A stretch of DNA of 64,000 bases from an uncultured Opitutia bacterium (GTDB lineage: Bacteria; Verrucomicrobiota; Verrucomicrobiia; Opitutales; Coraliomargaritaceae). This document shows, piece by piece, positions 1 through 64,000 of this stretch. The DNA lies in NCBI GenBank assembly GCA_937136395.1, contig CAKZOI010000073.1, forward strand, positions 62,001 through 126,000, written 5' to 3'. Position 1 is the stretch's first letter; each line of letters starts with the position of its first letter. The notes under the pieces were generated by a model. The model was given only the letters and a program-made list of their open reading frames with translations, ran no database searches and was not told the origin of the DNA. The translations under genes were made by a program, and so were the position numbers.

Positions 1-1812
1 GATGCCTCCTGCCATTTCAAGGGACGCTTTCAATTCTCCGAGTAAAGTCTCCTCAACGGTGTCGGTCTCAAAAAGGGTCACTTCGTCAGTCGTGGTATTG
101 TGTAGTCCGCCGATGAATACCGTGTCACTGGGAATCTCAATTCCGCGTGATTTCAGTTCGGCACGCACGTCGGCTTGATTCAGCAAGCTTGCTGCGAGTC
201 GCGCATTGGCATCTCCCGCATGGCCTCCACATGCACCGCAATCCAGACCGGAGGCGTAAGGGTTGTTTTTGGTCGCGCTGCCGTGACCACAGAAAAGCAC
301 CACCTTGGCAAAGTTCTCCTTCAAGCCCAGTCCGTTCAAAATACCCATTGCCATATCGGCACGCGCTTCGGTTGGCATGTTTTCTAGAAATGCCGGAACT
401 GCAGGCGAATCGTCCACCCCCTTTTTGATCCCGAAGGCATCGCATACGATCTTATAGGCATAACTGAGCCCCATGGTCTCAACGAATGTAAAACAGGAGG
501 CGGCGGCTTCTTTAAAGCGCTTCCAAGAACGTTCATTCTCGCGCTCGGTCACCCGCACAAATCTCAATTCGTCATACTGAACCGACTCCAGACCCGAACG
601 ACCTTCTGCTGTCCGGACGGACGGTGCCAAAAGCACTGGGCAACGGGCTTGTGAACCGCCAACACCGGGAATCTTATGATCAATCGCTATGCCGAAGAAA
701 CCTGCAAAACCAATTGTCTGAATATTCATTCGCGTAGACTCCAATGCTCTGCGAAACACCTCCGAACGCACATCAATACAAAACACTGCCTGCGCGTCGG
801 GACGCTCTTCGGATTTAGCTTCCGACTTGATTTGCGCGCGCAACTTTTGCTCAAAGGCGTTCTCCAAGGCCGACTGCCAAACCAAGCGCTCTGCCAGTTC
901 CAGCGGAATCGCTTCTCCCGAAACATCTTCAGGGTGATCTGCCAAGTTTCGCTGCCAAGCTTCAATTAGCTCCTTATCTTCCAGATGCATCTCGTAAAGC
1001 GCGACTTCGTAGTTCAGCAAAATCGCGAGCAACTGAACCAGTAAATCACCTTCGCCGTTGCGAATCTCATGCTCACGGTCTTTGTAGCGCAAGTGCCCTG
1101 ACCAACCCGGCAAGGTGAGCAAGATCCGATAGAGAAACTCTTCGACCTTATCTTCGGGCATTTCAAGTTTTGCCACGGCTTCCTCAATCGCAAGTTCGGG
1201 GTCATCGGCAAAGAAGGATACCTTAGAACGAAACCCTTTGAGTCCATTCAACTCGGGATTCTTATCAATGGCAGCAGCTTCCTTCCATGCTGCGTAGAGG
1301 CTTAGATCTTTCCATGGGAACTTCCATGAAGACTGTCCCTCGTCGTCATAGGCCGCACACCATTTTGCTGCTTCTTCGCGAATCATATACTGCCAGTGTG
1401 TGTCTCTGCGCGTATCATGAAAGACACTGAACGAGCAGGTCTGATAGAGCTTGGGCTCTTCCAGATGTGGCGTATTCAAGCGGTCAACCAAATGATCCGC
1501 AGTCAATGACTCTTCAAAATACTTAAAGCTGTTGACTACTTCAGGCGATGCCAGAGCGATGCCCGCACGCAGGTCCTCCAAGTCGATTTTGCCAGCTTCA
1601 TATTGCTCCTTAAACCACTCACGTGGCAACACGGTATCCGCATCTTGAATACGCTTAAAGGCAGCGGCAGACTTCGAAAAACTCTGATCGGCATAGCCGA
1701 GGAACGGATTCACCGCGACGAAGTGAGAGAGTGGCCACAAGGGGGCAATTTTCTCGCACGCTTTGGAAATTGGAAGGTGTAGGTCCATAACTTGTTCTGT
1801 TTGTTGGCTCAT
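1..1812 (-). CDS. dabA: Inorganic carbon transporter subunit DabA (DUF2309), 3' end beyond window
   Basis: The reading frame is open on the minus strand from ATG at 1812 to the window edge, giving 604 residues of a family that is usually about 800 long. The N-terminus (IAPLWPLSHFVAVNPFLGY) is typical of DUF2309. A beta-carbonic-anhydrase-like zinc site is visible: Cys and Asp in CIDVRSE (about residue 345), His in CGHGS (about 510) and Cys in CGAC (about 525-528). DabA is thought to hydrate CO2 vectorially at the inner membrane, with the proton-conducting subunit DabB supplying energy. dabB ends 20 bp upstream and a GGAAAGAC-like ribosome site precedes this ATG, so the two form an operon. The family assignment is firm. 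The substrate is inferred from characterised DabAB systems. Confidence 0.93.
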   Translation of the reverse strand, partial: MSQQTEQVMDLHLPISKACEKIAPLWPLSHFVAVNPFLGYADQSFSKSAAAFKRIQDADTVLPREWFKEQYEAGKIDLEDLRAGIALASPEVVNSFKYFEESLTADHLVDRLNTPHLEEPKLYQTCSFSVFHDTRRDTHWQYMIREEAAKWCAAYDDEGQSSWKFPWKDLSLYAAWKEAAAIDKNPELNGLKGFRSKVSFFADDPELAIEEAVAKLEMPEDKVEEFLYRILLTLPGWSGHLRYKDREHEIRNGEGDLLVQLLAILLNYEVALYEMHLEDKELIEAWQRNLADHPEDVSGEAIPLELAERLVWQSALENAFEQKLRAQIKSEAKSEERPDAQAVFCIDVRSEVFRRALESTRMNIQTIGFAGFFGIAIDHKIPGVGGSQARCPVLLAPSVRTAEGRSGLESVQYDELRFVRVTERENERSWKRFKEAAASCFTFVETMGLSYAYKIVCDAFGIKKGVDDSPAVPAFLENMPTEARADMAMGILNGLGLKENFAKVVLFCGHGSATKNNPYASGLDCGACGGHAGDANARLAASLLNQADVRAELKSRGIEIPSDTVFIGGLHNTTTDEVTLFETDTVEETLLGELKASLEMAGGI

Positions 1813-1832
1813 AATGTGTCTTTCCGTTGGCT

Positions 1833-3419
1833 CTATCGATTTTGAGGAACGAGTCCCACTTTACGGGCGGCTTTATTCACAATAGTATTCATGTAGAAAC
1901 CGTTGAGTGCGTGAACATAGAGGCGGCGTTTATATGCAACCGAAAGGAAGCCGGGGTGTCCGTCCTGAAAACGAATCGATGTTAACAGGAAGGCGAATAC
2001 GAACACGGTAAGCAGTATCTCCATAACCGGCCATGTCGGCACGTTCTGCGGTAGCGAACCAGTGAGAATCTGGTCAGCTAATCCTGCGAGGACAAAGTAA
2101 ATGGCACCAATACCAAAGCCGAAGATTGCAGTCTTGGAGATTTCACTACCTCTGCGTCCGCGACGCATCTGCATCCAAAGTAGCTGCGTGATCGCCATAG
2201 CAACCACCATGCCGAGCACGAGCATGCCGGGCTTTTCCGATGGGCTAACGCCAAAGACGTAGCTCAAACCAATCACGATACTGACAGCGATACCCACTGC
2301 TAACCAGATTTTCATTTGAGGCAACTTCACATACTTCGGATCTGCATTGAGCTTTTTCGCAGTCGCTACGGCTGACCCTGATGAAAGGAAGGAATGTCCT
2401 TTATACAAAGAGTGCGCGACAATATGGAGAATCGCCAGATGGAATGCACCGAGTCCGCACTGTAGTAGCATGAAGCCCATCTGCGCGATGGTGGAGTATG
2501 CAAGCGCACGTTTCACACTAGTTTGAGAGAGCATCACAAACGATCCGTAAATAGCGGTAATGGCACCACAGATGGCGAGAAGATGCAGCGCGTTCGGTGT
2601 GTTTACCAGCACCTGACTCATGCGCACGACCAGGTAGCCGCCGCCATTGATAATTCCTGCGTGCATCAAAGCCGACACCGGAGTCGGCGCACCCATGGTA
2701 TCGGGCAGCCAGGTATGAAATGGGAACTGAGCGGACTTGAGCATCGCACCGAGAATGATTAACCATCCAATCCAAGCGTAATTCGCAAGTGATGCACCCT
2801 CCTCTTGTGTTGCGGCAAACAGTTGACCGAAATCCTGAACCCCATACACGACATACACCCCGATGAACGCGGCCAATAAGCAGACGTCACCGAGCCGACT
2901 CACGACAAACTTCTTACGCGCAGAGAGCAATGTGCCCTTTCGATCAGGGTAATAAACAAGCAGCTTGTGGAGTCCAAGACTGGTCGCGATCCACGCCGCG
3001 AAGAACTGCACAAGACCGGGGGCGATGATCAAAGCCATCACGGAACCCAAAGTAATACACATCCACTTAAAGAAGTAGCCCTGCGTCTGATCACCCGCGA
3101 GGTAGTTCTGCGAGAAACGTAGTAGCACAGCTCCGAGAAAACTGACGAGCAGGAAGATCGTCGCAGATAAGGCATCGTAACGAATACCAATCCAACCGGC
3201 GTCGGTCAGCGTCGCAACCACCGGTGCACGTTCTAAAAATGCCCACAACCCTGTTGCCACCGTCGCGGATCCGAAGCCCAGCCACGCAATGCCTTCAGCA
3301 ATCTTACCTGCCGCAGTTGATCGCGCATTAAGCCATTTGGATGAAAGGACGACCCAAAGCAAAAGCGCAGGTGCGATCCAGATGATGAGACTGCTAATCA
3401 ATGCTTCCATGCCACACAT
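1833..3419 (-). CDS. dabB: Inorganic carbon transporter subunit DabB (NuoL/MrpA-like proton channel)
   Basis: A 528-residue, very hydrophobic protein of the proton-antiporter (ND5/NuoL/MrpA) family with at least 13 predicted membrane spans. The conserved core segment HTWLPDTMGAPTPVSALMHA lies near residues 235-254, with the usual channel lysine just before it (MLKSAQFPF). It is shorter than true NuoL (about 610). No nuo genes are near, but dabA follows immediately, which makes it the coupling subunit of a DabAB pump rather than a Complex I subunit. Translation could start at 3419 (MCGMEAL) or at the second Met at 3410. A LysR gene is divergent, 62 bp away. Confidence 0.92.
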   Translation of the reverse strand: MCGMEALISSLIIWIAPALLLWVVLSSKWLNARSTAAGKIAEGIAWLGFGSATVATGLWAFLERAPVVATLTDAGWIGIRYDALSATIFLLVSFLGAVLLRFSQNYLAGDQTQGYFFKWMCITLGSVMALIIAPGLVQFFAAWIATSLGLHKLLVYYPDRKGTLLSARKKFVVSRLGDVCLLAAFIGVYVVYGVQDFGQLFAATQEEGASLANYAWIGWLIILGAMLKSAQFPFHTWLPDTMGAPTPVSALMHAGIINGGGYLVVRMSQVLVNTPNALHLLAICGAITAIYGSFVMLSQTSVKRALAYSTIAQMGFMLLQCGLGAFHLAILHIVAHSLYKGHSFLSSGSAVATAKKLNADPKYVKLPQMKIWLAVGIAVSIVIGLSYVFGVSPSEKPGMLVLGMVVAMAITQLLWMQMRRGRRGSEISKTAIFGFGIGAIYFVLAGLADQILTGSLPQNVPTWPVMEILLTVFVFAFLLTSIRFQDGHPGFLSVAYKRRLYVHALNGFYMNTIVNKAARKVGLVPQNR

Positions 3420-3481
3420 AGTAGCAGTTGCGCTTGATTTTGTCTAATATAAGTATTTAATACAATCGTTCTATTTTATAT
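3420..3481. promoter_or_regulatory. Divergent dabBA / lysR promoter region with T-N11-A motif
   Basis: A 62-bp AT-rich spacer separates the divergent dabB and LysR start codons. It contains a T-N11-A motif at 3450-3462 (TAAGTATTTAATA) with partial dyad symmetry, the usual form of a LysR-type binding site. No convincing -35/-10 pair was assigned. That this regulator controls dabBA is inferred from the arrangement. Confidence 0.4.
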
Positions 3482-4360
3482 ATGTCACAATTAAACTATC
3501 ATCACCTCCGCTACTTTCATGCCATCGTGCGCGAAGGCACACTGACTCGCGCGGCAGAAACCCTGCACGTTTCACAATCAGCTCTCAGCATACAATTGAA
3601 GAAACTGGAAGAGAGCCTCGGTTGCACCCTATTCGACCGGCAGCACAAATCACTGCAACTCACTGAAGAAGGTCACATTGTTTTGGATTACGCAGAAACC
3701 ATTTTTCGCACAGGCGATGAATTACTGGCGACACTGCAAAACACAACCAAGCGTTATCGAAATGTATTACGGGTCGGCGCGGTGTCGACGCTCTCAAAGA
3801 ATTTTCAGATGTCCTTTTTAAAGGAAGCTTTCGACGATGAGGAACTTGAGGTCGTCATACAATCGGGCAGTATGCGGGAACTATTGGATCAACTACGCGC
3901 ACATACCCTCGACCTCGTGCTTTCGAATACACCCATCCTTCGTGATGCCGAGCGCAAGCTACACAGCCAGCTCGTTGATGAGCAGTCTGTGAGTATCGTC
4001 GGGCCGAAGCGCTTTAAAAAGCGCACTCGATTTAAGTTCCCAGAAGATCTGCACAACACCCCTATCGTCCTACCCAGTTTGGAAAGTAATATCCGTGCTG
4101 GTTTCGACCTCGTGATGGAACGTGCAGGCATTGCTCCTCTTATCGCAGCAGAAGCCAATGATATGGCGATGATGCGCCTAATTGCCCGCAAGACAGATGC
4201 GATCGCACTCGTGCCGCCAGTGGTCGTGTTAGACGAGCTACATAATAAGCGACTTTTTGAGCTATGCCAGATCCCCGATATCAAGGAGGCATTCTATGCA
4301 ATCACAGCAACACGGCGCTACCCGAACCCATATTTGAAAACGCTACTAGAAGATCAGTAA
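3482..4360 (+). CDS. LysR-family transcriptional regulator (NhaR-like)
   Basis: A 292-residue LysR-type regulator. The N-terminal winged HTH is clear (LNYHHLRYFHAIVREGTLTR, then AAETLHVSQSALSIQLKKLE, residues about 4-44), followed by a substrate-binding-like effector domain. The LNYHHLRYF opening is typical of the NhaR subgroup, members of which respond to ions or bicarbonate-type signals. It is divergent from dabBA across a 62-bp spacer, so it is probably the local regulator of carbon or bicarbonate uptake. That role is inferred. Length is normal and there is no sign of damage. Confidence 0.88.
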   Translation: MSQLNYHHLRYFHAIVREGTLTRAAETLHVSQSALSIQLKKLEESLGCTLFDRQHKSLQLTEEGHIVLDYAETIFRTGDELLATLQNTTKRYRNVLRVGAVSTLSKNFQMSFLKEAFDDEELEVVIQSGSMRELLDQLRAHTLDLVLSNTPILRDAERKLHSQLVDEQSVSIVGPKRFKKRTRFKFPEDLHNTPIVLPSLESNIRAGFDLVMERAGIAPLIAAEANDMAMMRLIARKTDAIALVPPVVVLDELHNKRLFELCQIPDIKEAFYAITATRRYPNPYLKTLLEDQ

Positions 4361-4498
4361 CCCCGCATTCGGCATACCCGATTATCTGCGGTTAAAAACC
4401 ACGTCTGCCATAGGTTCCTCATATCCACTGAGGAAAAGGCTTGAAGCATGGGCCGCGCGCCCCAAATTACTCCGCTTTTCCTTAATTCTACAATTTAC

Positions 4499-5599
4499 AT
4501 GAAAACGCTTAAATTCGCAGTTCTTCCCGGTGATGGTATCGGTCCTGAAGTCATGGACGTCGCACTCGACGTCCTAAAAGCCGCTGGCGACAAATTCGGC
4601 TTCGCACTCGAATATGAACACGCTGATATCGGTGGTATCGCCATCGACAATCACGGTGTCGCTTTCCCTGATAGCACACAAAAAGTATGCGAAAACTCCG
4701 AAGCGATTCTCTTCGGTTCTGTCGGTGGCCCAAAGTGGGAATCCCTTCCACCTAAAGAACAACCGGAACGTGCCGCGCTGCTTCCGATTCGTAAGGCATT
4801 CTCCCTTTACGCCAATGTCCGCCCAGGGCTTCTTTACCCACAATTGACTGATGCCTCTCCGCTCAAGCAAGAGCGCATTCCCAATGGTATCGACATCGTT
4901 TGTATTCGTGAGCTCACAGGTGGTATCTACTTCGGTCAGCCGAAATCCACCACCACACTCGATAACGGCGAAGAACTCGCCATCGACACCATGGTTTACA
5001 AGACCAGTGAAATCGAGCGCATCGCTCAAGTCGCGATCGACACAGCCAAAGCACGCGGCGGCAGTGTCTGCTCCGTCGACAAGGCGAACGTTCTCGAAAC
5101 TTCGGTTCTATGGCGTAAGGTCGTGACTGAATACTTCGCGAAGAACGCACCTGAGATCAAACTCAGCCACATGTATGTGGACAACGCCGCCATGCAACTC
5201 GCTCGTGACCCAAACCAATTCGACGTGCTTTTCACCGAAAACATGTTCGGCGATATTCTTTCCGATGAAATGGGTGTGATCTGTGGTTCCCTCGGTATGC
5301 TCGCCTCCGCATCCCTTGGTGCTGAAAAGAACAGTCTCGGTTTCCCATTCGGTCTCTATGAGCCATCCGGTGGCACCGCTCCGGATATTGCAGGTCAAGG
5401 CATCGCCAACCCATGCGCGCAGATCCTTTCCGCAGCGATGATGCTCCGCTACAGCTTCGGCGAAAACGAAGCCGCAGCCGCCATCGAAGCCGCCGTTGAG
5501 AAAGCCGTCACTGGCGGCACACGCACCGGCGATATCGCCTTCGGCCTAGACGCAGTCGGCACCAAGGAAATGGCCGAGGCCGTGCTACAAAATTTGTAG
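4499..5599 (+). CDS. leuB: 3-isopropylmalate dehydrogenase
   Basis: Catalyses NAD-dependent oxidative decarboxylation of 3-isopropylmalate in leucine synthesis. The chosen start at 4499 (MKTLKFAVLPGDGIGPEV) gives 366 residues, the family norm. An upstream in-frame ATG at 4448 would add 17 unrelated residues. Visible motifs are GDGIGPEV, the substrate loop RELTGGIYFGQPK, VDKANVLETSVLWRKV with the catalytic lysine, ENMFGDILSDE with metal aspartates, and the NAD-binding GTAPDIAGQGIANP. The signature continues DEMGVICGSLGML instead of the more common DEASML. No leuA, leuC or leuD is adjacent. The last codons lie in a palindrome at 5582-5602. Confidence 0.96.
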   Translation: MKTLKFAVLPGDGIGPEVMDVALDVLKAAGDKFGFALEYEHADIGGIAIDNHGVAFPDSTQKVCENSEAILFGSVGGPKWESLPPKEQPERAALLPIRKAFSLYANVRPGLLYPQLTDASPLKQERIPNGIDIVCIRELTGGIYFGQPKSTTTLDNGEELAIDTMVYKTSEIERIAQVAIDTAKARGGSVCSVDKANVLETSVLWRKVVTEYFAKNAPEIKLSHMYVDNAAMQLARDPNQFDVLFTENMFGDILSDEMGVICGSLGMLASASLGAEKNSLGFPFGLYEPSGGTAPDIAGQGIANPCAQILSAAMMLRYSFGENEAAAAIEAAVEKAVTGGTRTGDIAFGLDAVGTKEMAEAVLQNL

Positions 5600-5602
5600 C
5601 AC
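5582..5602. repeat. 21-bp odd palindrome spanning the leuB stop codon
   Basis: Two 10-bp arms, GTGCTACAAA and TTTGTAGCAC, surround a single central A. The leuB TAG stop lies in the right arm. No T-run follows, so it does not look like an intrinsic terminator. The outer end of the neighbouring inverted repeat starts at the very next base, 5603. Confidence 0.75.
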
Positions 5603-5644
5603 GGGAACGTCCAACGTCGAACATCCAACGTCGAATATTGAATG
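5603..5644 (+). repeat. Left inverted repeat, five 7-bp units, flanking the four-helix-bundle gene
   Basis: Five consecutive heptads at 5605-5639 read GAACGTC, CAACGTC, GAACATC, CAACGTC, GAATATT, followed directly by the ATG at 5642. The 42-bp segment starting GGGAAC at 5603 is the imperfect reverse complement of 6068-6109, with roughly 80% identity by eye. Confidence 0.8.
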
Positions 5645-6061
5645 AATTACGGACAGACCAGTTCTGAATGGGATGAGTTATTCATTGAAGAAGGAAGTTC
5701 TAATTACGACCTTGAAGAACGTCTACTTGAGTTCTCGGTTCGAACAATTAGGCTCTGCCGAAACATTGAAAACAGCCCAGCCGGAAACCACGTCTCCAAA
5801 CAGCTACTTCGCTCTTCGACATCACCTCTCGCAAATCACGGTGAGGCGCAAGGCGCCGAATCTGCAAAAGACTTCATTCACAAATTGGGCATCTCCGTAA
5901 AAGAACTCAGAGAAACACTCCGCTGGCTCAAACTAGTTAAACGTGTTCCACTGGTTATAAAACCTGAGCTACTCGACGAGCTCATGGACGAAACCGACCA
6001 ACTCATTCGAATATTTGTCGCCAGTATTAAAACGGCCAAATTAAAATCCACCGACAAATAA
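5642..6061 (+). CDS. Four-helix-bundle protein of the 23S rRNA intervening-sequence family (Avd-like)
   Basis: A 139-residue, helix-rich protein of the four-helix-bundle/S23-IVS family (TIGR02436 type, related to Avd). Typical segments are LLEFSVRTIRLCRNI, then HVSKQLLRSSTSPLANHGEA, then the FIHKLGISVKELRETLRWL helix. Such proteins are encoded in 23S rRNA intervening sequences and in many isolated loci, and their function is unsettled. Here the gene lies between leuB and alaS and is enclosed by inverted heptad-repeat arms (5603-5644 and 6068-6109), so the whole 507 bp looks like an inserted unit. The family is recognised with good confidence. The mobility reading is inference. Confidence 0.85.
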   Translation: MNYGQTSSEWDELFIEEGSSNYDLEERLLEFSVRTIRLCRNIENSPAGNHVSKQLLRSSTSPLANHGEAQGAESAKDFIHKLGISVKELRETLRWLKLVKRVPLVIKPELLDELMDETDQLIRIFVASIKTAKLKSTDK

Positions 6062-6067
6062 TCTGTA

Positions 6068-6109
6068 ATTCAAAAATTGGACGTTCAACGTTGGACGTTC
6101 GAAGTTCCC
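6068..6109 (-). repeat. Right inverted repeat, 7-bp units, upstream of alaS
   Basis: Heptads at 6079-6106 read GGACGTT, CAACGTT, GGACGTT, CGAAGTT on the plus strand. As the reverse complement they match the left arm at 5603-5644, ending GGGAAC at 6109. The arm ends about 20 bp before the alaS start codon, so it lies in the alaS leader. Confidence 0.8.
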
Positions 6110-6129
6110 AACTGCAGTCCTCACTTCTC

Positions 6130-8934
6130 ATGACCTCCGCCGAAATTCGTCAGTCTTTTCTCGACTTCTTTAAGACCAAGCAACACACCGCCGTGCCTTC
6201 CGCATCTTTGATGCCGCAGTCGCCGGGCTTGTTGTTTACTAATGCGGGTATGAATCAGTTCGTGCCTTATTTCCTCGGCACGGAGAAGGCACCCTACTCA
6301 CCGCCTCGCGCTGCGGACACTCAAAAGTGCATTCGTGCGGGCGGTAAGCACAACGACCTCGAAGATGTCGGTTACGACACCTACCACCACACCTTCTTCG
6401 AAATGTTGGGTAACTGGTCTTTTGGTGATTACTTCAAGAAAGAAGCCATCGAATGGGGCTGGGAACTGATTGTCGATGTGTGGGGCGTGCCTGCAGGGCG
6501 ACTTTACGCAACGGTCTACTCCCCCTCCGAAGGCGATCCATCCGAGTTCGACCAAGAGGCCTACGATTTCTGGGCAGCGCTCTTTACTGCAAAGGGTCTC
6601 GATCCAAAGAAGCACATCATCAACGGCAACGTAAAGGACAACTTCTGGATGATGGGCGAAACCGGACCCTGTGGCCCATGCTCTGAGCTTCACGTCGACC
6701 TCACACCGAACGGCGACAGCGAAGGTAAACTCGTCAACATGGACTCCGATCTCTGCATTGAGATTTGGAACCTGGTGTTCATTCAATACAATGCCGAGGC
6801 GGACGGCAGCTTCCGCGATCTGCCTGCCAAGCACGTCGACACCGGAATGGGCTTTGAACGCGCTTGCTCGTTGATTCAAAACACCAAGGGCTTTACTGAC
6901 TTCTCAGAGAAGCCGACCAACTACGCGACCGACGTCTTCCAGCCGATTTTCCGCACACTGGAAAAGCTCAGCGGTAAGACCTACAAGGATATCTACCCTG
7001 AATCAGTGGACAGCGACAAATCAGCGCTCTCTGCGGAAATGAAAGAAGCCATCGCCTTTCGCGTGATTGCTGACCATATCCGCACGCTCGCCTTCTCGCT
7101 CGCTGACGGCATCCTACTCGGCAACACAGGACGCAACTATGTGCTTCGCCGTATCTTGCGTCGCGCAGTCCGCTACGGTCGCACCTTAGGCTTCTCCAGC
7201 CAACAGACTTTCTTGCCCGAACTCGTCGATACATTGGTCGAAGAATTCAGTGGTGTCTTCCCTGAGCTCAAAACACGCGCAGATGCCATCAAAGAAAATC
7301 TCCAGCGCGAAGAAGCTAGTTTCAATGAAACGCTCGACCGTGGACTTGCGATGTTTGAGCAGGAAATCGCAGACGGTAAAAAACAGCTCTGCGGCGAGTT
7401 TGCGTTCAAGCTTTACGACACCTTCGGTTTCCCAATCGACCTGACTCAATTGCTCTGCGCCGAACGAGGACTTAAAGTCGACATGGCAACCTTCACAAAG
7501 CATATGGAAGCGCAGCGCGACCGCGCGCGTGCAGCGCGCACCCAGCAACTCGTTCGTGCCGCAGATATCGCTACCGAAGCAACTAGTGAATTTACCGGAT
7601 TCGAAGCAGACCAAAGCACTGCAACCGTTCTCGAACTCCACAAGCAAGACGACGCCCAACTCGTCATCACCGACCGCACACCTTTCTACGCGGAAATGGG
7701 CGGACAACTCGGCGACCAAGGCACGCTCACTATCGGCGGCACCAGCTATCCAGTAAGCGCCGTGCAACAACTCAGCTCGGCTCGTGCGCATAGTGTGCCT
7801 GCCGATGCACAGATCGCTGTCGGGGACGAAGTCACGCTTGCCATTGATCCAGACCGCCGCCGCCCGATCGAAGCGCATCACACCGCCACGCACTTGCTTC
7901 ACTGGGCACTACACGAAGCAATTTCAACCGACGCCACGCAACAAGGCTCCATGGTCAGCCGCACCCGTCTGCGTTTCGACTTCAACTCCGGTGCACTCAC
8001 TCAAGATCAAATCGATACCCTCGAAGCAAAAGTCAATGCCTGCATTGAAGCTGGCGAGCCCGTCAGCTGGCAAGAGGTCGCGCATGCTGACATCAAAGAC
8101 CGCAAGGACATACAACAATTCTTCGGCGATAAATACGGCGAAAAAGTCCGCGTCGTTCAAATCGGTGGCGAAGCCAACGCACTCAACGGCTACTCGATGG
8201 AACTCTGCGGCGGCACACATGTGCGCAACACAAGTGACATCGGCATGTTTAAGATCAAGTCCGAAGGCGCCATCGCTTCTGGCATCCGTCGTATTGAAGC
8301 ACTCTGCGGCACCGCAGCCCACGACTGGATGCGTGCATCTATGGAAAAAGCAGGCGAAGAAGTGAAAGAACTTAGAACTAAGTTGGATGCGATTAACGAT
8401 AAGCTAGAGGCACTCGATGCGGAGACGATCCAGTTTCCACAATTCCCTCACATCATGGTCGGCATGTTAGCCGAAGGCACCTTCGAACAACGTAATGCTG
8501 TTTACAAAGACCTGCTCAAGCACACCGAAGGGCTGAAGGCGGCCGTTATCGACGCCGACAAGGCACTAAAGAAAGCACAGTCCGCAGGAGCCGCCAAGCT
8601 TGCCAGTGCGCTCTTAGAAGCACTCGATCTATCGAATAATTTGGTCATCGCACAAGACGGTCCACCGGCACTTCTGCAAGAACTACTCAACGGCCTAAAA
8701 TCCCGACAGTATACTCAGGCAGCTTTCTGTATCGTCAACGACGGCAGTAAACTCCACTTAGGCGCGCTTGTCGGATCGGGCAGCGATCAAAATGCCGGTA
8801 AGCTCATCCAAACCCTCGCTCCGATCGCTGGCGGCAAAGGTGGCGGCAAACCAGAAATGGCACGTGGTGCAGCACCACAATGCGAAAAGGCTGAACAATT
8901 AAGTCAACAAGCACAAGACGCCTTAGGAATCTAA
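6130..8934 (+). CDS. alaS: Alanine--tRNA ligase
   Basis: Charges tRNA-Ala. The start at 6130 (MTSAEIRQSFLDFFKTKQH) gives 934 residues. The frame is open further upstream but that extension runs through the inverted repeat and is not conserved-looking. In order it has the class II catalytic core (GGKHNDLEDVGYDTYHHTFF motif 2), the tRNA-recognition region, the editing domain with HHTATH at 583-588 and CGGTH at 693-697 forming the zinc site, and a C-terminal DHHA1 domain with GGKGGGKPEMARGAA. All key residues are present. Its leader carries a heptad repeat, which may affect mRNA structure. Confidence 0.97.
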   Translation: MTSAEIRQSFLDFFKTKQHTAVPSASLMPQSPGLLFTNAGMNQFVPYFLGTEKAPYSPPRAADTQKCIRAGGKHNDLEDVGYDTYHHTFFEMLGNWSFGDYFKKEAIEWGWELIVDVWGVPAGRLYATVYSPSEGDPSEFDQEAYDFWAALFTAKGLDPKKHIINGNVKDNFWMMGETGPCGPCSELHVDLTPNGDSEGKLVNMDSDLCIEIWNLVFIQYNAEADGSFRDLPAKHVDTGMGFERACSLIQNTKGFTDFSEKPTNYATDVFQPIFRTLEKLSGKTYKDIYPESVDSDKSALSAEMKEAIAFRVIADHIRTLAFSLADGILLGNTGRNYVLRRILRRAVRYGRTLGFSSQQTFLPELVDTLVEEFSGVFPELKTRADAIKENLQREEASFNETLDRGLAMFEQEIADGKKQLCGEFAFKLYDTFGFPIDLTQLLCAERGLKVDMATFTKHMEAQRDRARAARTQQLVRAADIATEATSEFTGFEADQSTATVLELHKQDDAQLVITDRTPFYAEMGGQLGDQGTLTIGGTSYPVSAVQQLSSARAHSVPADAQIAVGDEVTLAIDPDRRRPIEAHHTATHLLHWALHEAISTDATQQGSMVSRTRLRFDFNSGALTQDQIDTLEAKVNACIEAGEPVSWQEVAHADIKDRKDIQQFFGDKYGEKVRVVQIGGEANALNGYSMELCGGTHVRNTSDIGMFKIKSEGAIASGIRRIEALCGTAAHDWMRASMEKAGEEVKELRTKLDAINDKLEALDAETIQFPQFPHIMVGMLAEGTFEQRNAVYKDLLKHTEGLKAAVIDADKALKKAQSAGAAKLASALLEALDLSNNLVIAQDGPPALLQELLNGLKSRQYTQAAFCIVNDGSKLHLGALVGSGSDQNAGKLIQTLAPIAGGKGGGKPEMARGAAPQCEKAEQLSQQAQDALGI

Positions 8935-9109
8935 GTGCATATCAGCCCCACCAGCAGGTGCCAATAGCACGTGCTCTCTGCATTCGTAAGTTGTTTCAGT
9001 AAGGAATTACAGAAAATCACTGGAGGGCCAGTCTGTGTCTCGGCGTAGCCTTGCGTAAAGACGCATCCCCATTTGACCTTTCACGCATCGATCTACAGAC
9101 TACACACAT

Positions 9110-10174
9110 ATGAATGGTTTCACTAAATTTCTGGCTGGAATATTTAGCCTATTACTCCTTCTCGTTACACCGCTCCAAGCGAGTGATTTACCAGATCCAG
9201 ATGGCAAGCCAGCGGATCTCAGCAAGCCAGTCAAAGTGTTCATTTTGATGGGCCAGTCGAACATGCTTGGCGCAGGTAAAGTAAACGGCGAGAAGGATGG
9301 CACCCTGGAATATGCGGTTCATAAAGAAAATCTATACCCATTCTTAATCGACGACTCTGGCAATTGGACCGAGCGCAAAGATGTGCGAAACGTTTTCGTG
9401 ATGGGCAGCGGTGGCCCAGACAGTAAACCGAGGGTCAGGAAGAATGAATTCATGACCATTAAAGGCGGAAAAATAGGCCCTGAAATTGGCATCGGGCATC
9501 ACTTGGGCAACCTCTATGAGCAACCTGTTTTGATCCTAAAATCTTGTATTGGAAATCGTAGCTTGGGTTGGGATCTACTGCCTCCAGGCAGCAAGTCATT
9601 CGAATTTGATGCGAAGGATAAACAAACAAAGGAAATGAAGACCTGGACCTATGCGGGCTATAAACAATCGCCGAACCGTTGGGAAAAAGGCACCACCCCG
9701 AAGAAGATCGGCTGGTATGCAGGCATGCAATATGACGGTGATATCGCTCGCGCAAAGCAGGTCCTCGAAAACCTTAACGATTACTATCCAGGCGCCGAGA
9801 GCTACGAAGTTGTCGGCTTCTTTTGGTGGCAGGGAGATAAGGACCGCTATGATCCTGGACACACCAGTCGCTACGAAACGAACTTAGTCAATTTAGTGAA
9901 CGCACTACGTAAGGATTTCAATGCACCTGAAGCCAAATTTGTCTGCGCCACACTAGGCCAAACAAAAAAAGGGTCCCAAAGCCCCGACGGACGTATACTG
10001 GATGCGATGTTTGCCCTTGAGAACTATCCAGAGCTTAAAGGCGATACAGCGACGGTCTATAGCCACCCGCTCAGTCTCGGCGGCGCTTCGAACAGTCACT
10101 ATGGCGGCAACGCTAAGACCTATATGAATGTCGGCCTTGGTATGGGTGAAGCCATGGTTGATTTACTGAAGTAG
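9110..10174 (+). CDS. Secreted sialate O-acetylesterase-like (SASA/CE6) esterase
   Basis: A 354-residue protein with an N-terminal signal peptide (hydrophobic FLAGIFSLLLLLVTPLQA, likely cleaved after QAS or nearby). The SGNH-like SASA domain (PF03629) follows: the nucleophile serine is in FILMGQSNMLGAG near residue 47, block GFFWWQGDKDR lies mid-protein, and the catalytic His is probably in SNSHYGGNAK near the C-terminus. Such enzymes remove O-acetyl groups from sugars or xylan and act in the periplasm or outside. It stands alone with no polysaccharide-degradation genes adjacent, so the substrate is unknown. Confidence 0.85.
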   Translation: MNGFTKFLAGIFSLLLLLVTPLQASDLPDPDGKPADLSKPVKVFILMGQSNMLGAGKVNGEKDGTLEYAVHKENLYPFLIDDSGNWTERKDVRNVFVMGSGGPDSKPRVRKNEFMTIKGGKIGPEIGIGHHLGNLYEQPVLILKSCIGNRSLGWDLLPPGSKSFEFDAKDKQTKEMKTWTYAGYKQSPNRWEKGTTPKKIGWYAGMQYDGDIARAKQVLENLNDYYPGAESYEVVGFFWWQGDKDRYDPGHTSRYETNLVNLVNALRKDFNAPEAKFVCATLGQTKKGSQSPDGRILDAMFALENYPELKGDTATVYSHPLSLGGASNSHYGGNAKTYMNVGLGMGEAMVDLLK

Positions 10175-10194
10175 TCGACCAGAACAGAGGCCTC

Positions 10195-11187
10195 TCAACT
10201 CAGTCTGTTGGCAACGAGTGCCGCGGTCTTTGCGAGTTCACTGTCTAAGGTCATCTTCCTAGCTTTTTCATAAGCCTCCATCGCAATAGCCTCGCACGCC
10301 TCAGGGTGCGACAAGGCCCAGTCGACTCGTTCTTCAAAATCTGACAAATCGGCACGAACTGGCAGATAGTGCTGCATCGCTGTAAACTCGTGTGAATACC
10401 ACTGGCGAAAGCCTTTAGGTGATTCCACTTTAAGAATACAGCAGCCCAGCTTTGCCATTTTAAGAAATTGCGACCACGAACTTGCATTGCCATCTACATC
10501 GAGTGCGAATTGATAGATTCGCCACACCTGCTCATCCTGATACGCTCCAAGCAAATCATGTTGCTGTATTCGAGAATGATCGAGCGCCTCATCAGAACTC
10601 TGCACAATTTTCCAGAGCTTGAGATCGCAATGCTCAATGCGCTTCGCCAACAAGACTAATCGTATACGTTGGCAAAGCTCGCGATTTTCGGCACACATAT
10701 CCTCTGCAGTAATCGCGCCGCCAGAGGCGGTCGTCGCACCGCGCCAAAGCAATTAAGGCTTACGTTGATTCCAAGGCAAAGGCTCACGGTCGAGTAGCTT
10801 TTGATAGCCACGTCTTTGAAAAAAGTATGGGTCAACCAGCAGTGGAACCCCCTCACGCATATCTGAGAAATAGAAACAACTATTAGAGTTATGACCTGCA
10901 GGTCGACCATCTTGTATCGATACATTCACGGTAAACTCTGCTTGTTCGATCCTAGAAAAGGTCGCGATGACTGGCCTTAGATAATGTGCATACTCTTGAA
11001 TTCCCGCCTCGAAACAGCGCGCATCAAGGCGCAGCACGCGCCCTTCCTTGGAGCGACTGATCTGCAATTGTAGGAAGTCTGGCTGCGCCTGCACTTCAAA
11101 TGCAAAACGTGCCGCGTCCGATAGTTTACGCGCGTAGACTGCCCGACGAAATTTGAATACCTGAAAACTACGCTTGAGTGCGGGCAT
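10195..11187 (-). pseudogene. Glycosyltransferase family 90 (CAP10/LpsA-like), interrupted by in-frame TAA
   Basis: Reading on the minus strand from ATG at 11187 (an upstream in-frame GTG at 11202 is also possible), the frame encodes a GT90-like protein of about 330 codons. The only break is a TAA at 10755-10753 between NQRKP and LLWRGATT, exactly where family members read straight through into the conserved WRG segment. Restoring one base (TAA to AAA) would give an uninterrupted protein. The C-terminal half has the donor-binding stretch FALDVDGNASSWSQFLKMAK. GT90 enzymes add xylose or glucose to glycans or LPS. It is probably a nonsense-mutated pseudogene, but a sequencing error cannot be excluded. 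fabI starts the next gene upstream. Confidence 0.8.
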
Positions 11188-11240
11188 GTCGAAGGTCACC
11201 ACTCAAATAATCCGCCGCATGCTAGGCACATAAGAAAAAC

Positions 11241-12050
11241 TTAGCGCTTCTCTGGGCGCATCGCCAAGCTGACGACTTCCTTGTCGAAGTAGTTACGGTC
11301 CATACCCGCATTGACGACGATACCTTGACCGTTGATCCCGCTGGACGCAGGGCTTAGCAGAAAAATAGCGGTGTTCGCTACTTCTTGAGTCGTCAGATTT
11401 TGCTTACGGAAAGTGAGTTTCTCTGCGTAGAGATAGCTCTCCAGATAGCCCGGAATGCCAGCCGAAGCACTGGTCTTGAGTGGGCCGGCATTCACGGTAT
11501 TGAAGCGCACACGCGTATCCGCGCCAAAAGATTTGGCAAGATTGTAGGACGAAGTTTCCAGCGCCGCTTTAATCGGTGCCATGTAACCGTAGTTCTCGGC
11601 AGTCACATCTGTGGAGGAGATACCGATCGAAACGACCGACGCATCGTTTTTCAAATGCGGCTTAAACGCGCTCGCGACTTCGACTAAGGAAAAAGCTGAA
11701 ATCGCCGTCGCCTGTAGAAAGTCTTTGCGCACTGTATCATGGAAGGGTTTGAAACCCTCCGAGTAATTGGCAAAAGCAATCGAGTGCACGATGCCATCTA
11801 GTTGACCGTAGTCAGCTGAAACCTGTTCCGCTAGTGCGGTGATCTGCTCGGAGAACTCCACGTCGCAAATGTAGGCTTTGCGGCCGTCGAGAAGCTTTTG
11901 CAAACTCTCCAAGCGTGCCTCTGAACGGACGCTGTGAATGACCTCAGCGCCTTCCGCTTCCAACTGCTTCGTGATCGCCCACGCGACGCTCTTACGATTC
12001 GCCACTCCCATGATAAGGAAGCGCTTACCTGCTAAATTTAAAAAACTCAT
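11241..12050 (-). CDS. fabI: Enoyl-[acyl-carrier-protein] reductase (FabI type)
   Basis: A 269-residue short-chain-dehydrogenase-type enoyl-ACP reductase performing the last step of fatty-acid elongation. It has the FabI-style nucleotide-binding opening (GKRFLIMGVANRKSVAWAI), IVHSIAFAN in the position of the usual LVHSI/GFA block, and the catalytic Tyr-x6-Lys (YGYMAPIK). The C-terminal GQGIVVNAGMDRNYF resembles the normal FabI end. fabZ lies upstream on the same strand, separated by a 21-bp inverted repeat in the spacer, so the two are probably cotranscribed. Confidence 0.92.
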   Translation of the reverse strand: MSFLNLAGKRFLIMGVANRKSVAWAITKQLEAEGAEVIHSVRSEARLESLQKLLDGRKAYICDVEFSEQITALAEQVSADYGQLDGIVHSIAFANYSEGFKPFHDTVRKDFLQATAISAFSLVEVASAFKPHLKNDASVVSIGISSTDVTAENYGYMAPIKAALETSSYNLAKSFGADTRVRFNTVNAGPLKTSASAGIPGYLESYLYAEKLTFRKQNLTTQEVANTAIFLLSPASSGINGQGIVVNAGMDRNYFDKEVVSLAMRPEKR

Positions 12051-12066
12051 AGTTCTAATTGTTTAA

Positions 12067-12138
12067 GGTAGCGGCGCGCGTCCCTGCACGCCACCCAGTA
12101 GCATCGACCAATGGCGCGCAGGGACGCACGCCGCTACC
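12067..12138. repeat. REP-like inverted repeat between fabZ and fabI
   Basis: Two 21-bp arms at 12067-12087 and 12118-12138 match at 20 of 21 positions as reverse complements. Each begins GGTAGCGGCG from the outside. The inner flank (ACGCCACC versus ATGGCGC) extends the pairing loosely. The arm resembles the 43625-43695 copies, so this is a dispersed family. Confidence 0.85.
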
Positions 12139-12149
12139 AAATTATAAAT

Positions 12150-12593
12150 TTACTTGCCTGCCCCTTCGTCAACCATGGCAAGTGCGAAACCAATCGTCAT
12201 CGCAGGCTTACCACCTTTGAGCACTTTGCCCTTCATAAAGAAGAAGCGACTCACCGTTTCAGTCATGGTCACCTCAATAGTGATCTCATCACCAGGTTTC
12301 ACCATTTGCTTGAAACGTGCATCCGTAATACGAGACAGCACTGGAGTCACATCCTTGAGCGACTTGCCCTCCTTCTCGATCTGCTTCGCGAGATAAATCG
12401 CTCCAGCCTGAAAACAAGCTTCACAGAGCAAGACACCTGGCATGATCGGATTGCCTGGATAGTGCCCTTCAAATTGAGGCTCCTCCATACGGATTGTGCG
12501 TTTGCAGGTCGCACCGTCTTCTCGAATTTCAACAATCTCGTCGATAAAAAGAAACGGCGGGCGGTGTGGGATAGTGCGTAAGATTTCGTCCAT
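12150..12593 (-). CDS. fabZ: 3-hydroxyacyl-[acyl-carrier-protein] dehydratase (FabZ type)
   Basis: A 147-residue hot-dog-fold protein. It has RTIPHRPPFLFIDEI near the N-terminus and the catalytic histidine in FEGHYPGNPIMPGVLL, followed by the catalytic acidic residue in CEACFQAGA. It dehydrates 3-hydroxyacyl-ACP, the step just before the FabI reaction encoded next. Length and motifs are normal for FabZ. The residues around the second motif (LLCEACFQ) differ a little from classic FabZ (VLIVEALAQ), so a related specialised dehydratase is possible. Confidence 0.9.
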   Translation of the reverse strand: MDEILRTIPHRPPFLFIDEIVEIREDGATCKRTIRMEEPQFEGHYPGNPIMPGVLLCEACFQAGAIYLAKQIEKEGKSLKDVTPVLSRITDARFKQMVKPGDEITIEVTMTETVSRFFFMKGKVLKGGKPAMTIGFALAMVDEGAGK

Positions 12594-12646
12594 ATTGATG
12601 AGTGAATGCGTAAACGGAGGAAATGCACGCCTGAAAATGAAAACGC

Positions 12647-13387
12647 TTAGCCTTCCACTACTGCATCCGCAGGTTCCCAGTTTTCTTGCAATAGGCGCTG
12701 CAAATAACGATATTTCTCCGGCAACTGAGGAAGCGGTTCATCAGACATACGAATCTGCTTCTCAGGCCACTCTTCAAAGGCTTTGAGTTGTTGCTGTCGC
12801 CAGGTCTCGACGAGCCCTGCCTTACGCTCTCGCCCGACAGCATCAGGCGGTAGGTTGAAGGCAATATCCTTGAGAATACCTAAGGCATGCAGCAAAAATG
12901 CTTCATCGCTCAGACTCCCTTGACTAAAACTTAAGACTGAGGGTGCTTCTTCTACTGAATCTCTAGGGCCGTCAAATCCTCCGCCGAGGGGACTAAGCTG
13001 CTCATTAAAAGTCGGTAAAGTAAGCGTCATGAAACCAGGAGTCTCGAAGATATCAGTGGCTTGATAATCTTGGCTGATCGTATTATCTATACCATCAATA
13101 ATCATGTTCACGTCGGCTGTGGTTCCGTAGCCGATGCTGCGGAAGACTTCCTGTGTGCGAGCAGTGAATGCGGCATCGTCATTGATCGCACCTGGAATCA
13201 ATCCACGTAGTGCAAAGTTTCGTCGTATTGCTAGTGCCGTGCGCAAACGATCATCCATATCGGCATCACCTGTCATTGTCGGATTCTTCAATAAATTGAA
13301 ATAAGCGTCCATCGCCTGCTCAGCACATTCTGGATGCGGCACATTAAGCGGGTCCTTGGGCAAGGCAATCTGCCCAGCATTCAGCAA
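12647..13387 (-). CDS. Unknown protein, possibly lacking its original 5' end
   Basis: A 246-residue frame beginning at TTG 13387. The same frame stays open for 16 more codons to a TAG at 13438-13436, without ATG or GTG, and the upstream residues look like plausible protein. No signal peptide or membrane segment is seen. It is rich in acidic residues and proline, with a segment NMIIDGIDNTISQDYQATD. I do not recognise a family. It lies upstream of fabZ and fabI on the same strand, so it may be cotranscribed. Either it uses a rare start codon or it is the 3' part of a truncated gene. Confidence 0.55.
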   Translation of the reverse strand: MLNAGQIALPKDPLNVPHPECAEQAMDAYFNLLKNPTMTGDADMDDRLRTALAIRRNFALRGLIPGAINDDAAFTARTQEVFRSIGYGTTADVNMIIDGIDNTISQDYQATDIFETPGFMTLTLPTFNEQLSPLGGGFDGPRDSVEEAPSVLSFSQGSLSDEAFLLHALGILKDIAFNLPPDAVGRERKAGLVETWRQQQLKAFEEWPEKQIRMSDEPLPQLPEKYRYLQRLLQENWEPADAVVEG

Positions 13388-13438
13388 CGACTCAAGTAAG
13401 CGCTGGGTATACGTTTGAAAGACGGATTCGTTTGCCTA

Positions 13439-13816
13439 GATCACAGCTAAGGCCGCAAACGCTCGGGCAAATCTCACCGCTGCAATTTTTGCAGCTATAC
13501 ACAAAGCAACAAAACAAACATCTAAACTAAATTACACAAAAAAGGTGTCCAGATTATTGGGGCAAGACCAACATTTCGAAACAAGTGGAAGTCTGAAATT
13601 GTTGAGACAGCTTCTAAGTCACCACCTCACTTATCTGACGATTCAAGGTAATTTACAACAGGCTGTATACTCTCATAGAATTACATAATCACACTACACA
13701 TCCTAAGATAGCTTAAATCTTACACCATAAATACAAGCACTCGAATGACGGAATTTGCATAATTATTAGCGATTCATCGTTGCCAAGATTTCTAAAATTT
13801 GCCTCACTGAAAGCTT
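13439..13816. other. AT-rich spacer without a recognisable gene
   Basis: About 378 bp between a minus-strand gene and a plus-strand gene, so promoters for both directions should lie here. It is much richer in A and T than its neighbours. I see no tRNA, riboswitch, terminator or clear repeat. Confidence 0.5.
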
Positions 13817-14851
13817 ATGAGTCGAAAAGTTACCCTCTTCACCGGCCAATGGGCCGATCTCCCGCTCGATGAACTGCTCCCACTGGTTAAAAAGATGGGC
13901 TACGAAGGCGTTGAACTCGCCTGCTGGGGCGACCACTTTGAGGTGAATCGCGCACTGAACGAAGATAGCTATGTTGCTGACATATGGCAAAAGCTCCAGG
14001 CCAATGGCCTAAGTTGCTATGCAATTTCCAGCCACCTCGTCGGCCAAGCGATTTGCGATAATATCGACGAACGCCACCAAGCGATCCTCTCCCCTGAGAT
14101 CTGGGGCGACGGTGAGCCCGAAGGTGTGCGCCAACGCGCCGCCGAGGAAATGAAAAACACCGCACGCGCCGCTCGTGAATTCTTTGATGCTCGTCCAGAT
14201 GAGTCCGTCATCGCACCGGTAGTGAATGGCTTCACAGGTTCCTCTATTTGGCATGCGCTGTATGCCTTTCCACCGACCTCACAAGCGTATCTAGACAAAG
14301 GATACGCGGACTTTGCGACACGTTGGACACCCATCCTCGACGTATTCGAGGAAGTCGACGTCAACTTCGCACTCGAAGTGCACCCAACGGAAATCGCCTT
14401 CGATATCGCTTCGGCAGAACGTGCGCTGGATGCGGTTAAGGGGCATAAACGCTTCGGCTTCAATTACGACCCAAGCCACCTCGGCTATCAGGGCGTGGAC
14501 TACGTGAAGTTCATCCGTCAATTTGCCGACCGCATTTACCACGTGCACATGAAAGACGTTTGGTGGGGGCATGGAGACGGTTCCGTAGGCGTCTTTGGCG
14601 GGCACACCGATTTCACCGATCCACGTCGCCACTGGGACTTCCGCTCCCTTGGGCACGGCGATATCAAATTCGAAGACATCATCGTTGCACTCAACGATAT
14701 CGCTTACGCAGGTCCCCTTTCAGTCGAATGGGAAGACGGTCGCATGGACCGCGTGCACGGTGGCACCGAAGCGGCCGCCTTCGTCAAGCAAGTCGACTTC
14801 AAGCCCAATGCGATGGCCTTCGACGCCGCCTTCGATAAGGACAACCAGTAG
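13817..14851 (+). CDS. Sugar isomerase/epimerase, xylose-isomerase-like TIM barrel
   Basis: A 344-residue AP-endonuclease-2/xylose-isomerase-like barrel. Likely metal ligands are visible in order: Glu in FALEVHPTE, Asp and His in NYDPSHLGY, His in IYHVHMKD and Glu in SVEWEDG. Such proteins isomerise or epimerise sugars, ketosugars or inositols. The next plus-strand gene encodes a Gfo/Idh/MocA dehydrogenase 255 bp away. This common pairing oxidises and then processes a sugar or cyclitol. The substrate cannot be read from the sequence. No transporter is adjacent. Confidence 0.85.
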
Positions 14852-14884
14852 TGCAAAACTACCCACTTTAATAATTATCAATCC

Positions 14885-14948
14885 TGTAGCCGAATCGGTA
14901 ACGATTTGGTCTCCGAACCGAAACCCAAAGCTCACGCTTTCGGCTACA
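14885..14948. repeat. Palindromic element with TGTAGCCGAA ends
   Basis: Perfect 10-bp terminal inverted repeats, TGTAGCCGAA at 14885-14894 and TTCGGCTACA at 14939-14948, enclose 44 bp. The left arm continues as TCGGTAACG and is nearly the reverse complement of the 23-bp direct repeats at 31532-31585. Confidence 0.75.
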
Positions 14949-14984
14949 CACTTCAGAGATCCAATCCACTTCAAATTCCTAACC

Positions 14985-15096
14985 CTTAGAATTAGCTATT
15001 AGATTAAGATTCGGAGTCAGAGTGCGATCCAGGCCACAGACATCAGTAGCACCTTTTCACTCCGACTCCTAGCTTCTAGCTCCTTCCTTCTAACCC
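14985..15096. repeat. Inverted pair of 7-bp-period arrays upstream of the Gfo/Idh gene
   Basis: On the plus strand a pyrimidine-rich array at 15062-15096 reads CCGACTC, CTAGCTT, CTAGCTC, CTTCCTT, CTAACCC. A purine-rich array at about 14985-15023 has the same period. The inner edges pair: GGAGTCAGAGTG at about 15012-15023 is an 11/12 reverse-complement match to CACTCCGACTCC at 15058-15069. The right array ends about 10 bp before the start codon. Confidence 0.7.
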
Positions 15097-15106
15097 CTCT
15101 TTAAAT

Positions 15107-16264
15107 ATGCCTCTCAATCGTAAAATTCGCATGGGTATGGTCGGCGGCGGACAAGGTGCCTTCATCGGCGCCGTTCACCGTATCGCCGCTCAAATCGACA
15201 GCCAAATTGAACTTGTTTGTGGCGCCTTCAGCTCCGACGCCGAGCGCGCCATTGCCTCTGGCAAGGAACTCTACCTTCCAGAAGCACGTTGCTACCCCGA
15301 CTTCGACACCATGATGACCGAAGAAGCCAAGCTCCCCGAAGGTGAGCGCATGGACTTTGTAGCCATCGTCACACCCAACCACGTGCACTTCCCTGCTGCC
15401 AAAGCAGCCCTCGAAGCAGGCTTCCATGTGCTCTCCGACAAGCCAGCCACACTCGACAAAGCCGAAGCCGTCGAGCTCGCCACAATCGTCGAAAGCACTG
15501 GCCTCAAATACGGCCTGACTCACAACTACACCGGCTATCCAATGGTGAAACAAGCCAAGGAAATGATCGCCAAGGGAGAGATCGGTAAAGTCCGCAAGAT
15601 CGTCGTTGAGTATCCACAAGGTTGGCTCGCCACACCGCTCGAACAAACCGGACAAAAGCAAGCCGCATGGCGCACCGATCCGAAACGCTCCGGTGCAGCC
15701 GGTTGCATGGGTGATATCGGCACTCACGCCGAAAACCTGGCCGAATATATGACAGGTTTGCAGATCGATGAACTCGCGGCTGACCTCACCACCTTTGTCG
15801 ACGGTCGTCTCCTCGACGATGATGGCAACATCCTACTCCGCTTCGAAGGCGGTGCCAAGGGTGTGCTCCACGCCTCACAAATTTCAGTCGGCGAAGAAAA
15901 CTCACTCAACATCCGCATCTACGGCGAAACAGGCGGATTCGAATGGCATCAAATGGAGCCCAACACCCTGCTCGTGCATCGCATCGATCAGCCGACACAG
16001 ATCTATCGCACCGGCAACGGCTATTTAGGTGAAGCCGCGACCGCGCACACCCGCATCCCAGCCGGTCACCCCGAAGGCTACCTCGAAGCCTTCGCCAATA
16101 TCTATCGCAACTTCGCAGCCGATATCGCCGCCGACCTGGCAGGCGAAACAGCACCCGCTACCGCCACAGATTATCCGACGATTCAAGACGGCGTTCGCGG
16201 TATGGCCTTCATCGAAGCCGTCGTCAAAAGCTCCAGCAACAACGCAGCCTGGACGAAGCTATAG
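15107..16264 (+). CDS. Gfo/Idh/MocA-family oxidoreductase
   Basis: A 385-residue NAD(P)-dependent sugar or cyclitol dehydrogenase. It has the N-terminal Rossmann motif [15 protein letters not shown] (residues about 10-24), [10 protein letters not shown], the catalytic lysine in LSDKPAT (the family EKP motif as DKP), and the C-terminal [10 protein letters not shown] with the catalytic His. It follows a TIM-barrel isomerase and ends in a strong terminator, so the pair forms a small catabolic unit. The family is certain. The substrate is unknown, although 3-keto-sugar pathways use such pairs. Confidence 0.9.
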
Positions 16265-16298
16265 ATGAAGTCTGACTCTTAATCCCAATCTTACTCCC

Positions 16299-16326
16299 AA
16301 GGGCGCATACAAATGCGCCCTTTTTC
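16299..16326 (+). terminator. Intrinsic terminator after the Gfo/Idh gene
   Basis: A perfect stem AAGGGCGCAT / ATGCGCCCTT with a short ACAA loop, ending in a T-run (TTTTTC). It lies 35 bp after the Gfo/Idh stop codon. Confidence 0.92.
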
Positions 16327-16416
16327 ATCGGAAAGTTTATCCGCTATTGCGCAAATTAGCACAGATCTCTCACCTAGAGCCTCGCAGTCACAGACTAGGC
16401 AAAATCATTCCCAGTA

Positions 16417-16438
16417 AGTCAGGCACTCCTGTCTGACT
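16417..16438. repeat. Short hairpin before the transposase remnant
   Basis: AGTCAGGCA and TGTCTGACT pair around a CTCC loop, with one G-T pair. There is no T-run, so it is a palindrome of unknown role 20 bp before the remnant frame. Confidence 0.5.
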
Positions 16439-16457
16439 CCCACTGCCCTCAGCGTAA

Positions 16458-16802
16458 GTCAGCTTTACCTACAAAGACTACCGCACCGAGCAAAGCGGCG
16501 TTCTCACGCTCACCCCCGAGGAGTTCATTCACCGATTCGTCGAGCACATCCTGCCACTCGGATTTCGCCGTATACGCTGCTACGGCTGGCGACACCACGA
16601 CGTTGAAAAAGCCAAAACCGCATGTAAACAAGCCGCACTGGCAACGCTTGCAGCCTGGAAGGCACTGGCCATCGCACTGCAACGCGAAGACGAGCGCCAC
16701 CAACAGTATGGAAAAAAGTGTGAGAACTGCGGCTGCCCCGTCGAGCACATGTCAAAGCCCCATGCGCTCCCCCCAGACCCAAGCTTTAATGACAGTTCAT
16801 AA
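16458..16802 (+). pseudogene. IS91-family transposase, C-terminal remnant
   Basis: The frame between an in-frame TAA at 16455 and TAA at 16800-16802 encodes 114 residues with no start codon. The opening resembles the C-terminal part of IS91/IS801-type (Y2, rolling-circle) transposases: VSFTYKDYRTEQSGVLTLTP, then EEFIHRFVEHILPLGFRRIR and CYGW. It ends with a Cys-rich CENCGCP segment. The catalytic two-tyrosine N-terminal part is absent from the upstream sequence, so this is a truncated, inactive remnant. It marks a past insertion in a region that also holds an orphan gene and palindromic repeats. Confidence 0.72.
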
Positions 16803-17142
16803 TGACAAAAACAGAACACGACGCATGCCTGAGAGATCACCCTCCCAGGACAATCACATACGACCCAATCAAAAGAACTTGCATAATTACGGCCTTAAAA
16901 ACAGTTTGACCAGCACATTGGCACTACGAAACGCTCACTCCTGTAAGAAAAAAAACAAAACACTCCCGCACCACACAACCCCAACCACACAGCGATACCC
17001 CCTAGACGTCCGCCTTGATCAAGGCGATGTATTCAATAGATGCCGAATCAACCAAACAGAAAAGGTCGAAGCCATCAGGTCGGCATCGATGAATAATCTT
17101 ATCGTTGCATCGGCTCGCTTCGCGCGGCGTTCGGTAAATAAA
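16803..17142. other. Gene-free stretch with weak attC-like structure
   Basis: Some 340 bp without a convincing gene. The first part is A/C-rich. From 17041 to 17135 it is bounded by GCCGAAT and GTTCGGT, partly complementary, with internal pairing (GCA-CGAT ... ATCG-TGC) and the segment CGGCTCGCTTCGCGCGGCG. This resembles an integron attC site but does not match the consensus exactly. Confidence 0.3.
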
Positions 17143-17676
17143 ATGAATTTCTACGGAACCATAAGTCGCATCTCACAACTCGGAGAAGGAATAGAAATTC
17201 GCCTATCGGAAGGCTACGTGTTTGATGAAGCTTTTGAGAAGCCTGTCAGAGTGATCACAGCAGAAAAATGCTTATCTATCCCTGAAGAGCTAGATAAGCT
17301 CAAAGGAAGTGAAATCGATGAATACGAAATCAGAGAAGATGGAATAGACCTATGGTTCACTTGGGATTCCTCGAGAATTCCTTTGCAGATTGAAGCATCT
17401 GGATTCACAGAAAAAAATGAGGAGTATGACCTGCAGGAGTATTCAGAAGCACTGGAAAGATTCAGAGCTGAATGGCAGAGGCAACAGAAAGAAATACACC
17501 AAGCGAAAATGAAACTCCAAGAGGTCTCTAAGTTCCTAGATCATGAACTCGACAATATTAAGCGAAGACTAGAATTCCAACCAGAGAAGCTAGATAAGTA
17601 TTCGAAAGCACAATCAATCCTGCTGAACCTAAAACACAAAATCGAAACACCGAACCAGCCGGTCTTCCTTAGGTAA
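17143..17676 (+). CDS. Unknown 177-residue protein, isolated
   Basis: The ATG at 17143 starts a 177-residue acidic protein. The N-terminal half looks beta-rich (MNFYGTISRISQLGEGIEIR). The C-terminal half is strongly helical and charged, likely a coiled coil (residues about 105-170, from YSEALERFRAEWQRQQKEI on). The same frame is open for 180 codons upstream but runs through the non-coding spacer and out of frame over the IS91 remnant. I recognise no family. It is more AT-rich than its neighbours, stands alone between an IS remnant and REP-like palindromes, and starts 8 bp after an attC-like end, so horizontal acquisition is likely. Confidence 0.65.
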   Translation: MNFYGTISRISQLGEGIEIRLSEGYVFDEAFEKPVRVITAEKCLSIPEELDKLKGSEIDEYEIREDGIDLWFTWDSSRIPLQIEASGFTEKNEEYDLQEYSEALERFRAEWQRQQKEIHQAKMKLQEVSKFLDHELDNIKRRLEFQPEKLDKYSKAQSILLNLKHKIETPNQPVFLR

Positions 17677-18224
17677 AGATCAAGTAGTTATTGATTAAAA
17701 ATTGTTATTTATGTAGCCGAGGTCGTAGTGATGGGCTCTGCCCGTCACGGAGATTGCCTCGGGATTCGAGATATGGGTAATGACTTTGTAAAGGGGCCTG
17801 CACACCTGCGATGGTCTTCTTCTGGCGATCTGTGGTTCAGTCGCAGTCTTACTTTAATGGCAGTGTGGTCAGGGCTCTGCGGCAGGGACGGATTATCGTG
17901 GTTCTGGCGGCCATTTGAACGTGGCTCAATGACAAGCGACTGGCGGTCCTCTAATCCGCAGAGTCCTTCCCAAAGTCTTCGTGGTTTAGATCATCATAAG
18001 CTCATTCAGTTTAATCGATATATGTATTGCGAGTTCGATAGGAACTAGGCGGCTTGTGCTCAGTCGCAACCGCGATCATTCGATGGATTTGGGCATTTCT
18101 GCGGCGATGACAGAGCATCGCCCTCCAATTAAAATTACCAATAAATCTCTAAATACTCACTTATGGTAGTGCCCTTCCGAGATGTCCGCCGCTACCACAA
18201 AACATTCTTATCGAAATCTGATTT
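17677..18224. other. Gene-free stretch with palindromic repeats
   Basis: About 548 bp with no credible gene. A short open frame at 17728-18048 is probably chance, since it runs through hairpins. The stretch holds the nested palindrome at 17713-17762, a CTCTGCGG/CCGCAGAG inverted pair near 17875 and 17960, and a weak TGGTAG...CTACCA element at 18164-18197. Confidence 0.6.
17713..17762. repeat. Nested palindrome with GTAG head
   Basis: Starts GTAGCCGAGG. Outer arms CCGAGG (17717-17722) and CCTCGG (17757-17762) enclose an inner hairpin GTGATGGGC-TCT-GCCCGTCAC (17728-17748). There is no T-run. It resembles the other GTAG-headed elements in this window. Confidence 0.7.
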
Positions 18225-18665
18225 CTAAAACGTCTCTGGGAAGTCTTGAGGGGTATTGAGGTTCTGCTCTTCAATAAAATCCTGCAGGATCAACGCGGCT
18301 GCTCGGGAATCGATCTCTCCGCTACGACGGTCGGGCTTTTTCTTTTGGCCTTTTAAACCCTGCTCTACTGAGTGACTGGATAGGCGCTCATCAATGCGAT
18401 GCACGGGCAAATTGAATCGTTTCTCAATCTCGCCAATAAAAACATCCACCTCTTTGGCCTTAAAACCAACGCTTCCATCCATATTCAATGGATAGCCACA
18501 GACAATCCGCTGGATGCGGCGATCGGCGATCGTTTGTTCAATTTGTCTAAGACGTTCCTTCTTCGATGCGGCCACTGCAGCAGGCAAAGGCACGGCAATG
18601 CCCACCTCGTCCGCATACGCGAGTCCAATGCGTTTTTCGCCCCAATCGATACCGAGAGTGTTCAT
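18225..18665 (-). CDS. ruvX: Putative pre-16S rRNA nuclease / Holliday junction resolvase-like RuvX (YqgF)
   Basis: Start at 18665 (MNTLGIDWGEKRIGLAYADE) gives 146 residues. The frame extends 14 codons further upstream but only through the heptad repeat. The RNase H-like fold motifs are present: the first acidic residue in GIDWGEKRIGLA, VCGYPLNMDGSVG, DERLSSHSVE, and the last catalytic Asp in IDSRAAALILQDFIE. It is thought to process the 5' end of 16S rRNA. It lies downstream of manC on the same strand, with a repeat-filled 107-bp spacer. Confidence 0.9.
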   Translation of the reverse strand: MNTLGIDWGEKRIGLAYADEVGIAVPLPAAVAASKKERLRQIEQTIADRRIQRIVCGYPLNMDGSVGFKAKEVDVFIGEIEKRFNLPVHRIDERLSSHSVEQGLKGQKKKPDRRSGEIDSRAAALILQDFIEEQNLNTPQDFPETF

Positions 18666-18669
18666 ATGG

Positions 18670-18768
18670 AAAGAAGTTAGAAGGTTGGAGCTGGAAGGGA
18701 GAAGCAAAAAACGAAGCGATTGACCTTACTGAATTCTAAATTCTACCTCCTAACTTCTAGCGCCTAAA
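18670..18768. repeat. Inverted pair of 7-bp-period arrays between manC and ruvX
   Basis: On the plus strand, purine heptads at 18670-18704 read AAAGAAG, TTAGAAG, GTTGGAG, CTGGAAG, GGAGAAG. Pyrimidine heptads at 18734-18768 read TTCTAAA, TTCTACC, TCCTAAC, TTCTAGC, GCCTAAA. GAAGTTAGAAGGT in the first array is a 12/13 reverse-complement match to ACCTCCTAACTTC in the second. The first array touches the ruvX start region. Confidence 0.78.
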
Positions 18769-18772
18769 AAAC

Positions 18773-19864
18773 TCACGTGAGTTTTTTAAGCGCCTCTTTT
18801 GCGCCGAGGGTTTGGACGATTTTCTTAATTTCTTGTGCCTTGTCTTTGTGGCAGACGAGTGTGGCGTCTTTGGTCTTGACGACGATGAGGTCTTTCACGC
18901 CGAGCAAGGCGATCAAGTGATCTTCATCACGGGAGAATACGATATTGTTGCTGGAGCTCTGAATCTCAGTAAGTCCGCGTGCGACGTTGCCGCTGTCGTC
19001 GGATGGGTAATGTCGCTCAACCGCAGGCCAGTCACCGACGTCGTCCCAGTCAAATCCAGACTCGACCATCACGACATTGGTCGCCTTTTCGATGATTGCA
19101 TAGTCGACCGAGATCTTTTCCAAATTCGGATAATGTTCGGCAAGCAACGGATCGATTCCCTCGCCCGCTGCGAGTCCCTGATCGATCGATTGCAGTGCGG
19201 ACCAAAGCGAAGGCGTGCTCTTCTCAAGCTCGGCCACAATCGAACTCACCGACCATACAAACATTCCGGCATTCCAAAAATAGTCTCCTGAATCGAGATA
19301 GCTTTGCGCGGTTTCAAGGTCGGGCTTCTCGACGAAGCGTTTTACATTAAAGACTGTGCGGCTGGCGTATTCGCCGAGCACATCGCCCTGCTGAATATAG
19401 CCGTAGCCCGTTGCGGGAAAGCTGGCAGTAATACCAACTGTCGCGAGCACGCTGTTTGCCTCGGCGGCTTCAAATGCAGTGGCTAAAGTTGAGCGCAAGC
19501 CTTCCGCATCGTGAATCACCGCATCCGCGGGCAACATGGCAAAGGTGGCATTGGGGTCTTCACGACGCACGAGCACAGTGGCCAAAGCAACTGCGGCAGC
19601 GGTATCGCGCCCCATAGGTTCACCAATCACTTTGGCAGGGTCGAGGGCGGGACAGACCTCCAGCACGGCATCGCGCTGTTCCGCATTGGTGATCACAAAC
19701 ACATCTGACGCGTCGACCAAGCCTTTGAGGCGGTCGACCGTTTGCGTGAGCATGGCTTTTTCACCGACAATGGGTAACAATTGCTTCGGTCGAGCCAAGC
19801 GGCTCTCCGGCCAAAAGCGTTCTCCCCGGCCACCGGCCATAATTACTACATAGCGTTTCGTCAT
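18773..19864 (-). CDS. manC: Mannose-1-phosphate guanylyltransferase
   Basis: A 363-residue nucleotidyltransferase forming GDP-mannose from mannose-1-phosphate and GTP. It has the signature AGGRGERFWPESR at residues 11-23, PKQLLPIVG, the family-typical GTP-sugar region GYGYIQQGD and FVEKPDLETAQ, and FDWDDVGDW toward the C-terminus. It is the short, single-domain type without a fused phosphomannose isomerase. A separate manA is at 60623, so the GDP-mannose pathway is split over two loci. GDP-mannose feeds LPS or exopolysaccharide synthesis. Confidence 0.94.
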   Translation of the reverse strand: MTKRYVVIMAGGRGERFWPESRLARPKQLLPIVGEKAMLTQTVDRLKGLVDASDVFVITNAEQRDAVLEVCPALDPAKVIGEPMGRDTAAAVALATVLVRREDPNATFAMLPADAVIHDAEGLRSTLATAFEAAEANSVLATVGITASFPATGYGYIQQGDVLGEYASRTVFNVKRFVEKPDLETAQSYLDSGDYFWNAGMFVWSVSSIVAELEKSTPSLWSALQSIDQGLAAGEGIDPLLAEHYPNLEKISVDYAIIEKATNVVMVESGFDWDDVGDWPAVERHYPSDDSGNVARGLTEIQSSSNNIVFSRDEDHLIALLGVKDLIVVKTKDATLVCHKDKAQEIKKIVQTLGAKEALKKLT

Positions 19865-19935
19865 ATCGCACAGACTTAGACTTTTGTTGTATGAAGCAAG
19901 GCAGAAGGCGAATCCAAAGGCTCTGCTAACATATT

Positions 19936-20070
19936 TTGGGCAGAATCATTTCACCAGGCAGAAATGGGAACTGTGAAATCGAAAAAGCAGTGACTGAGGC
20001 AACAGCTGAAAGCATAATGTCTCACTGTATTCATAAAAAAGATCATTCTGCCTATAATCATTCTGCCCAA
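19936..20070. mobile_element. MITE-like 135-bp element with terminal inverted repeats
   Basis: The ends TTGGGCAGAATCATT (19936-19950) and AATCATTCTGCCCAA (20056-20070) are inverted repeats with one mismatch in 15. Each end holds a second GGCAGAA copy (AGGCAGAAATG inside the left, ATCATTCTGCCT inside the right). The interior encodes no credible protein. No clear target duplication was seen. It could be a non-autonomous element or a dispersed hairpin repeat. Confidence 0.55.
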
Positions 20071-20144
20071 GTCACCTCTACTAAAGATGAAAATTGCAGT
20101 CGCGCCCGTGCGAACCTCTGACAAAACTCGCTGCCATTTGAACC

Positions 20145-21161
20145 ATGAAACTAAGCAGCACAGATAAACAAGCCCTTCGCGAGCACCTTTGCCAACTGCA
20201 GCTCACGGTCTTGAAGGCGATCCTAGACGCGCGCTCGAAGCGCCAACCGAACGAACTCAGCTCCATCTCCGGAGTCACCGCCGCCGACACCATCTATGCA
20301 ATCGACACCATTGCCGACGAAGCGATTTTCAAATGGTTTGAGCAAAATTGGCCTGCTGAATGGCCCGTGCAAATTATCATGGAGGGCTTGGACGATGCAC
20401 ACACGCTTTGCTTTCCACTGGGAACTAAGGTCAACGATACCCGGCTCAAGTGCATCATCGACCCGATCGATGGCACGCGCGGCATTATGTATGACAAACG
20501 TTCAGCATGGATCTTAACGGGCATCGCGCCGCAGCGTGGCTCCGAAAACATGCTCGCCGATATCGAAGTGAGTGTAATGACCGAAATCCCGACCACCCGT
20601 CAATGGAGAGCCGACCAAATCAACGCCATCCGCGGAGCGGGCATCCAAGCGACCGCTTTCGACATTCGCGATGCATTCAAACAATCCTCTATCGAACTAC
20701 AGCCGAGTGAAGCCAATGATGTGCGGCACGCCTTCGGCACAATCTGTCGCTTCTTCCCGGCGGGCAGCACCCTCTTATCGCAAATTGAAGAACTCCTCTG
20801 GGAGCAACTCTATGGGGAAACCGGCGAAGGCATGCCCTTAGTATTCAACGATCAATACATTTCTACCGGCGGACAGTTCTACGAAATCTTAAGCGGGCAT
20901 GATCGCTTCGTCGCGGACATCCGCCCGATCGCTTTCCGGGTGCTAGACATCGAGGAAAACCTCAGTGCCCACCCCTACGATGTGTGCTGTACATTGATCT
21001 TAAAAGAAGCCGGCTGTATCGTCGAGCACGCCGACGGAAGCCCGCTAAACTGCCCACTCGACACGACGAGTGCGGTCAATTGGGTCGCTTACGCCAACAA
21101 GGAATTGTCCGAGCACATACGCCCGGCCCTGATCAAAGTGCTGGGGCAATTGGTGCCGTAA
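20145..21161 (+). CDS. Inositol-monophosphatase-family phosphatase
   Basis: A 338-residue protein of the IMPase/FBPase-like metal-dependent phosphatase superfamily. The metal-binding signature is IIDPIDGTRGIMYDKR at about residues 104-119. The upstream acidic residues are in TIADEAIFKWFEQ and IIMEGLDD, and the C-terminal motif HPYDVCCTLILKEAGC provides the last Asp. It is longer than typical IMPase (about 270). The substrate is unknown. manC is divergent, so a sugar phosphate is plausible but unproven. Confidence 0.8.
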   Translation: MKLSSTDKQALREHLCQLQLTVLKAILDARSKRQPNELSSISGVTAADTIYAIDTIADEAIFKWFEQNWPAEWPVQIIMEGLDDAHTLCFPLGTKVNDTRLKCIIDPIDGTRGIMYDKRSAWILTGIAPQRGSENMLADIEVSVMTEIPTTRQWRADQINAIRGAGIQATAFDIRDAFKQSSIELQPSEANDVRHAFGTICRFFPAGSTLLSQIEELLWEQLYGETGEGMPLVFNDQYISTGGQFYEILSGHDRFVADIRPIAFRVLDIEENLSAHPYDVCCTLILKEAGCIVEHADGSPLNCPLDTTSAVNWVAYANKELSEHIRPALIKVLGQLVP

Positions 21162-21281
21162 TGTTAAGGCGCCTAATTCTGTCGGTATACAGTGGTTTCT
21201 GATGGATCGCCGTCCGGCTTCACCATTTCTACTTGGAGGATGAATACCACTTCGAAAAAAGTTTGATCGACTAAAGCTAAG

Positions 21282-21305
21282 GGTAGCGCGGCACCGTCTC
21301 GGTGC
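21282..21305 (+). repeat. REP-like hairpin with GTAG head
   Basis: GGTAGCGCG is followed by a perfect 6-bp stem GCACCG / CGGTGC with loop TCT. Same architecture as the other GTAG-headed elements. Confidence 0.6.
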
Positions 21306-21444
21306 GCATAGAAGCTTACGGGCCTTACCAACGTTCGTGCGGCGTGAGACACGCCTGCGCTACTGGATCAAACAATACTAGAACTGGGATAAGATTATGA
21401 GTAAGCTTAGGATTAGAGTATTCTGCGTTTAATCAGAGGAAAAA

Positions 21445-21512
21445 GGTAGGGTTCGATATCCTTATCGAACCGCCACAGTATGCCAACGGAGCGTTAAGGA
21501 TAACGCTCCCTA
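21445..21512. repeat. BIME-like pair of inverted REP-like hairpins
   Basis: The left unit is GGTAG plus stem GGTTCGATA-TCCT-TATCGAACC (21445-21471). The right unit is stem GGAGCGTTA-AGGA-TAACGCTCC with tail CTA (21488-21512), that is, the same TAG-stem-TCCT-stem design in reverse orientation. Both stems are perfect 9-bp pairs, the loops are complementary and the stem sequences differ. Confidence 0.8.
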
Positions 21513-21570
21513 TCACCTACGATACGTCAACTTAATCGCAGAATGCTTGTAGAACATAGGAAATGCTCAA

Positions 21571-21595
21571 AACGGCGGCAGAGCGCCGTTGCTAC
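21571..21595 (-). repeat. REP-like hairpin, reverse orientation
   Basis: AACGGCG and CGCCGTT form a perfect 7-bp stem around GCAGAG, followed by GCTAC, the reverse complement of the GTAGC head. It ends just after the 3' end of galK. Confidence 0.65.
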
Positions 21596-21612
21596 AGTAG
21601 AGAAGACGGCTG

Positions 21613-22764
21613 TTACAACACCCGTGCACCATGACCGGCGCGGGTGTGTATCACCGTCGCAGCTATGCCACACTTTGCTTCGTAGGCAGCGGCCACTGCT
21701 TGTGCTTGCTCATCACCAAATTCGGAATTGGTAAATGCCATCACCGCCCCACCGAATCCACCGCCGGTCAAACGTGCGCCATACATGTGCGGCTGCTGCA
21801 TCAGCAAATTAGTCAAGACATTCAGCTGCTCGACACTGTTTTCAAAGTTCACGCGTGAACTCTCGTGCGATGCATTCAAGGCATCGCCGACGGCTTGCAG
21901 GTCGCCTGCGGCCAACGCAGCTTTCACGGCACGCACGCGGTCGTTTTCACCAACAATATGAGCGGCACGACGGTAGAGCAAATCACCCAAAGCCTCCTTT
22001 GAGCTATCGAGTTGCTCCTGGCTGATTTCAGACAAAGTCTTCGCCTCAGGATACGTCTTTTGTAAAATTGCGAGCGCATCGTGACACTCCTTATGACGAT
22101 CTGCATAGGCCGAATCCACCAGCGCGTGCTTCTTGTTCGAATTAAAGATCCAGAAGTGTGTATCCTCGGGCATACGTGTGGTGCCAAACACAACCGTTGC
22201 GCAATCAATGCTCACCAATGAGTCCACTTCACCGAAAGCGGAAACACCTTGATCGAGGATTCCACACGGCATACCGACAAATTCGTTTTCGGCTTTCTTA
22301 CCGATATGTGCAAGTCCCACCTTATCCGTTTCGTAGCTATACAACGCACCCAGCGCCAGAGCTGTTGCCAACTCAAAAGCCGCGCTACTACTCATGCCGG
22401 CACCCGCAGGCAGCGTAGAGGTGACAGCCAGATTGTAGCCGACCGGCATCGAAACACCCAGATCGCGCATCACCTTCGTCACACCGATCGGATAGTTCGT
22501 CCAGGCTGATGGGCCTTGAGTTGGATTCAAAGCGTCCAGATTCAGAGCGACCACTTGGCCACCATCACTGATGATATGGATCTCACGATCATCTCGACGA
22601 GAAATACCAACCGTAATGCCTTCGATGACTGCAGCGCCCATCACTAGACCACCATTATAATCGGTGTGATTGCCAATGAATTCAATGCGCCCAGGCGCAA
22701 AGGCAGCGTGCTCAGCATCCTGCTGATAGGCACTTTTGAAGAGTGCTTGAGTGTGGTTCGACAT
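21613..22764 (-). CDS. galK: Galactokinase
   Basis: A 383-residue GHMP kinase that phosphorylates galactose in the Leloir pathway. It shows the galactokinase signature as GRIEFIGNHTDYNGGLV (the usual Glu before His is Asn), the ATP-binding PAGAGMSSSAAFELATA, the catalytic Asp region CGILDQGVSAFG, and the C-terminal GARLTGGGFGGAVMAF. Length is normal. It lies 17 bp downstream of glnS on the same strand and is likely cotranscribed with it. No other gal genes are adjacent. Confidence 0.94.
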   Translation of the reverse strand: MSNHTQALFKSAYQQDAEHAAFAPGRIEFIGNHTDYNGGLVMGAAVIEGITVGISRRDDREIHIISDGGQVVALNLDALNPTQGPSAWTNYPIGVTKVMRDLGVSMPVGYNLAVTSTLPAGAGMSSSAAFELATALALGALYSYETDKVGLAHIGKKAENEFVGMPCGILDQGVSAFGEVDSLVSIDCATVVFGTTRMPEDTHFWIFNSNKKHALVDSAYADRHKECHDALAILQKTYPEAKTLSEISQEQLDSSKEALGDLLYRRAAHIVGENDRVRAVKAALAAGDLQAVGDALNASHESSRVNFENSVEQLNVLTNLLMQQPHMYGARLTGGGFGGAVMAFTNSEFGDEQAQAVAAAYEAKCGIAATVIHTRAGHGARVL

Positions 22765-22781
22765 CGTCAGTTATTTGGCTG

Positions 22782-24446
22782 TCATACTTTCTTTGCCCAC
22801 GAATCACGCAGTGCGACCGTGCGATTAAACACAAGCGCATCGTCCTTCGAAAGCTCAGTATCCGGGCAAAAATACCCGATCCGTTCAAATTGACACGTCT
22901 CCCCTCGGGGGAGCTCCGCAAGGCTGGACTCGCAGTAAGCAGTCGCTTCAGAAACAGAGTCCGGATTCACAAATTCAAGAAACTCGCGCTCCTTGTCAGC
23001 CTCCGGTTTTTCCTCTGAAAACAAACGATCAAACATTCGAACAGTGGCTTGAATTGCATGATCACGGCTGACCCAATGAATCACTCCCTTTACCTTACGG
23101 TCCTCGGGATTTTTATTCAACGTATCTAAATCGACAGAACATAGAAGCTTCTGAATCGTGCCATCTGCGTCTTTAATCACTTCATCGCACTTAATGATAT
23201 AACCGTTACGCAAGCGCACTTCATGACCTAGCTTGAGGCGGAAGAACTTTTTATTAGCGACTTCTCTAAAGTCTTCCTGCTCGATCAAAATATGCTTACT
23301 AAACGGAATCATGCGTGTGCCCGCCGCTTCATCCTCTGGATTGTTGATACCTTCGACTTCGAGCACTTTATCTTCAGGCCAATTGGTCAATTCAATTTCC
23401 AAAGGATTCAAAACTGCCATTCGACGCACCGCGACTTTGTTTAACTCTTGGCGCACCGCATGTTCCAACAATGCAATATCACTGATCGAAGGCACTTTAG
23501 TGATTCCAACCGTCGCGCAGAAATTTCGAATTGCAGCCGCCGGATATCCACGACGACGCATCCCCGATAGAGTCGGCATACGAGGATCATCCCACCCCGT
23601 AACATGATTCGCCTCCACCAATGCACGTAACTTACGCTTACTGACAACGGTATAAGTCATATTTAAACGCGCAAACTCCGTCTGCTTCGATGGAAAGATT
23701 CCGAGCTTTTCGATAAACCAATCGTAGAGCGGACGGTGGTCTTCAAACTCTAAGGAACAGAGCGAATGCGTAACCTCTTCGAGCGAATCACTCTGCCCAT
23801 GGGTGAAATCGTAGCTCGGGTAGATACACCAGGCATCACCCACCCGGTGGTGATGCATACGCTTGATGCGATACATCACTGGATCGCGCATGTTCATATT
23901 CGGATGCGCCATATCGATCTTCGCTCGTAGCACCTTTGCGCCATCCTCAAACTCACCGGCGCGCATGCGCTTAAACAAGTCCACGCTCTCTTCAACTGGC
24001 CGCTCACGATATGGGCTTGGTTTACCGGGTTCACTGATGGAACCGCGATATTCGCGCATTTCATCGAAACTTAATTCATCGACATACGCATCTCCCGACT
24101 CGATCAGCTGGATCGCCCAAAGATAGAGTTGCTCAAAATAATCACTGGCAAAGCAGATTTTCGCCCACTCGTAGCCGAGCCATTTGATGTCTTCCTGAAT
24201 TGCTTGCACGAATTCGTCGCTCTCCTTTTCAGGATTCGTATCATCGAAACGCAAGTTGCACTGACCGCCAAATTCTTTAGCGATTTCGAAATTCAGGCAA
24301 ATTGCCTTCGCATGACCGATCTGGAGATAGCCATTTGGTTCGGGAGGGAAACGCGTCTGCACGCGTCCATCATGTTTACCAGCAGCCACATCGGCTGCCA
24401 CCATTTGGCGGATGAAATCGGTCGGCGTATCTTTAGCGTCTGACAT
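22782..24446 (-). CDS. glnS: Glutamine--tRNA ligase
   Basis: A 554-residue class I synthetase that charges tRNA-Gln directly. The HIGH-type motif is in RFPPEPNGYLQIGHAKA (about residues 32-48) and the KMSKS-equivalent in TYTVVSKRKLRALVE. The tRNA anticodon-binding beta-barrels follow. A direct GlnRS implies that the organism need not rely only on the GatCAB route, while gltX at 43724 supplies Glu-tRNA. galK follows with a short gap. Confidence 0.95.
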   Translation of the reverse strand: MSDAKDTPTDFIRQMVAADVAAGKHDGRVQTRFPPEPNGYLQIGHAKAICLNFEIAKEFGGQCNLRFDDTNPEKESDEFVQAIQEDIKWLGYEWAKICFASDYFEQLYLWAIQLIESGDAYVDELSFDEMREYRGSISEPGKPSPYRERPVEESVDLFKRMRAGEFEDGAKVLRAKIDMAHPNMNMRDPVMYRIKRMHHHRVGDAWCIYPSYDFTHGQSDSLEEVTHSLCSLEFEDHRPLYDWFIEKLGIFPSKQTEFARLNMTYTVVSKRKLRALVEANHVTGWDDPRMPTLSGMRRRGYPAAAIRNFCATVGITKVPSISDIALLEHAVRQELNKVAVRRMAVLNPLEIELTNWPEDKVLEVEGINNPEDEAAGTRMIPFSKHILIEQEDFREVANKKFFRLKLGHEVRLRNGYIIKCDEVIKDADGTIQKLLCSVDLDTLNKNPEDRKVKGVIHWVSRDHAIQATVRMFDRLFSEEKPEADKEREFLEFVNPDSVSEATAYCESSLAELPRGETCQFERIGYFCPDTELSKDDALVFNRTVALRDSWAKKV

Positions 24447-24661
24447 AAGCGCATGAGCAAAACGCAGGCAATACGACTCCGCCAGTCAAAAAAAGATCAA
24501 ATCTGGGCATTTACGCTAAGTTTTGACTTAAGCCAGTAGTTCGAACATTTGGCCCTAGTTCAGAGCGCCGTCGCCAAGTTGCCTCGGAATTCTGTTTCGG
24601 GGTCTCGATTTGTCAGTCAATGTCGCCAGCTGGCATTTGTGTTGATTCGTGCACAGGCACA

Positions 24662-25891
24662 TCATTCGTGTCGCAGCGCTTCCATTGGTGAAAGGTTGGC
24701 AGCTTTCCAGGCAGGAAAAGAACCAAAAACGACACCCGTCAAAATGGACACAGTGAGCGACACCACCACTGAGAACAGGGTGACCGCAGTGGGCATACTG
24801 GCATATTGAGCCACAAAACCAGCGAGTAAAACTCCGAGCAAGGCCCCCAGTACACCTCCAATCGTGGTCAACACCACCGATTCGACCAAAAACTGTATGA
24901 GAATATCTTGGCGTGTGGCGCCCAGCGCACGACGTGTTCCAATTTCTTTCATACGCTCATAAATATTCGCCAACATAATATTCATAATACCAATGCCCCC
25001 TACCAACAGAGAGATCGAAGCAATGGAGGCCATGACGATGGTAAAGATACGTTGAGTCGCTTCCTGCTGACGCATCAACTCAAAGGGCAATATGATTTCA
25101 TAATCAGGCTCTCGATGCGTTGTCTGCAAATAGGCCTCTAAGCGGCGACTGGTGTTTTCAATCTGTTCGACATCATTCACGACCACATAAAGCAACTTAT
25201 AGGGCATCGCAATTCGACTGACCCGCGGTGCCGACCATTGGTTAAATCCTGTCGTGCTGGGTAAATAAAGCATCGAATTCACACTACCCATACCTTCAAG
25301 AGTGCGGTCACTCGTATTGTTCAAAACACCGACAATATTTAGATAAATGCCGTTCACCAACAGCCGCTCACCGACTGGATTTCTAAATTGAAACAATGAT
25401 TCTGCAAGACGACTGCCGATCACACAAACAGGTGCCCCTTCCTCGCGATCTTTTGCAGTTAAAAAACGACTTTTCGAGCCGACTAATTGACTGTTCGTGA
25501 TCTCTAGAAACTCGATCGGCACACCCAGAATATTAACATTCGGTAATTCGATCCAATGGCTGATCACCATACCACTCCAGCTAGTGATCGGCAGCACAGC
25601 ACTCACGTTGTCGAATTCACTACCGATGTGCGCGATATCCTTATCAGTAATACCAACAACACCACTCTGAGTATTTTCGCCATCGTCCGTCGTTAGCGAT
25701 CGGATGATAATTTTATCCACCCCCATCTCTTGAATCTGGCGAATCGACTCTAATCGGGCGCCCTCTCCAATCGCCAACATACCCACCACAGCGCCCACAC
25801 CAAAGACAACCCCCAAACCCGCAAGAAATGCACGGAATGGATGGTTGGTAAGGCTCGCCACCGAAAGTCGTAGTGTATTTGAAAAGCGCAT
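24662..25891 (-). CDS. MacB-type ABC transporter permease (FtsX family)
   Basis: A 409-residue inner-membrane protein. A membrane helix near residues 15-40 (FRAFLAGLGVVFGVGAVVGM) is followed by a periplasmic MacB-PCD domain of about 220 residues. A C-terminal FtsX domain has three helices and the EIGTRRALGATRQDILIQF coupling motif. It is the last gene of a four-gene unit: secretin, adaptor, ATPase, permease. MacB-type permeases are mechanotransmitters that drive substrates from the periplasm through the adaptor and an outer-membrane channel. The gap to the ATPase gene is 3 bp. Confidence 0.9.
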   Translation of the reverse strand: MRFSNTLRLSVASLTNHPFRAFLAGLGVVFGVGAVVGMLAIGEGARLESIRQIQEMGVDKIIIRSLTTDDGENTQSGVVGITDKDIAHIGSEFDNVSAVLPITSWSGMVISHWIELPNVNILGVPIEFLEITNSQLVGSKSRFLTAKDREEGAPVCVIGSRLAESLFQFRNPVGERLLVNGIYLNIVGVLNNTSDRTLEGMGSVNSMLYLPSTTGFNQWSAPRVSRIAMPYKLLYVVVNDVEQIENTSRRLEAYLQTTHREPDYEIILPFELMRQQEATQRIFTIVMASIASISLLVGGIGIMNIMLANIYERMKEIGTRRALGATRQDILIQFLVESVVLTTIGGVLGALLGVLLAGFVAQYASMPTAVTLFSVVVSLTVSILTGVVFGSFPAWKAANLSPMEALRHE

Positions 25892-25894
25892 ACC

Positions 25895-26584
25895 TTAAGA
25901 GCGTGTGATGTTGCCGTCATGAATCTCCACCACGCGATCCACTTCTTCTTCATAATCTGGATTATGTGTCACCATAATTACAGAGCGCCCCTCAGAGCGG
26001 AGCTCCCGAAAGATATCCATCACTTCTTCACCAGTAGATTCATCGAGATTCCCGGTCGGCTCATCCGCCAAAAGAACGGGTGGATCATTTGCCAATGCAC
26101 GCGCAATCGCGACACGTTGGCGCTGCCCACCCGATAGCTCCGTTGGCTTATGATCCGTGCGGTCTTTTAGCCCAAGGCGCGTCAATACTTCGAGCGCCCG
26201 CTCCTTCATATATTCCTTGGGCTGTTCCGCATAGTGCATCGGCACACAGACATTTTCCATGACAGACATGGTCGGAAATAGATTAAATGATTGAAAAATA
26301 AACCCAATCTTACGGCAACGAATCTGTGATATATCAAAATCTGGAAGATCCGCCACATTTTGGCCGTCCAACCAATATTCACCAGAGCTAGGCTGATCTA
26401 AAAGCCCTAACAAATTCAACAAGGTGGATTTACCCGAGCCTGACGGACCCACGATCGCCACAAACTGACCTGAAAAAAACTGCAGCTTCAGCGGGTGTAA
26501 GGCATGCACAACATGCGCACCCATTTGATAGCGCTTCGCAATCGCTTTCAAATCAATCATCGGTGGGGTCGAGACGGTTTCCAT
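25895..26584 (-). CDS. ABC transporter ATP-binding protein (MacB/LolD type)
   Basis: A 229-residue ATPase with Walker [10 protein letters not shown] (about residue 45), Q-loop [18 protein letters not shown], signature [15 protein letters not shown], Walker [14 protein letters not shown] and the H-loop MVTHNPDYE. It matches the LolD/MacB subgroup that pairs with FtsX-type permeases. It sits between the adaptor gene (20-bp gap) and the permease gene (3-bp gap), so it powers the same exporter. All catalytic motifs are intact. Confidence 0.94.
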
Positions 26585-26604
26585 AGATTACACGCCCGAG
26601 CCGA

Positions 26605-28317
26605 TTAATTTCCTAAGGAACCGCTTTGAGAAAACAGTAACACAGTGTCACCCTCTTCCAAACCTGATAGGATTTCAACATGACTGTTGGACGCACGCCC
26701 CGTCTGAACTAAGCGTTCTTCAACAGCGAAGCCACTCTTCACCCGACAATACGATTCACCCTCATTATCATAGACTGCTTCGATCGGGACATAGAGCACA
26801 TCCTCCACACTATCGACCAAAATTTCTACTTCGACCGTCATCCCAGGCACGAGTCTAGGGTCTGAACTATCCGTGCTGATACTCGTGACATACACTCGTG
26901 GGCTTCGTGCATCCCAAGAAATCAAACGCTGAGACATTGTAGCAATACTCTGCACCTTCCCCTTCATCTCCAAATTGGGCAATGCGGCATTCTTCAGCAG
27001 AGCTGTCTGATTCGCACTGACTCGCGAGCGATAGATCTCAGGAATATCACAACGCACAAGAAACTGCGAAAGGTCCGGGATACGTGCAACGACTTCCTTT
27101 GGCTTCACATCCACACCGATCGCTAAGAGCTTCGGCTCACGACCTCTGCGAGGCTTCGCACCTAAGGTGACAATGCCACTAATAGGTGCCCTGAGAACCA
27201 ATCCTTCTAAATCTTCTTTAACTTCCGCTAAACGTTCATCTAGTCGCTCCATTTTCGTCGCATACTCTTCTTTAATACGTTCAAGGTCTTCGACGTATTT
27301 CTCCTTATGCTCTACAATGTTCTGTTGTGTATTACTCTTGTCTCGGAGTAATTTGCGGTAGCGACGTTCTGCCTGCACATGGTCACTCTCTGCTTTGAGT
27401 AAGTAGCGCTTTAAATTGAGCTCTGACATTTCCAAAGCGATCGTCAAGCGCCGCAAGGTTTGAGGATGATCATAGCGGCGAAACTGACGATCTGCCTTGC
27501 GAGCGGTCTCCCACGCGCCAAATGAATTATTCACCTTCTTCTGCGCGAGAGTCACTGCCCGCTCAGCTTTTTCGCGCGTCGAATCATCCTTCAACCGAGC
27601 CTCCGATAGCTCCTGCGTTGCTTTATCCAAATCGTCAACGGCATCATAATACTCCTGTTCTTTATCATCAATCTGAGTCTGCATTTGCTTACTTTTAGTT
27701 CGATACTCTAGATTCTGATATTTATTCAATGCCTCTTTTGCCGTTTCAAAAGAATTACTCGCCTGAGCAATTGTGCTCATCGATTTATCACGGTCCACCG
27801 ACTGGGTGCCGAGAAATAGAGAGATATTCAACTCCCGGTCGTCTAATGCCTCTTCCAAGTCACGCATCTTATTCTCAAAAACATCTTGGGTAAAAATCAA
27901 GTTCTCCTCGTGATCTGTCTGCGTGTCATAGATCTCTTCCTCTAGTCTAGTAATCTCTTCTAAGTAGGCTTCTTTCGCAAATGATACCACAGGATCCCCC
28001 GCCTCAACATGCGACTTGTCTTCGACAATTTGCTCAATTCGCAGCCCTTTTCTTGCAGCGCCCTCGAAGCTTAATTCATAATTTTCGATCGCATCCAATT
28101 CACCACGAGCGAGCACAGTGATATTAAAATCCCCGCGCTCGACCTTATGGTAGCGGTCCAACTCTGCAGACTCTTCGCCGCCTGTTCCGTTTGAACACTG
28201 AGACAGACCCAACACGAACAAGATGCCAAGCACTGCGCCTCCTAAAAACAGTATACGCTGCCTCGAAGATAAACCACTAAACCATGTTGCTAGGCGCTTA
28301 ATCATCGCTCGCATCAA
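26605..28317 (-). CDS. HlyD/MacA-like periplasmic adaptor with long coiled coil
   Basis: About 570 residues, starting at 28317 or at the in-frame ATG at 28305. One membrane span lies near the N-terminus ([20 protein letters not shown]). A split lipoyl/barrel-sandwich domain is interrupted by a very long, charged helical segment (residues about 110-370, many Glu, Lys and Arg heptads) predicted to form a coiled coil. A beta-barrel and membrane-proximal domain follow ([23 protein letters not shown]). The hairpin is much longer than in MacA. It overlaps the end of the secretin gene by about 8-20 bp, implying translational coupling. Confidence 0.88.
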
Positions 28318-29611
28318 AGAAGATCTTCACATCCTCAACCAAGGTTGACTCTTCGGCCGCTGCAGAATGCTGCGCTTCAATATCTTCAATAACAGCATCG
28401 ATCTTCGGATCGATTTGATCGGGTTGTATGATCGTTTCGTCTCCAAATTTAAGAATTTTGATATTCAGGAATATGATTAACTGCGTCTGCTCACTTTGTC
28501 GACGATCGGATTTAAAGAGCGTGCCCAACAACGGCACTTTCGAGAAAACTGGCGTGCGGCGCTTAGTATCACGATCGGTGCTTTGCAAGAGTCCAGCCAT
28601 AGAGATTAACTGGCCATCACGCACTTCCAATTCAGTGCGTGCCTGACGCACCGCAATAATAGGATTACTGACCTCACCTGCGACACTGAAGCCAATAACT
28701 GTCGACACTTCGGGGTTCACCTCGAGACGTATCCGATCACCAGCAATCATCGTCGGCTTCACATTGAGCTTAATACCCACACTCTTAAATTCTGTCGATG
28801 TCGTCACACCCCCACTTGAAGTCGTTTGCGAGAGAATCGGCACTTCACGACCAGTGACAATGCTTCCTTCTTTACCGCGCTGGATGATTAAATTCGGCGC
28901 GGAGAGAATCTTAGCCTTACCATTGGTTTCCAAATAGCGGATAAATAAATTTAACGACTCGGAACCCTGATCCCAAATCTGCGAATTCACGATACCACCT
29001 TGTCCAGTATTGGGTGCGGCACCTGCCACCCCAAGTTTAGTGCCCACTTCATCCACTAGAGCGAGCTCTCCAGTTAATAAATCCGTACCGATATTCTCAT
29101 AAAACAAGTCGACCTCTTTCTCTAAATCAGAATCAACATTGAGCTCTACGATACGAGCTTCGACCAATATCTGCGGCACTGGTTTGTCTAAGCGCGTGAT
29201 AATGCCTTTCAATGCTGCAAGGTTTTCAGGCGTATCGGACATCACTAATTGATCGGATTCGGCACTTTCAGCAACCATACCGTCCGAACTGATAAATTCT
29301 TCGAGAACACGGCGTAAGTTTGACGCCTGTATATATTGGCAGTCGTAGATATATACTTCCTTCACGTCGGCCTCACCGGTTCCAGCAACGTGCTCTTTAA
29401 ATCGGTCTAAGCGCTGACCATGATCATCCTGTAGCGCCTCGTCTAAAGATCCGAGTATCAACTCTTCGTTATCTTCAACGGAAACCACCTCCTGCGCGTC
29501 GACTGTAACAGCTAACGATAGCCCAGCGAACACGCTCAACAAGACGAGGAGACGCCTGAATAGTGACCTTAAATATTTGCAAAATCGTAGAAATGAAAAG
29601 GTATACAACAT
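28298..29611 (-). CDS. Secretin (GspD/PilQ-like outer-membrane channel)
   Basis: A 437-residue protein with a signal peptide ([20 protein letters not shown], cleaved near residue 39). One N1-type ring domain follows ([20 protein letters not shown] ... VLVEARI-like [12 protein letters not shown]), then a C-terminal secretin domain ending in the family signature [20 protein letters not shown]. After this there is only an acidic tail and no obvious pilotin-binding domain. There are no type II or IV pilus genes nearby. It is the first gene of an operon with an adaptor and a MacB-like ABC pump, where TolC would be expected. Function as the pump's outer-membrane exit is inferred. Confidence 0.9.
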
Positions 29612-29849
29612 AGACGAATAGGTTAGGAAAGTTCTTCCGTGGAAGCAGATAATCAGGAATTTTAGGGCAGGAACTATATAGAATACATAAGCTCGTCCAC
29701 TTCGGACGAGGTAAGTTCCAAAAAAGAAACAATCTTAGTGAGCCTTCGACACAATCACAAAAGAAAACAAGATCGAAACCAACAGCAATCGAACGACCAC
29801 GAGGACGAGTCAAACACCGAGACTTTACCGCATCCCTTCACGGTAACAA

Positions 29850-30422
29850 TCATGCACAAGCCGCAGCTATGGTCGACTTTACCATCGATTTCACAAGATC
29901 TATAACTTCAGGGCCTCGCCCAAGTTGGGCAACGACGATACTACCCTCTAGTAACAATTGCAGTTGATCTGCCAACACTTCCGGATCGCGCGCACCTCGC
30001 TCAACTGCGAGCTCTACAAAAAAACCTCGCATCGCTTGCTTCGCATGGACCGCAAGCGTGACCAAGTTAGGCGAACAGGCACCAAACTCATTCAAAGTCT
30101 TTACAAAAATACAGCCTGAGAAATTCGAGCGCGCAAACCACTCCCGGTAAAGCTCTACACAGGCCATCAAACGCGCATCTCCAACCGGATGTATCGCCAA
30201 TATCTTGGCGCGAGAGCGTGCCATCATGCCCTCTTGGTGCCGTTTTAACACTGCCTCGATTAAGCCCTCCTTCGAGACAAAATACTTATAGAGTGTCCGC
30301 TTTGTCACACCCGACTCTGCCGCGATTTGATCCACGCCGGTCGCATGAAAGCCCTGTTTTTCGAATAAAAGATTCGCGGTCACTAGAATCGCGTCATGTT
30401 TTTCATTTTTCTTCATATTCAT
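29850..30422 (-). CDS. TetR-family repressor
   Basis: A 190-residue TetR-type regulator, start at 30422 or the in-frame ATG at 30416. The N-terminal HTH is GFHATGVDQIAAESGVTKRT followed by LYKYFVSKEGLIEAVLKRH (about residues 24-62). The C-terminal ligand domain has PHR-like helices (SNFSGCIFVKTLNEFG). It is divergent from a YHS-protein/thioredoxin pair across 162 bp that contain two palindromes, which fits a local repressor. The ligand is unknown; a quinone, electrophile or metal signal is possible given the targets. Confidence 0.88.
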   Translation of the reverse strand: MNMKKNEKHDAILVTANLLFEKQGFHATGVDQIAAESGVTKRTLYKYFVSKEGLIEAVLKRHQEGMMARSRAKILAIHPVGDARLMACVELYREWFARSNFSGCIFVKTLNEFGACSPNLVTLAVHAKQAMRGFFVELAVERGARDPEVLADQLQLLLEGSIVVAQLGRGPEVIDLVKSMVKSTIAAACA

Positions 30423-30492
30423 AAACCTCTCAATAACAGTTAATTACATCAAAAACATCACACTGCTTAAAAATTATTGATTCAATTTTAAA

Positions 30493-30535
30493 TAAACAGA
30501 TCTGTTTACTTTATAATGTATACAAATCAGTATAC
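30493..30535. promoter_or_regulatory. Two palindromic candidate operators overlapping a -10 element
   Basis: A perfect 16-bp palindrome, TAAACAGATCTGTTTA, lies at 30493-30508. A second dyad, GTATAC-N6-GTATAC, lies at 30518-30535. Between them is TATAAT at 30512-30517, pointing toward the YHS gene. The arrangement is typical of TetR autoregulation with control of the divergent gene. No good -35 was found at 17 bp. Confidence 0.65.
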
Positions 30536-30584
30536 TGCTAATTTGTAGATCAACACAATACATAAAACACAAAAGAAACGACTT

Positions 30585-31022
30585 ATGAAAACATTCAAAA
30601 ACATCCTCCGTATCACTACACTCCTCATCGCATCGGTAGCCGCAAGTTTTGCAGCCGACGCCAGCGCCTATGACCTGCCAGCAGTTGGCGGCTACGATCT
30701 AGTCAGCTATCATCAGGACGGCGGACCGATACGAGGCTCGGGCTTCCAAAAAGCGGAACATGCAGGCATCACCTACCTGTTTGCCAATGAAGCAAACAAA
30801 GCCGCCTTCGAGGCTAACCCCACGAAATACCTCCCGGAGTTTAACGGCTACTGCGCCTACGGAGTCGCTCTTGGACAAAAATTCAACACCGACCCGACCG
30901 TTTACGAGTTAGTCGATGGCAAGCTCTACCTCAATTTGAATGGTGAAATCCAACAAAAATGGTCCGAAGACAAGGCGGGTAACATCAAAAAAGCCCATAC
31001 CAACTGGAAGCGCCTTAAATAG
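30585..31022 (+). CDS. Secreted YHS-domain protein
   Basis: A 145-residue protein with a signal peptide (ILRITTLLIASVAASFAADA, cleavage near residue 23). A YHS-type domain follows (AVGGYDLVSYHQDGGPIRGS and YLFANEANKAAFEANPTKYL, then FNGYCAYGVALGQ). YHS domains are implicated in metal or redox chemistry. Thioredoxin follows 23 bp after its stop and a TetR repressor is divergent, which suggests an inducible periplasmic stress or redox function. The exact role is unknown. Confidence 0.88.
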   Translation: MKTFKNILRITTLLIASVAASFAADASAYDLPAVGGYDLVSYHQDGGPIRGSGFQKAEHAGITYLFANEANKAAFEANPTKYLPEFNGYCAYGVALGQKFNTDPTVYELVDGKLYLNLNGEIQQKWSEDKAGNIKKAHTNWKRLK

Positions 31023-31045
31023 AGAACCCAATAACACAAAAAAGT

Positions 31046-31378
31046 ATGCAAAACATAGAAAACCGAACAGCGTTTGAAACGCTAATTCAACAAAACCAGG
31101 ACACGGTCATCGCCGTCGATTTCTGGGCACCATGGTGCGGCCCCTGCCAAGCCTTCGGCCCGATCCTCGAGGAAGCGGCTAGCACCGTAGGGCCCGCAGC
31201 TGAGATTGTGAAGGTGAACGTCGACACATTACCGGAAATTGCCAAGCACTACCAAATCACATCGATTCCAACAGTGCTCTATTTCCAAAACGGAAATGTA
31301 GCGCACCGCGCCACAGGCATCGAACCTGCAGCGACAATCGTTGCACGCATCAACGAGCTGTCACTTCAGCAAGTGTAG
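31046..31378 (+). CDS. Thioredoxin
   Basis: A 110-residue classical thioredoxin with active site FWAPWCGPCQAF (residues about 26-37), the cis-proline loop SIPTVLYFQNG and no signal peptide, so it is cytoplasmic. It reduces protein disulfides. It is cotranscribed with the YHS-domain gene and followed by an intrinsic terminator, so TetR probably controls both. A general housekeeping trxA elsewhere in the genome cannot be excluded, so no symbol is given. Confidence 0.93.
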   Translation: MQNIENRTAFETLIQQNQDTVIAVDFWAPWCGPCQAFGPILEEAASTVGPAAEIVKVNVDTLPEIAKHYQITSIPTVLYFQNGNVAHRATGIEPAATIVARINELSLQQV

Positions 31379-31400
31379 TGCTCGCGACCCTCAAACGAAT

Positions 31401-31428
31401 GCCCGCCTAGTAATAGGCGGGCTTTTTT
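31401..31428 (+). terminator. Intrinsic terminator after thioredoxin
   Basis: Perfect stem GCCCGCCTA / TAGGCGGGC with loop GTAA, followed by TTTTTT. It lies 22 bp after the stop codon. Confidence 0.95.
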
Positions 31429-31531
31429 CATAGCAGGTGGCTATACCATTTTGAGACGATTCTAGATGGACATAATAAAACCGAGTTCGCTAAGGCTTCA
31501 CTTGGAGACTATCTCACAAACTGACCAAAAC

Positions 31532-31585
31532 GTTACCGTTTCGGCTACAAAAGCTGAATGCTGTTACCGTTTCGGCTACAAAAGC
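31532..31585. repeat. Two perfect 23-bp direct repeats
   Basis: The sequence starting GTTACCGTTTCGG and ending CTACAAAAGC occurs at 31532-31554 and again at 31563-31585 (period 31). Its reverse complement carries TGTAGCCGAAACGGTAAC, a 17/18 match to the palindromic element at 14885. An extra partial inverted copy (CTAGCCGAAATAG) follows. Confidence 0.85.
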
Positions 31586-31639
31586 ACTAGCCGAAATAGT
31601 AATATTTTGGAACGTTAGCACTAGCCATCGCAAACAACC

Positions 31640-32632
31640 TTACAGCTCGCAAGCTGCATCAATCGCTTCAAGCTCTGCATCGCTAAATGCTGCCGCGTCG
31701 AGGCATGCCAAGATGTCGAGGATCTGCTCGCGGCGACTCGCACCGATCAGGGCAGAGGTCACCGTCTTACGACGAAGCACCCAAGAAATAGCCATCTGCG
31801 CGAGGCTTTGACCGCGTTCTAGAGCAATCAGATTGAGCGCACGAATCTTTGGTAAATGTTCCCTGACACTGGCTTCTTGTAAAAATGGGCTATTTGAATT
31901 CGCGGCACGCGAATCCGTCGGAATCGTTTTGAGATATTTATTCGTCAGCATCCCCTGCTCCAGTGGCGAAAACACTATCGAACCGACGCCTGTTTCTTCT
32001 ATGGCATCCAATAAACCATCTTCGATCCAGCGATCAAACAGACTATAGCGAGCTTGATGGATCAGACATGGCGTGCCGAGATCCTGTAAAATACGCACGG
32101 CCTCACGGTATTCGGTCGGACGATAATTCGAAAGCCCGACATACAGCGCCTTCCCCGAACGCACTGCAGTGTTCAACGCCCCCATCGTTTCTTCAAGTGG
32201 CGTGTCTGGATCTGGTCGGTGGCTGTAAAAAATATCCACATAGTCTAAGCCCATACGCTTAAGGCTTTGGTCTAAGCTAGAGAGCATATGCTTGCGAGAT
32301 CCCCATTCACCATAGGGCCCATTCCACATGTGATAACCCGCTTTTGTCGAAATGATCCATTCGTCACGATAGGGCAGGAAATCTTGCGCGAAAAGCGCGC
32401 CGAACCTGCGCTCAGCGGATCCAGGAGGCGGGCCATAATTGTTCGCTAAATCAAAGTGGGTAATGCCATTATCAAACGCACAACGCAGCATTGCACGACT
32501 GTTTTCAATCGCATCGACCTCTCCAAAATTATGCCATAGCCCTAATGAAATAGGCGGCAACTGCAAACCACTGCGTCCACAGCGGTTATAGCTTAACTTT
32601 GAGTAACGATCAGCAGCAGCTTGGTAGGTCAT
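31640..32632 (-). CDS. Aldo/keto reductase (YghZ/MgrA-like)
   Basis: A 330-residue (beta/alpha)8 NADPH-dependent reductase. It has the catalytic Asp/Tyr/Lys/His tetrad regions: [11 protein letters not shown] with the Tyr, [11 protein letters not shown] with the Lys and DIFYSHRPD with the His. The C-terminal [15 protein letters not shown] binds the cofactor phosphate. The opening ([20 protein letters not shown]) is that of the YghZ group, which reduces L-glyceraldehyde-3-phosphate and methylglyoxal. The physiological substrate here is unknown. Confidence 0.9.
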
Positions 32633-32741
32633 TTATATACATGCTGAGAACACACGATTTACGACGCAAGCTCTCGCACATAGAAACACGGCTTTAAAAA
32701 AATACGTGCAAGATGATAAATTTCCCACATACTGCTTAACA

Positions 32742-33203
32742 ATGACAGCTGAAGTGATGCGCAATCCTGGGGCCTTTGAACCCGTCATACAGTTTTCGAT
32801 CCATGCCGATAACAAGGTTGGGCGACTCAATGAAATTGTCGGACTTCTCGCGGTCCATGAGGTCCATATCATGGCGCTTTCCATTTTGGATACGACCGAC
32901 AGCTCAATCATTCGCCTCATCGTGGACTATCCTAGGGAAGCACAAAAACTGCTCATCGAACACCAGTTTTCGTATGTGCAAAGCGAGTTAATCGCCGTGG
33001 AACTGAACGATGAATCCGAAGTTCGCATTGTCACCTCAGCGCTGGTGCAAGCGGAAATCAATATTCACTACATCTATCCGTTCTTGGTGCGTCCAAACAA
33101 TCGCTACGCGCTTGCGATTAGTCTGGAAGACAACGACCTCGCTGCTGACACAATCAAAAGGCACAAACTGAGAATCATCGGGCAAGACGACATCGCTCGG
33201 TAA
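32742..33203 (+). CDS. ACT-domain protein (tandem ACT)
   Basis: About 153 residues from ATG 32742; an in-frame GTG at 32706 and an ATG at 32757 are alternatives and no clear ribosome site decides. Two ACT-like repeats are visible: [20 protein letters not shown] with [17 protein letters not shown], and a second around [20 protein letters not shown]. There is no catalytic domain. ACT pairs usually bind amino acids and regulate partner enzymes. It is divergent from the aldo/keto reductase and upstream of a TetR gene. The partner is unknown. Confidence 0.78.
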
Positions 33204-33295
33204 TTGAGCACCGCTATACGACGGAAGCGTTACATTTTTGGCTAATTTCGTAGAAAGTCTTGCAGCAGGTATGTAACTTGCAGTAGATTTTCGCC

Positions 33296-33865
33296 ATGCC
33301 CCTAAAACGCTCACGACCGAATACGGAAACTAAATTCAAGGACGCCGTCCTCGAATTAGTTGCAGAGTCAGGTTGTGAAGCTCTGGGCGTTAATGCAGTC
33401 GCACACAAAGCAGGTGCGGACAAAGTGCTCATCTATCGCTATTTTGGTGATCTCAACGGTCTGCTCATGAACGTCGCGGATCAACAGGTTTGGCTTCCCA
33501 CGATTGATGAACTCGCCGATACGATACTCTCGACCTACAAGGATGTCGCCTTATGCTTACGCCAACTCTTTGAGCGCATCGTGCAACATATACGTTCTAA
33601 AAGCGCCACACATCAAATTATGCGCTGGCGAAAAGCCGCACCCAACCCATTGACAAATCACTTTTCACAAGCATGGCATACACTCTGGAACGAACTGCCT
33701 GCACGTATCACCTCAGACCTCGATGAAGCGTCGCAGACCGCATGGAGACATGCCTGCGCACTGATAGCGTTGCTCATCGAAGCCGAACTCAACGAAGATC
33801 CAGTCGACCTAAACTGCATACAGGTGCTTGCGAGTGATTTGCCAGCACTGAAGGTTGACGCCTAA
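33296..33865 (+). CDS. TetR-family transcriptional regulator
   Basis: A 189-residue TetR-like regulator with the HTH at about residues 20-60 (CEALGVNAVAHKAGADKVLI followed by YRYFGDLNGLL). The effector domain is poorly conserved. It lies 45 bp upstream of thyA on the same strand and could be cotranscribed with it, but thyA control by TetR is not established. No palindromic operator was identified in the 92-bp upstream spacer. Confidence 0.82.
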   Translation: MPLKRSRPNTETKFKDAVLELVAESGCEALGVNAVAHKAGADKVLIYRYFGDLNGLLMNVADQQVWLPTIDELADTILSTYKDVALCLRQLFERIVQHIRSKSATHQIMRWRKAAPNPLTNHFSQAWHTLWNELPARITSDLDEASQTAWRHACALIALLIEAELNEDPVDLNCIQVLASDLPALKVDA

Positions 33866-33910
33866 GCAATCAGGCTCAATGAATAGGTAGATCGTTTACA
33901 CACACTTTCT

Positions 33911-34705
33911 ATGAAAAACTATTTGGATCTTCTACGCACCGTGCTCGAAACGGGCACTTTTCGCGACGACCGCACGGGCACCGGCACCTACTCCCTATTC
34001 GGCGCTCAAGCTCGATTCTCCCTAGACCCCGACTTCCCTCTACTCACCAGTAAAAAGCTACACCTACGATCAATCATCCACGAACTCCTTTGGTTCATCC
34101 AAGGCAATACAAACATCCAATACCTGAAAGAAAACAAGGTTCGCATCTGGGACGAGTGGGCGGATGAGAACGGCGATCTCGGACGCGTCTACGGGGCACA
34201 ATGGCGCGACTGGGCAGCTCCAGATGGCGAGCGTGTCGATCAACTCTCCGAAGTCATCGATTCACTTCAAAACAACCCAGACAGCCGCCGTCACATCGTT
34301 TGCGCCTGGAACCCTGGCGAAGTCAAACACATGGCGCTCCCCCCCTGCCATGCGCTCTTCCAGTTTTACGTCGCCAACGGCGAACTCAGTTGCCAACTCT
34401 ACCAACGTAGCGCCGACATTTTCCTCGGCGTGCCATTCAACATCGCTTCCTACGCCTTGCTCACACAAATGATCGCACAAGTCTGCGGTCTCAAAGCAAA
34501 AGAATTTGTGCATACCTTCGGTGACCTCCACCTCTATGCCAACCACGTGGAACAAGCTAAAGAGCAACTCAGCCGCGAACCGCGACCGCTCCCTCAGATG
34601 AAGCTCAACCCTGATGTCAAAACTATTGACGGCTTTACCTATGAAGACTTTGAGCTCGTCAACTACGACCCACATCCAGCGATCAAAGCACCCATCGCGG
34701 TCTAG
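33911..34705 (+). CDS. thyA: Thymidylate synthase
   Basis: Makes dTMP from dUMP with methylenetetrahydrofolate. It is 264 residues, the same length as the E. coli enzyme. Visible motifs are the [18 protein letters not shown]-terminal loop, the catalytic cysteine in [12 protein letters not shown] (about residue 146), [18 protein letters not shown] and the C-terminal [13 protein letters not shown]. The dihydrofolate formed is recycled by the dfrA product encoded next, after a spacer filled with heptad repeats. Confidence 0.97.
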
Positions 34706-34761
34706 CGACCGAGTGAAGGTGAGAGTGAAAGTAAAGGGAGCGCCCGGCTCCGCGATTTAAT

Positions 34762-34852
<91 letters not shown>

Positions 34853-34855
34853 CAA

Positions 34856-35317
34856 ATGAAAACCTACAAAGCAATTGCCGCCATGGCGGAGAACCGAGTC
34901 ATCGGTAATGCAGGAGACATCCCTTGGCATCTGCCTAATGACTTTAAATGGTTTAAAAAGACCACCATGGGCGATATTTTGATCATGGGGCGCAAGACCT
35001 ACGAATCCATCGGCCGCCCACTGCCCGGCCGCGACACTTATGTGCTCAGTCGTCAACCACGCGAAATCAAAGGCGTGCATAGTTTCACTAACCTAGAGAT
35101 GCTCGACCATCTCGACACCGACAAAACTATCTGGATCGCGGGCGGCGGCGAAATTTATCGTCAAATGCTTCACCGTTGTGAGTCGCTCTATCTGACACGC
35201 GTGCACCGCACAGTGCCAGGCGATGCCCACTTCCCACAGTTTGAAGATCAATTCACACTCAAGGAAATCGTTCTGAAGAACCACGAGTTCACCATCGAAC
35301 ACTGGGTGCGCAGTTAA
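34856..35317 (+). CDS. folA: Dihydrofolate reductase
   Basis: A 153-residue chromosomal-type DHFR, also called dfrA. It has [20 protein letters not shown] with the conserved Trp at about residue 23, [20 protein letters not shown] with the NADPH-binding GRKTYESIG, and the C-terminal [13 protein letters not shown]. It regenerates tetrahydrofolate for thyA upstream. No Shine-Dalgarno sequence is visible because the heptad array reaches to 3 bp before the ATG. Confidence 0.95.
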
Positions 35318-35354
35318 ACATCTCGCCAAGCGAGAATCTACAAGTCCACTGCCC

Positions 35355-35681
35355 TTACTCGGCTTTCGAAGGCAAGGCTGCCGAATACAGCAAAAATAGC
35401 ACATTCACCACTGGCACAAACATCCAAAGTGTCAGATAGGCTGGCTTCCCCATGTCGCGCAGACGCTTCAACAATTGCATCAAACCGATAAAACTGGCCA
35501 GCAAAGCAGATACAATCGTGAAAAACACTGCAAGTGTGCCAAATGTGCCGTGGTGCCAGTGCGCGAAAAAGTGCGATGCCACTTCCCACACACCGAAAAC
35601 AATCGCTGCGAGAATAACGAGTCGTAGGATGAATGCGAAACGGCCAATACGGCCTTCAGAGCTAAAGAATGATTCAATCAT
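35355..35681 (-). CDS. DUF805 membrane protein
   Basis: Start at 35681 (MIESFFSSEGRIGRFAFILR) gives 108 residues. The frame stays open for 61 more codons upstream, but those residues look non-conserved. Several membrane helices are present (FILRLVILAAIVFGVW, FFTIVSALLASFIGLMQLL, and YLTLWMFVPVVNVLFLLY), with the DUF805 signature LMQLLKRLRDMGKPAY. The function of the family is unknown. It is convergent with dfrA. Confidence 0.85.
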   Translation of the reverse strand: MIESFFSSEGRIGRFAFILRLVILAAIVFGVWEVASHFFAHWHHGTFGTLAVFFTIVSALLASFIGLMQLLKRLRDMGKPAYLTLWMFVPVVNVLFLLYSAALPSKAE

Positions 35682-35874
35682 GGTAGGTAAAAAAAGGTTA
35701 GTGCGACCGATGTTTACAAAAGCACGCACAAGCGCAATAAAAACCGACCAGCTTTCCTGAGAGTAAATACGCTTCCGATTGAAGCCGATGCTCACAGATA
35801 AATTCCGACAATTTGTTTTGCCGCCCATCAAATCAAACCTCTCAATTCCATACTTGAATTCCACTTCTCAACAT

Positions 35875-35916
35875 CTGACTCCTGTCTCCTGAGTTCTGAC
35901 TCTCGTCTCCTTCCTC
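35875..35916 (+). repeat. Six 7-bp units immediately before mutL
   Basis: The units are CTGACTC, CTGTCTC, CTGAGTT, CTGACTC, TCGTCTC, CTTCCTC. The array is pyrimidine-rich and ends 3 bp before the mutL ATG at 35920. No inverted partner was found close by. Confidence 0.85.
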
Positions 35917-35919
35917 AAA

Positions 35920-37767
35920 ATGTCCTCCATCCGTATACTTCCCGATCGAGTCGCCAATCAAATCGCCGCTGGCGAAGTGATTGAGCGCCCCGTTGCGGTG
36001 GTCAAAGAACTCGTGGAAAACAGCATTGATGCCGGAGCCACACGGATCGAAGTCGAATTTCGCAATGGCGGAAAGTCCTACATTCGGATCGAAGACAACG
36101 GCAAGGGTATGAGCCCAGACGAGGCCTCTCTTTCACTAGAGCGCCACGCCACCAGTAAAATTCGCGAAGCCGCCGACCTCAACCTAGTCTCCAGTTTCGG
36201 ATTTCGAGGCGAAGCCCTGCCCTCCATCGCATCGGTATCCAAATTTACCCTGCGCACACGCTGCGAAGGCTGGGATCATGGCACCGAAATTTTGATCAAT
36301 GGCGGCAAGTTGATAGAAAAAAAAGAATGCGGCATGCCTATTGGCACTGTGATCGAAGTCGCGAACCTCTTTAACTCAGTTCCAGCACGACGTAAGTTCC
36401 TCAAGACCGATCCCACCGAAACCGCGCACATTACCTACAACTGTCGCCTTTTCGCAGTAGCACATCCGAACGTCGCTTTCCGCGTGCTTGAAAATGGTCG
36501 CAGCGTCTTCCAATCACCCGCCTGCGAAAACCTACGAGACCGCATCGCGGAAATTTGGGGTCGTGCCCTCGCCAACGAATTGATTCCGGTCGATGTCACC
36601 GATGAAAAGCGTGGCCTCCGTCTCACCGGGCTCACCGCCAAACCAGGTGTCGGACGCTCCACCCGCCGCGAACTCGTCACCTTAGTCAATCGTCGCCCCG
36701 TCGACAGCCGCACGCTCGGCTTCGCAGTGCTCGACGCTTATCACGGACGTATTCAAAAAGGCCGCTACCCGCCCGCCTTTCTCTTTCTCGAAATCCAACC
36801 GCAGGAAGTCGATGTCAACGTCCACCCCGCCAAACGAGAAGTTCGCTTTCGCAACGACGGCGAAATTCGCCGCTTCGTGCTCGGAGCCATTTCCGACACA
36901 CTCGCCGCTGAACGAGAAACCGTGATGCCAGCTAAATCGGAGGACGGAGAACGGAAATCAGAAAGAGCTAGCGCAGGCGCGTCCCGCGCCGCACCCGCCG
37001 CACCCGAACGCACAAGTCCAACACCGTCCCCAACAGTCAGAGTAACACCGTCCGTTGGGAGCACCGACACCGTCGCATCCATTCCAAAGCCAAGCGCTCA
37101 GCCGAAAGCAGCAGTATCGCCGGTGACGAGCGCCCCAGTGCACTCTCCCACATCCCGCACTGAGCATTCTGCATCCGCAATCTCAAAACCTGAATGGCGA
37201 CTGATCACCCGGCTCAAACAACGCTACGCCCTATTTGAAGCACCGCGTGGTCTAATCATGCTAGATCTACGGCACGCCGACCAACGCGTGCGCTTCGAAC
37301 GGATCTGCAACGATTTTGATAAAGACGGCATCGTGAGCCAGCGCCTACTGATCCCACAGTCCATAGAATTCGAACCACTTGCCTCAGAAGCGCTGCAGGG
37401 ACAATTAAAGCGGCTCAATCAGCAAGGCTTTGAAATCGAGGCATTCGGACGTCATTTCTACCGCATCGGCGCAGTCCCCAACTGGCTCAATGAAAACCAA
37501 GCCGAAGACTTTGTGCGCGATCTCGTCGATAAGATCCGACAACGCGGTGATGCACGAAAGAGCTCCGAAATGGCCTGGCAAGCCATCGCTAAACTTGCCG
37601 TCGAAGGCAGCTATCAGCGCAACGACTTTATCGCTGATTCCAGTATTCAACAACTCGCAAAAGACCTACTCGCCTGCGACACCCCGCACACCTCACCCTT
37701 CGGAAAGCCAACCTTCAGCGAAGTCAGCTGGAACGAGTGGGAACGCCGCTTAGGTGGTGATAGGTGA
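35920..37767 (+). CDS. mutL: DNA mismatch repair protein MutL
   Basis: A 615-residue GHKL ATPase. It has the N-terminal [20 protein letters not shown], the ATP lid [20 protein letters not shown] and the [13 protein letters not shown] motif, then the transducer domain with [19 protein letters not shown] and [15 protein letters not shown] Ser/Pro/Ala-rich linker (about residues 345-425) precedes the C-terminal dimerisation domain. I do not see the DQHAAHERxxYE endonuclease motif; the corresponding stretch reads [16 protein letters not shown], so it may lack MutL endonuclease activity. A heptad array ends 3 bp before its start. Confidence 0.95.
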
Positions 37768-37909
37768 CCAGAAAGTTTGGTAAATTATCTCCTGCTCTAG
37801 AACTCAGACGCATACAGTAGTTGATAACTCAAAATAAAGCCGCTTTAACCCTAAACGGACCGTTGAACTGTTGAATTCAAAAAGCTTTCCAAATCATACT
37901 TTCTTATAA

Positions 37910-38602
37910 ATCCTAATCGATGGGCGCATAGCGGCTAGCGAATTTGCACAGCGCCTTGAGCATGAGCGCACTAGTCACGGAAATGAGACCACCTACGTCT
38001 TGCAAAACCTAGTCGACTCGCACGACACACAACGCGTGGCTTCTGCGATTGCGAATCGAAATACGTTTACCGAATACAAAAACGTAGATTGGTTTGACTA
38101 CGACGACGGCGAACGGGTCAACGCCCGCACACCAGGCTATAACAACGGCCCACCTGACGACGATGGTCGACGTATTTGGAAAATGCTCGCCCTTTTCCAA
38201 GCGACCTACATTGGTGCGCCAATGATCTACTACGGCACTGAAGTCGGTATGTGGGGAGCCGACGACCCTGAAGATCGTATGCCAACATGGTGGCATCGGT
38301 TGGATCAAGATATCTTCACTTACTATCAGTCCGTATTCAAATTGCGCTACGCACATGCCCCATTGCGACGTGGTAGTTTCAAGCTCCTTATCGCTAAAGA
38401 CGACACACAGCTACTCGCCTTCGAGCGCAGGCTCGACGATGAGCAAATCATCGTGCTCTTCAATCGAGGTAACGAAAACGCCACCATGAACCCAAATTTC
38501 TTCAAAGACTTAAAGCTACTTTATGCGACGGACAAATCGGCTAACGACCAAAATTTACCACGACTGAGCGGCATGGTATATGGCACTGCGAGCGATCAAT
38601 GA
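37910..38602 (+). pseudogene. GH13 alpha-amylase-type glycosidase, 5'-truncated remnant
   Basis: An in-frame stretch from just after a stop at 37907 to TGA 38600-38602 encodes only the last third of a GH13 enzyme (cyclomaltodextrinase/neopullulanase-like). It includes conserved region IV (LVDSHDTQRVASAI), GAPMIYYGTEVGMWGADDP and the beginning of the C-terminal beta domain. The catalytic regions I-III are missing upstream, where mutL ends 140 bp away. The piece looks intact internally, so the truncation is probably a deletion at mutL's 3' side. Confidence 0.82.
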
Positions 38603-38663
38603 GCTTAGCGCTGTAATCTACAACCGCTCAGACGATGATGGCGTCCTATCTAAACGTCGCTCT

Positions 38664-40580
38664 CTACTCAGCTACTGGAGCTTCGTTTTTGAGCACTCCC
38701 ATCAATGCGTTCGAAGTCGCCTCGATACCTTCGCGACACAATCGACTCGCTGGATAGACATCTTGAGCGGCTAAATATGCCGCCAATGCACCTGCGTAAT
38801 GACCAGACTCTGTTTGACGTTCTGCACGATTCAAATAGAGCACAAAGTCGGCAACTTGAGGTGCCAATTCGGCCCGCGCACGGTTCATCGGCGCATCATC
38901 TTGATCGACTTTCGCAGCTTCGACTAAGAGCTCCCAGGCTGCGTAGTCATTGCCTTGCTTAATCATCTCTTCGGCTTGTTTTACAAGTAAATCGATACGT
39001 GCCACCTGCTCAACAACTTCCGTGAAGATTGGCAGACGGGCTTCATCACTCGACAGTGCGAAGCCAAGCTCTAGCCGACGTTCAAAAATCGCGCGCTTAT
39101 CTTGTCGACTGATGAGGTCGTCAAATGCTTGCACACCCTGCGTGCCAACAGTGGCCATCTTCGTCGTCTCTTGCTGAAACTCACGAATCGCTGGATTTGA
39201 TGGCCATACCTCAATCGCATTTTGAAGCTCTTCACGTGCTTTATCAATATCACCGAGGTTGCGGTATTGTGAGGCGGCAAACACTGCCATATCGCTGATA
39301 CTTTTCGCGGTCTCTAAACTCGAAAGAATTCGATTTTTAGGAAAATCACTCGCTAATTTTGAAATTTCTTCAACCAGCTCTGCCACACCATTGTAGTCTT
39401 TTGCTTCGGCGAGATCACCCGCTTCAATCATGCCACGATACAAGTCTAACAGATGGCGACGTTGTTGTGTTGGTATCAGATTCAACTCAGGAGAATATTC
39501 GCCAAGAAAGAAGGTCTCCTGTAAGCGCTCAAGCGCAATCAGCGAACGATCTTCAGCGTAAGCAGTGTTCACAGCATCGACACCTTTATTGATATCATTG
39601 ATCGCTTCGCGAGAAACGAATGCCATGGTATCGACCGTGAAGGTCAAATCGGTATTCGGAAAGAACGATGACAACTCATCCTTACCGACTTCCAGTTGCT
39701 GTTGAGAGCCCTTAAATATCAATTGGTAAAAGCTAGAAAGCACGAGCGCGTGCTGAAAGCGTCGCTGCATAAAAAAGCTCACGATCTGACTTTGGAACTG
39801 TATTTTCGCTTGCAGACCATTCAACGCAGTTTGCGATTCGAGAGCAATAATCTTAGCCTCCGTTTCGGCGAGGTCTAATACGCGAAACGCATCTTCTGAT
39901 GGCATCGCCTCTTTGTCGCTCTTGGTTTCAGACTCATCGCGATTACTGGCACTGGTTTGCAATAAGCGCCGCTCACGAATACGGCGTAATGTAAATTCAC
40001 GATTCGCCACAATCTCTTGTTGCGTGACTCGCAACTGCTCGAGCTCACGTTGCGACATTGAAATACCGCGACTCTCTTTACGGATACGCCACGCGTTAAA
40101 CACTTGATTCGCAACAATCGTGCTGTTACCGCCATCTGAATCAAAACGAGATGCGCGGAACAGTAGCTCCCAAGTCTCAAACATGGCTTCGTCGCTATTG
40201 GTGTTTTCCACCGAGAGACGCTCCATGATGTCTGCCATCAACAAAGCATATTCTTGCTCCTCAGAGCTCGGTGACGCCAGTAAGAAACGCTCAAAACGGG
40301 CTCGAAACGCGCGTTGCTCGGTAAGATTAAAACTACGTCCCTTCCAGACGAAGCTACCCTCTTCAAAATTCATCGAATCACTGGTGGGATCAAATGCCCG
40401 ATTCGCTGATTCCAGGAAGGTATTACTTTCGAAGATACCACTGGTTGGTGCAGAACCACCCGCTTGCGCAACTGGCGCAGGTGCGGGTTGAAAAGCTGGA
40501 GACGAACCGACACCTTGACCAACGAGAAGGCTCGAGACTCCGAGTAGACTAAGACTAATACTTGCGTAGTGCTTCAACAT
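38664..40580 (-). CDS. Large secreted protein with helical/TPR-like repeats, unknown function
   Basis: Start at 40580 ([20 protein letters not shown]) gives 638 residues with a signal peptide. The frame continues 13 codons upstream through the lipoprotein gene, so that start is less likely. The remainder is mostly amphipathic helix with TPR-like segments (residues about 470-500 and 560-600, for example [20 protein letters not shown]) and a charged stretch of [20 protein letters not shown] type. I do not recognise a named family. It is coupled to the upstream lipoprotein and ABC genes, and its likely location is periplasmic. Confidence 0.78.
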
Positions 40581-40944
40581 AAACGAGCCCTCCTTCTTGA
40601 ATACGAACACGCATTTCAAAACGCTGTCCTATGTGAATATTGTCACCGACTACTTCAGAGACAAAGACTGGTAAACGCTTCGAGCTCCCCTCAGGTAACA
40701 CAGCGAGTATACGCCCGACTCCTTTTTCCCATTTAATCTGAGAATCGATCTGCGCTCGGACTGAGTATGTATTTCCCAGAAAGTCGATCGGCTTCTCTAG
40801 AAACTGCTGCGCAGGCAGTGTCTCTAAATTCGAAAATTCACCACCACTACAACTACTAAACGTAAGCGCAGCGACGCAAAGCAACGTTCCAGCAAATACT
40901 TGCAGTCGCGTATGACTATTTTTGAGGCTTTGAAATAGGGACAT
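40555..40944 (-). CDS. Small lipoprotein, OB-fold-like, unknown function
   Basis: Start at 40944 ([20 protein letters not shown]) gives 129 residues. A lipobox follows at LTFSSCSGG, so the protein should be lipid-anchored. The mature part is a small beta-rich domain ([20 protein letters not shown]) that resembles tRNA_anti/OB-fold domains, though this is a guess. A longer frame to 41013 overlaps the ABC gene and was not chosen. It overlaps the downstream large secreted gene by 26 bp. Confidence 0.72.
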
Positions 40945-40982
40945 GAGACGGTATCGGGAAGAAGGAAGGAGAGTTTCAAATG

Positions 40983-42656
40983 TCATACCCATCGTTTCTT
41001 CTGGCAACCCCAAAAAACCATTCCCGCACCAATCACAAAGTGCACCAGCAACACAACTGCCGCCAAAGTGGGAGAAGGTATTGCATCTACATTTTCTAAG
41101 CGATACGCATCGTAAAAACGAGTCTCAATCATAGAACCGAAATAGCCCGCCCAACCCCAATAGGCGTTGATAAATGGACGGCACACCCAGACCAATGCAT
41201 CGGGTAATGCCAGAACGATACCGGATAGCGGCAATTGAAAGCCCACTAAATATACGGACAATAAAGATGCCTTTTCCGCAGAGTTGAAAATAGCTGAAAA
41301 CCCAAGACAGATCGCGGTCATCGATACACAACTCAACACTAAGACGCCCGCTTGCGGTAGCCACGGCCCGGGAAACTCGCAAACGATCTTCACGAAGAAA
41401 GTCATCCACAAGCCCTGCCCCACTGCAATTGCCGACGTAAACAAAAGCTTACTCACTGCATAGGCCTTCGGGCTCAAACCCGCAAAGCGCTCCTTCTCAT
41501 ACAAATGACGCTCACCCGCAATTTCACGCGCACCGTTATTACTCCCCATCAAGGTCAGCAAGATCACTTGAAACAGAATCAAACCGGTCACTAAAGATGC
41601 TGTTTCGAGGGCATCGATCCGAAAACGTAAGTTATCCTGCATCTGCTCCAAAAAGCCCACACTCGAGCTCATTCCATTACCACGCAGTTGCGGCAAGCCA
41701 TCGAGCGCGAAAATAGCCACCAACAAGGGAAAACCAAGCGTGATGCCAAGCGTCAGCAACCAATAACCACGATCACGCTTAAACAGCACCGCTTTACGTC
41801 GCAGTAAAGTCAGTGTCTGGCTGACTGGGTTAGGCATTGAAAGCGGCACCACTTCTGCTGGGCTTTCGGTCGACTCTGCTGCAGTCTCGCCCGCCTCAGA
41901 GGAGGCCCAACGTTCGCGCCATTCAGCGATCGGATGCTCATTGAGCTTATCATATAAATGCAAGGCATCGGGTATCGAGAAATACGCATTCAACTCATCC
42001 AATGTGCCTTGAAAGACCACCACCCCCGAATAAACGACTGTGATCCAATCAAAGAACTCCAACTTCGCTAAATTATGGATGATACAAATAAAGCTCTTCT
42101 GACGTTCATCACGCAATCGCTGTAGCACCGTCAGAATCTGATCCTCTGAACGTGGGTCCAGACCACTCGTCACTTCATCGCATACCATCGTCTCGGGGTC
42201 ACCCACGAGCTCCAGACCTAAACCCAGCCGACGCAACTGACCGCCACTAAGACTATTGACCCGCTTATCGCGATGTTCCGCCAGACCGATACGACCCAAA
42301 ATCTCTTCCAAGCGCTCCTGCTTTACCGCGGAATCGACAACGCACAGATCCAGTGCATAACGTAAGGCTTCTTCAACACGTAATAATTCATGCGCGATAC
42401 TAAACTGAGGCGCAAACGAAAGCTTTCCCTGTAGATCAGCACTATCGCGAATCGGGCTATCACCATACGCCACCGCACCCTCGCTCGGCAAGATGCCAAG
42501 CATCGCCTTCATCAATGTCGTTTTACCACAGCCAGAAGGCCCAATCACCGCATTCAACGCATTTCCCTTAAACCGAGCACTTGCACGATCTAAAATGCGC
42601 GTTTTCTGAGCGCCGACTTCGACAGATAGGTCTTTGCAGGATAACATTCGAAACAA
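40983..42656 (-). CDS. ABCG-type ABC transporter, ATPase fused to ABC-2 permease
   Basis: A 557-residue half-transporter (554 if starting at ATG 42647). The N-terminal ATPase has Walker [10 protein letters not shown], signature [15 protein letters not shown], Walker [16 protein letters not shown] and H-loop IIHNLAK. From about residue 295, six membrane helices of the ABC-2/ABCG permease type follow. ATPase-first half-transporters of this ABCG layout are better known from eukaryotes. The gene is upstream of a lipoprotein and a large secreted protein on the same strand, so the three may act together at the cell envelope. Confidence 0.88.
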
Positions 42657-42698
42657 ATTAACTTTGCATGCGATACAATGGCTAGCATTTTAATCACT

Positions 42699-43337
42699 AT
42701 GTCTCTATTATCCAAAACACTCACATTCGCCCTCTTTAGCATGACCCTGCCATCCCTAATGGCCGTCACCGTAGATTCAAAAGGCATCCAAAACAAAGCC
42801 ATTTTCGGCATCGCCTTTCCTGGTGAAAATCGCGACTACATTGCACAAGAAAAGGCAGTCTCATCGATCTCGATGCAGCATTACATTACCACCAGTTTCA
42901 ACGTATTAGAGCTCAACATCGTCACCAACGGTTCAGCTCTGGTGAGGATTTATCACAGTCGCGCCATCAAGCCTGGCGAATTTCAAGCAGCATTAAGTGA
43001 CGGAGTCAGTGCAGGAATCGGCGCCCCGAGTAGTATCATCCAGCGCCCACTACCACCGAAAGTTCAACAAATGGCCGATCGTGCCAGCGGCGTGGAGGAA
43101 GCACTGACCAATTCTACAGTCATCAAAGACTACCCACATGCCACCCATGCGCATACGGTTGAATACCGAGTCTCTAGCCGCGCTGAACTCCTTGAGCTAT
43201 ACGACGAAATCAGAAAGCATTGGCTCAAAGAGCCCGCCTATTTCGAAGCGGGTCAAATCATCGACGAAGAAGACGCGGTCGATCAAGAAATGAAGCCCAG
43301 AAGCTTAGGCGGCACCTTATTCACGATCGAGAAGTAA
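42699..43337 (+). CDS. Secreted protein of unknown function
   Basis: Start at 42699 (MSLLSKTLTFALFSMTLPSL) gives 212 residues with a plausible signal peptide; an in-frame ATG at 42678 adds seven residues. The mature domain starts AVTVDSKGIQNKAIFGIAFP and has a mixed alpha/beta character with SRAIKPGEFQAALSDGVSAG mid-protein. There are no cysteines or recognisable motifs. It is divergent from the ABCG-type operon across 21-42 bp, so shared regulation is possible. Confidence 0.68.
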   Translation: MSLLSKTLTFALFSMTLPSLMAVTVDSKGIQNKAIFGIAFPGENRDYIAQEKAVSSISMQHYITTSFNVLELNIVTNGSALVRIYHSRAIKPGEFQAALSDGVSAGIGAPSSIIQRPLPPKVQQMADRASGVEEALTNSTVIKDYPHATHAHTVEYRVSSRAELLELYDEIRKHWLKEPAYFEAGQIIDEEDAVDQEMKPRSLGGTLFTIEK

Positions 43338-43486
43338 GCAGCGCATGCACTAAGATTTCCGCAGGTCATCCTCTTTCCTAGAAAATCCCCTGTCCAGCTT
43401 TCTCAGGACACATCAGTTTACTTGTATTATGATGGGTATTTAACCCTATTATTGTGGTGTTCTATGCCGCCTGTGTATGGATCGCT

Positions 43487-43539
43487 CTGAAACCCGCCAG
43501 TTCAATACCCCCATGGCGCTGAAACCCGCCAGTTCAATA
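43487..43539. repeat. Two perfect 21-bp direct repeats
   Basis: The 21-bp word beginning CTGAAACCCGCC and ending AGTTCAATA occurs at 43487-43507 and 43519-43539, with start-to-start distance 32. Both copies are preceded by a CGCT-type flank. Confidence 0.85.
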
Positions 43540-43624
43540 GGTTTGAGAGATGCCCTTAAGGGGCGTTTAAGGAATTGGGATGAATAGGCGATAGCATGGT
43601 AGATTTTAACGTAGTTTGCTGATG

Positions 43625-43695
43625 CGGTGGCGCTCGTGACCTGCGCCGTTACCTTTGCTGCTCATACGGTGGCGCTCGGGACCTGCGCCGCTACC
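43625..43695 (-). repeat. Two 29-bp REP-like direct repeats
   Basis: Copies at 43625-43653 and 43667-43695 match at 27 of 29 positions. On the minus strand they read GGTARCGGCGCAGGTC... and resemble the arms at 12067-12138 (GGTAGCGGCG...GTCCC...CGCCACC). Confidence 0.8.
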
Positions 43696-43723
43696 TATGG
43701 CGTGGCACCCACGGCGCCCTGCC

Positions 43724-45088
43724 CTATCCAATAAACCGCTTGATACGGCTTACGACACGTTCCTTGCCCATGACTTCGAGCATTGGTAATAGGTCAGGCC
43801 CACCGCCTTGACCGCTCACCGAGTAACGTAAGGACGGGAAGTAAGCAAAAACCTTTTGCCCTTTGGATTCGGCATGGGCTTCTAGGGATGTCTTCAATGC
43901 ATCGGCGGTAAAATTGTCGAGGCTTTCGAGTATGGGTAACACTTCGGCGAGCAAGTCTTTAGGATCGGCTTTCTTGGCGATCTTATTGCCCGTTTTCTCG
44001 TCCATCGTGTATTCATCTTGGAAGAAATAAGCACAGAGTTCGCTCATGGTGTCGAGTGAGCGGGCTTTGGGTTGGCAGAGGCCTAATACTGCTTGCAGGT
44101 AATCTTCATCTTCGTCTTCAGCGACGACGCCTGCCTGATTGAGCAAGGGACGCGCGAGGAAAGTAAAGCTCTCTAGGTTGAGCTCGCGAAGATATTCGGC
44201 ATTGAGTGCAGAGAGTTTTTTCTCGTCGAAGCGTGAGTTACCTTTGTTGATTCCGGGGAAGTCGAACAGGTCGATAATCTCTCCGATTTCCATTTTTTCG
44301 CGTTCGTCTTTTGGATTCCAACCGAGCAAGGAAATATAGTTGCGAACCGCAGCGGCGAGAAAACCGCGTTCTTCGTATTCTTCGATGAGTGCACCCTTAT
44401 CGCGCTTACTCATTTTACCAGAGCCTTCTTCTTTCAAGATAAGCGGAATGTGTGCAAACTTGGGTGGTTCAACGCCGAAAGCATTGAACAACTCTACGTG
44501 CTTACTGGTATTGGATAAATGGTCTTCTCCTCGGATCACGTGGGTGATCCCCATGGCGATATCGTCGACGACGTTTACAAAGTGAAACACGGGGCTACCG
44601 TCTTTACGCACGAGGACAAAATCTTTCTCTTCGGCCCGTTCGACGCGACCGCGCACGGCATCTTCAATGACGACTGGCTGGGTCTTTACCTTTTCGATCT
44701 CTGCTTTGAGGTATTCATCGTAGGCGGTGTAACGTTCCCCCTCGAGTTTGAACCAAATCGCGCCGTCTTTCTCGTAAGTGCGACCAGCATCGACGAGTTT
44801 TTGTAAATACTCGTCGTAGATGGCTTGGCGTTGGCTTTGAAAATACGGGCCATACTCACCTCCCGCTTCAGGGCCTTCATCCCAATCGAGCCCCAGCCAG
44901 CGCATACCTTCGAGAAGCACTTTGAGCGCTTCGTCGGTATTGCGCTCTTTGTCGGTATCTTCGATGCGAAGCACAAAAGTGCCGCCAGTGTGGCGTGCAT
45001 AGAGCCAATTGAATAAAGCGGTGCGAGCGCTACCAATATGGAAGAAACCAGTAGGACTCGGAGCAAAACGAACGCGAACTTGTGACAT
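43724..45088 (-). CDS. gltX: Glutamate--tRNA ligase
   Basis: Start at 45088 ([20 protein letters not shown]) gives 454 residues; the frame is open 22 codons further but not conserved-looking. Class I motifs are HIGH in [20 protein letters not shown] and KMSKR in [18 protein letters not shown]. The discriminating [13 protein letters not shown] segment is present. It supplies Glu-tRNA for protein and tetrapyrrole synthesis. It is divergent from an M14 peptidase gene, separated by 71 bp. Confidence 0.96.
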
Positions 45089-45159
45089 AATAAGAAATGG
45101 TTTAGAAATAGAGTGCGTAGACGTTCTACGCGAATAAGCAAAGCAGGCACTCAATAAGC

Positions 45160-45921
45160 ATGTCGAACCGAGTCAACGTTGATCAACTCCTTACCGATTT
45201 CCATGCGGCTGCCCAAACTGCTGGTTTTACCGTGAAGTCCTATGCAACAGTCTTCGCTTACCCGCTATTAGTCGCGACTCGTCGTGCCGGCGACAGAGCG
45301 AAGGCGCCAAAGAAAGTTTATCTATCCAGCGGTATTCATGGCGATGAGCCTGCCCCACCCTTGGCGCTTATCGACTTACTGAACCGCGACGCCCTACCAC
45401 ACGCTCATGACTACATGCTTTTTCCCTGTATGAACCCTAGCGGACTGGCTGCGGGCACTCGCGAAAACCCACACGGTATCGACTTGAACCGAGATTTCAG
45501 TGATTTCCAGTCTGACGAGATACGCGCGCACCGTAATTGGCTGGATGCTCACTGCAGCTCGCTCGATCTAGCGATCCATCTACACGAAGACTGGGAGGCG
45601 ACTGGGGCCTATTTCTATGAGTTAAATTTTAACGGGCATCGCAGTCGTGCAGACGCCATATTGGCTGCAGCAACAAAGTATCTCCCGATTGAGACCGCCA
45701 CACGAATCGATGGTCACCGAGCACGAAATGGTGTGATACGACCACGCTCACTACCGCAGGTGCCTGAGGGTAATCCTGAAGCCATCTACCTCCAGAAACG
45801 ATACCAAGCGCTGAACTATACGATTGAGACACCCTCAGCATTGCCTATCAGCCGCCGCGTCGCCGCATTATCTGCGAGTGCATTGGCGGCGATTAATGGA
45901 CCAGTTGAACGTCCGCGCTGA
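45160..45921 (+). CDS. M14-family zinc carboxypeptidase/amidase
   Basis: A 253-residue M14-type metallopeptidase. Zinc ligands are visible as HGDE ([19 protein letters not shown], about residues 65-68) and the later His in [13 protein letters not shown]. Substrate-binding Asn-Arg is in [11 protein letters not shown] and the catalytic Glu in TIETPSALP. There is no signal peptide, so it is cytoplasmic. It resembles short murein peptide amidase (MpaA) or related succinylglutamate-desuccinylase-like enzymes. Which substrate it uses cannot be decided. Confidence 0.85.
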
Positions 45922-45957
45922 AGACATAATGAATGTGTAGGCCGATGAACATAGACA

Positions 45958-45991
45958 CAAAAAAGGCCCTCAGAGAAATCTAAGGGCCTTT
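45958..45991. terminator. Bidirectional intrinsic terminator
   Basis: Stem AAAGGCCCT / AGGGCCTTT with a 12-base loop. On the minus strand it is followed by TTTTTT, so it ends the tRNA-Gly transcript. On the plus strand it follows the M14 gene. Both directions carry T-rich ends, the minus one stronger. Confidence 0.85.
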
Positions 45992-45998
45992 AAGAAAA

Positions 45999-46074
<76 letters not shown>

Positions 46075-46139
46075 TTTCGTTGAAGAAGCCGAGAGAATCT
46101 ATAAGCTTCTTCTTCTGTCAACGCGTTTTTTAAAAAATT

Positions 46140-47006
46140 TTAATTTTCCAGATCTAGATCGATTATCAGTTTACGGCGAATGGTATCAGGTAACGCGAAC
46201 AAGTTGTTTTCACGTAGACTGGTCGCCACGTCATCGCCTAGGAGCACCCGTAAAATAGGCTTCAACTTTGCTTCGTCACGCTTATTGAAAACAACATAAA
46301 ATGCCAAACGAATGGGATAATCGCCATAGTGAACATTGTCTTCGGAAGGTCCAAAAGCAGGGCTACCGTTTTGCTCAGAGATCATTATGGCTTTAACTTT
46401 ATTACTCTTAGGCAGACCTGATGTGATAGCAATAGAGGCAGGGTTGGTGATGATTTGCTCCTCGACCTCAGTATCCTTGATCATAGTCACATTTTGCTTC
46501 ATCGCAGTTCCCTTGAAGACCGCATGTTTAAAGAGCTCTAGTGAAATACTGCCTTTGGCTGGAGCGGCGACAGCCTTAATGTTACGACTACCCCAGCCCG
46601 ACAAGCCAAGGTCTCCCCATGTGTTGAAGTTAAACTCTTCATTGGCTCCATAGATGCCGGCCAAACGCCCAACAGTGATTTCATCGATTGGATTACTCGA
46701 ATTGACCACGACGACAGCGACGTCATAAGCAAAGGGATACAGCGTGAAGTCCTGACGGAGCCGTGAATCGACTTCTGGAACTGCAAGAATCGCCAAATCA
46801 ATGTCGTCGGATCGGAGGTTATCTAAAGCGGGAAGACTCCCAATACTTTCAACGTCGAAGGTGATATTATTCTCATCACCATAGGCGGCGAGCGGGGCTT
46901 TAATGAACTCAGCAAGTAAATCCGAAGCTGAAATCCGTATTTCTTCTGAATGTAACGAACAAGTAGCCAAAGTGACTAGCATTAGACTGAGCGAACGAAT
47001 TTTCAT
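46140..47006 (-). CDS. PstS-like periplasmic substrate-binding protein
   Basis: Start at 47006 (MKIRSLSLMLVTLATCSLHS) gives 288 residues with a signal peptide. The mature part has the PstS-type phosphate/anion-binding fold: EIRISASDLLAEFIKAPLAA near the start, then VVVVNSSNPIDEITVGRLAG with IYGANEEFNFNTWGDLG, typical of PBP-like domain folds. The typical phosphate P-loop residues are not obvious, so the ligand is uncertain. There are no pst transport genes nearby. It lies 97 bp from an NtrC-type regulator gene on the same strand. Confidence 0.8.
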   Translation of the reverse strand: MKIRSLSLMLVTLATCSLHSEEIRISASDLLAEFIKAPLAAYGDENNITFDVESIGSLPALDNLRSDDIDLAILAVPEVDSRLRQDFTLYPFAYDVAVVVVNSSNPIDEITVGRLAGIYGANEEFNFNTWGDLGLSGWGSRNIKAVAAPAKGSISLELFKHAVFKGTAMKQNVTMIKDTEVEEQIITNPASIAITSGLPKSNKVKAIMISEQNGSPAFGPSEDNVHYGDYPIRLAFYVVFNKRDEAKLKPILRVLLGDDVATSLRENNLFALPDTIRRKLIIDLDLEN

Positions 47007-47128
47007 GATATGCAAAATTGTGAGGGGTAAGTTCCAATGATGTATGGAGTTACAGTATTTCTGTGCGTGAGACTTCTAGAGTCAAACATCAATCAATGAA
47101 ACGATTTCAGTAAATCGATTTATACGAG

Positions 47129-48505
47129 TTACTTCTCAACATCCAACTCAGGCCATTGAGTGAGCTTACGGTGGAGCGTGCGGCGACTGATCCCCATCAA
47201 ATCAGCCGCTTTGGTTCGGTTGCCGTTTGCTTTGATCAAGGCATTGCGTAGCAAGCGCTTTTCGTTCTCCTCTTTACTAAGGGAGGGGCTACTGCTGACC
47301 ATTGTTGGAGTATTCAACATTTCAACCACAGCATGATACTTCGGGTCGAGATCATATTCATTGACCTCACTCCCCCGCTTTAAAACGACAATATTCTCAC
47401 AGAAATTGCGAAGTTCGCGAATATTGCCCGGCCAACTATAGGCACGCAATACCTTCAAAGCACCTTCAGTGAGTTGCACCGGATCGACTTCGTTTTCTTC
47501 TGCAAAGTAATGAATGTAGTGATTGAGCAAAACCAGCAGGTCTTCCTCGCGTGCTCGTAATGCTGGCAGGTAAATCGTCACCACATTTAAGCGGTAGAGT
47601 AAATCTTCGCGAAACTCGCCGCTTTTTGCCATTTCAGCTAGATTACGATTGGTCGCACATACCAAGCGGACATCCACTTTGACTGGCTTTGAACTACCTA
47701 AGCGCTCAAAGCTGCGCGTTTCCAAAAAGCGCAACAGTTTCACTTGAGTGGACGCATCAATCTCACCGATTTCATCCAGGAACAGTGTGCCGCCGTCCGC
47801 GGCCTCAAATCGGCCAATCCGTCGCTCGCTCGCACCTGTAAAAGCTCCTTTTTCATGCCCAAATAGCTCACTTTCCAGTAGATTAGCCGCTAAAGCCGCA
47901 CAATGCACGGGCACGAAAGCTTGTCGTGCGCGGTTACTGTTCTGGTGAATTGCTTGCGCAATCAGTTCCTTACCTGTGCCTGTTTCGCCCTCAAGCAAAA
48001 CAGTCGCCTTAGAGGGCGCGACGAGTTTCACCTTATCAAGCACGTCTACCAAACTCGATGAGTTTCCAACGATACCCTCAAAACTGTATTTCCTGTCGAG
48101 ACGCTCATGGAGCACGATGTTCTCAGCCTCGATCGAGCGCGATTGCAAGGCTCGCTTGATCAGAATTTCGAGCTTTTCTAAACTAACAGGTTTCGTGAGG
48201 AAATCGAATGCCCCACGGCGCATCGCCTCGACTGCGGTTTCTACGTTACCATAGGCAGTCATCATAATACAAATGGGACGATTTGGCAAAGTGATCGCTT
48301 TATCAATCACCTTCAGCCCAGATTTACCTGCCATGCGTAGGTCCGTCAAAATGACATCAAACGTCTCCGCTTCCATCAAATTAAAGGCTTCATCAGCACC
48401 AGAGGCCATGTAGACCTCATACTCTTCTTCGAGTGCGAGACTCAGCCCTTCACGGGTGTTCTTTTCATCATCAACGATTAAAATGGTTGCTGGCATATGA
48501 GACAT
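47129..48505 (-). CDS. Sigma-54-dependent response regulator (NtrC family)
   Basis: About 458 residues from ATG 48505; ATG 48496 is an alternative. The receiver domain has [20 protein letters not shown] and phospho-acceptor Asp in [13 protein letters not shown]. The central AAA+ domain has Walker A GETGTGKE, the sigma-54-contact motif GAFTGA and [21 protein letters not shown] Fis-type HTH ends the protein ([20 protein letters not shown]). It activates sigma-54 promoters on phosphorylation. No kinase is adjacent. It is divergent from the MoxR/Bat operon (113 bp), but its targets are not known. Confidence 0.93.
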
Positions 48506-48617
48506 TAAGGCACAACTTGACTTGAAAAGCAATATTCACATTGCTATGAAACTGTTCTCTGAATCAGTTGTCAGTGAACGCTTACCAACCGCTAATAATA
48601 CCATAAATACACGAATA

Positions 48618-49613
48618 ATGAGTGAACCAATAACGACTCCTGAAACGGACGCTAGAATCAGCGCTGCGACTCAATGGATCCCGCAATTACGTGAAGAAAT
48701 TGGCAGTGTCATCGTCGGCCAGCACTACCTCGTCGACCGCTTGCTAGTCGGTCTACTGGCCAATGGTCACGTATTACTTGAAGGTGTGCCTGGGCTGGCA
48801 AAGACCTTGAGTATTCGCACACTCGCGACAGCAACAGCCGCAGACTTCAAACGTATTCAATTCACGCCCGACCTCCTGCCAGCCGACATCATTGGCACAC
48901 TCATCTATAGCCCTAAAGACAGCACTTTCCACACTCGTAAAGGCCCCATCTTTGCTAATCTCGTGCTCGCCGATGAAATCAATCGCGCTCCTGCAAAGGT
49001 GCAAAGCGCCCTACTCGAAGCCATGCAAGAGCGCCAAGTAACTATCGGCGATACGACTTATAAGCTACCAGAGCCTTTCCTAGTGCTAGCGACGGAAAAT
49101 CCAATAGACCAAGAAGGCACCTACCCACTACCCGAAGCACAAGTGGATCGTTTCATGCTCAAGCTCAAGGTTGGCTACCCCACCAAAGCTGACGAACGTG
49201 AAATCCTCGACCGCATGTCCTCTACCGCACCGAAGCTTGACGTAAATTCTGTGACTACCTTAGAAGCGATTTCTGAGGCACGCAAAGTCGTCAACGATGT
49301 CTACGTGGATCCGAAGATCCGCGACTATATTGTAGACCTGATCCTTGCGACCCGTGATCCCAAAGCCTACAAGCTAGAGCTGGCTCAATATATTCAATTC
49401 GGCGCCAGCCCACGCGCGACGATCAGCTTAACCCTCGCCGCCAAGGCTTGGGCACTCATGCAAGGTCGCAGCTACGTCATCCCACAAGACGTCAAGGAAA
49501 TCGGTATGGATGTGCTACGCCACCGCGTGATTCCAAGCTACGAAGCCGAAGCTGAAGAGATCACTAGTGAAAGCCTCGTCACTTCGATCTTCGAAACCGT
49601 TCCAGTGCCGTAA
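48618..49613 (+). CDS. MoxR-family AAA+ ATPase
   Basis: Start at 48618 (MSEPITTPETDARISAATQW) gives 331 residues; the frame extends 32 codons upstream without conservation. It has the MoxR opening EEIGSVIVGQHYLVDRLLVG, Walker A LEGVPGLAKTLSIRTLA, Walker B LVLADEINRAPAKVQSALLE and the sensor region LATENPIDQEGTYPLPEAQ. MoxR ATPases act as chaperones for VWA-domain partners. Here it heads the DUF58/Bat operon, so its partners are BatA and BatB. The first intergenic gap is only 41 bp. Confidence 0.93.
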   Translation: MSEPITTPETDARISAATQWIPQLREEIGSVIVGQHYLVDRLLVGLLANGHVLLEGVPGLAKTLSIRTLATATAADFKRIQFTPDLLPADIIGTLIYSPKDSTFHTRKGPIFANLVLADEINRAPAKVQSALLEAMQERQVTIGDTTYKLPEPFLVLATENPIDQEGTYPLPEAQVDRFMLKLKVGYPTKADEREILDRMSSTAPKLDVNSVTTLEAISEARKVVNDVYVDPKIRDYIVDLILATRDPKAYKLELAQYIQFGASPRATISLTLAAKAWALMQGRSYVIPQDVKEIGMDVLRHRVIPSYEAEAEEITSESLVTSIFETVPVP

Positions 49614-49654
49614 GGAATAGCGCCCCCTTACACATCCCTTTTCAGCCTTTCAAA

Positions 49655-50566
49655 ATGTCAACAATGTCTCCTTCAGACATCATCAAGAAAGTTCGACGCC
49701 TCGAAATCCGCACCCGACAGTTGGTGACGGACTCGGTTACCGGTGCCTACCACAGTTCTTTCAAGGGACGCGGCATGGACTTTGAAGAAGTGCGTGAATA
49801 TGCCATTGGCGATGATGTGCGCACCATTGACTGGAATGTCAGTGCCAAGATGGATCGTCCCTTCGTGAAAGTCTTTCGCGAAGAGCGAGAACTGACGCTC
49901 ATGCTACTTGTAGACCTCAGCGCTTCGGGCATTTTTGGATCAGTGGAACAAAGTAAACGCGAGCGTGCTGCCGAGATAGCTAGCGTGCTCGCCTTTTCTG
50001 CGACACTAAACAACGACAAAGTTGGACTCCTCCTCTACACAGATCATGTGGAACACTATATCCCACCCAAAAAAGGTCGCCGGCATGTGCTGCGCACCAT
50101 TCGCGACATTCTAGTCTTCGAACCAAACGGTAAAGGCACGAACCACAAAGCCGCCCTCGATTACCTAAATCGTGTGCAAGCTCGTAAGACTGTCGTTTTC
50201 CTCATCTCAGACTTCTTAGACAAGCACTCTACACTTCCCAGCTCTCACTCCCCACTCTTCAACATTCTCGCATTGACGAATCAACGCCATGACCTCGTCA
50301 GCATTGCACTGAGCGACCCGCGCGAATCAGAGCTACCCAATGTGGGATTGATCACCCTCGAAGACGCCGAAACGGGTGAAATGGTCGAAATCAATACGAA
50401 CAGTAAAAAAGTTCGTGAGCACTACGCCGCCCTTGCTCGAGATCGCAGGGCACATTTCGAAAGCAATATGCGTAAGAAGGGCCTCGACTGGATTGAAGCG
50501 AGCACCGATCAACCCTATTTACCTGCGCTGCGCCAGCTCTTTGCCCGTCGTGCTAGCCGACACTAA
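49655..50566 (+). CDS. DUF58 VWA-like protein
   Basis: A 303-residue protein of the DUF58 family. The N-terminal part (DIIKKVRRLEIRTRQLVTDS and GRGMDFEEVREYAIGDDVRT) is the DUF58 signature. The following VWA-like domain has the metal-site motif VDLSASG (about residues 87-93). There is no membrane span. In MoxR operons DUF58 proteins act between the ATPase and the VWA proteins. The gap to the MoxR gene is 41 bp, and the start may be ATG 49655 or ATG 49664. Confidence 0.9.
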   Translation: MSTMSPSDIIKKVRRLEIRTRQLVTDSVTGAYHSSFKGRGMDFEEVREYAIGDDVRTIDWNVSAKMDRPFVKVFREERELTLMLLVDLSASGIFGSVEQSKRERAAEIASVLAFSATLNNDKVGLLLYTDHVEHYIPPKKGRRHVLRTIRDILVFEPNGKGTNHKAALDYLNRVQARKTVVFLISDFLDKHSTLPSSHSPLFNILALTNQRHDLVSIALSDPRESELPNVGLITLEDAETGEMVEINTNSKKVREHYAALARDRRAHFESNMRKKGLDWIEASTDQPYLPALRQLFARRASRH

Positions 50567-50630
50567 ATGAAACGCTGAAAGCTAACATTTTGAAAAACTG
50601 AAACTCATCCCGCCTCCCGTATCTCCACCC

Positions 50631-51182
50631 ATGCTTCTTGCCCAAACGCCAACACCACAAATGCCACCGCTCCCCGAAGGGCCGTCGCTAGATCGTGTCC
50701 GTGGACCGGTAGAGATTCCTCTGCTGGAAACTTGGCAAGTCCTCACGGCTGGGACAATCGTGCTCGTTGTCAGCATTTTGTTACTCTGGCTTTGCATTCG
50801 ATATCTGCGCAAAGAAAGCAGCCAAAAGCCACAAATCTCCCCATCAAAAGTCGCCATTGATGAGCTCAATGCCGCCGCAAAATTAGCCAACGATGACGAT
50901 CGTTTCGCAGTGCAAGCATCTGCTGCACTGCGCCGTTATTTTGAAGACGGGCTACACATTCCAAGCTATGGCCGCACGAGTGAAGAGTTCCTACGTAGTT
51001 TAAAAGGCAATACACTACTCAACGCTTCATTCAACGAATCACTCGAACGCTTTTTTGCACAATGCGACGCTATGAAATTTGCACGCAAATCAAGCAGCAC
51101 TGAAGAACGGTCCGCACTCATTTCGGCCGCCAAACAACTCATTGATATCGCTGACAAAACAAAGGAGAACGCCCCGAAGTGA
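50631..51182 (+). CDS. DUF4381-type membrane protein
   Basis: 183 residues. An N-terminal Pro-rich segment ([17 protein letters not shown]) is followed by a membrane span near residues 35-60 ([20 protein letters not shown]). A cytoplasmic helical domain ends the protein ([40 protein letters not shown]). It matches DUF4381-like proteins found between DUF58 and BatA in such operons. It has no known catalytic site. Its stop overlaps the next start (GTGA), implying translational coupling. Confidence 0.8.
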
Positions 51183-52219
51183 ACTTCTTTCAATTTCAAG
51201 ATCCACTCTTTTTTTTACTCCTACTATTGCTCCCAGTGCTGGCATGGTGGGCGGGTCGCATGGGACCAGAAGCAGCTGTTCGCTTCTCAAGCACTGCGCT
51301 CGTTAAAGCGGTTAGCCACAATCGGCGCAGTCGTCCAGGCCGTATGCTTTTCGGATTACGCTTGTTAGCGCTTGTGGCACTCATCACAGCCCTCGCTCGC
51401 CCACAGCTTGGTAAAATGAACGACACCACCGACGCCGAAGGAATCGACATCGTCGTCACACTCGACTTATCCCTATCGATGCGCGCATTAGACCTCTCAA
51501 CACGCGAGGATGTGGTCACTCGACTCGACGCCGCCAAGCGAGTTGTTCATGAATTTATCGGCAAGCGCCCTTACGATCGTATCGGGATTGTCGCCTTCGC
51601 TTCTGAAGCTTATGTCGTCAGTCCGCTCACGCTCAATCACGATTGGTTGAAAAAAAACCTCGACCGTCTTGAGCTAGGAGAAATCGACGGTGGTGGCACG
51701 GCGATCGGCACCGCTCTAGGCGCCAGTGTGAATCGTTTACGCGATCATGAATCACGCAGTCGTATCGTCATCCTGCTCACAGACGGCGAAAACAACTCTG
51801 GGGTCATTTCACCCATTGGTGCCGCGGAAGCCGCTAAAACTTACGGCGTTAAAGTCTACACCATCGCAACAGGAAAAAAAGGCCGCGTTGCCGCACCAGA
51901 GACAGACCAGCGCACTGGCCAAGTTCTACGTGATCGAGACGGCAGACCGGTCTATCGCGGACGTTCAATGCCATCCGACTATGACGAGGTTGAACTCACC
52001 GAAATTGCAAGCATGACGGGTGGTCAGTTTTTCCGGGCAACCGAAAGTGGCGACCTCGAACGTATATACGACGAAATCGATGAGCTAGAAAAGACCACTA
52101 TTGAGCTTCGCTCCTACGCCACTTTTACAGAGCTCTTCATCTGGCCCGCGCTCACTGGACTAGCTTTACTCCTAATCGAACAACTACTTCGCAACACACG
52201 CTACCGTAGACTGCCATGA
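51179..52219 (+). CDS. batA: BatA-like VWA membrane protein
   Basis: A 346-residue protein starting with GTG at 51179, overlapping the previous stop by 4 bp. N-terminal membrane spans ([18 protein letters not shown] and [12 protein letters not shown]) precede a VWA domain with the MIDAS motif [15 protein letters not shown] (about residues 90-104) and [14 protein letters not shown]-terminal span ([20 protein letters not shown]) ends it. This is the BatA layout known from Bacteroidetes and related groups. Its stop overlaps the batB start (ATGA). Its role in envelope stress tolerance is inferred. Confidence 0.9.
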
Positions 52220-54282
52220 ACTTCGAACACACAGTCTGGCTCTATATCACTGCTGCAATCGTCTGTATTGCCGCAACGATGATCGCCTTCGGACTCCAAC
52301 GCCGTGAAACCTTACTCAGTAAGTTCGCTGCGAATCGCTTGCTGGATCAACTCACCGAAAAAGCCAGTCAGACGCGCACACTCATTAAAGCAGTCTGTAT
52401 ACTCATCGGCCTGGCTGCGATCGGAGTCGCACTCGCGCGCCCACAATACGGAGTCGAATGGTCCGAGCGTAAAGCACGTGGCCTCGACATCGTATTCGTG
52501 CTCGACAGCTCTAAGAGTATGCTTGCCACTGACATGCGCCCAACTCGGCTCGATCGCGCAAAACTCGCAGTCATCGACTTAACCGAACGCTTAGAGAGTG
52601 ACCGAATTGGACTCGTCGCCTTCGCTGGACGAGCGTTTCTACAAACGCCCCCAACACTCGATTACTCTGCCTTTCGCGAAAGTCTAGATGCCATCAGTCC
52701 AGAGAGCATGACCAGTGGTGGCAGTGATCTCGGTAATGCCATCAAAGAAGCCGAGAAAGCCTTTCCACAAGACAACAACTTTAAAGTTATCATTCTGCTA
52801 ACTGATGGCGAAGACCTCGGAGGCAGCGCTATCGAAACCGCGAAGGCCGCTGCTAAAAACGGTATTAAAGTCTATGCAATCGGCATCGGCACCCCAGAAG
52901 GCGACTACCTTCGTATTCGCAACGAGCGAGGCGAAGAAAGCTTCATTCGCGATGATTCGGGTCAACCCGTGCGCAGCCAACTAGACGAATCGAATCTACA
53001 AGAAATTGCTCAACTCACTGGCGGATCGTATAGTCGGCTCAGCTCACAATCACTCGAAGCGCTCTACAATTCAGTGATCGCCACACTCCCCCGCGAGGAG
53101 CGCGAAGCCGAGATGCAAGAGCGCGCCATCGAGCGCTATCAATGGGCCATAGGTATTGCATTATTTTTTCTAGTATTGGAAATATTGATACGTCGTCGCA
53201 GCAATGCACGTATTCATGCAGCACTCTTCGCCATAGCACTGATTCCGGCACTACCACAAAGCTCCGAAGCACAAGAAAGCATCCCTCTTGACTCTGAAAC
53301 AGACAGCACAGAAGTCGAAACTGATCCATTAAGCATTCCAGAGGATGCACGCATTAGCTACAACCAAGCATTCGAGGCACTCACCAATGGCAATATAGAA
53401 GCCGCCAAAACGCTTTACCAAAGCAGCATCGCACAGACCGACGATTTGCAGCTACAACGCGACGCCTTATATAACCTAGCACATAGCACCTACCAGACTG
53501 GCCGACAAACCTACACAACTGGAGACCTTGAAGCGTCGATTGAGGAAATGAAAGCAGCCGAAGCGTTGTTCAATTCAGCTTTAGAAATCGATCCGAATGA
53601 CAGTGCAGCTGCCGAAGACTTAAAGAAAGTCACCGCCGTTCGCGAAGCGATCGAAAAGCTCAAACAGGAACAAGACGAACAAGAATCTGAAAACCAAGAT
53701 TCAGAGAATCAAGACCAACAAAACTCCGATCAAAATCAAAATTCGGACGATCAGTCACAAGAAGAGCAGGACTCGGACCAACAGGACCAACAGGACCAAC
53801 AGGAGTCGGATCAGCAAGAGTCGGATCAGCAAGACCAACAACAAGAGGGAGAAGACAGTCAACTATCCGAAAGCAACGAAGCCTCAGATCAGTCGCAAGA
53901 GAATCCATCAGAAGGCGATGAAGGTGAAGAAAATCAGGATGCATCTCAACAGTCCTCTCCTAGTGACGAGTCCTCGGAAGAACAAGAATCCACCCGTAAT
54001 CCAGCTGACGACATGGCTGAAGATGAACCAGCCGGTGAAGACGAGCAAAGTGCTGAAAGCGAAGAGACTAACGAGCCAGGCAGCACTCCCCAAGTCAATG
54101 AAAGCGAAGCCTCCGAAGAAGACTCTGAAGGCGCACAAGCCACTGGCTCTGCAATACAAGTCGAAGGCATGACTCAAGAAGATGCCGCCGCTCTTTTAGA
54201 AAGCCTACGCGATGACGAAAAACTCCTCCCTTTTGTCGAACAAGGCGCACCACGTAACCGCGGAAAAATCCGCGACTGGTAG
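52216..54282 (+). CDS. batB: BatB-BatC fusion: VWA domain, TPRs and long acidic tail
   Basis: A 688-residue protein. Residues 1-310 form a BatB-type VWA module: membrane helices at the N-terminus, MIDAS in [28 protein letters not shown], and a second membrane region ([19 protein letters not shown]). Then come TPR-like repeats resembling BatC (residues about 375-470, for example [20 protein letters not shown]). The last third is a low-complexity stretch of Gln, Asp, Glu and Ser. In other bacteria BatB and BatC are often separate genes. The 3' end is 13 bp from batD. Confidence 0.88.
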
Positions 54283-54295
54283 ATACCCATTTGTC

Positions 54296-56119
54296 ATGAA
54301 GTTCAAACAGTCAGCATACATCCTATTCTTACTCTTCGCCGGCTTAGTGGCGCATGCCGCTGTCACAGTGACGGCACAATTTCAACCAAAGGTCATACCC
54401 CTTGGCGACAAGGCACAGTATGTCGTTTCAATCAAAGAAACCAGCTCAAGTGGCAGACCAGAAACAGAGCGCATCACCTCATTGCCAATCCCTCAATCTG
54501 GCGGTCTCAGCTTGCGCAATGGCCGAGTCTCTAATAGCCAACAGTCCGCTTTCATAAACGGTAAAGCGGAGCATTCGATCACCCAAAATCTCATCATCGA
54601 GGCCAGCGCCCCACGCGTCGGTAATTTCACGATTCCTAGCTACACATTTTCCTACAAAGGCGAGACCTACACAGCACCTGCGGCGACCTTACAGGTCACC
54701 GAACGCCCTGCCGATGCACCGCCCCCCGTCAACGAGCTCATCTACCTGAAAGTCGAAGCCCCGAACGAACTCTACATCGGACAAACAGCGCGGATTGAGC
54801 TCAAACTCTACGTTCATGAACAAGCACGTTACCGAGGTTATGACGACTTCACTCGCAACGCCGACGGATTCACTATCAGCGATTTACCAGAAGGCACCGA
54901 TCAGCTTGAACGTATCGGCAATTATCGCTATCAAGTCATCACATGGCCACTAACGATCACACCGATCCAAAGCGGAGCTCAAAACCTAAATTTCGAGTTT
55001 TCCATCGTAGCCGACTTACCTAACCAAAGGAATCGTCGTTCCCCGTTTGGAGGCAACAGCCCCTTCGGTGGCAGCATCTTCAACGACTTCTTTTCTACAC
55101 GCTCGGAGCGATTCAACCTCTTCAACGAGCCTACACAGATCAATGTGCTCCCACTACCCCAAACTGGAAAACCAGAGAGCTTTAGCGGTGCAATTGGAGA
55201 TTTCAGCATACAAGTATCCACCGACGCAAACGACAGCCGCGTGGGTGAACCGATTATGCTCTCACTTAAAGTCAGCGGTAGCGGCAACTTCGACCGTATA
55301 AACGGACCGACCTTACCTGAAAGCGCGACATGGCGCAACTACGAGCCAGAATCAACCATGGAAGCGTCACCGGCAAACCCACTCGCGGGTGTGAAGCGCT
55401 TCGATTATGTCTTCATCCCCCAACAAGCAGGTAAGCATTCCTTGCCAGAGGTGAAATTCAGCTTTTTTGATCCTGAAGAAAAAAAATACATCGAACTCAG
55501 CGCACCGCCCATTTCAGTCGAAGTAAAGCCCTCACTGCAAGCACGAGCACCTGTCTCAGCTACAACAGCCCCCAACCAGCCACAGACAAAAAATGAACCA
55601 GTGCCCAACAAAACACTGAGCCCTGAAGAAGTTTTGCTCACCCTTGACTATCGCCCACAAACAAGTGCGCCAACAGGCTTTGGCATACTCAAGCAACCAG
55701 TCTTCTACACCTTCAATGCAGTCACAGGGATCGCCCTTTTCGCTGCAGGTCTCCTACTCTACAAACGGAAGCGACTTGCAACGGATCTCGAATACGCCAA
55801 CCAGCATGCCGCACGTGCCGAACTAAAAACGTCCTTAGCGACAGCAAGGTCAACAGAAGATCCAGACGCCTTCTACCGCGCCGCACAAGTATCAGTGCGC
55901 CTTGCAGCGGGTTTACACTTCAAACAAAACCTACGCGCCGCAGAGTTCAGCCAGCTCGAAGCACTTTTCCGATCCAAGCCAATCGCTGATAGCGTCATTA
56001 CTGCAGCACAAAAGCTATTCAGTCAGGCCGACGCCGTTCGTTTCTCAGGTAGCAAAAGCGAAAGCAATGACCTTCGCACAGCTCGACAGCACTTAGACAC
56101 CATTTTGAAAGCACTATGA
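54296..56119 (+). CDS. batD: BatD-like protein
   Basis: Start at 54296 (MKFKQSAYILFLLFAGLVAH) gives 607 residues; the longer frame from 54212 lies inside the batB end and is unlikely. A signal peptide is followed by beta-rich domains with the BatD opening AAVTVTAQFQPKVIPLGDKA. A membrane span (FYTFNAVTGIALFAAGLLLY, about residues 475-495) and a cytoplasmic helical tail follow. BatD is thought to bind partners in the periplasm. Its stop overlaps batE's start (ATGA). Confidence 0.85.
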   Translation: MKFKQSAYILFLLFAGLVAHAAVTVTAQFQPKVIPLGDKAQYVVSIKETSSSGRPETERITSLPIPQSGGLSLRNGRVSNSQQSAFINGKAEHSITQNLIIEASAPRVGNFTIPSYTFSYKGETYTAPAATLQVTERPADAPPPVNELIYLKVEAPNELYIGQTARIELKLYVHEQARYRGYDDFTRNADGFTISDLPEGTDQLERIGNYRYQVITWPLTITPIQSGAQNLNFEFSIVADLPNQRNRRSPFGGNSPFGGSIFNDFFSTRSERFNLFNEPTQINVLPLPQTGKPESFSGAIGDFSIQVSTDANDSRVGEPIMLSLKVSGSGNFDRINGPTLPESATWRNYEPESTMEASPANPLAGVKRFDYVFIPQQAGKHSLPEVKFSFFDPEEKKYIELSAPPISVEVKPSLQARAPVSATTAPNQPQTKNEPVPNKTLSPEEVLLTLDYRPQTSAPTGFGILKQPVFYTFNAVTGIALFAAGLLLYKRKRLATDLEYANQHAARAELKTSLATARSTEDPDAFYRAAQVSVRLAAGLHFKQNLRAAEFSQLEALFRSKPIADSVITAAQKLFSQADAVRFSGSKSESNDLRTARQHLDTILKAL

Positions 56120-56850
56120 AACGCTTCCTTACACACGCCCTAGTCTCACTTATTCTACTCGCGCAAGCGCTGAAAGCCGACAGCTTCAACGATGGTATCA
56201 CAGCGTATGAGAATGCCGAATACGAACAAGCGATAGACTATTTTGACGCTGCAATCGCTGAAAATGAAACGGCAGCAGCACGCCACAATATGGCCTTAAG
56301 TTATTTCCAATTAGGGAAACCCGCCGAAGCCGCATGGCAAATCGAGCGCGCTCTGCGCCTCGACCCACTCAAAGAAGAATACCACTACAAGCTTGGCGCG
56401 CTACGACAGCAAATCGGCCTCATCGAAGATCAGCCAGGATGGTTCACCATCGGCGCTCAATTCTTACCGACGAACACATGGATCTTCATTGCTTGTATTA
56501 GCTTCTGGCTACTCATCGCAGCATGTGTGCTACCAAGTATCGGCGGCCTCCCCGTCAACCTTGGCATAAAGGCGACTCGCGCGATCTCGATACTGTCACT
56601 ATTGCTCGCACTTCCCGCCTTATGGATACACCAGGGCTTAAACCAAAATGGTATCATCGTGAGTGATGCAGTTGCAGACCTCCACGCCGCGCCTGCAAGT
56701 GCCGCACCCGCAAGCGGCGTCGCACGCCCAGGTGAGCGAGCTCGCATTCTTGATCAATACAACGATTTCTACAAGGTCGAAACCGAAGCACACATTTCAG
56801 GCTGGATTAAAAAAGACTCCTTTCGTCCACTACGTTTGGAGAAAAATTAG
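56116..56850 (+). CDS. batE: BatE-like TPR/SH3 protein
   Basis: A 244-residue protein: a signal-like N-terminal segment (FLTHALVSLILLAQALKADS), two TPRs (about residues 22-90, YENAEYEQAIDYFDAAIAEN) and two membrane helices in the middle (WIFIACISFWLLIAACVLPS). The C-terminal half is an SH3-like domain (VARPGERARILDQYNDFYKV). This composition (TPR plus SH3 at the end of the operon) fits BatE. It starts 4 bp inside batD and is followed by an intrinsic terminator, so it is the last gene. Confidence 0.82.
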   Translation: MKRFLTHALVSLILLAQALKADSFNDGITAYENAEYEQAIDYFDAAIAENETAAARHNMALSYFQLGKPAEAAWQIERALRLDPLKEEYHYKLGALRQQIGLIEDQPGWFTIGAQFLPTNTWIFIACISFWLLIAACVLPSIGGLPVNLGIKATRAISILSLLLALPALWIHQGLNQNGIIVSDAVADLHAAPASAAPASGVARPGERARILDQYNDFYKVETEAHISGWIKKDSFRPLRLEKN

Positions 56851-56910
56851 ACGCACAGGACTGCTTGCTTACGATTAACTATACTACCACCGACAAACAA
56901 TGATGAGCCA

Positions 56911-56941
56911 AAAAAAGCCTCGCTGTTAAGCGAGGCTTTTG
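56911..56941. terminator. Bidirectional intrinsic terminator between batE and L-rhamnose isomerase
   Basis: Stem AAAAGCCTCGC / GCGAGGCTTTT with a TGTTAA loop. T-runs on both strands can end the bat operon (plus) and the rhamnose isomerase gene (minus). The two genes are convergent here. Confidence 0.93.
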
Positions 56942-56990
56942 TGTAAGGGTTTATTTCTCAAATGGTCATCACCATTCTCGGCAACTGAGA

Positions 56991-58232
56991 TTAGTTGCGG
57001 CCCGAGAGAACGCTCGCTTCATAGGCTTTCACATCCTCAAGAAGCGACAGTTCACCAGGCACATCGTTGCGCTTACAGAACTCTTCCCAAACGATGGACC
57101 ATGGCAATGCCTTGGCTTGCTCTAAGAGCGCGAGACGAGTGGTAAAATCACCAGCAAGCTCAGCAGCACGCAATTGTTCGCGTGGTTCGAGTAGAGCAAG
57201 GAGAAGCGACTTCTGCGCGGCACGTGTGCCGATCGCCCAAGCGCCAATACGATTGATAGACGCATCGAAGAAATCGAGTCCAATATGTGTGCGTGGGAGC
57301 ACATCACAACGCACGAGCTCTTGCATGATGTTTTGTGTCGCATCATCGAAGAGGACAACGTGATCGCTGTCCCAACGCACACCACGAGAGACGTGAAGCA
57401 ACAACTCAGGCACATACATCATGACTGATGAAATCTTATCAGCGATGCCCTCTGTAGGATGGAAGTGCCCTGCATCTAAGCATAATGCAGTCTGGTTCTT
57501 AATCGCGTAGCCCATATAGAACTCGTGCGAACCAACCACCATGCTCTCAGACCCAATACCGAAGAGCTTGCACTCAACTGCATCGATGTGATGCGCAGGG
57601 TTGAGCTTCTCTGCAAAAATTTCGTCCAAGCTATCAGAAAGACGCTGGCGGTAGCTTTGGCGGTCCGCAGGCATATCTTTCATGCCGTCTGGAACCCAGA
57701 CATTCATAACGCTGGCGCTGCCAAGCTGCTCACCCATTGCAGCACTGATGATACGTGAGCGCTTGCAATGCTCGATCCAAAACTGGCGTATCTCTGGATC
57801 TGGGTGGCTGAGAGTGAGTCCGTCATCAGCCTTCGGGTGTGAGAAACATGACGGGTTGAAATCAAGGCCGATGCCCTGTTCTTTGGCCCAATCTATCCAG
57901 CTTTGGAAGTGCTTCACTTCAATCTGGTCGCGATCGACAGCCTCGCCACCGAAATCACCATAGATTGCGTGTAGGTTGAGGCGGTGCTTACCAGGGAGTA
58001 TGGAAAGGACTTTTTCCAAGTCTTGACGCAGTTCAGCTATTGAGCGTGCTTTACCTGGATAATTACCTGTCACAGCTAGGCCACTGCCCAGTGCGCCAGC
58101 ACCTTCTTCAAAGCCGACAACATCGTCGCCCTGCCAGCAGTGCAATGAAATTGGAGTTTTTGCCATAGCCGCAAGGGCTGCTTCTACGTCAACGCCTAGA
58201 GAAGCGTATAGTTCTTTTACTTGATCAAACAT
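56991..58232 (-). CDS. rhaA: L-rhamnose isomerase
   Basis: Start at 58232 ([20 protein letters not shown]) gives 413 residues, the usual RhaA length; the frame is open 33 codons further but unlike the family. It contains [18 protein letters not shown], the metal-binding run [20 protein letters not shown] and ligands in [19 protein letters not shown] with [16 protein letters not shown]. It isomerises L-rhamnose to L-rhamnulose. A divergent AraC-type gene lies 51 bp away and probably regulates it. No rhaB or rhaD is in the window. Confidence 0.95.
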
Positions 58233-58283
58233 AATAGCATGTGGGGTTATTAAACGCATATAATACCTCTTTTTCGGCATAAT

Positions 58284-59237
58284 GTGAATGCACGGCATGA
58301 CATTAGGTTTGCACTTTTTGACATTGCGCATACCACTTTAGTCGTGCCACAAACAACTGATAGTTTTAGTCGCTACTTGCCTACAGACCAGCAAGCAAAG
58401 GCTTGGGGCTGGAGACTCGTTCACGCGGGCAGACAAAACGTGCCTGCAAATTCAATATACCCCAGTAAAGGGCATCCACTAGACTACCTTTTTGACAAAG
58501 ATGGCCGACGGACATTAGACGAATATCAAATCGTCTATATCTCACGCGGCGCAGGCACATTTGAGTCTGAAAGGCAAACAAAGACAACCGTTCGAGCAGG
58601 TGAAGCCATGCTACTCTTTCCTGGCGAATGGCATCAATATCAACCCTTAGCGGAAAGCGGCTGGTCCGAATATTGGGTGGGATTCCGCGGTCGTGAAGCA
58701 GATCGTGTAATGCAGTCCTTTTTTTCCGCTGAAACGCCTATTTGCACAGTGGGGCAAAGTGATGCCCTCATACAGCACTTCGATCAAATTTTGCACTGGC
58801 TGCAACAATCAGTGCTGGCCAAAGAGCAGATATTGGCAAGCCATGTGCCGCTTGCACTTGCCTTCCTCAAGTCAGCCTCGCTCACGAAAGACAGCCCACA
58901 AAGTAAAGACAACGAACTCGTGTTGCAGGCCAAAGCAACCATGCTTGCAAATCTTGAAACGAATACAGACCTTGAGGCACTCGCTCAACAGCTTGGCGTC
59001 AGCTATTCACGCTTTCGCTTCGCCTTCAAAAAACAAACAGGCTACGCCCCACGCGCATTTGAGAATATCATTAAGCTCAATCGTGCACGTGACCTTCTGC
59101 TACGCGAACGACTCAGTGTGAGCGAAACGGCTAATGCACTTGGTTTTTCGACAGTTTACTATTTTTCGCGAGCGTTTAAAAAACAGTTCAGCCAATCACC
59201 CCAACAATGGCTAAAGAAGCATCTAGAGTCGGTATAG
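58284..59237 (+). CDS. AraC-family regulator with cupin-type sensor
   Basis: A 317-residue protein with GTG start at 58284. The N-terminal 160 residues form an AraC-type cupin sensor ([31 protein letters not shown]). The C-terminal double HTH has [20 protein letters not shown] and [20 protein letters not shown]. Divergence from rhamnose isomerase suggests a rhamnose-responsive activator. The ligand is inferred only from position. Confidence 0.9.
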
Positions 59238-59340
59238 AAATGTCGCAATTCATTCCGACACAGGATTCACACTCATACTTCTAAAAGCCGCACAATACAT
59301 ATCTTGCGCTCAACCACAGCACTCTCCTACTCATTACTGC

Positions 59341-60614
59341 ATGTCGACTCATCAGCAAAGTAGTCAGCCACGTCCCTTTCACGTAATGGCCAAAGCGATT
59401 GGCCCAATCTGTAACCTAGACTGCACTTATTGTTTTTATCTAGAAAAGGAACAGCTCTACCCCAGCAACGAAAAGTGGAAGATGTCGGACGAGCGGCTAG
59501 AAACCTTTATCCGCGATTATATCGCAGCGCAGCCGGGCAATGAAGTCAGTTTCGCCTTTCAAGGCGGTGAGCCGACACTTCTCGGTGTCGATTACTTTCG
59601 CAAGGTGGTCGCCTTTCAAAAAAACATGCACAAGGCAAACAAATCAGCACCGCCTTTCAGACCAACGGCACGCTGCTCGATGATGAATGGGGCCATTTTC
59701 TCTCTGAAAACAACTTCCTAGTAGGCATCTCGATTGATGGTCCTGAAGACCTGCACAATGTGAACCGCGTCGACAAAAAGGGCAACAATACCTACAAGAA
59801 CGTCATGCGTGGACTCAATATACTGCGCAAATACAAAGTCGAATTCAACACGCTTAGTTGTGTGAGTTCCGTGACTGTCCAGCATCCAGTAAAAATCTAC
59901 AGATTTTTAAAAAGCATAGGCTCGAAATATCTACAATTCATACCGATCGTTGAACGCGAAGTCGACACTACGGCAGCTAAACTAGGCCTCGATTTCGCGG
60001 CTCCACCCGACCTAGACACGCCCCCATTAAATAAAGAAAATCCACGTATGTCTAAATTTGCCGTCCCAGCAGAGGCCTATGGCGATTTTTTAGTAAAAAT
60101 ATTCAACGAATGGATTAAACGCGACGTCGGAAAGACCTATGTCCAACTTTTCGATGTCGCCTTTGGTAAATGGCTTAATAACCCCGGGGGAATTTGCTAC
60201 TTTGCCGAAACCTGCGGTCGGGCACTTGCAATGGAACACGACGGCAATATCTATACCTGCGACCACTACGTTTACCCTAAATACAAGCTAGGCAACTTAA
60301 TGAACACATCACTAAGTGAACTAGCCAACAGCCCAACTGCAGAGAAGTTTGGCAATGATAAGCGCGAAAAACTACCACAATACTGCCTAAATTGTCACTA
60401 TCGGTTTGCATGCAATGGTGAATGCCCAAAGCATCGCTTCAATTGGACGCCTGACGGTGAATAGGGGCTCAATTACTTATGCCCTGCCTATAAGCATTTT
60501 TTTAGACATATCACTCCCGCTATGAATATTATGGTGGATCTTTATCGTGCGAAACGCTCGCCTGCCGAGGTCATGCAGATTTTACCTAAGCAACGTAAGC
60601 GAAACAAAAACTAA
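59341..60614 (+). pseudogene. Anaerobic sulfatase-maturating radical SAM enzyme, frameshift plus in-frame stop
   Basis: Two overlapping frames read as one anSME-type protein. The first (59341 on) has the radical SAM motif CNLDCTYCFYLEKEQ and FAFQGGEPTLLG. After an A7 run at 59618-59624 homology continues in the minus-one frame (KHAQGKQISTAFQTNGTLLD, VGISIDGPEDLHNVNR), through the SPASM cysteines CYFAETCGRA and CLNCHYRFACNGECPKHRF. A TAG at 60462-60464 interrupts the C-terminus, yet the frame beyond still resembles the family (GLNYLCPAYKHFF) until TAA 60612. These enzymes convert a sulfatase Cys or Ser to formylglycine. Two lesions argue for a pseudogene. Confidence 0.88.
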
Positions 60615-60622
60615 TTTCCTCA

Positions 60623-61555
60623 ATGAAACATATTCAATTTACACCGATCTACCAAGAGCGCGTCTGGGGAGGCACTGATCTCAAAACAAAGCTAGGTCGC
60701 GACATCCCAGATGGTAAAGTCATTGGTGAGAGCTGGGAAATCGTCGACCGCCCCGAAGCACAGTCCATAAGTAGTGACGGCGCCACCCTTCGAGAACTTA
60801 TTTCAGCAGACCCCGAAGGTATCATGGGCACTGGTTGGAGTGCCGAGCGCCCCTTCCCCATTCTTGTCAAATGGCTCGATTGTCAAGAGAGACTCAGCTT
60901 ACAAGTGCATCCCCCAGCTGACTTGGCAGCATCACTCAATGTCAGACCAAAAACAGAAGTTTGGTATGTCGCCGAAGCAAAACCCCATGCCACATTAATT
61001 GCAGGACTAAAAAGCGGTGTGACTCGTGAAGACTTCGAGAAAGGCCTTAAAAAGAATGACCTAGAGTCTCTGGTTCACAGCATCCCTGTCCAAACCGGTG
61101 AATCGATTTTCATTCCTAGCGGTCGCATCCACGCTATTGGGGGCGGCAACTTAATCCTAGAAGTCCAGCAAAACTCCGACACTACCTATAGAGTATATGA
61201 TTGGGGGCGCGTTGGACTCAATGGGAAGCCCAGAGAATTACACATCGAAGCATCGCTAATGAGCAGCGACTTCAACGATTTTAAGCCCAGCACCATCAAA
61301 CCAACTGAGGGTGATCAAGTGCTAGCGACAAGCGATGTCTTCAACCTCCGCAAAGTCAGCTTGAAGGTCAATCAGACATTGGCCTTCGAACACGGCTCCC
61401 CGCGTATATTAAGCGTCGTCAGCGGCAGTCTTGAAGAAGACGATGGCAGCACAATCCAACGCAGCGAGAATGTGCTCCTCCCAGCGAAATATAACTTCAA
61501 CTACACCTGCAAGGCGGACGCTATAGTCTTAATTACTGAAGATTTTTTAAAGTAA
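60623..61555 (+). CDS. manA: Mannose-6-phosphate isomerase (type I, short form)
   Basis: A 310-residue zinc-dependent cupin of the Bacillus-like short PMI group. Visible are YQERVWGGTDLKTKLG, the zinc ligands in LSLQVHPPAD and KTEVWYVAEAK, and the C-terminal ligand block FIPSGRIHAIGGGNLILEVQ. It interconverts fructose-6-phosphate and mannose-6-phosphate, feeding manC at 18773 toward GDP-mannose. It starts 8 bp after the sulfatase maturase remnant and may be transcribed from the same unit. No phosphomannomutase is in the window. Confidence 0.93.
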   Translation: MKHIQFTPIYQERVWGGTDLKTKLGRDIPDGKVIGESWEIVDRPEAQSISSDGATLRELISADPEGIMGTGWSAERPFPILVKWLDCQERLSLQVHPPADLAASLNVRPKTEVWYVAEAKPHATLIAGLKSGVTREDFEKGLKKNDLESLVHSIPVQTGESIFIPSGRIHAIGGGNLILEVQQNSDTTYRVYDWGRVGLNGKPRELHIEASLMSSDFNDFKPSTIKPTEGDQVLATSDVFNLRKVSLKVNQTLAFEHGSPRILSVVSGSLEEDDGSTIQRSENVLLPAKYNFNYTCKADAIVLITEDFLK

Positions 61556-61607
61556 GCCAATAGCATGCTCAGCATACATGAAGCGCTCATTCGGCGCCCA
61601 AAGCATA

Positions 61608-63290
61608 TTAATTAGAAAGCATCCCCATGCCCTTCAATAGGTTGGAGAGATATGGAATCAATTGTTTCTTGCGACTGACGATACCCGGAAGGTCGAAAAT
61701 ATTATCATGCCCCTTCTTGTGTGGGTAATTGATGGACTGACAAAGGCCTTCGCTCCCAGCAACTACAAGAAGCGAATTTTGCTTATTAATATCCGTCACT
61801 AAGAGCACGCTAAAGCGCAGCTTCTCTCGTTCACAATAATCACTTAAAGCCTCTTCAAGCGCATCCACATGCTTCCAGAAATTGTTAAAGCCCATTTCCT
61901 CAATTTGAGAAACTGAATAACGTAAGTCTTCTTCGTTATAAACCTTACAGTCAGAACAAATCACTTCCGATGGTGAGCTACTCAAGATAACCGACCCTGA
62001 AGAGAAAATTAGATCCGCCAATGCCTCAGGAGTTATTCCAGCAATCGGCGACAACCAGTCCAACAATTCCCCCTCTAGTGGCGTCGTGGTGGGGCTATTC
62101 AAAAGCAAGGTGTCTGAAATAATTCCAGACATCAGCACACCAGCAATTGCAGGCTCGGGCGTAAGCTGACGACTGCGATACATATCCGCTACGATCGAAC
62201 AGGTAGACCCCACTGGACGATTCAAAAAAAGTATTGGTTGTTCAGTTGGAATATTACCGAGACGGTGGTGATCAATAATTTCAACAATCTGAACTTGGCC
62301 AGCTCCATTCACAGCCTGACCCAATTCGTTGTGATCCACAAGAGCGATACGCTTTCGACTCGGACGTAAGAGATCACTTTTTGAAAAAACTCCGACCAAC
62401 TCTTCGTGTTCATTGACGACCATATAGAGCGGTGCGTTACTGTTGGCGACTCGACCTTTAACTGAGCTAATCTTATCTTCGGGGAGAAAGCGCTTCACAT
62501 CAGGGTCAACTAAACGATCGATATGAGTTGCGGTCCGAATGGTCCATGCGGTCGAAGCTGAATCGTATGGGCTTACAATTATCGAGACACCGCGCCGCTT
62601 TGCACGTTCGATAACATCCTCATCCACTTTAGCGCCTCCAGTGATAACCAGTAGGCGAACACCTAGTTGAAGACAACGCTCCTGAATGTCCCAACGATCA
62701 CCAACAATAATGATACTCGACTCAGCAGGCGTTCCCTCTTCGTGGTGGTGTTTACCGAAGGACCGCACATCCATAGCACCGACCCGCACATAAAGGTCTT
62801 CAAGGTCGTCAGAGTCTGTCACATGCAGCACCTCAGCATTTAGCGATCGAATGATCGCAGATATACTTGAATAAACTCGGCGCATTTCGCGACCTGCTTG
62901 AGGTTTGGGAATAAAGGCTTCACCCAATTGGAAAATCGAAACAGATCCTTCTACCTTCCTCGAAGCGCCGACAACTGGTAGAGCTCGCACATCATGCATA
63001 TCTATAAGCTCTAAAGCTTCTGCATAGGTGCTTTCTTTAGTTACCGTAAAGACGTCCTCGTGCATAATGTCTACGATGCGTGGGGTCACATCGCCCATAA
63101 ACAATGGTAGCGAAAGTTTAAACTGCTTCAGAATTGTATCAATCCGAGCATTTGAATTGCCACATCTCGCGGCCACATAATGCATATTTCCGATCGCATG
63201 CTGAAACGCCTCATAAGCAAGCGCGGAGCAAATCGAATCGGCATCCGGATTTTTGTGCCCGAAAATATAGATCGGTTCTTCCATATACAT
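61608..63290 (-). CDS. Family II inorganic pyrophosphatase with CBS and DRTGG domains
   Basis: A 560-residue enzyme (start 63290, or ATG 63284). The DHH phosphoesterase motifs are split by a regulatory insert: GHKNPDADSICSALAYE at residues about 10-27, then a CBS domain (IMHEDVFTVTKESTYAEALE), a DRTGG-like domain (GDRWDIQERCLQLGVRLLVI), a second CBS segment (PLYMVVNEHEELVGVFSKSD), and the DHH block with IALVDHNE and EIIDHH. A C-terminal DHHA2 domain ends it. It hydrolyses pyrophosphate and is controlled by adenine nucleotides in characterised CBS-PPases. A histidine kinase gene lies upstream on the same strand (57 bp). Confidence 0.93.
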   Translation of the reverse strand: MYMEEPIYIFGHKNPDADSICSALAYEAFQHAIGNMHYVAARCGNSNARIDTILKQFKLSLPLFMGDVTPRIVDIMHEDVFTVTKESTYAEALELIDMHDVRALPVVGASRKVEGSVSIFQLGEAFIPKPQAGREMRRVYSSISAIIRSLNAEVLHVTDSDDLEDLYVRVGAMDVRSFGKHHHEEGTPAESSIIIVGDRWDIQERCLQLGVRLLVITGGAKVDEDVIERAKRRGVSIIVSPYDSASTAWTIRTATHIDRLVDPDVKRFLPEDKISSVKGRVANSNAPLYMVVNEHEELVGVFSKSDLLRPSRKRIALVDHNELGQAVNGAGQVQIVEIIDHHRLGNIPTEQPILFLNRPVGSTCSIVADMYRSRQLTPEPAIAGVLMSGIISDTLLLNSPTTTPLEGELLDWLSPIAGITPEALADLIFSSGSVILSSSPSEVICSDCKVYNEEDLRYSVSQIEEMGFNNFWKHVDALEEALSDYCEREKLRFSVLLVTDINKQNSLLVVAGSEGLCQSINYPHKKGHDNIFDLPGIVSRKKQLIPYLSNLLKGMGMLSN

Positions 63291-63347
63291 ATATTGGTAG
63301 TTTGGTAGGTCTCGTGCATAACAGCACGATTAGGTAACAATAATATC

Positions 63348-64000
63348 TTAGTGAGTATTCGGTTTGATTCGAGCCAAGCGGATCGTGGCAATGGCACCTG
63401 AAGCATCCTTACGATTATTTACTTCTAACAAACCACCATGGAGCTCCAAAATTGCGCGACAAGATGTCAGACCGAGACCGAGACCTTGAGTTGGACCGGT
63501 CTCTTTAGTCGTAAAGAAAGCATCAAAAATTCGTGGTTTTACGTCTTCCTTAATTCCACATCCAGAATCCTGAATTTCTAGACACACAACCTCATCGGCT
63601 CCGTGAAAGACTTGACCGCAGCGTGACCCAGCATCGCGTAAGATATTAATTTCCTTCCGAGATTCGACACGCGTCCGCAGTGTCAGTTCTCCACCGCCTT
63701 GCATCGCATCATATGCATTTGTCAACAGACCTTCAATGACATGAGATAGTTGAGCCCGATCAGCCATGACCCACAAGTCGTCAGCACTATACTCTTTAGT
63801 GACTGAGATGCCAGCAGTGCCTCTTACATTGGTCGTCTCGGAGAATGCATTCTCAAGTAGCTCATTCACCTCGACCCTTTGCAGATCCAAGCCAGAAGGC
63901 CTGGACGCTTGTAGCAAGGTATTGATGACACGATCTGCTCGTTTCATCGCCTCACGCATGTCCTCCAAAACGGCCCGACAATCTTCGTTTCCCTGCAGCG
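63348..64000 (-). CDS. Sensor histidine kinase, C-terminal part (5' end outside window)
   Basis: The frame is open from the window edge to its stop at 63348. It covers the end of the dimerisation region (REAMKRADRVINTLLQASRP) and an intact HATPase domain: N box HVIEGLLTNAYDAMQGGGEL, G1 EIQDSGCGIKED and G2 GLGLGLTSCRAILELHGG. The phosphorylated His lies upstream and is not seen. The C-terminus looks normal. It might pair with the NtrC-type regulator at 47129, 15 kb away, but no evidence here shows that. It is followed by the pyrophosphatase gene. Confidence 0.9.
   Translation of the reverse strand, partial: LQGNEDCRAVLEDMREAMKRADRVINTLLQASRPSGLDLQRVEVNELLENAFSETTNVRGTAGISVTKEYSADDLWVMADRAQLSHVIEGLLTNAYDAMQGGGELTLRTRVESRKEINILRDAGSRCGQVFHGADEVVCLEIQDSGCGIKEDVKPRIFDAFFTTKETGPTQGLGLGLTSCRAILELHGGLLEVNNRKDASGAIATIRLARIKPNTH

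Follow-up and report, generated by a model that had tools for sequence, protein, structure and literature searches.

A putative tripartite exporter of the MacAB kind with a secretin in place of TolC in an Opitutia bacterium

In textbook tripartite pumps, the exit is a TolC-family protein. The same is understood to hold for DevBCA and darobactin-type (Dar) exporters, in which the ATPase, the FtsX permease and the adaptor are separate proteins. Proteins of the MacB type harness ATP hydrolysis for work in the periplasm, a process called mechanotransmission, and do not transport their substrate across the inner membrane (PMC5985334).

Operon layout and comparison with known exporters

The window, a stretch of 64,000 nucleotides from an uncultured Opitutia bacterium, contains an operon of four minus-strand ORFs (24662-29611). 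In order of transcription, they encode a secretin, an adaptor, an ABC ATPase and a permease:

28298-29611, minus strand: secretin, 437 aa, the proposed outer-membrane exit (Pfam PF00263, 3.6e-41; PF03958, 9.4e-8)
26605-28317, minus strand: MacA-like periplasmic adaptor, 570 aa (NCBIfam RND_mfp, 4.7e-25; MacA is its best solved-structure match)
25895-26584, minus strand: ABC ATPase of the MacB/LolD class, 229 aa (PF00005, ABC_tran, 2.2e-37)
24662-25891, minus strand: FtsX-type permease with a MacB periplasmic core domain, 409 aa (PF12704, 1.2e-28; PF02687, 2.2e-21)

The secretin and adaptor genes overlap by 20 bp if the adaptor starts at its TTG codon, and by less if in-frame ATGs just downstream are used; gaps of 20 bp and 3 bp separate the adaptor from the ATPase and the ATPase from the permease. 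The first-pass annotation had described four same-strand genes spaced by 20 bp or less, which the ORF coordinates bear out, and its family calls (secretin, HlyD/MacA-like adaptor, ATPase and FtsX-type permease) agree with both Pfam and NCBIfam. The operon is flanked by unrelated genes, for GlnRS, a galactokinase, a TetR regulator and a YHS-like protein.

Very probably the four genes together encode one tripartite exporter of the MacAB kind that spans the envelope and has a secretin with one N-domain, instead of TolC, as its outer-membrane exit. A secretin-based tripartite exporter had already been proposed in the first pass, and gains support from gene order, from co-occurrence across genomes, from the exchange of secretin and TolC in one gene slot and from the loss of a tip motif in the adaptor. 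Judged by its sequences, the operon would be a variant tripartite type VII ABC exporter whose outer-membrane part is of a new kind.

Both MacAB-TolC and the window operon have a MacB-type permease with a periplasmic core domain, a MacB-class ATPase and a membrane-anchored, MacA-like hairpin adaptor. Contrary to MacAB-TolC, the ATPase and permease are split, and the adaptor is about 200 residues longer before its MacA match. The NCBIfam cut-offs for MacA (adaptor, 40 of 342 bits) and MacB (cut-off 966; permease 149 bits, ATPase 253) are missed. We do not count the operon as a member of MacAB-TolC, because it has a secretin instead of the TolC channel and its adaptor is without the TolC-type tip motif. 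The separate ATPase, FtsX permease and adaptor recall DevBCA-TolC and Dar, but here too the ATPase falls short of the family cut-offs (DevA, 190 of 296 bits; DarD, 216 of 375).

In the ATPase, Walker A, LSGGQ, Walker B and the H-loop are all intact; its top NCBIfam models are MacB, LolD, DarD and FtsE. The permease has four hydrophobic segments (23-41, 282-300, 339-357 and 370-388), which is the type VII ABC topology. Proximity of the ATPase to LolD (226 of the 308 bits of the cut-off) as well as to MacB might point to a trafficking device, in which the ABC part would pull its cargo (a lipid, lipoprotein or precursor) out of the inner membrane, in the manner of LolCDE and YbbAP, and the secretin would place or release it at the surface. 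Type VII ABC proteins do perform several envelope tasks (PMC5985334, PMC12646458). We nevertheless regard such a device as unlikely: the permease scores 149 bits against MacB and only 36 bits against LolC/E (TIGR02212, cut-off 362), and the system has both a MacA-type adaptor, which Lol does without, and an outer-membrane channel, encoded in the first slot at all homologous loci.

The secretin, its partners and its distribution

The secretin consists of a signal peptide, an N-terminal region of about 45 residues, a Secretin_N domain of the N1 type (89-147), the pore domain (227-387) and a C-terminal tail of about 50 residues. Its single hydrophobic segment (21-39) is signal-peptide-like. The two superfamily domains score above their cut-offs (PF00263, 141 bits; PF03958, 32.6 bits), and the one Secretin_N domain detected with Pfam is the single N1-type domain noted earlier; the periplasmic part is, as predicted from these domains, minimal. 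Structure prediction from two sequences gave a pLDDT of 34. Orthologues with 64% identity occur in two other genomes (G002 and G010).

The best solved-structure matches of the protein are GspD. It shares the secretin pore domain with the GspD and PilQ secretins of T2SS and T4P, and differs from them in having one N-domain, in belonging to a group of pump secretins separate from other secretins (tree support 98) and in its locus, which is without pilin or GspE/F genes: GspE, GspF and pseudopilin partners are absent among the neighbours of the operon in the window. It misses the cut-off of the GspD model TIGR02517 (187.5 of 351 bits) and is far under that of PilQ in NCBIfam.

We searched 388 genomes from the phylum with an adaptor profile and a pump-secretin profile. 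Pump secretins stand apart as a discrete family: 74 genomes have one, scoring at least 385 bits except for one cut-off copy (305); the next match, at 200 bits, sits among pilus/T2SS-like genes. The first-pass annotation would have counted a secretin lacking the pump in related genomes against the exporter, and none was seen, a matching adaptor being present in all 74 genomes. The operon recurs in relatives: the adaptor gene lies directly downstream of the secretin gene, on the same strand, in 70 of the 74, including the window genome (G000) and G002, where the two overlap slightly. The secretin stops at a contig end in three others (G488, G450 and G478), and G250 has secretin and adaptor at separate loci. 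In G322 and G226 these two stand together, with the ATPase and permease at another locus. Only the four operon genes recur across families; we found no fifth recurring gene, and no pilus or T2SS gene that recurs in the loci.

That no TolC-like gene is present, as first stated, is true of the surroundings of the operon but not of the genome, which has seven elsewhere. Each of six adjoins adaptor or pump genes of its own, and one such cluster, on contig C70, is a complete MacAB-like set. Pairing of the pump with a TolC of the same species had been named as evidence against a secretin exit; six of the seven genes are placed and no secretin-type locus has a TolC, which leaves one orphan (G000:C71:60165-61340). 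A TolC partner for the window pump thus appears unlikely from the gene neighbourhoods, and what chance there is comes from this orphan, because no pump adjoins it.

Secretins classically belong to T2SS, T4P and T3SS, and a T2SS gene set exists elsewhere in the genome. The secretin could be co-transcribed with the pump and yet be part of another machine (T2SS, T4P or filament export), the pump using a TolC encoded elsewhere, for instance by the orphan gene. We hold this to be very unlikely. Among the 388 genomes, all that have the pump secretin family also have the pump adaptor, whose secretin-type members are devoid of the TolC-type tip motif, and the loci share no recurring pilus or T2SS gene. 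The genome has five secretins. With the pump-secretin profile the pump secretin scores 492 bits and the other four, distant from its family, score 94-155; one of these four, at 138 bits, is the secretin of the T2SS set.

The patchy presence of the operon in the window's family (3 of 44 genomes) could suggest that the genes are neighbours by chance, or through an annotation artefact, and have no functional link, a reading refuted by conservation, since the secretin-adaptor order is kept in 70 genomes and the proteins diverge in a correlated manner.

Within the window's class the system is indeed uncommon, as first described (3 of 384 genomes, all from that family); it is not so in the rest of the phylum, where other classes provide the remaining 71 carriers. 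The window trio is nested inside the clade of secretin-type permeases, so a lateral gain by the window's lineage is likely. The GC content is unremarkable.

TolC-type relatives and the exchange of the outer-membrane part

In homologous adaptor-ATPase-permease loci, both within and outside the window's order, a TolC-family gene comes first, in the slot of the secretin (nine loci tested by Pfam; 32 loci by profile). The window operon has the same module and gene order as these TolC-type homologues of the phylum. Where the outer-membrane gene of a secretin-type locus was read (26 loci), that slot always holds a secretin, and none of the homologous loci has both a secretin and a TolC-family gene. 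Two genomes, G178 and G276, contain both types of pump.

In the permease tree, the secretin-type members group in one clade (bootstrap/SH-aLRT 100/99), recovered in 100% of bootstrap trees. It is nested among TolC-type pumps, with the TolC-type locus L137 as its sister (100/98), and the adaptor tree has the same split between the two types (support 97). Because of this nesting, a single replacement of TolC by a secretin, retained thereafter, would be the simplest account, its direction depending on the root, for which a distant TolC-type pump served. Distances between secretins, adaptors and permeases correlate (r 0.82-0.90, 0 of 2000 permutations), as expected of any co-inherited genes.

A clean exchange of TolC for an unrelated outer-membrane ring, if true, would mean that evolution can re-engineer adaptor docking. 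The paired homologues of the two types, with their sharp difference at the adaptor tip, are a natural experiment on the disputed contact between adaptor and outer-membrane part.

The adaptor hairpin and the proposed machine

A membrane anchor (22-40) lies at the N terminus of the adaptor, whose lipoyl/beta domains are split and whose Pfam matches, to HlyD_D23/HlyD_3, are weak. Structure prediction gives an unbroken α-hairpin, with helices 116-240 and 245-372 at a pLDDT of mostly 81-96; the model is reliable in the hairpin only. At 1.5 Å per residue, arms of about 125 residues would be roughly 190 Å long. Residues 305-561 match MacA 107-362, and the stretch before the match is some 200 residues longer than in MacA. 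In this respect the coiled coil is unusually long, as first noted; it is not peculiar to secretin pumps, TolC-type relatives being similar. An adaptation of the long coiled coil to the secretin was ruled out, the two types overlapping in hairpin length, and the long coiled coil predates the TolC/secretin swap. Among secretin-type adaptors, the hairpin region counts 210-213 residues in most, 269 in the window trio and 327 in L111, in steps of 58 residues. By alignment count, the first step corresponds to 29 residues added in each arm near the lipoyl domain, so that the arms stay matched.

At the tip of adaptor hairpins, an RLS motif is reported to be required for docking onto the outer-membrane factor, with exceptions (PMC4446572). 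TolC-type adaptors of the phylum have a clear common tip motif, e.g. LHRRGFITPLEMERDRL. Scored leave-clade-out with a tip profile, for which the segments in the TolC-type rows were chosen by eye, they reach a median of 41 bits, and 29 of the 32 score at least 29 bits. None of the 29 secretin-type adaptors exceeds 7.5 bits, and the window adaptor scores -9.6. The strict pattern RxxxLxxxxxxS did not separate the two groups and was dropped as a discriminator. Secretin-type adaptors have thus lost the tip motif that TolC-type adaptors retained, as would be expected had the docking partner changed. Their own tip is weakly conserved, and conservation is seen in KY and RxFKRYxxP, a pair at mid-hairpin; docking onto the secretin may therefore not be tip-to-tip.

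In the machine that we propose, the ATPase and the FtsX/MacB permease would make up an inner-membrane motor of the type VII ABC kind, and the adaptor would form a periplasmic tube whose hairpins of about 125 residues reach the secretin ring. We infer both the physical docking of adaptor and secretin and its stoichiometry. By homology with MacB, the substrate would be picked up from the periplasm or the inner membrane and, driven by ATP through mechanotransmission, would pass the adaptor tube and leave via the secretin; mechanism, direction and substrate are drawn by analogy. A hexameric ring of the MacA type facing a secretin of 12-15 subunits makes a symmetry mismatch, which TolC avoids and which counts against an adaptor-secretin machine, as do the poorly conserved secretin-type tip, the orphan TolC-like gene and the separate secretin of G250.

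Secretin pores are wider than TolC, so larger cargo is possible, and this difference in channel width suggests that the cargo changed. More tentatively, the system might be a separate class of double-membrane exporter that joins a type VII ABC motor through a long adaptor to a wide secretin ring. It would have arisen in a single replacement of TolC and would take folded proteins, polymers or other cargo too big for TolC from the periplasm.

We found no description of a secretin-MacAB system in the open-access literature searched; within it, the system carried by 74 of the 388 sampled genomes of the phylum is seemingly undescribed. A Geobacter T2SS-like cluster with ABC genes is a possible precedent, and the open-access literature on OxpG offered nothing useful as one. 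The viral contigs searched held no match, and a contig scan with the window adaptor alone returned no relative. A scan with the secretin alignment retrieved two loci, one of them in a MAG of the same genus.

Cohesion of the secretin and adaptor genes

In genomes G322 and G226 (G322:C321 and G226:C52, loci L110 and L112; also loci L162 and L163), the secretin and adaptor genes are united, with ATPase and permease at a separate locus. This arrangement hints that secretin and adaptor constitute the tightest unit. In genome G250, the gene that comes after the pump secretin (L147, G250:C150:4476-6621) encodes an M28 peptidase and takes the adaptor's place; the adaptor lies at a different genomic site.

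Adaptor hairpin length

The hairpins of secretin-type adaptors come in three stepped lengths, of 210-213, 269 and 327 residues (alignment A5; window adaptor, 26605-28317; L111), the first step adding 29 residues per arm. It is as if the hairpin grew by fixed symmetrical units, each of which would measure ~43 Å.

TolC-type relatives and other channel genes

Related TolC-type pumps occur in the same taxonomic order as the window (L051-L053, L056-L058, L060 and L061). Their ATPase and permease are fused, MacB-like, and their TolC-family proteins are very long (650-825 aa), only partly covered by the OEP model.

Within the window's own genome, two near-identical secretin ends, seemingly recent duplicates, lie at contig ends (G000:C36, L066; G000:C70, L067). 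The next gene after each encodes a very large protein, of 1475 aa in one case and 1587 aa in the other, with PPC, Big_7 or PD40 domains. An orphan TolC-like gene (G000:C71:60165-61340, L069) adjoins a Maf-like gene, and no pump genes adjoin it. In the window itself, overlapping genes at 51179-56850 belong to a BatA/BatB/BatD/BatE-like aerotolerance operon.
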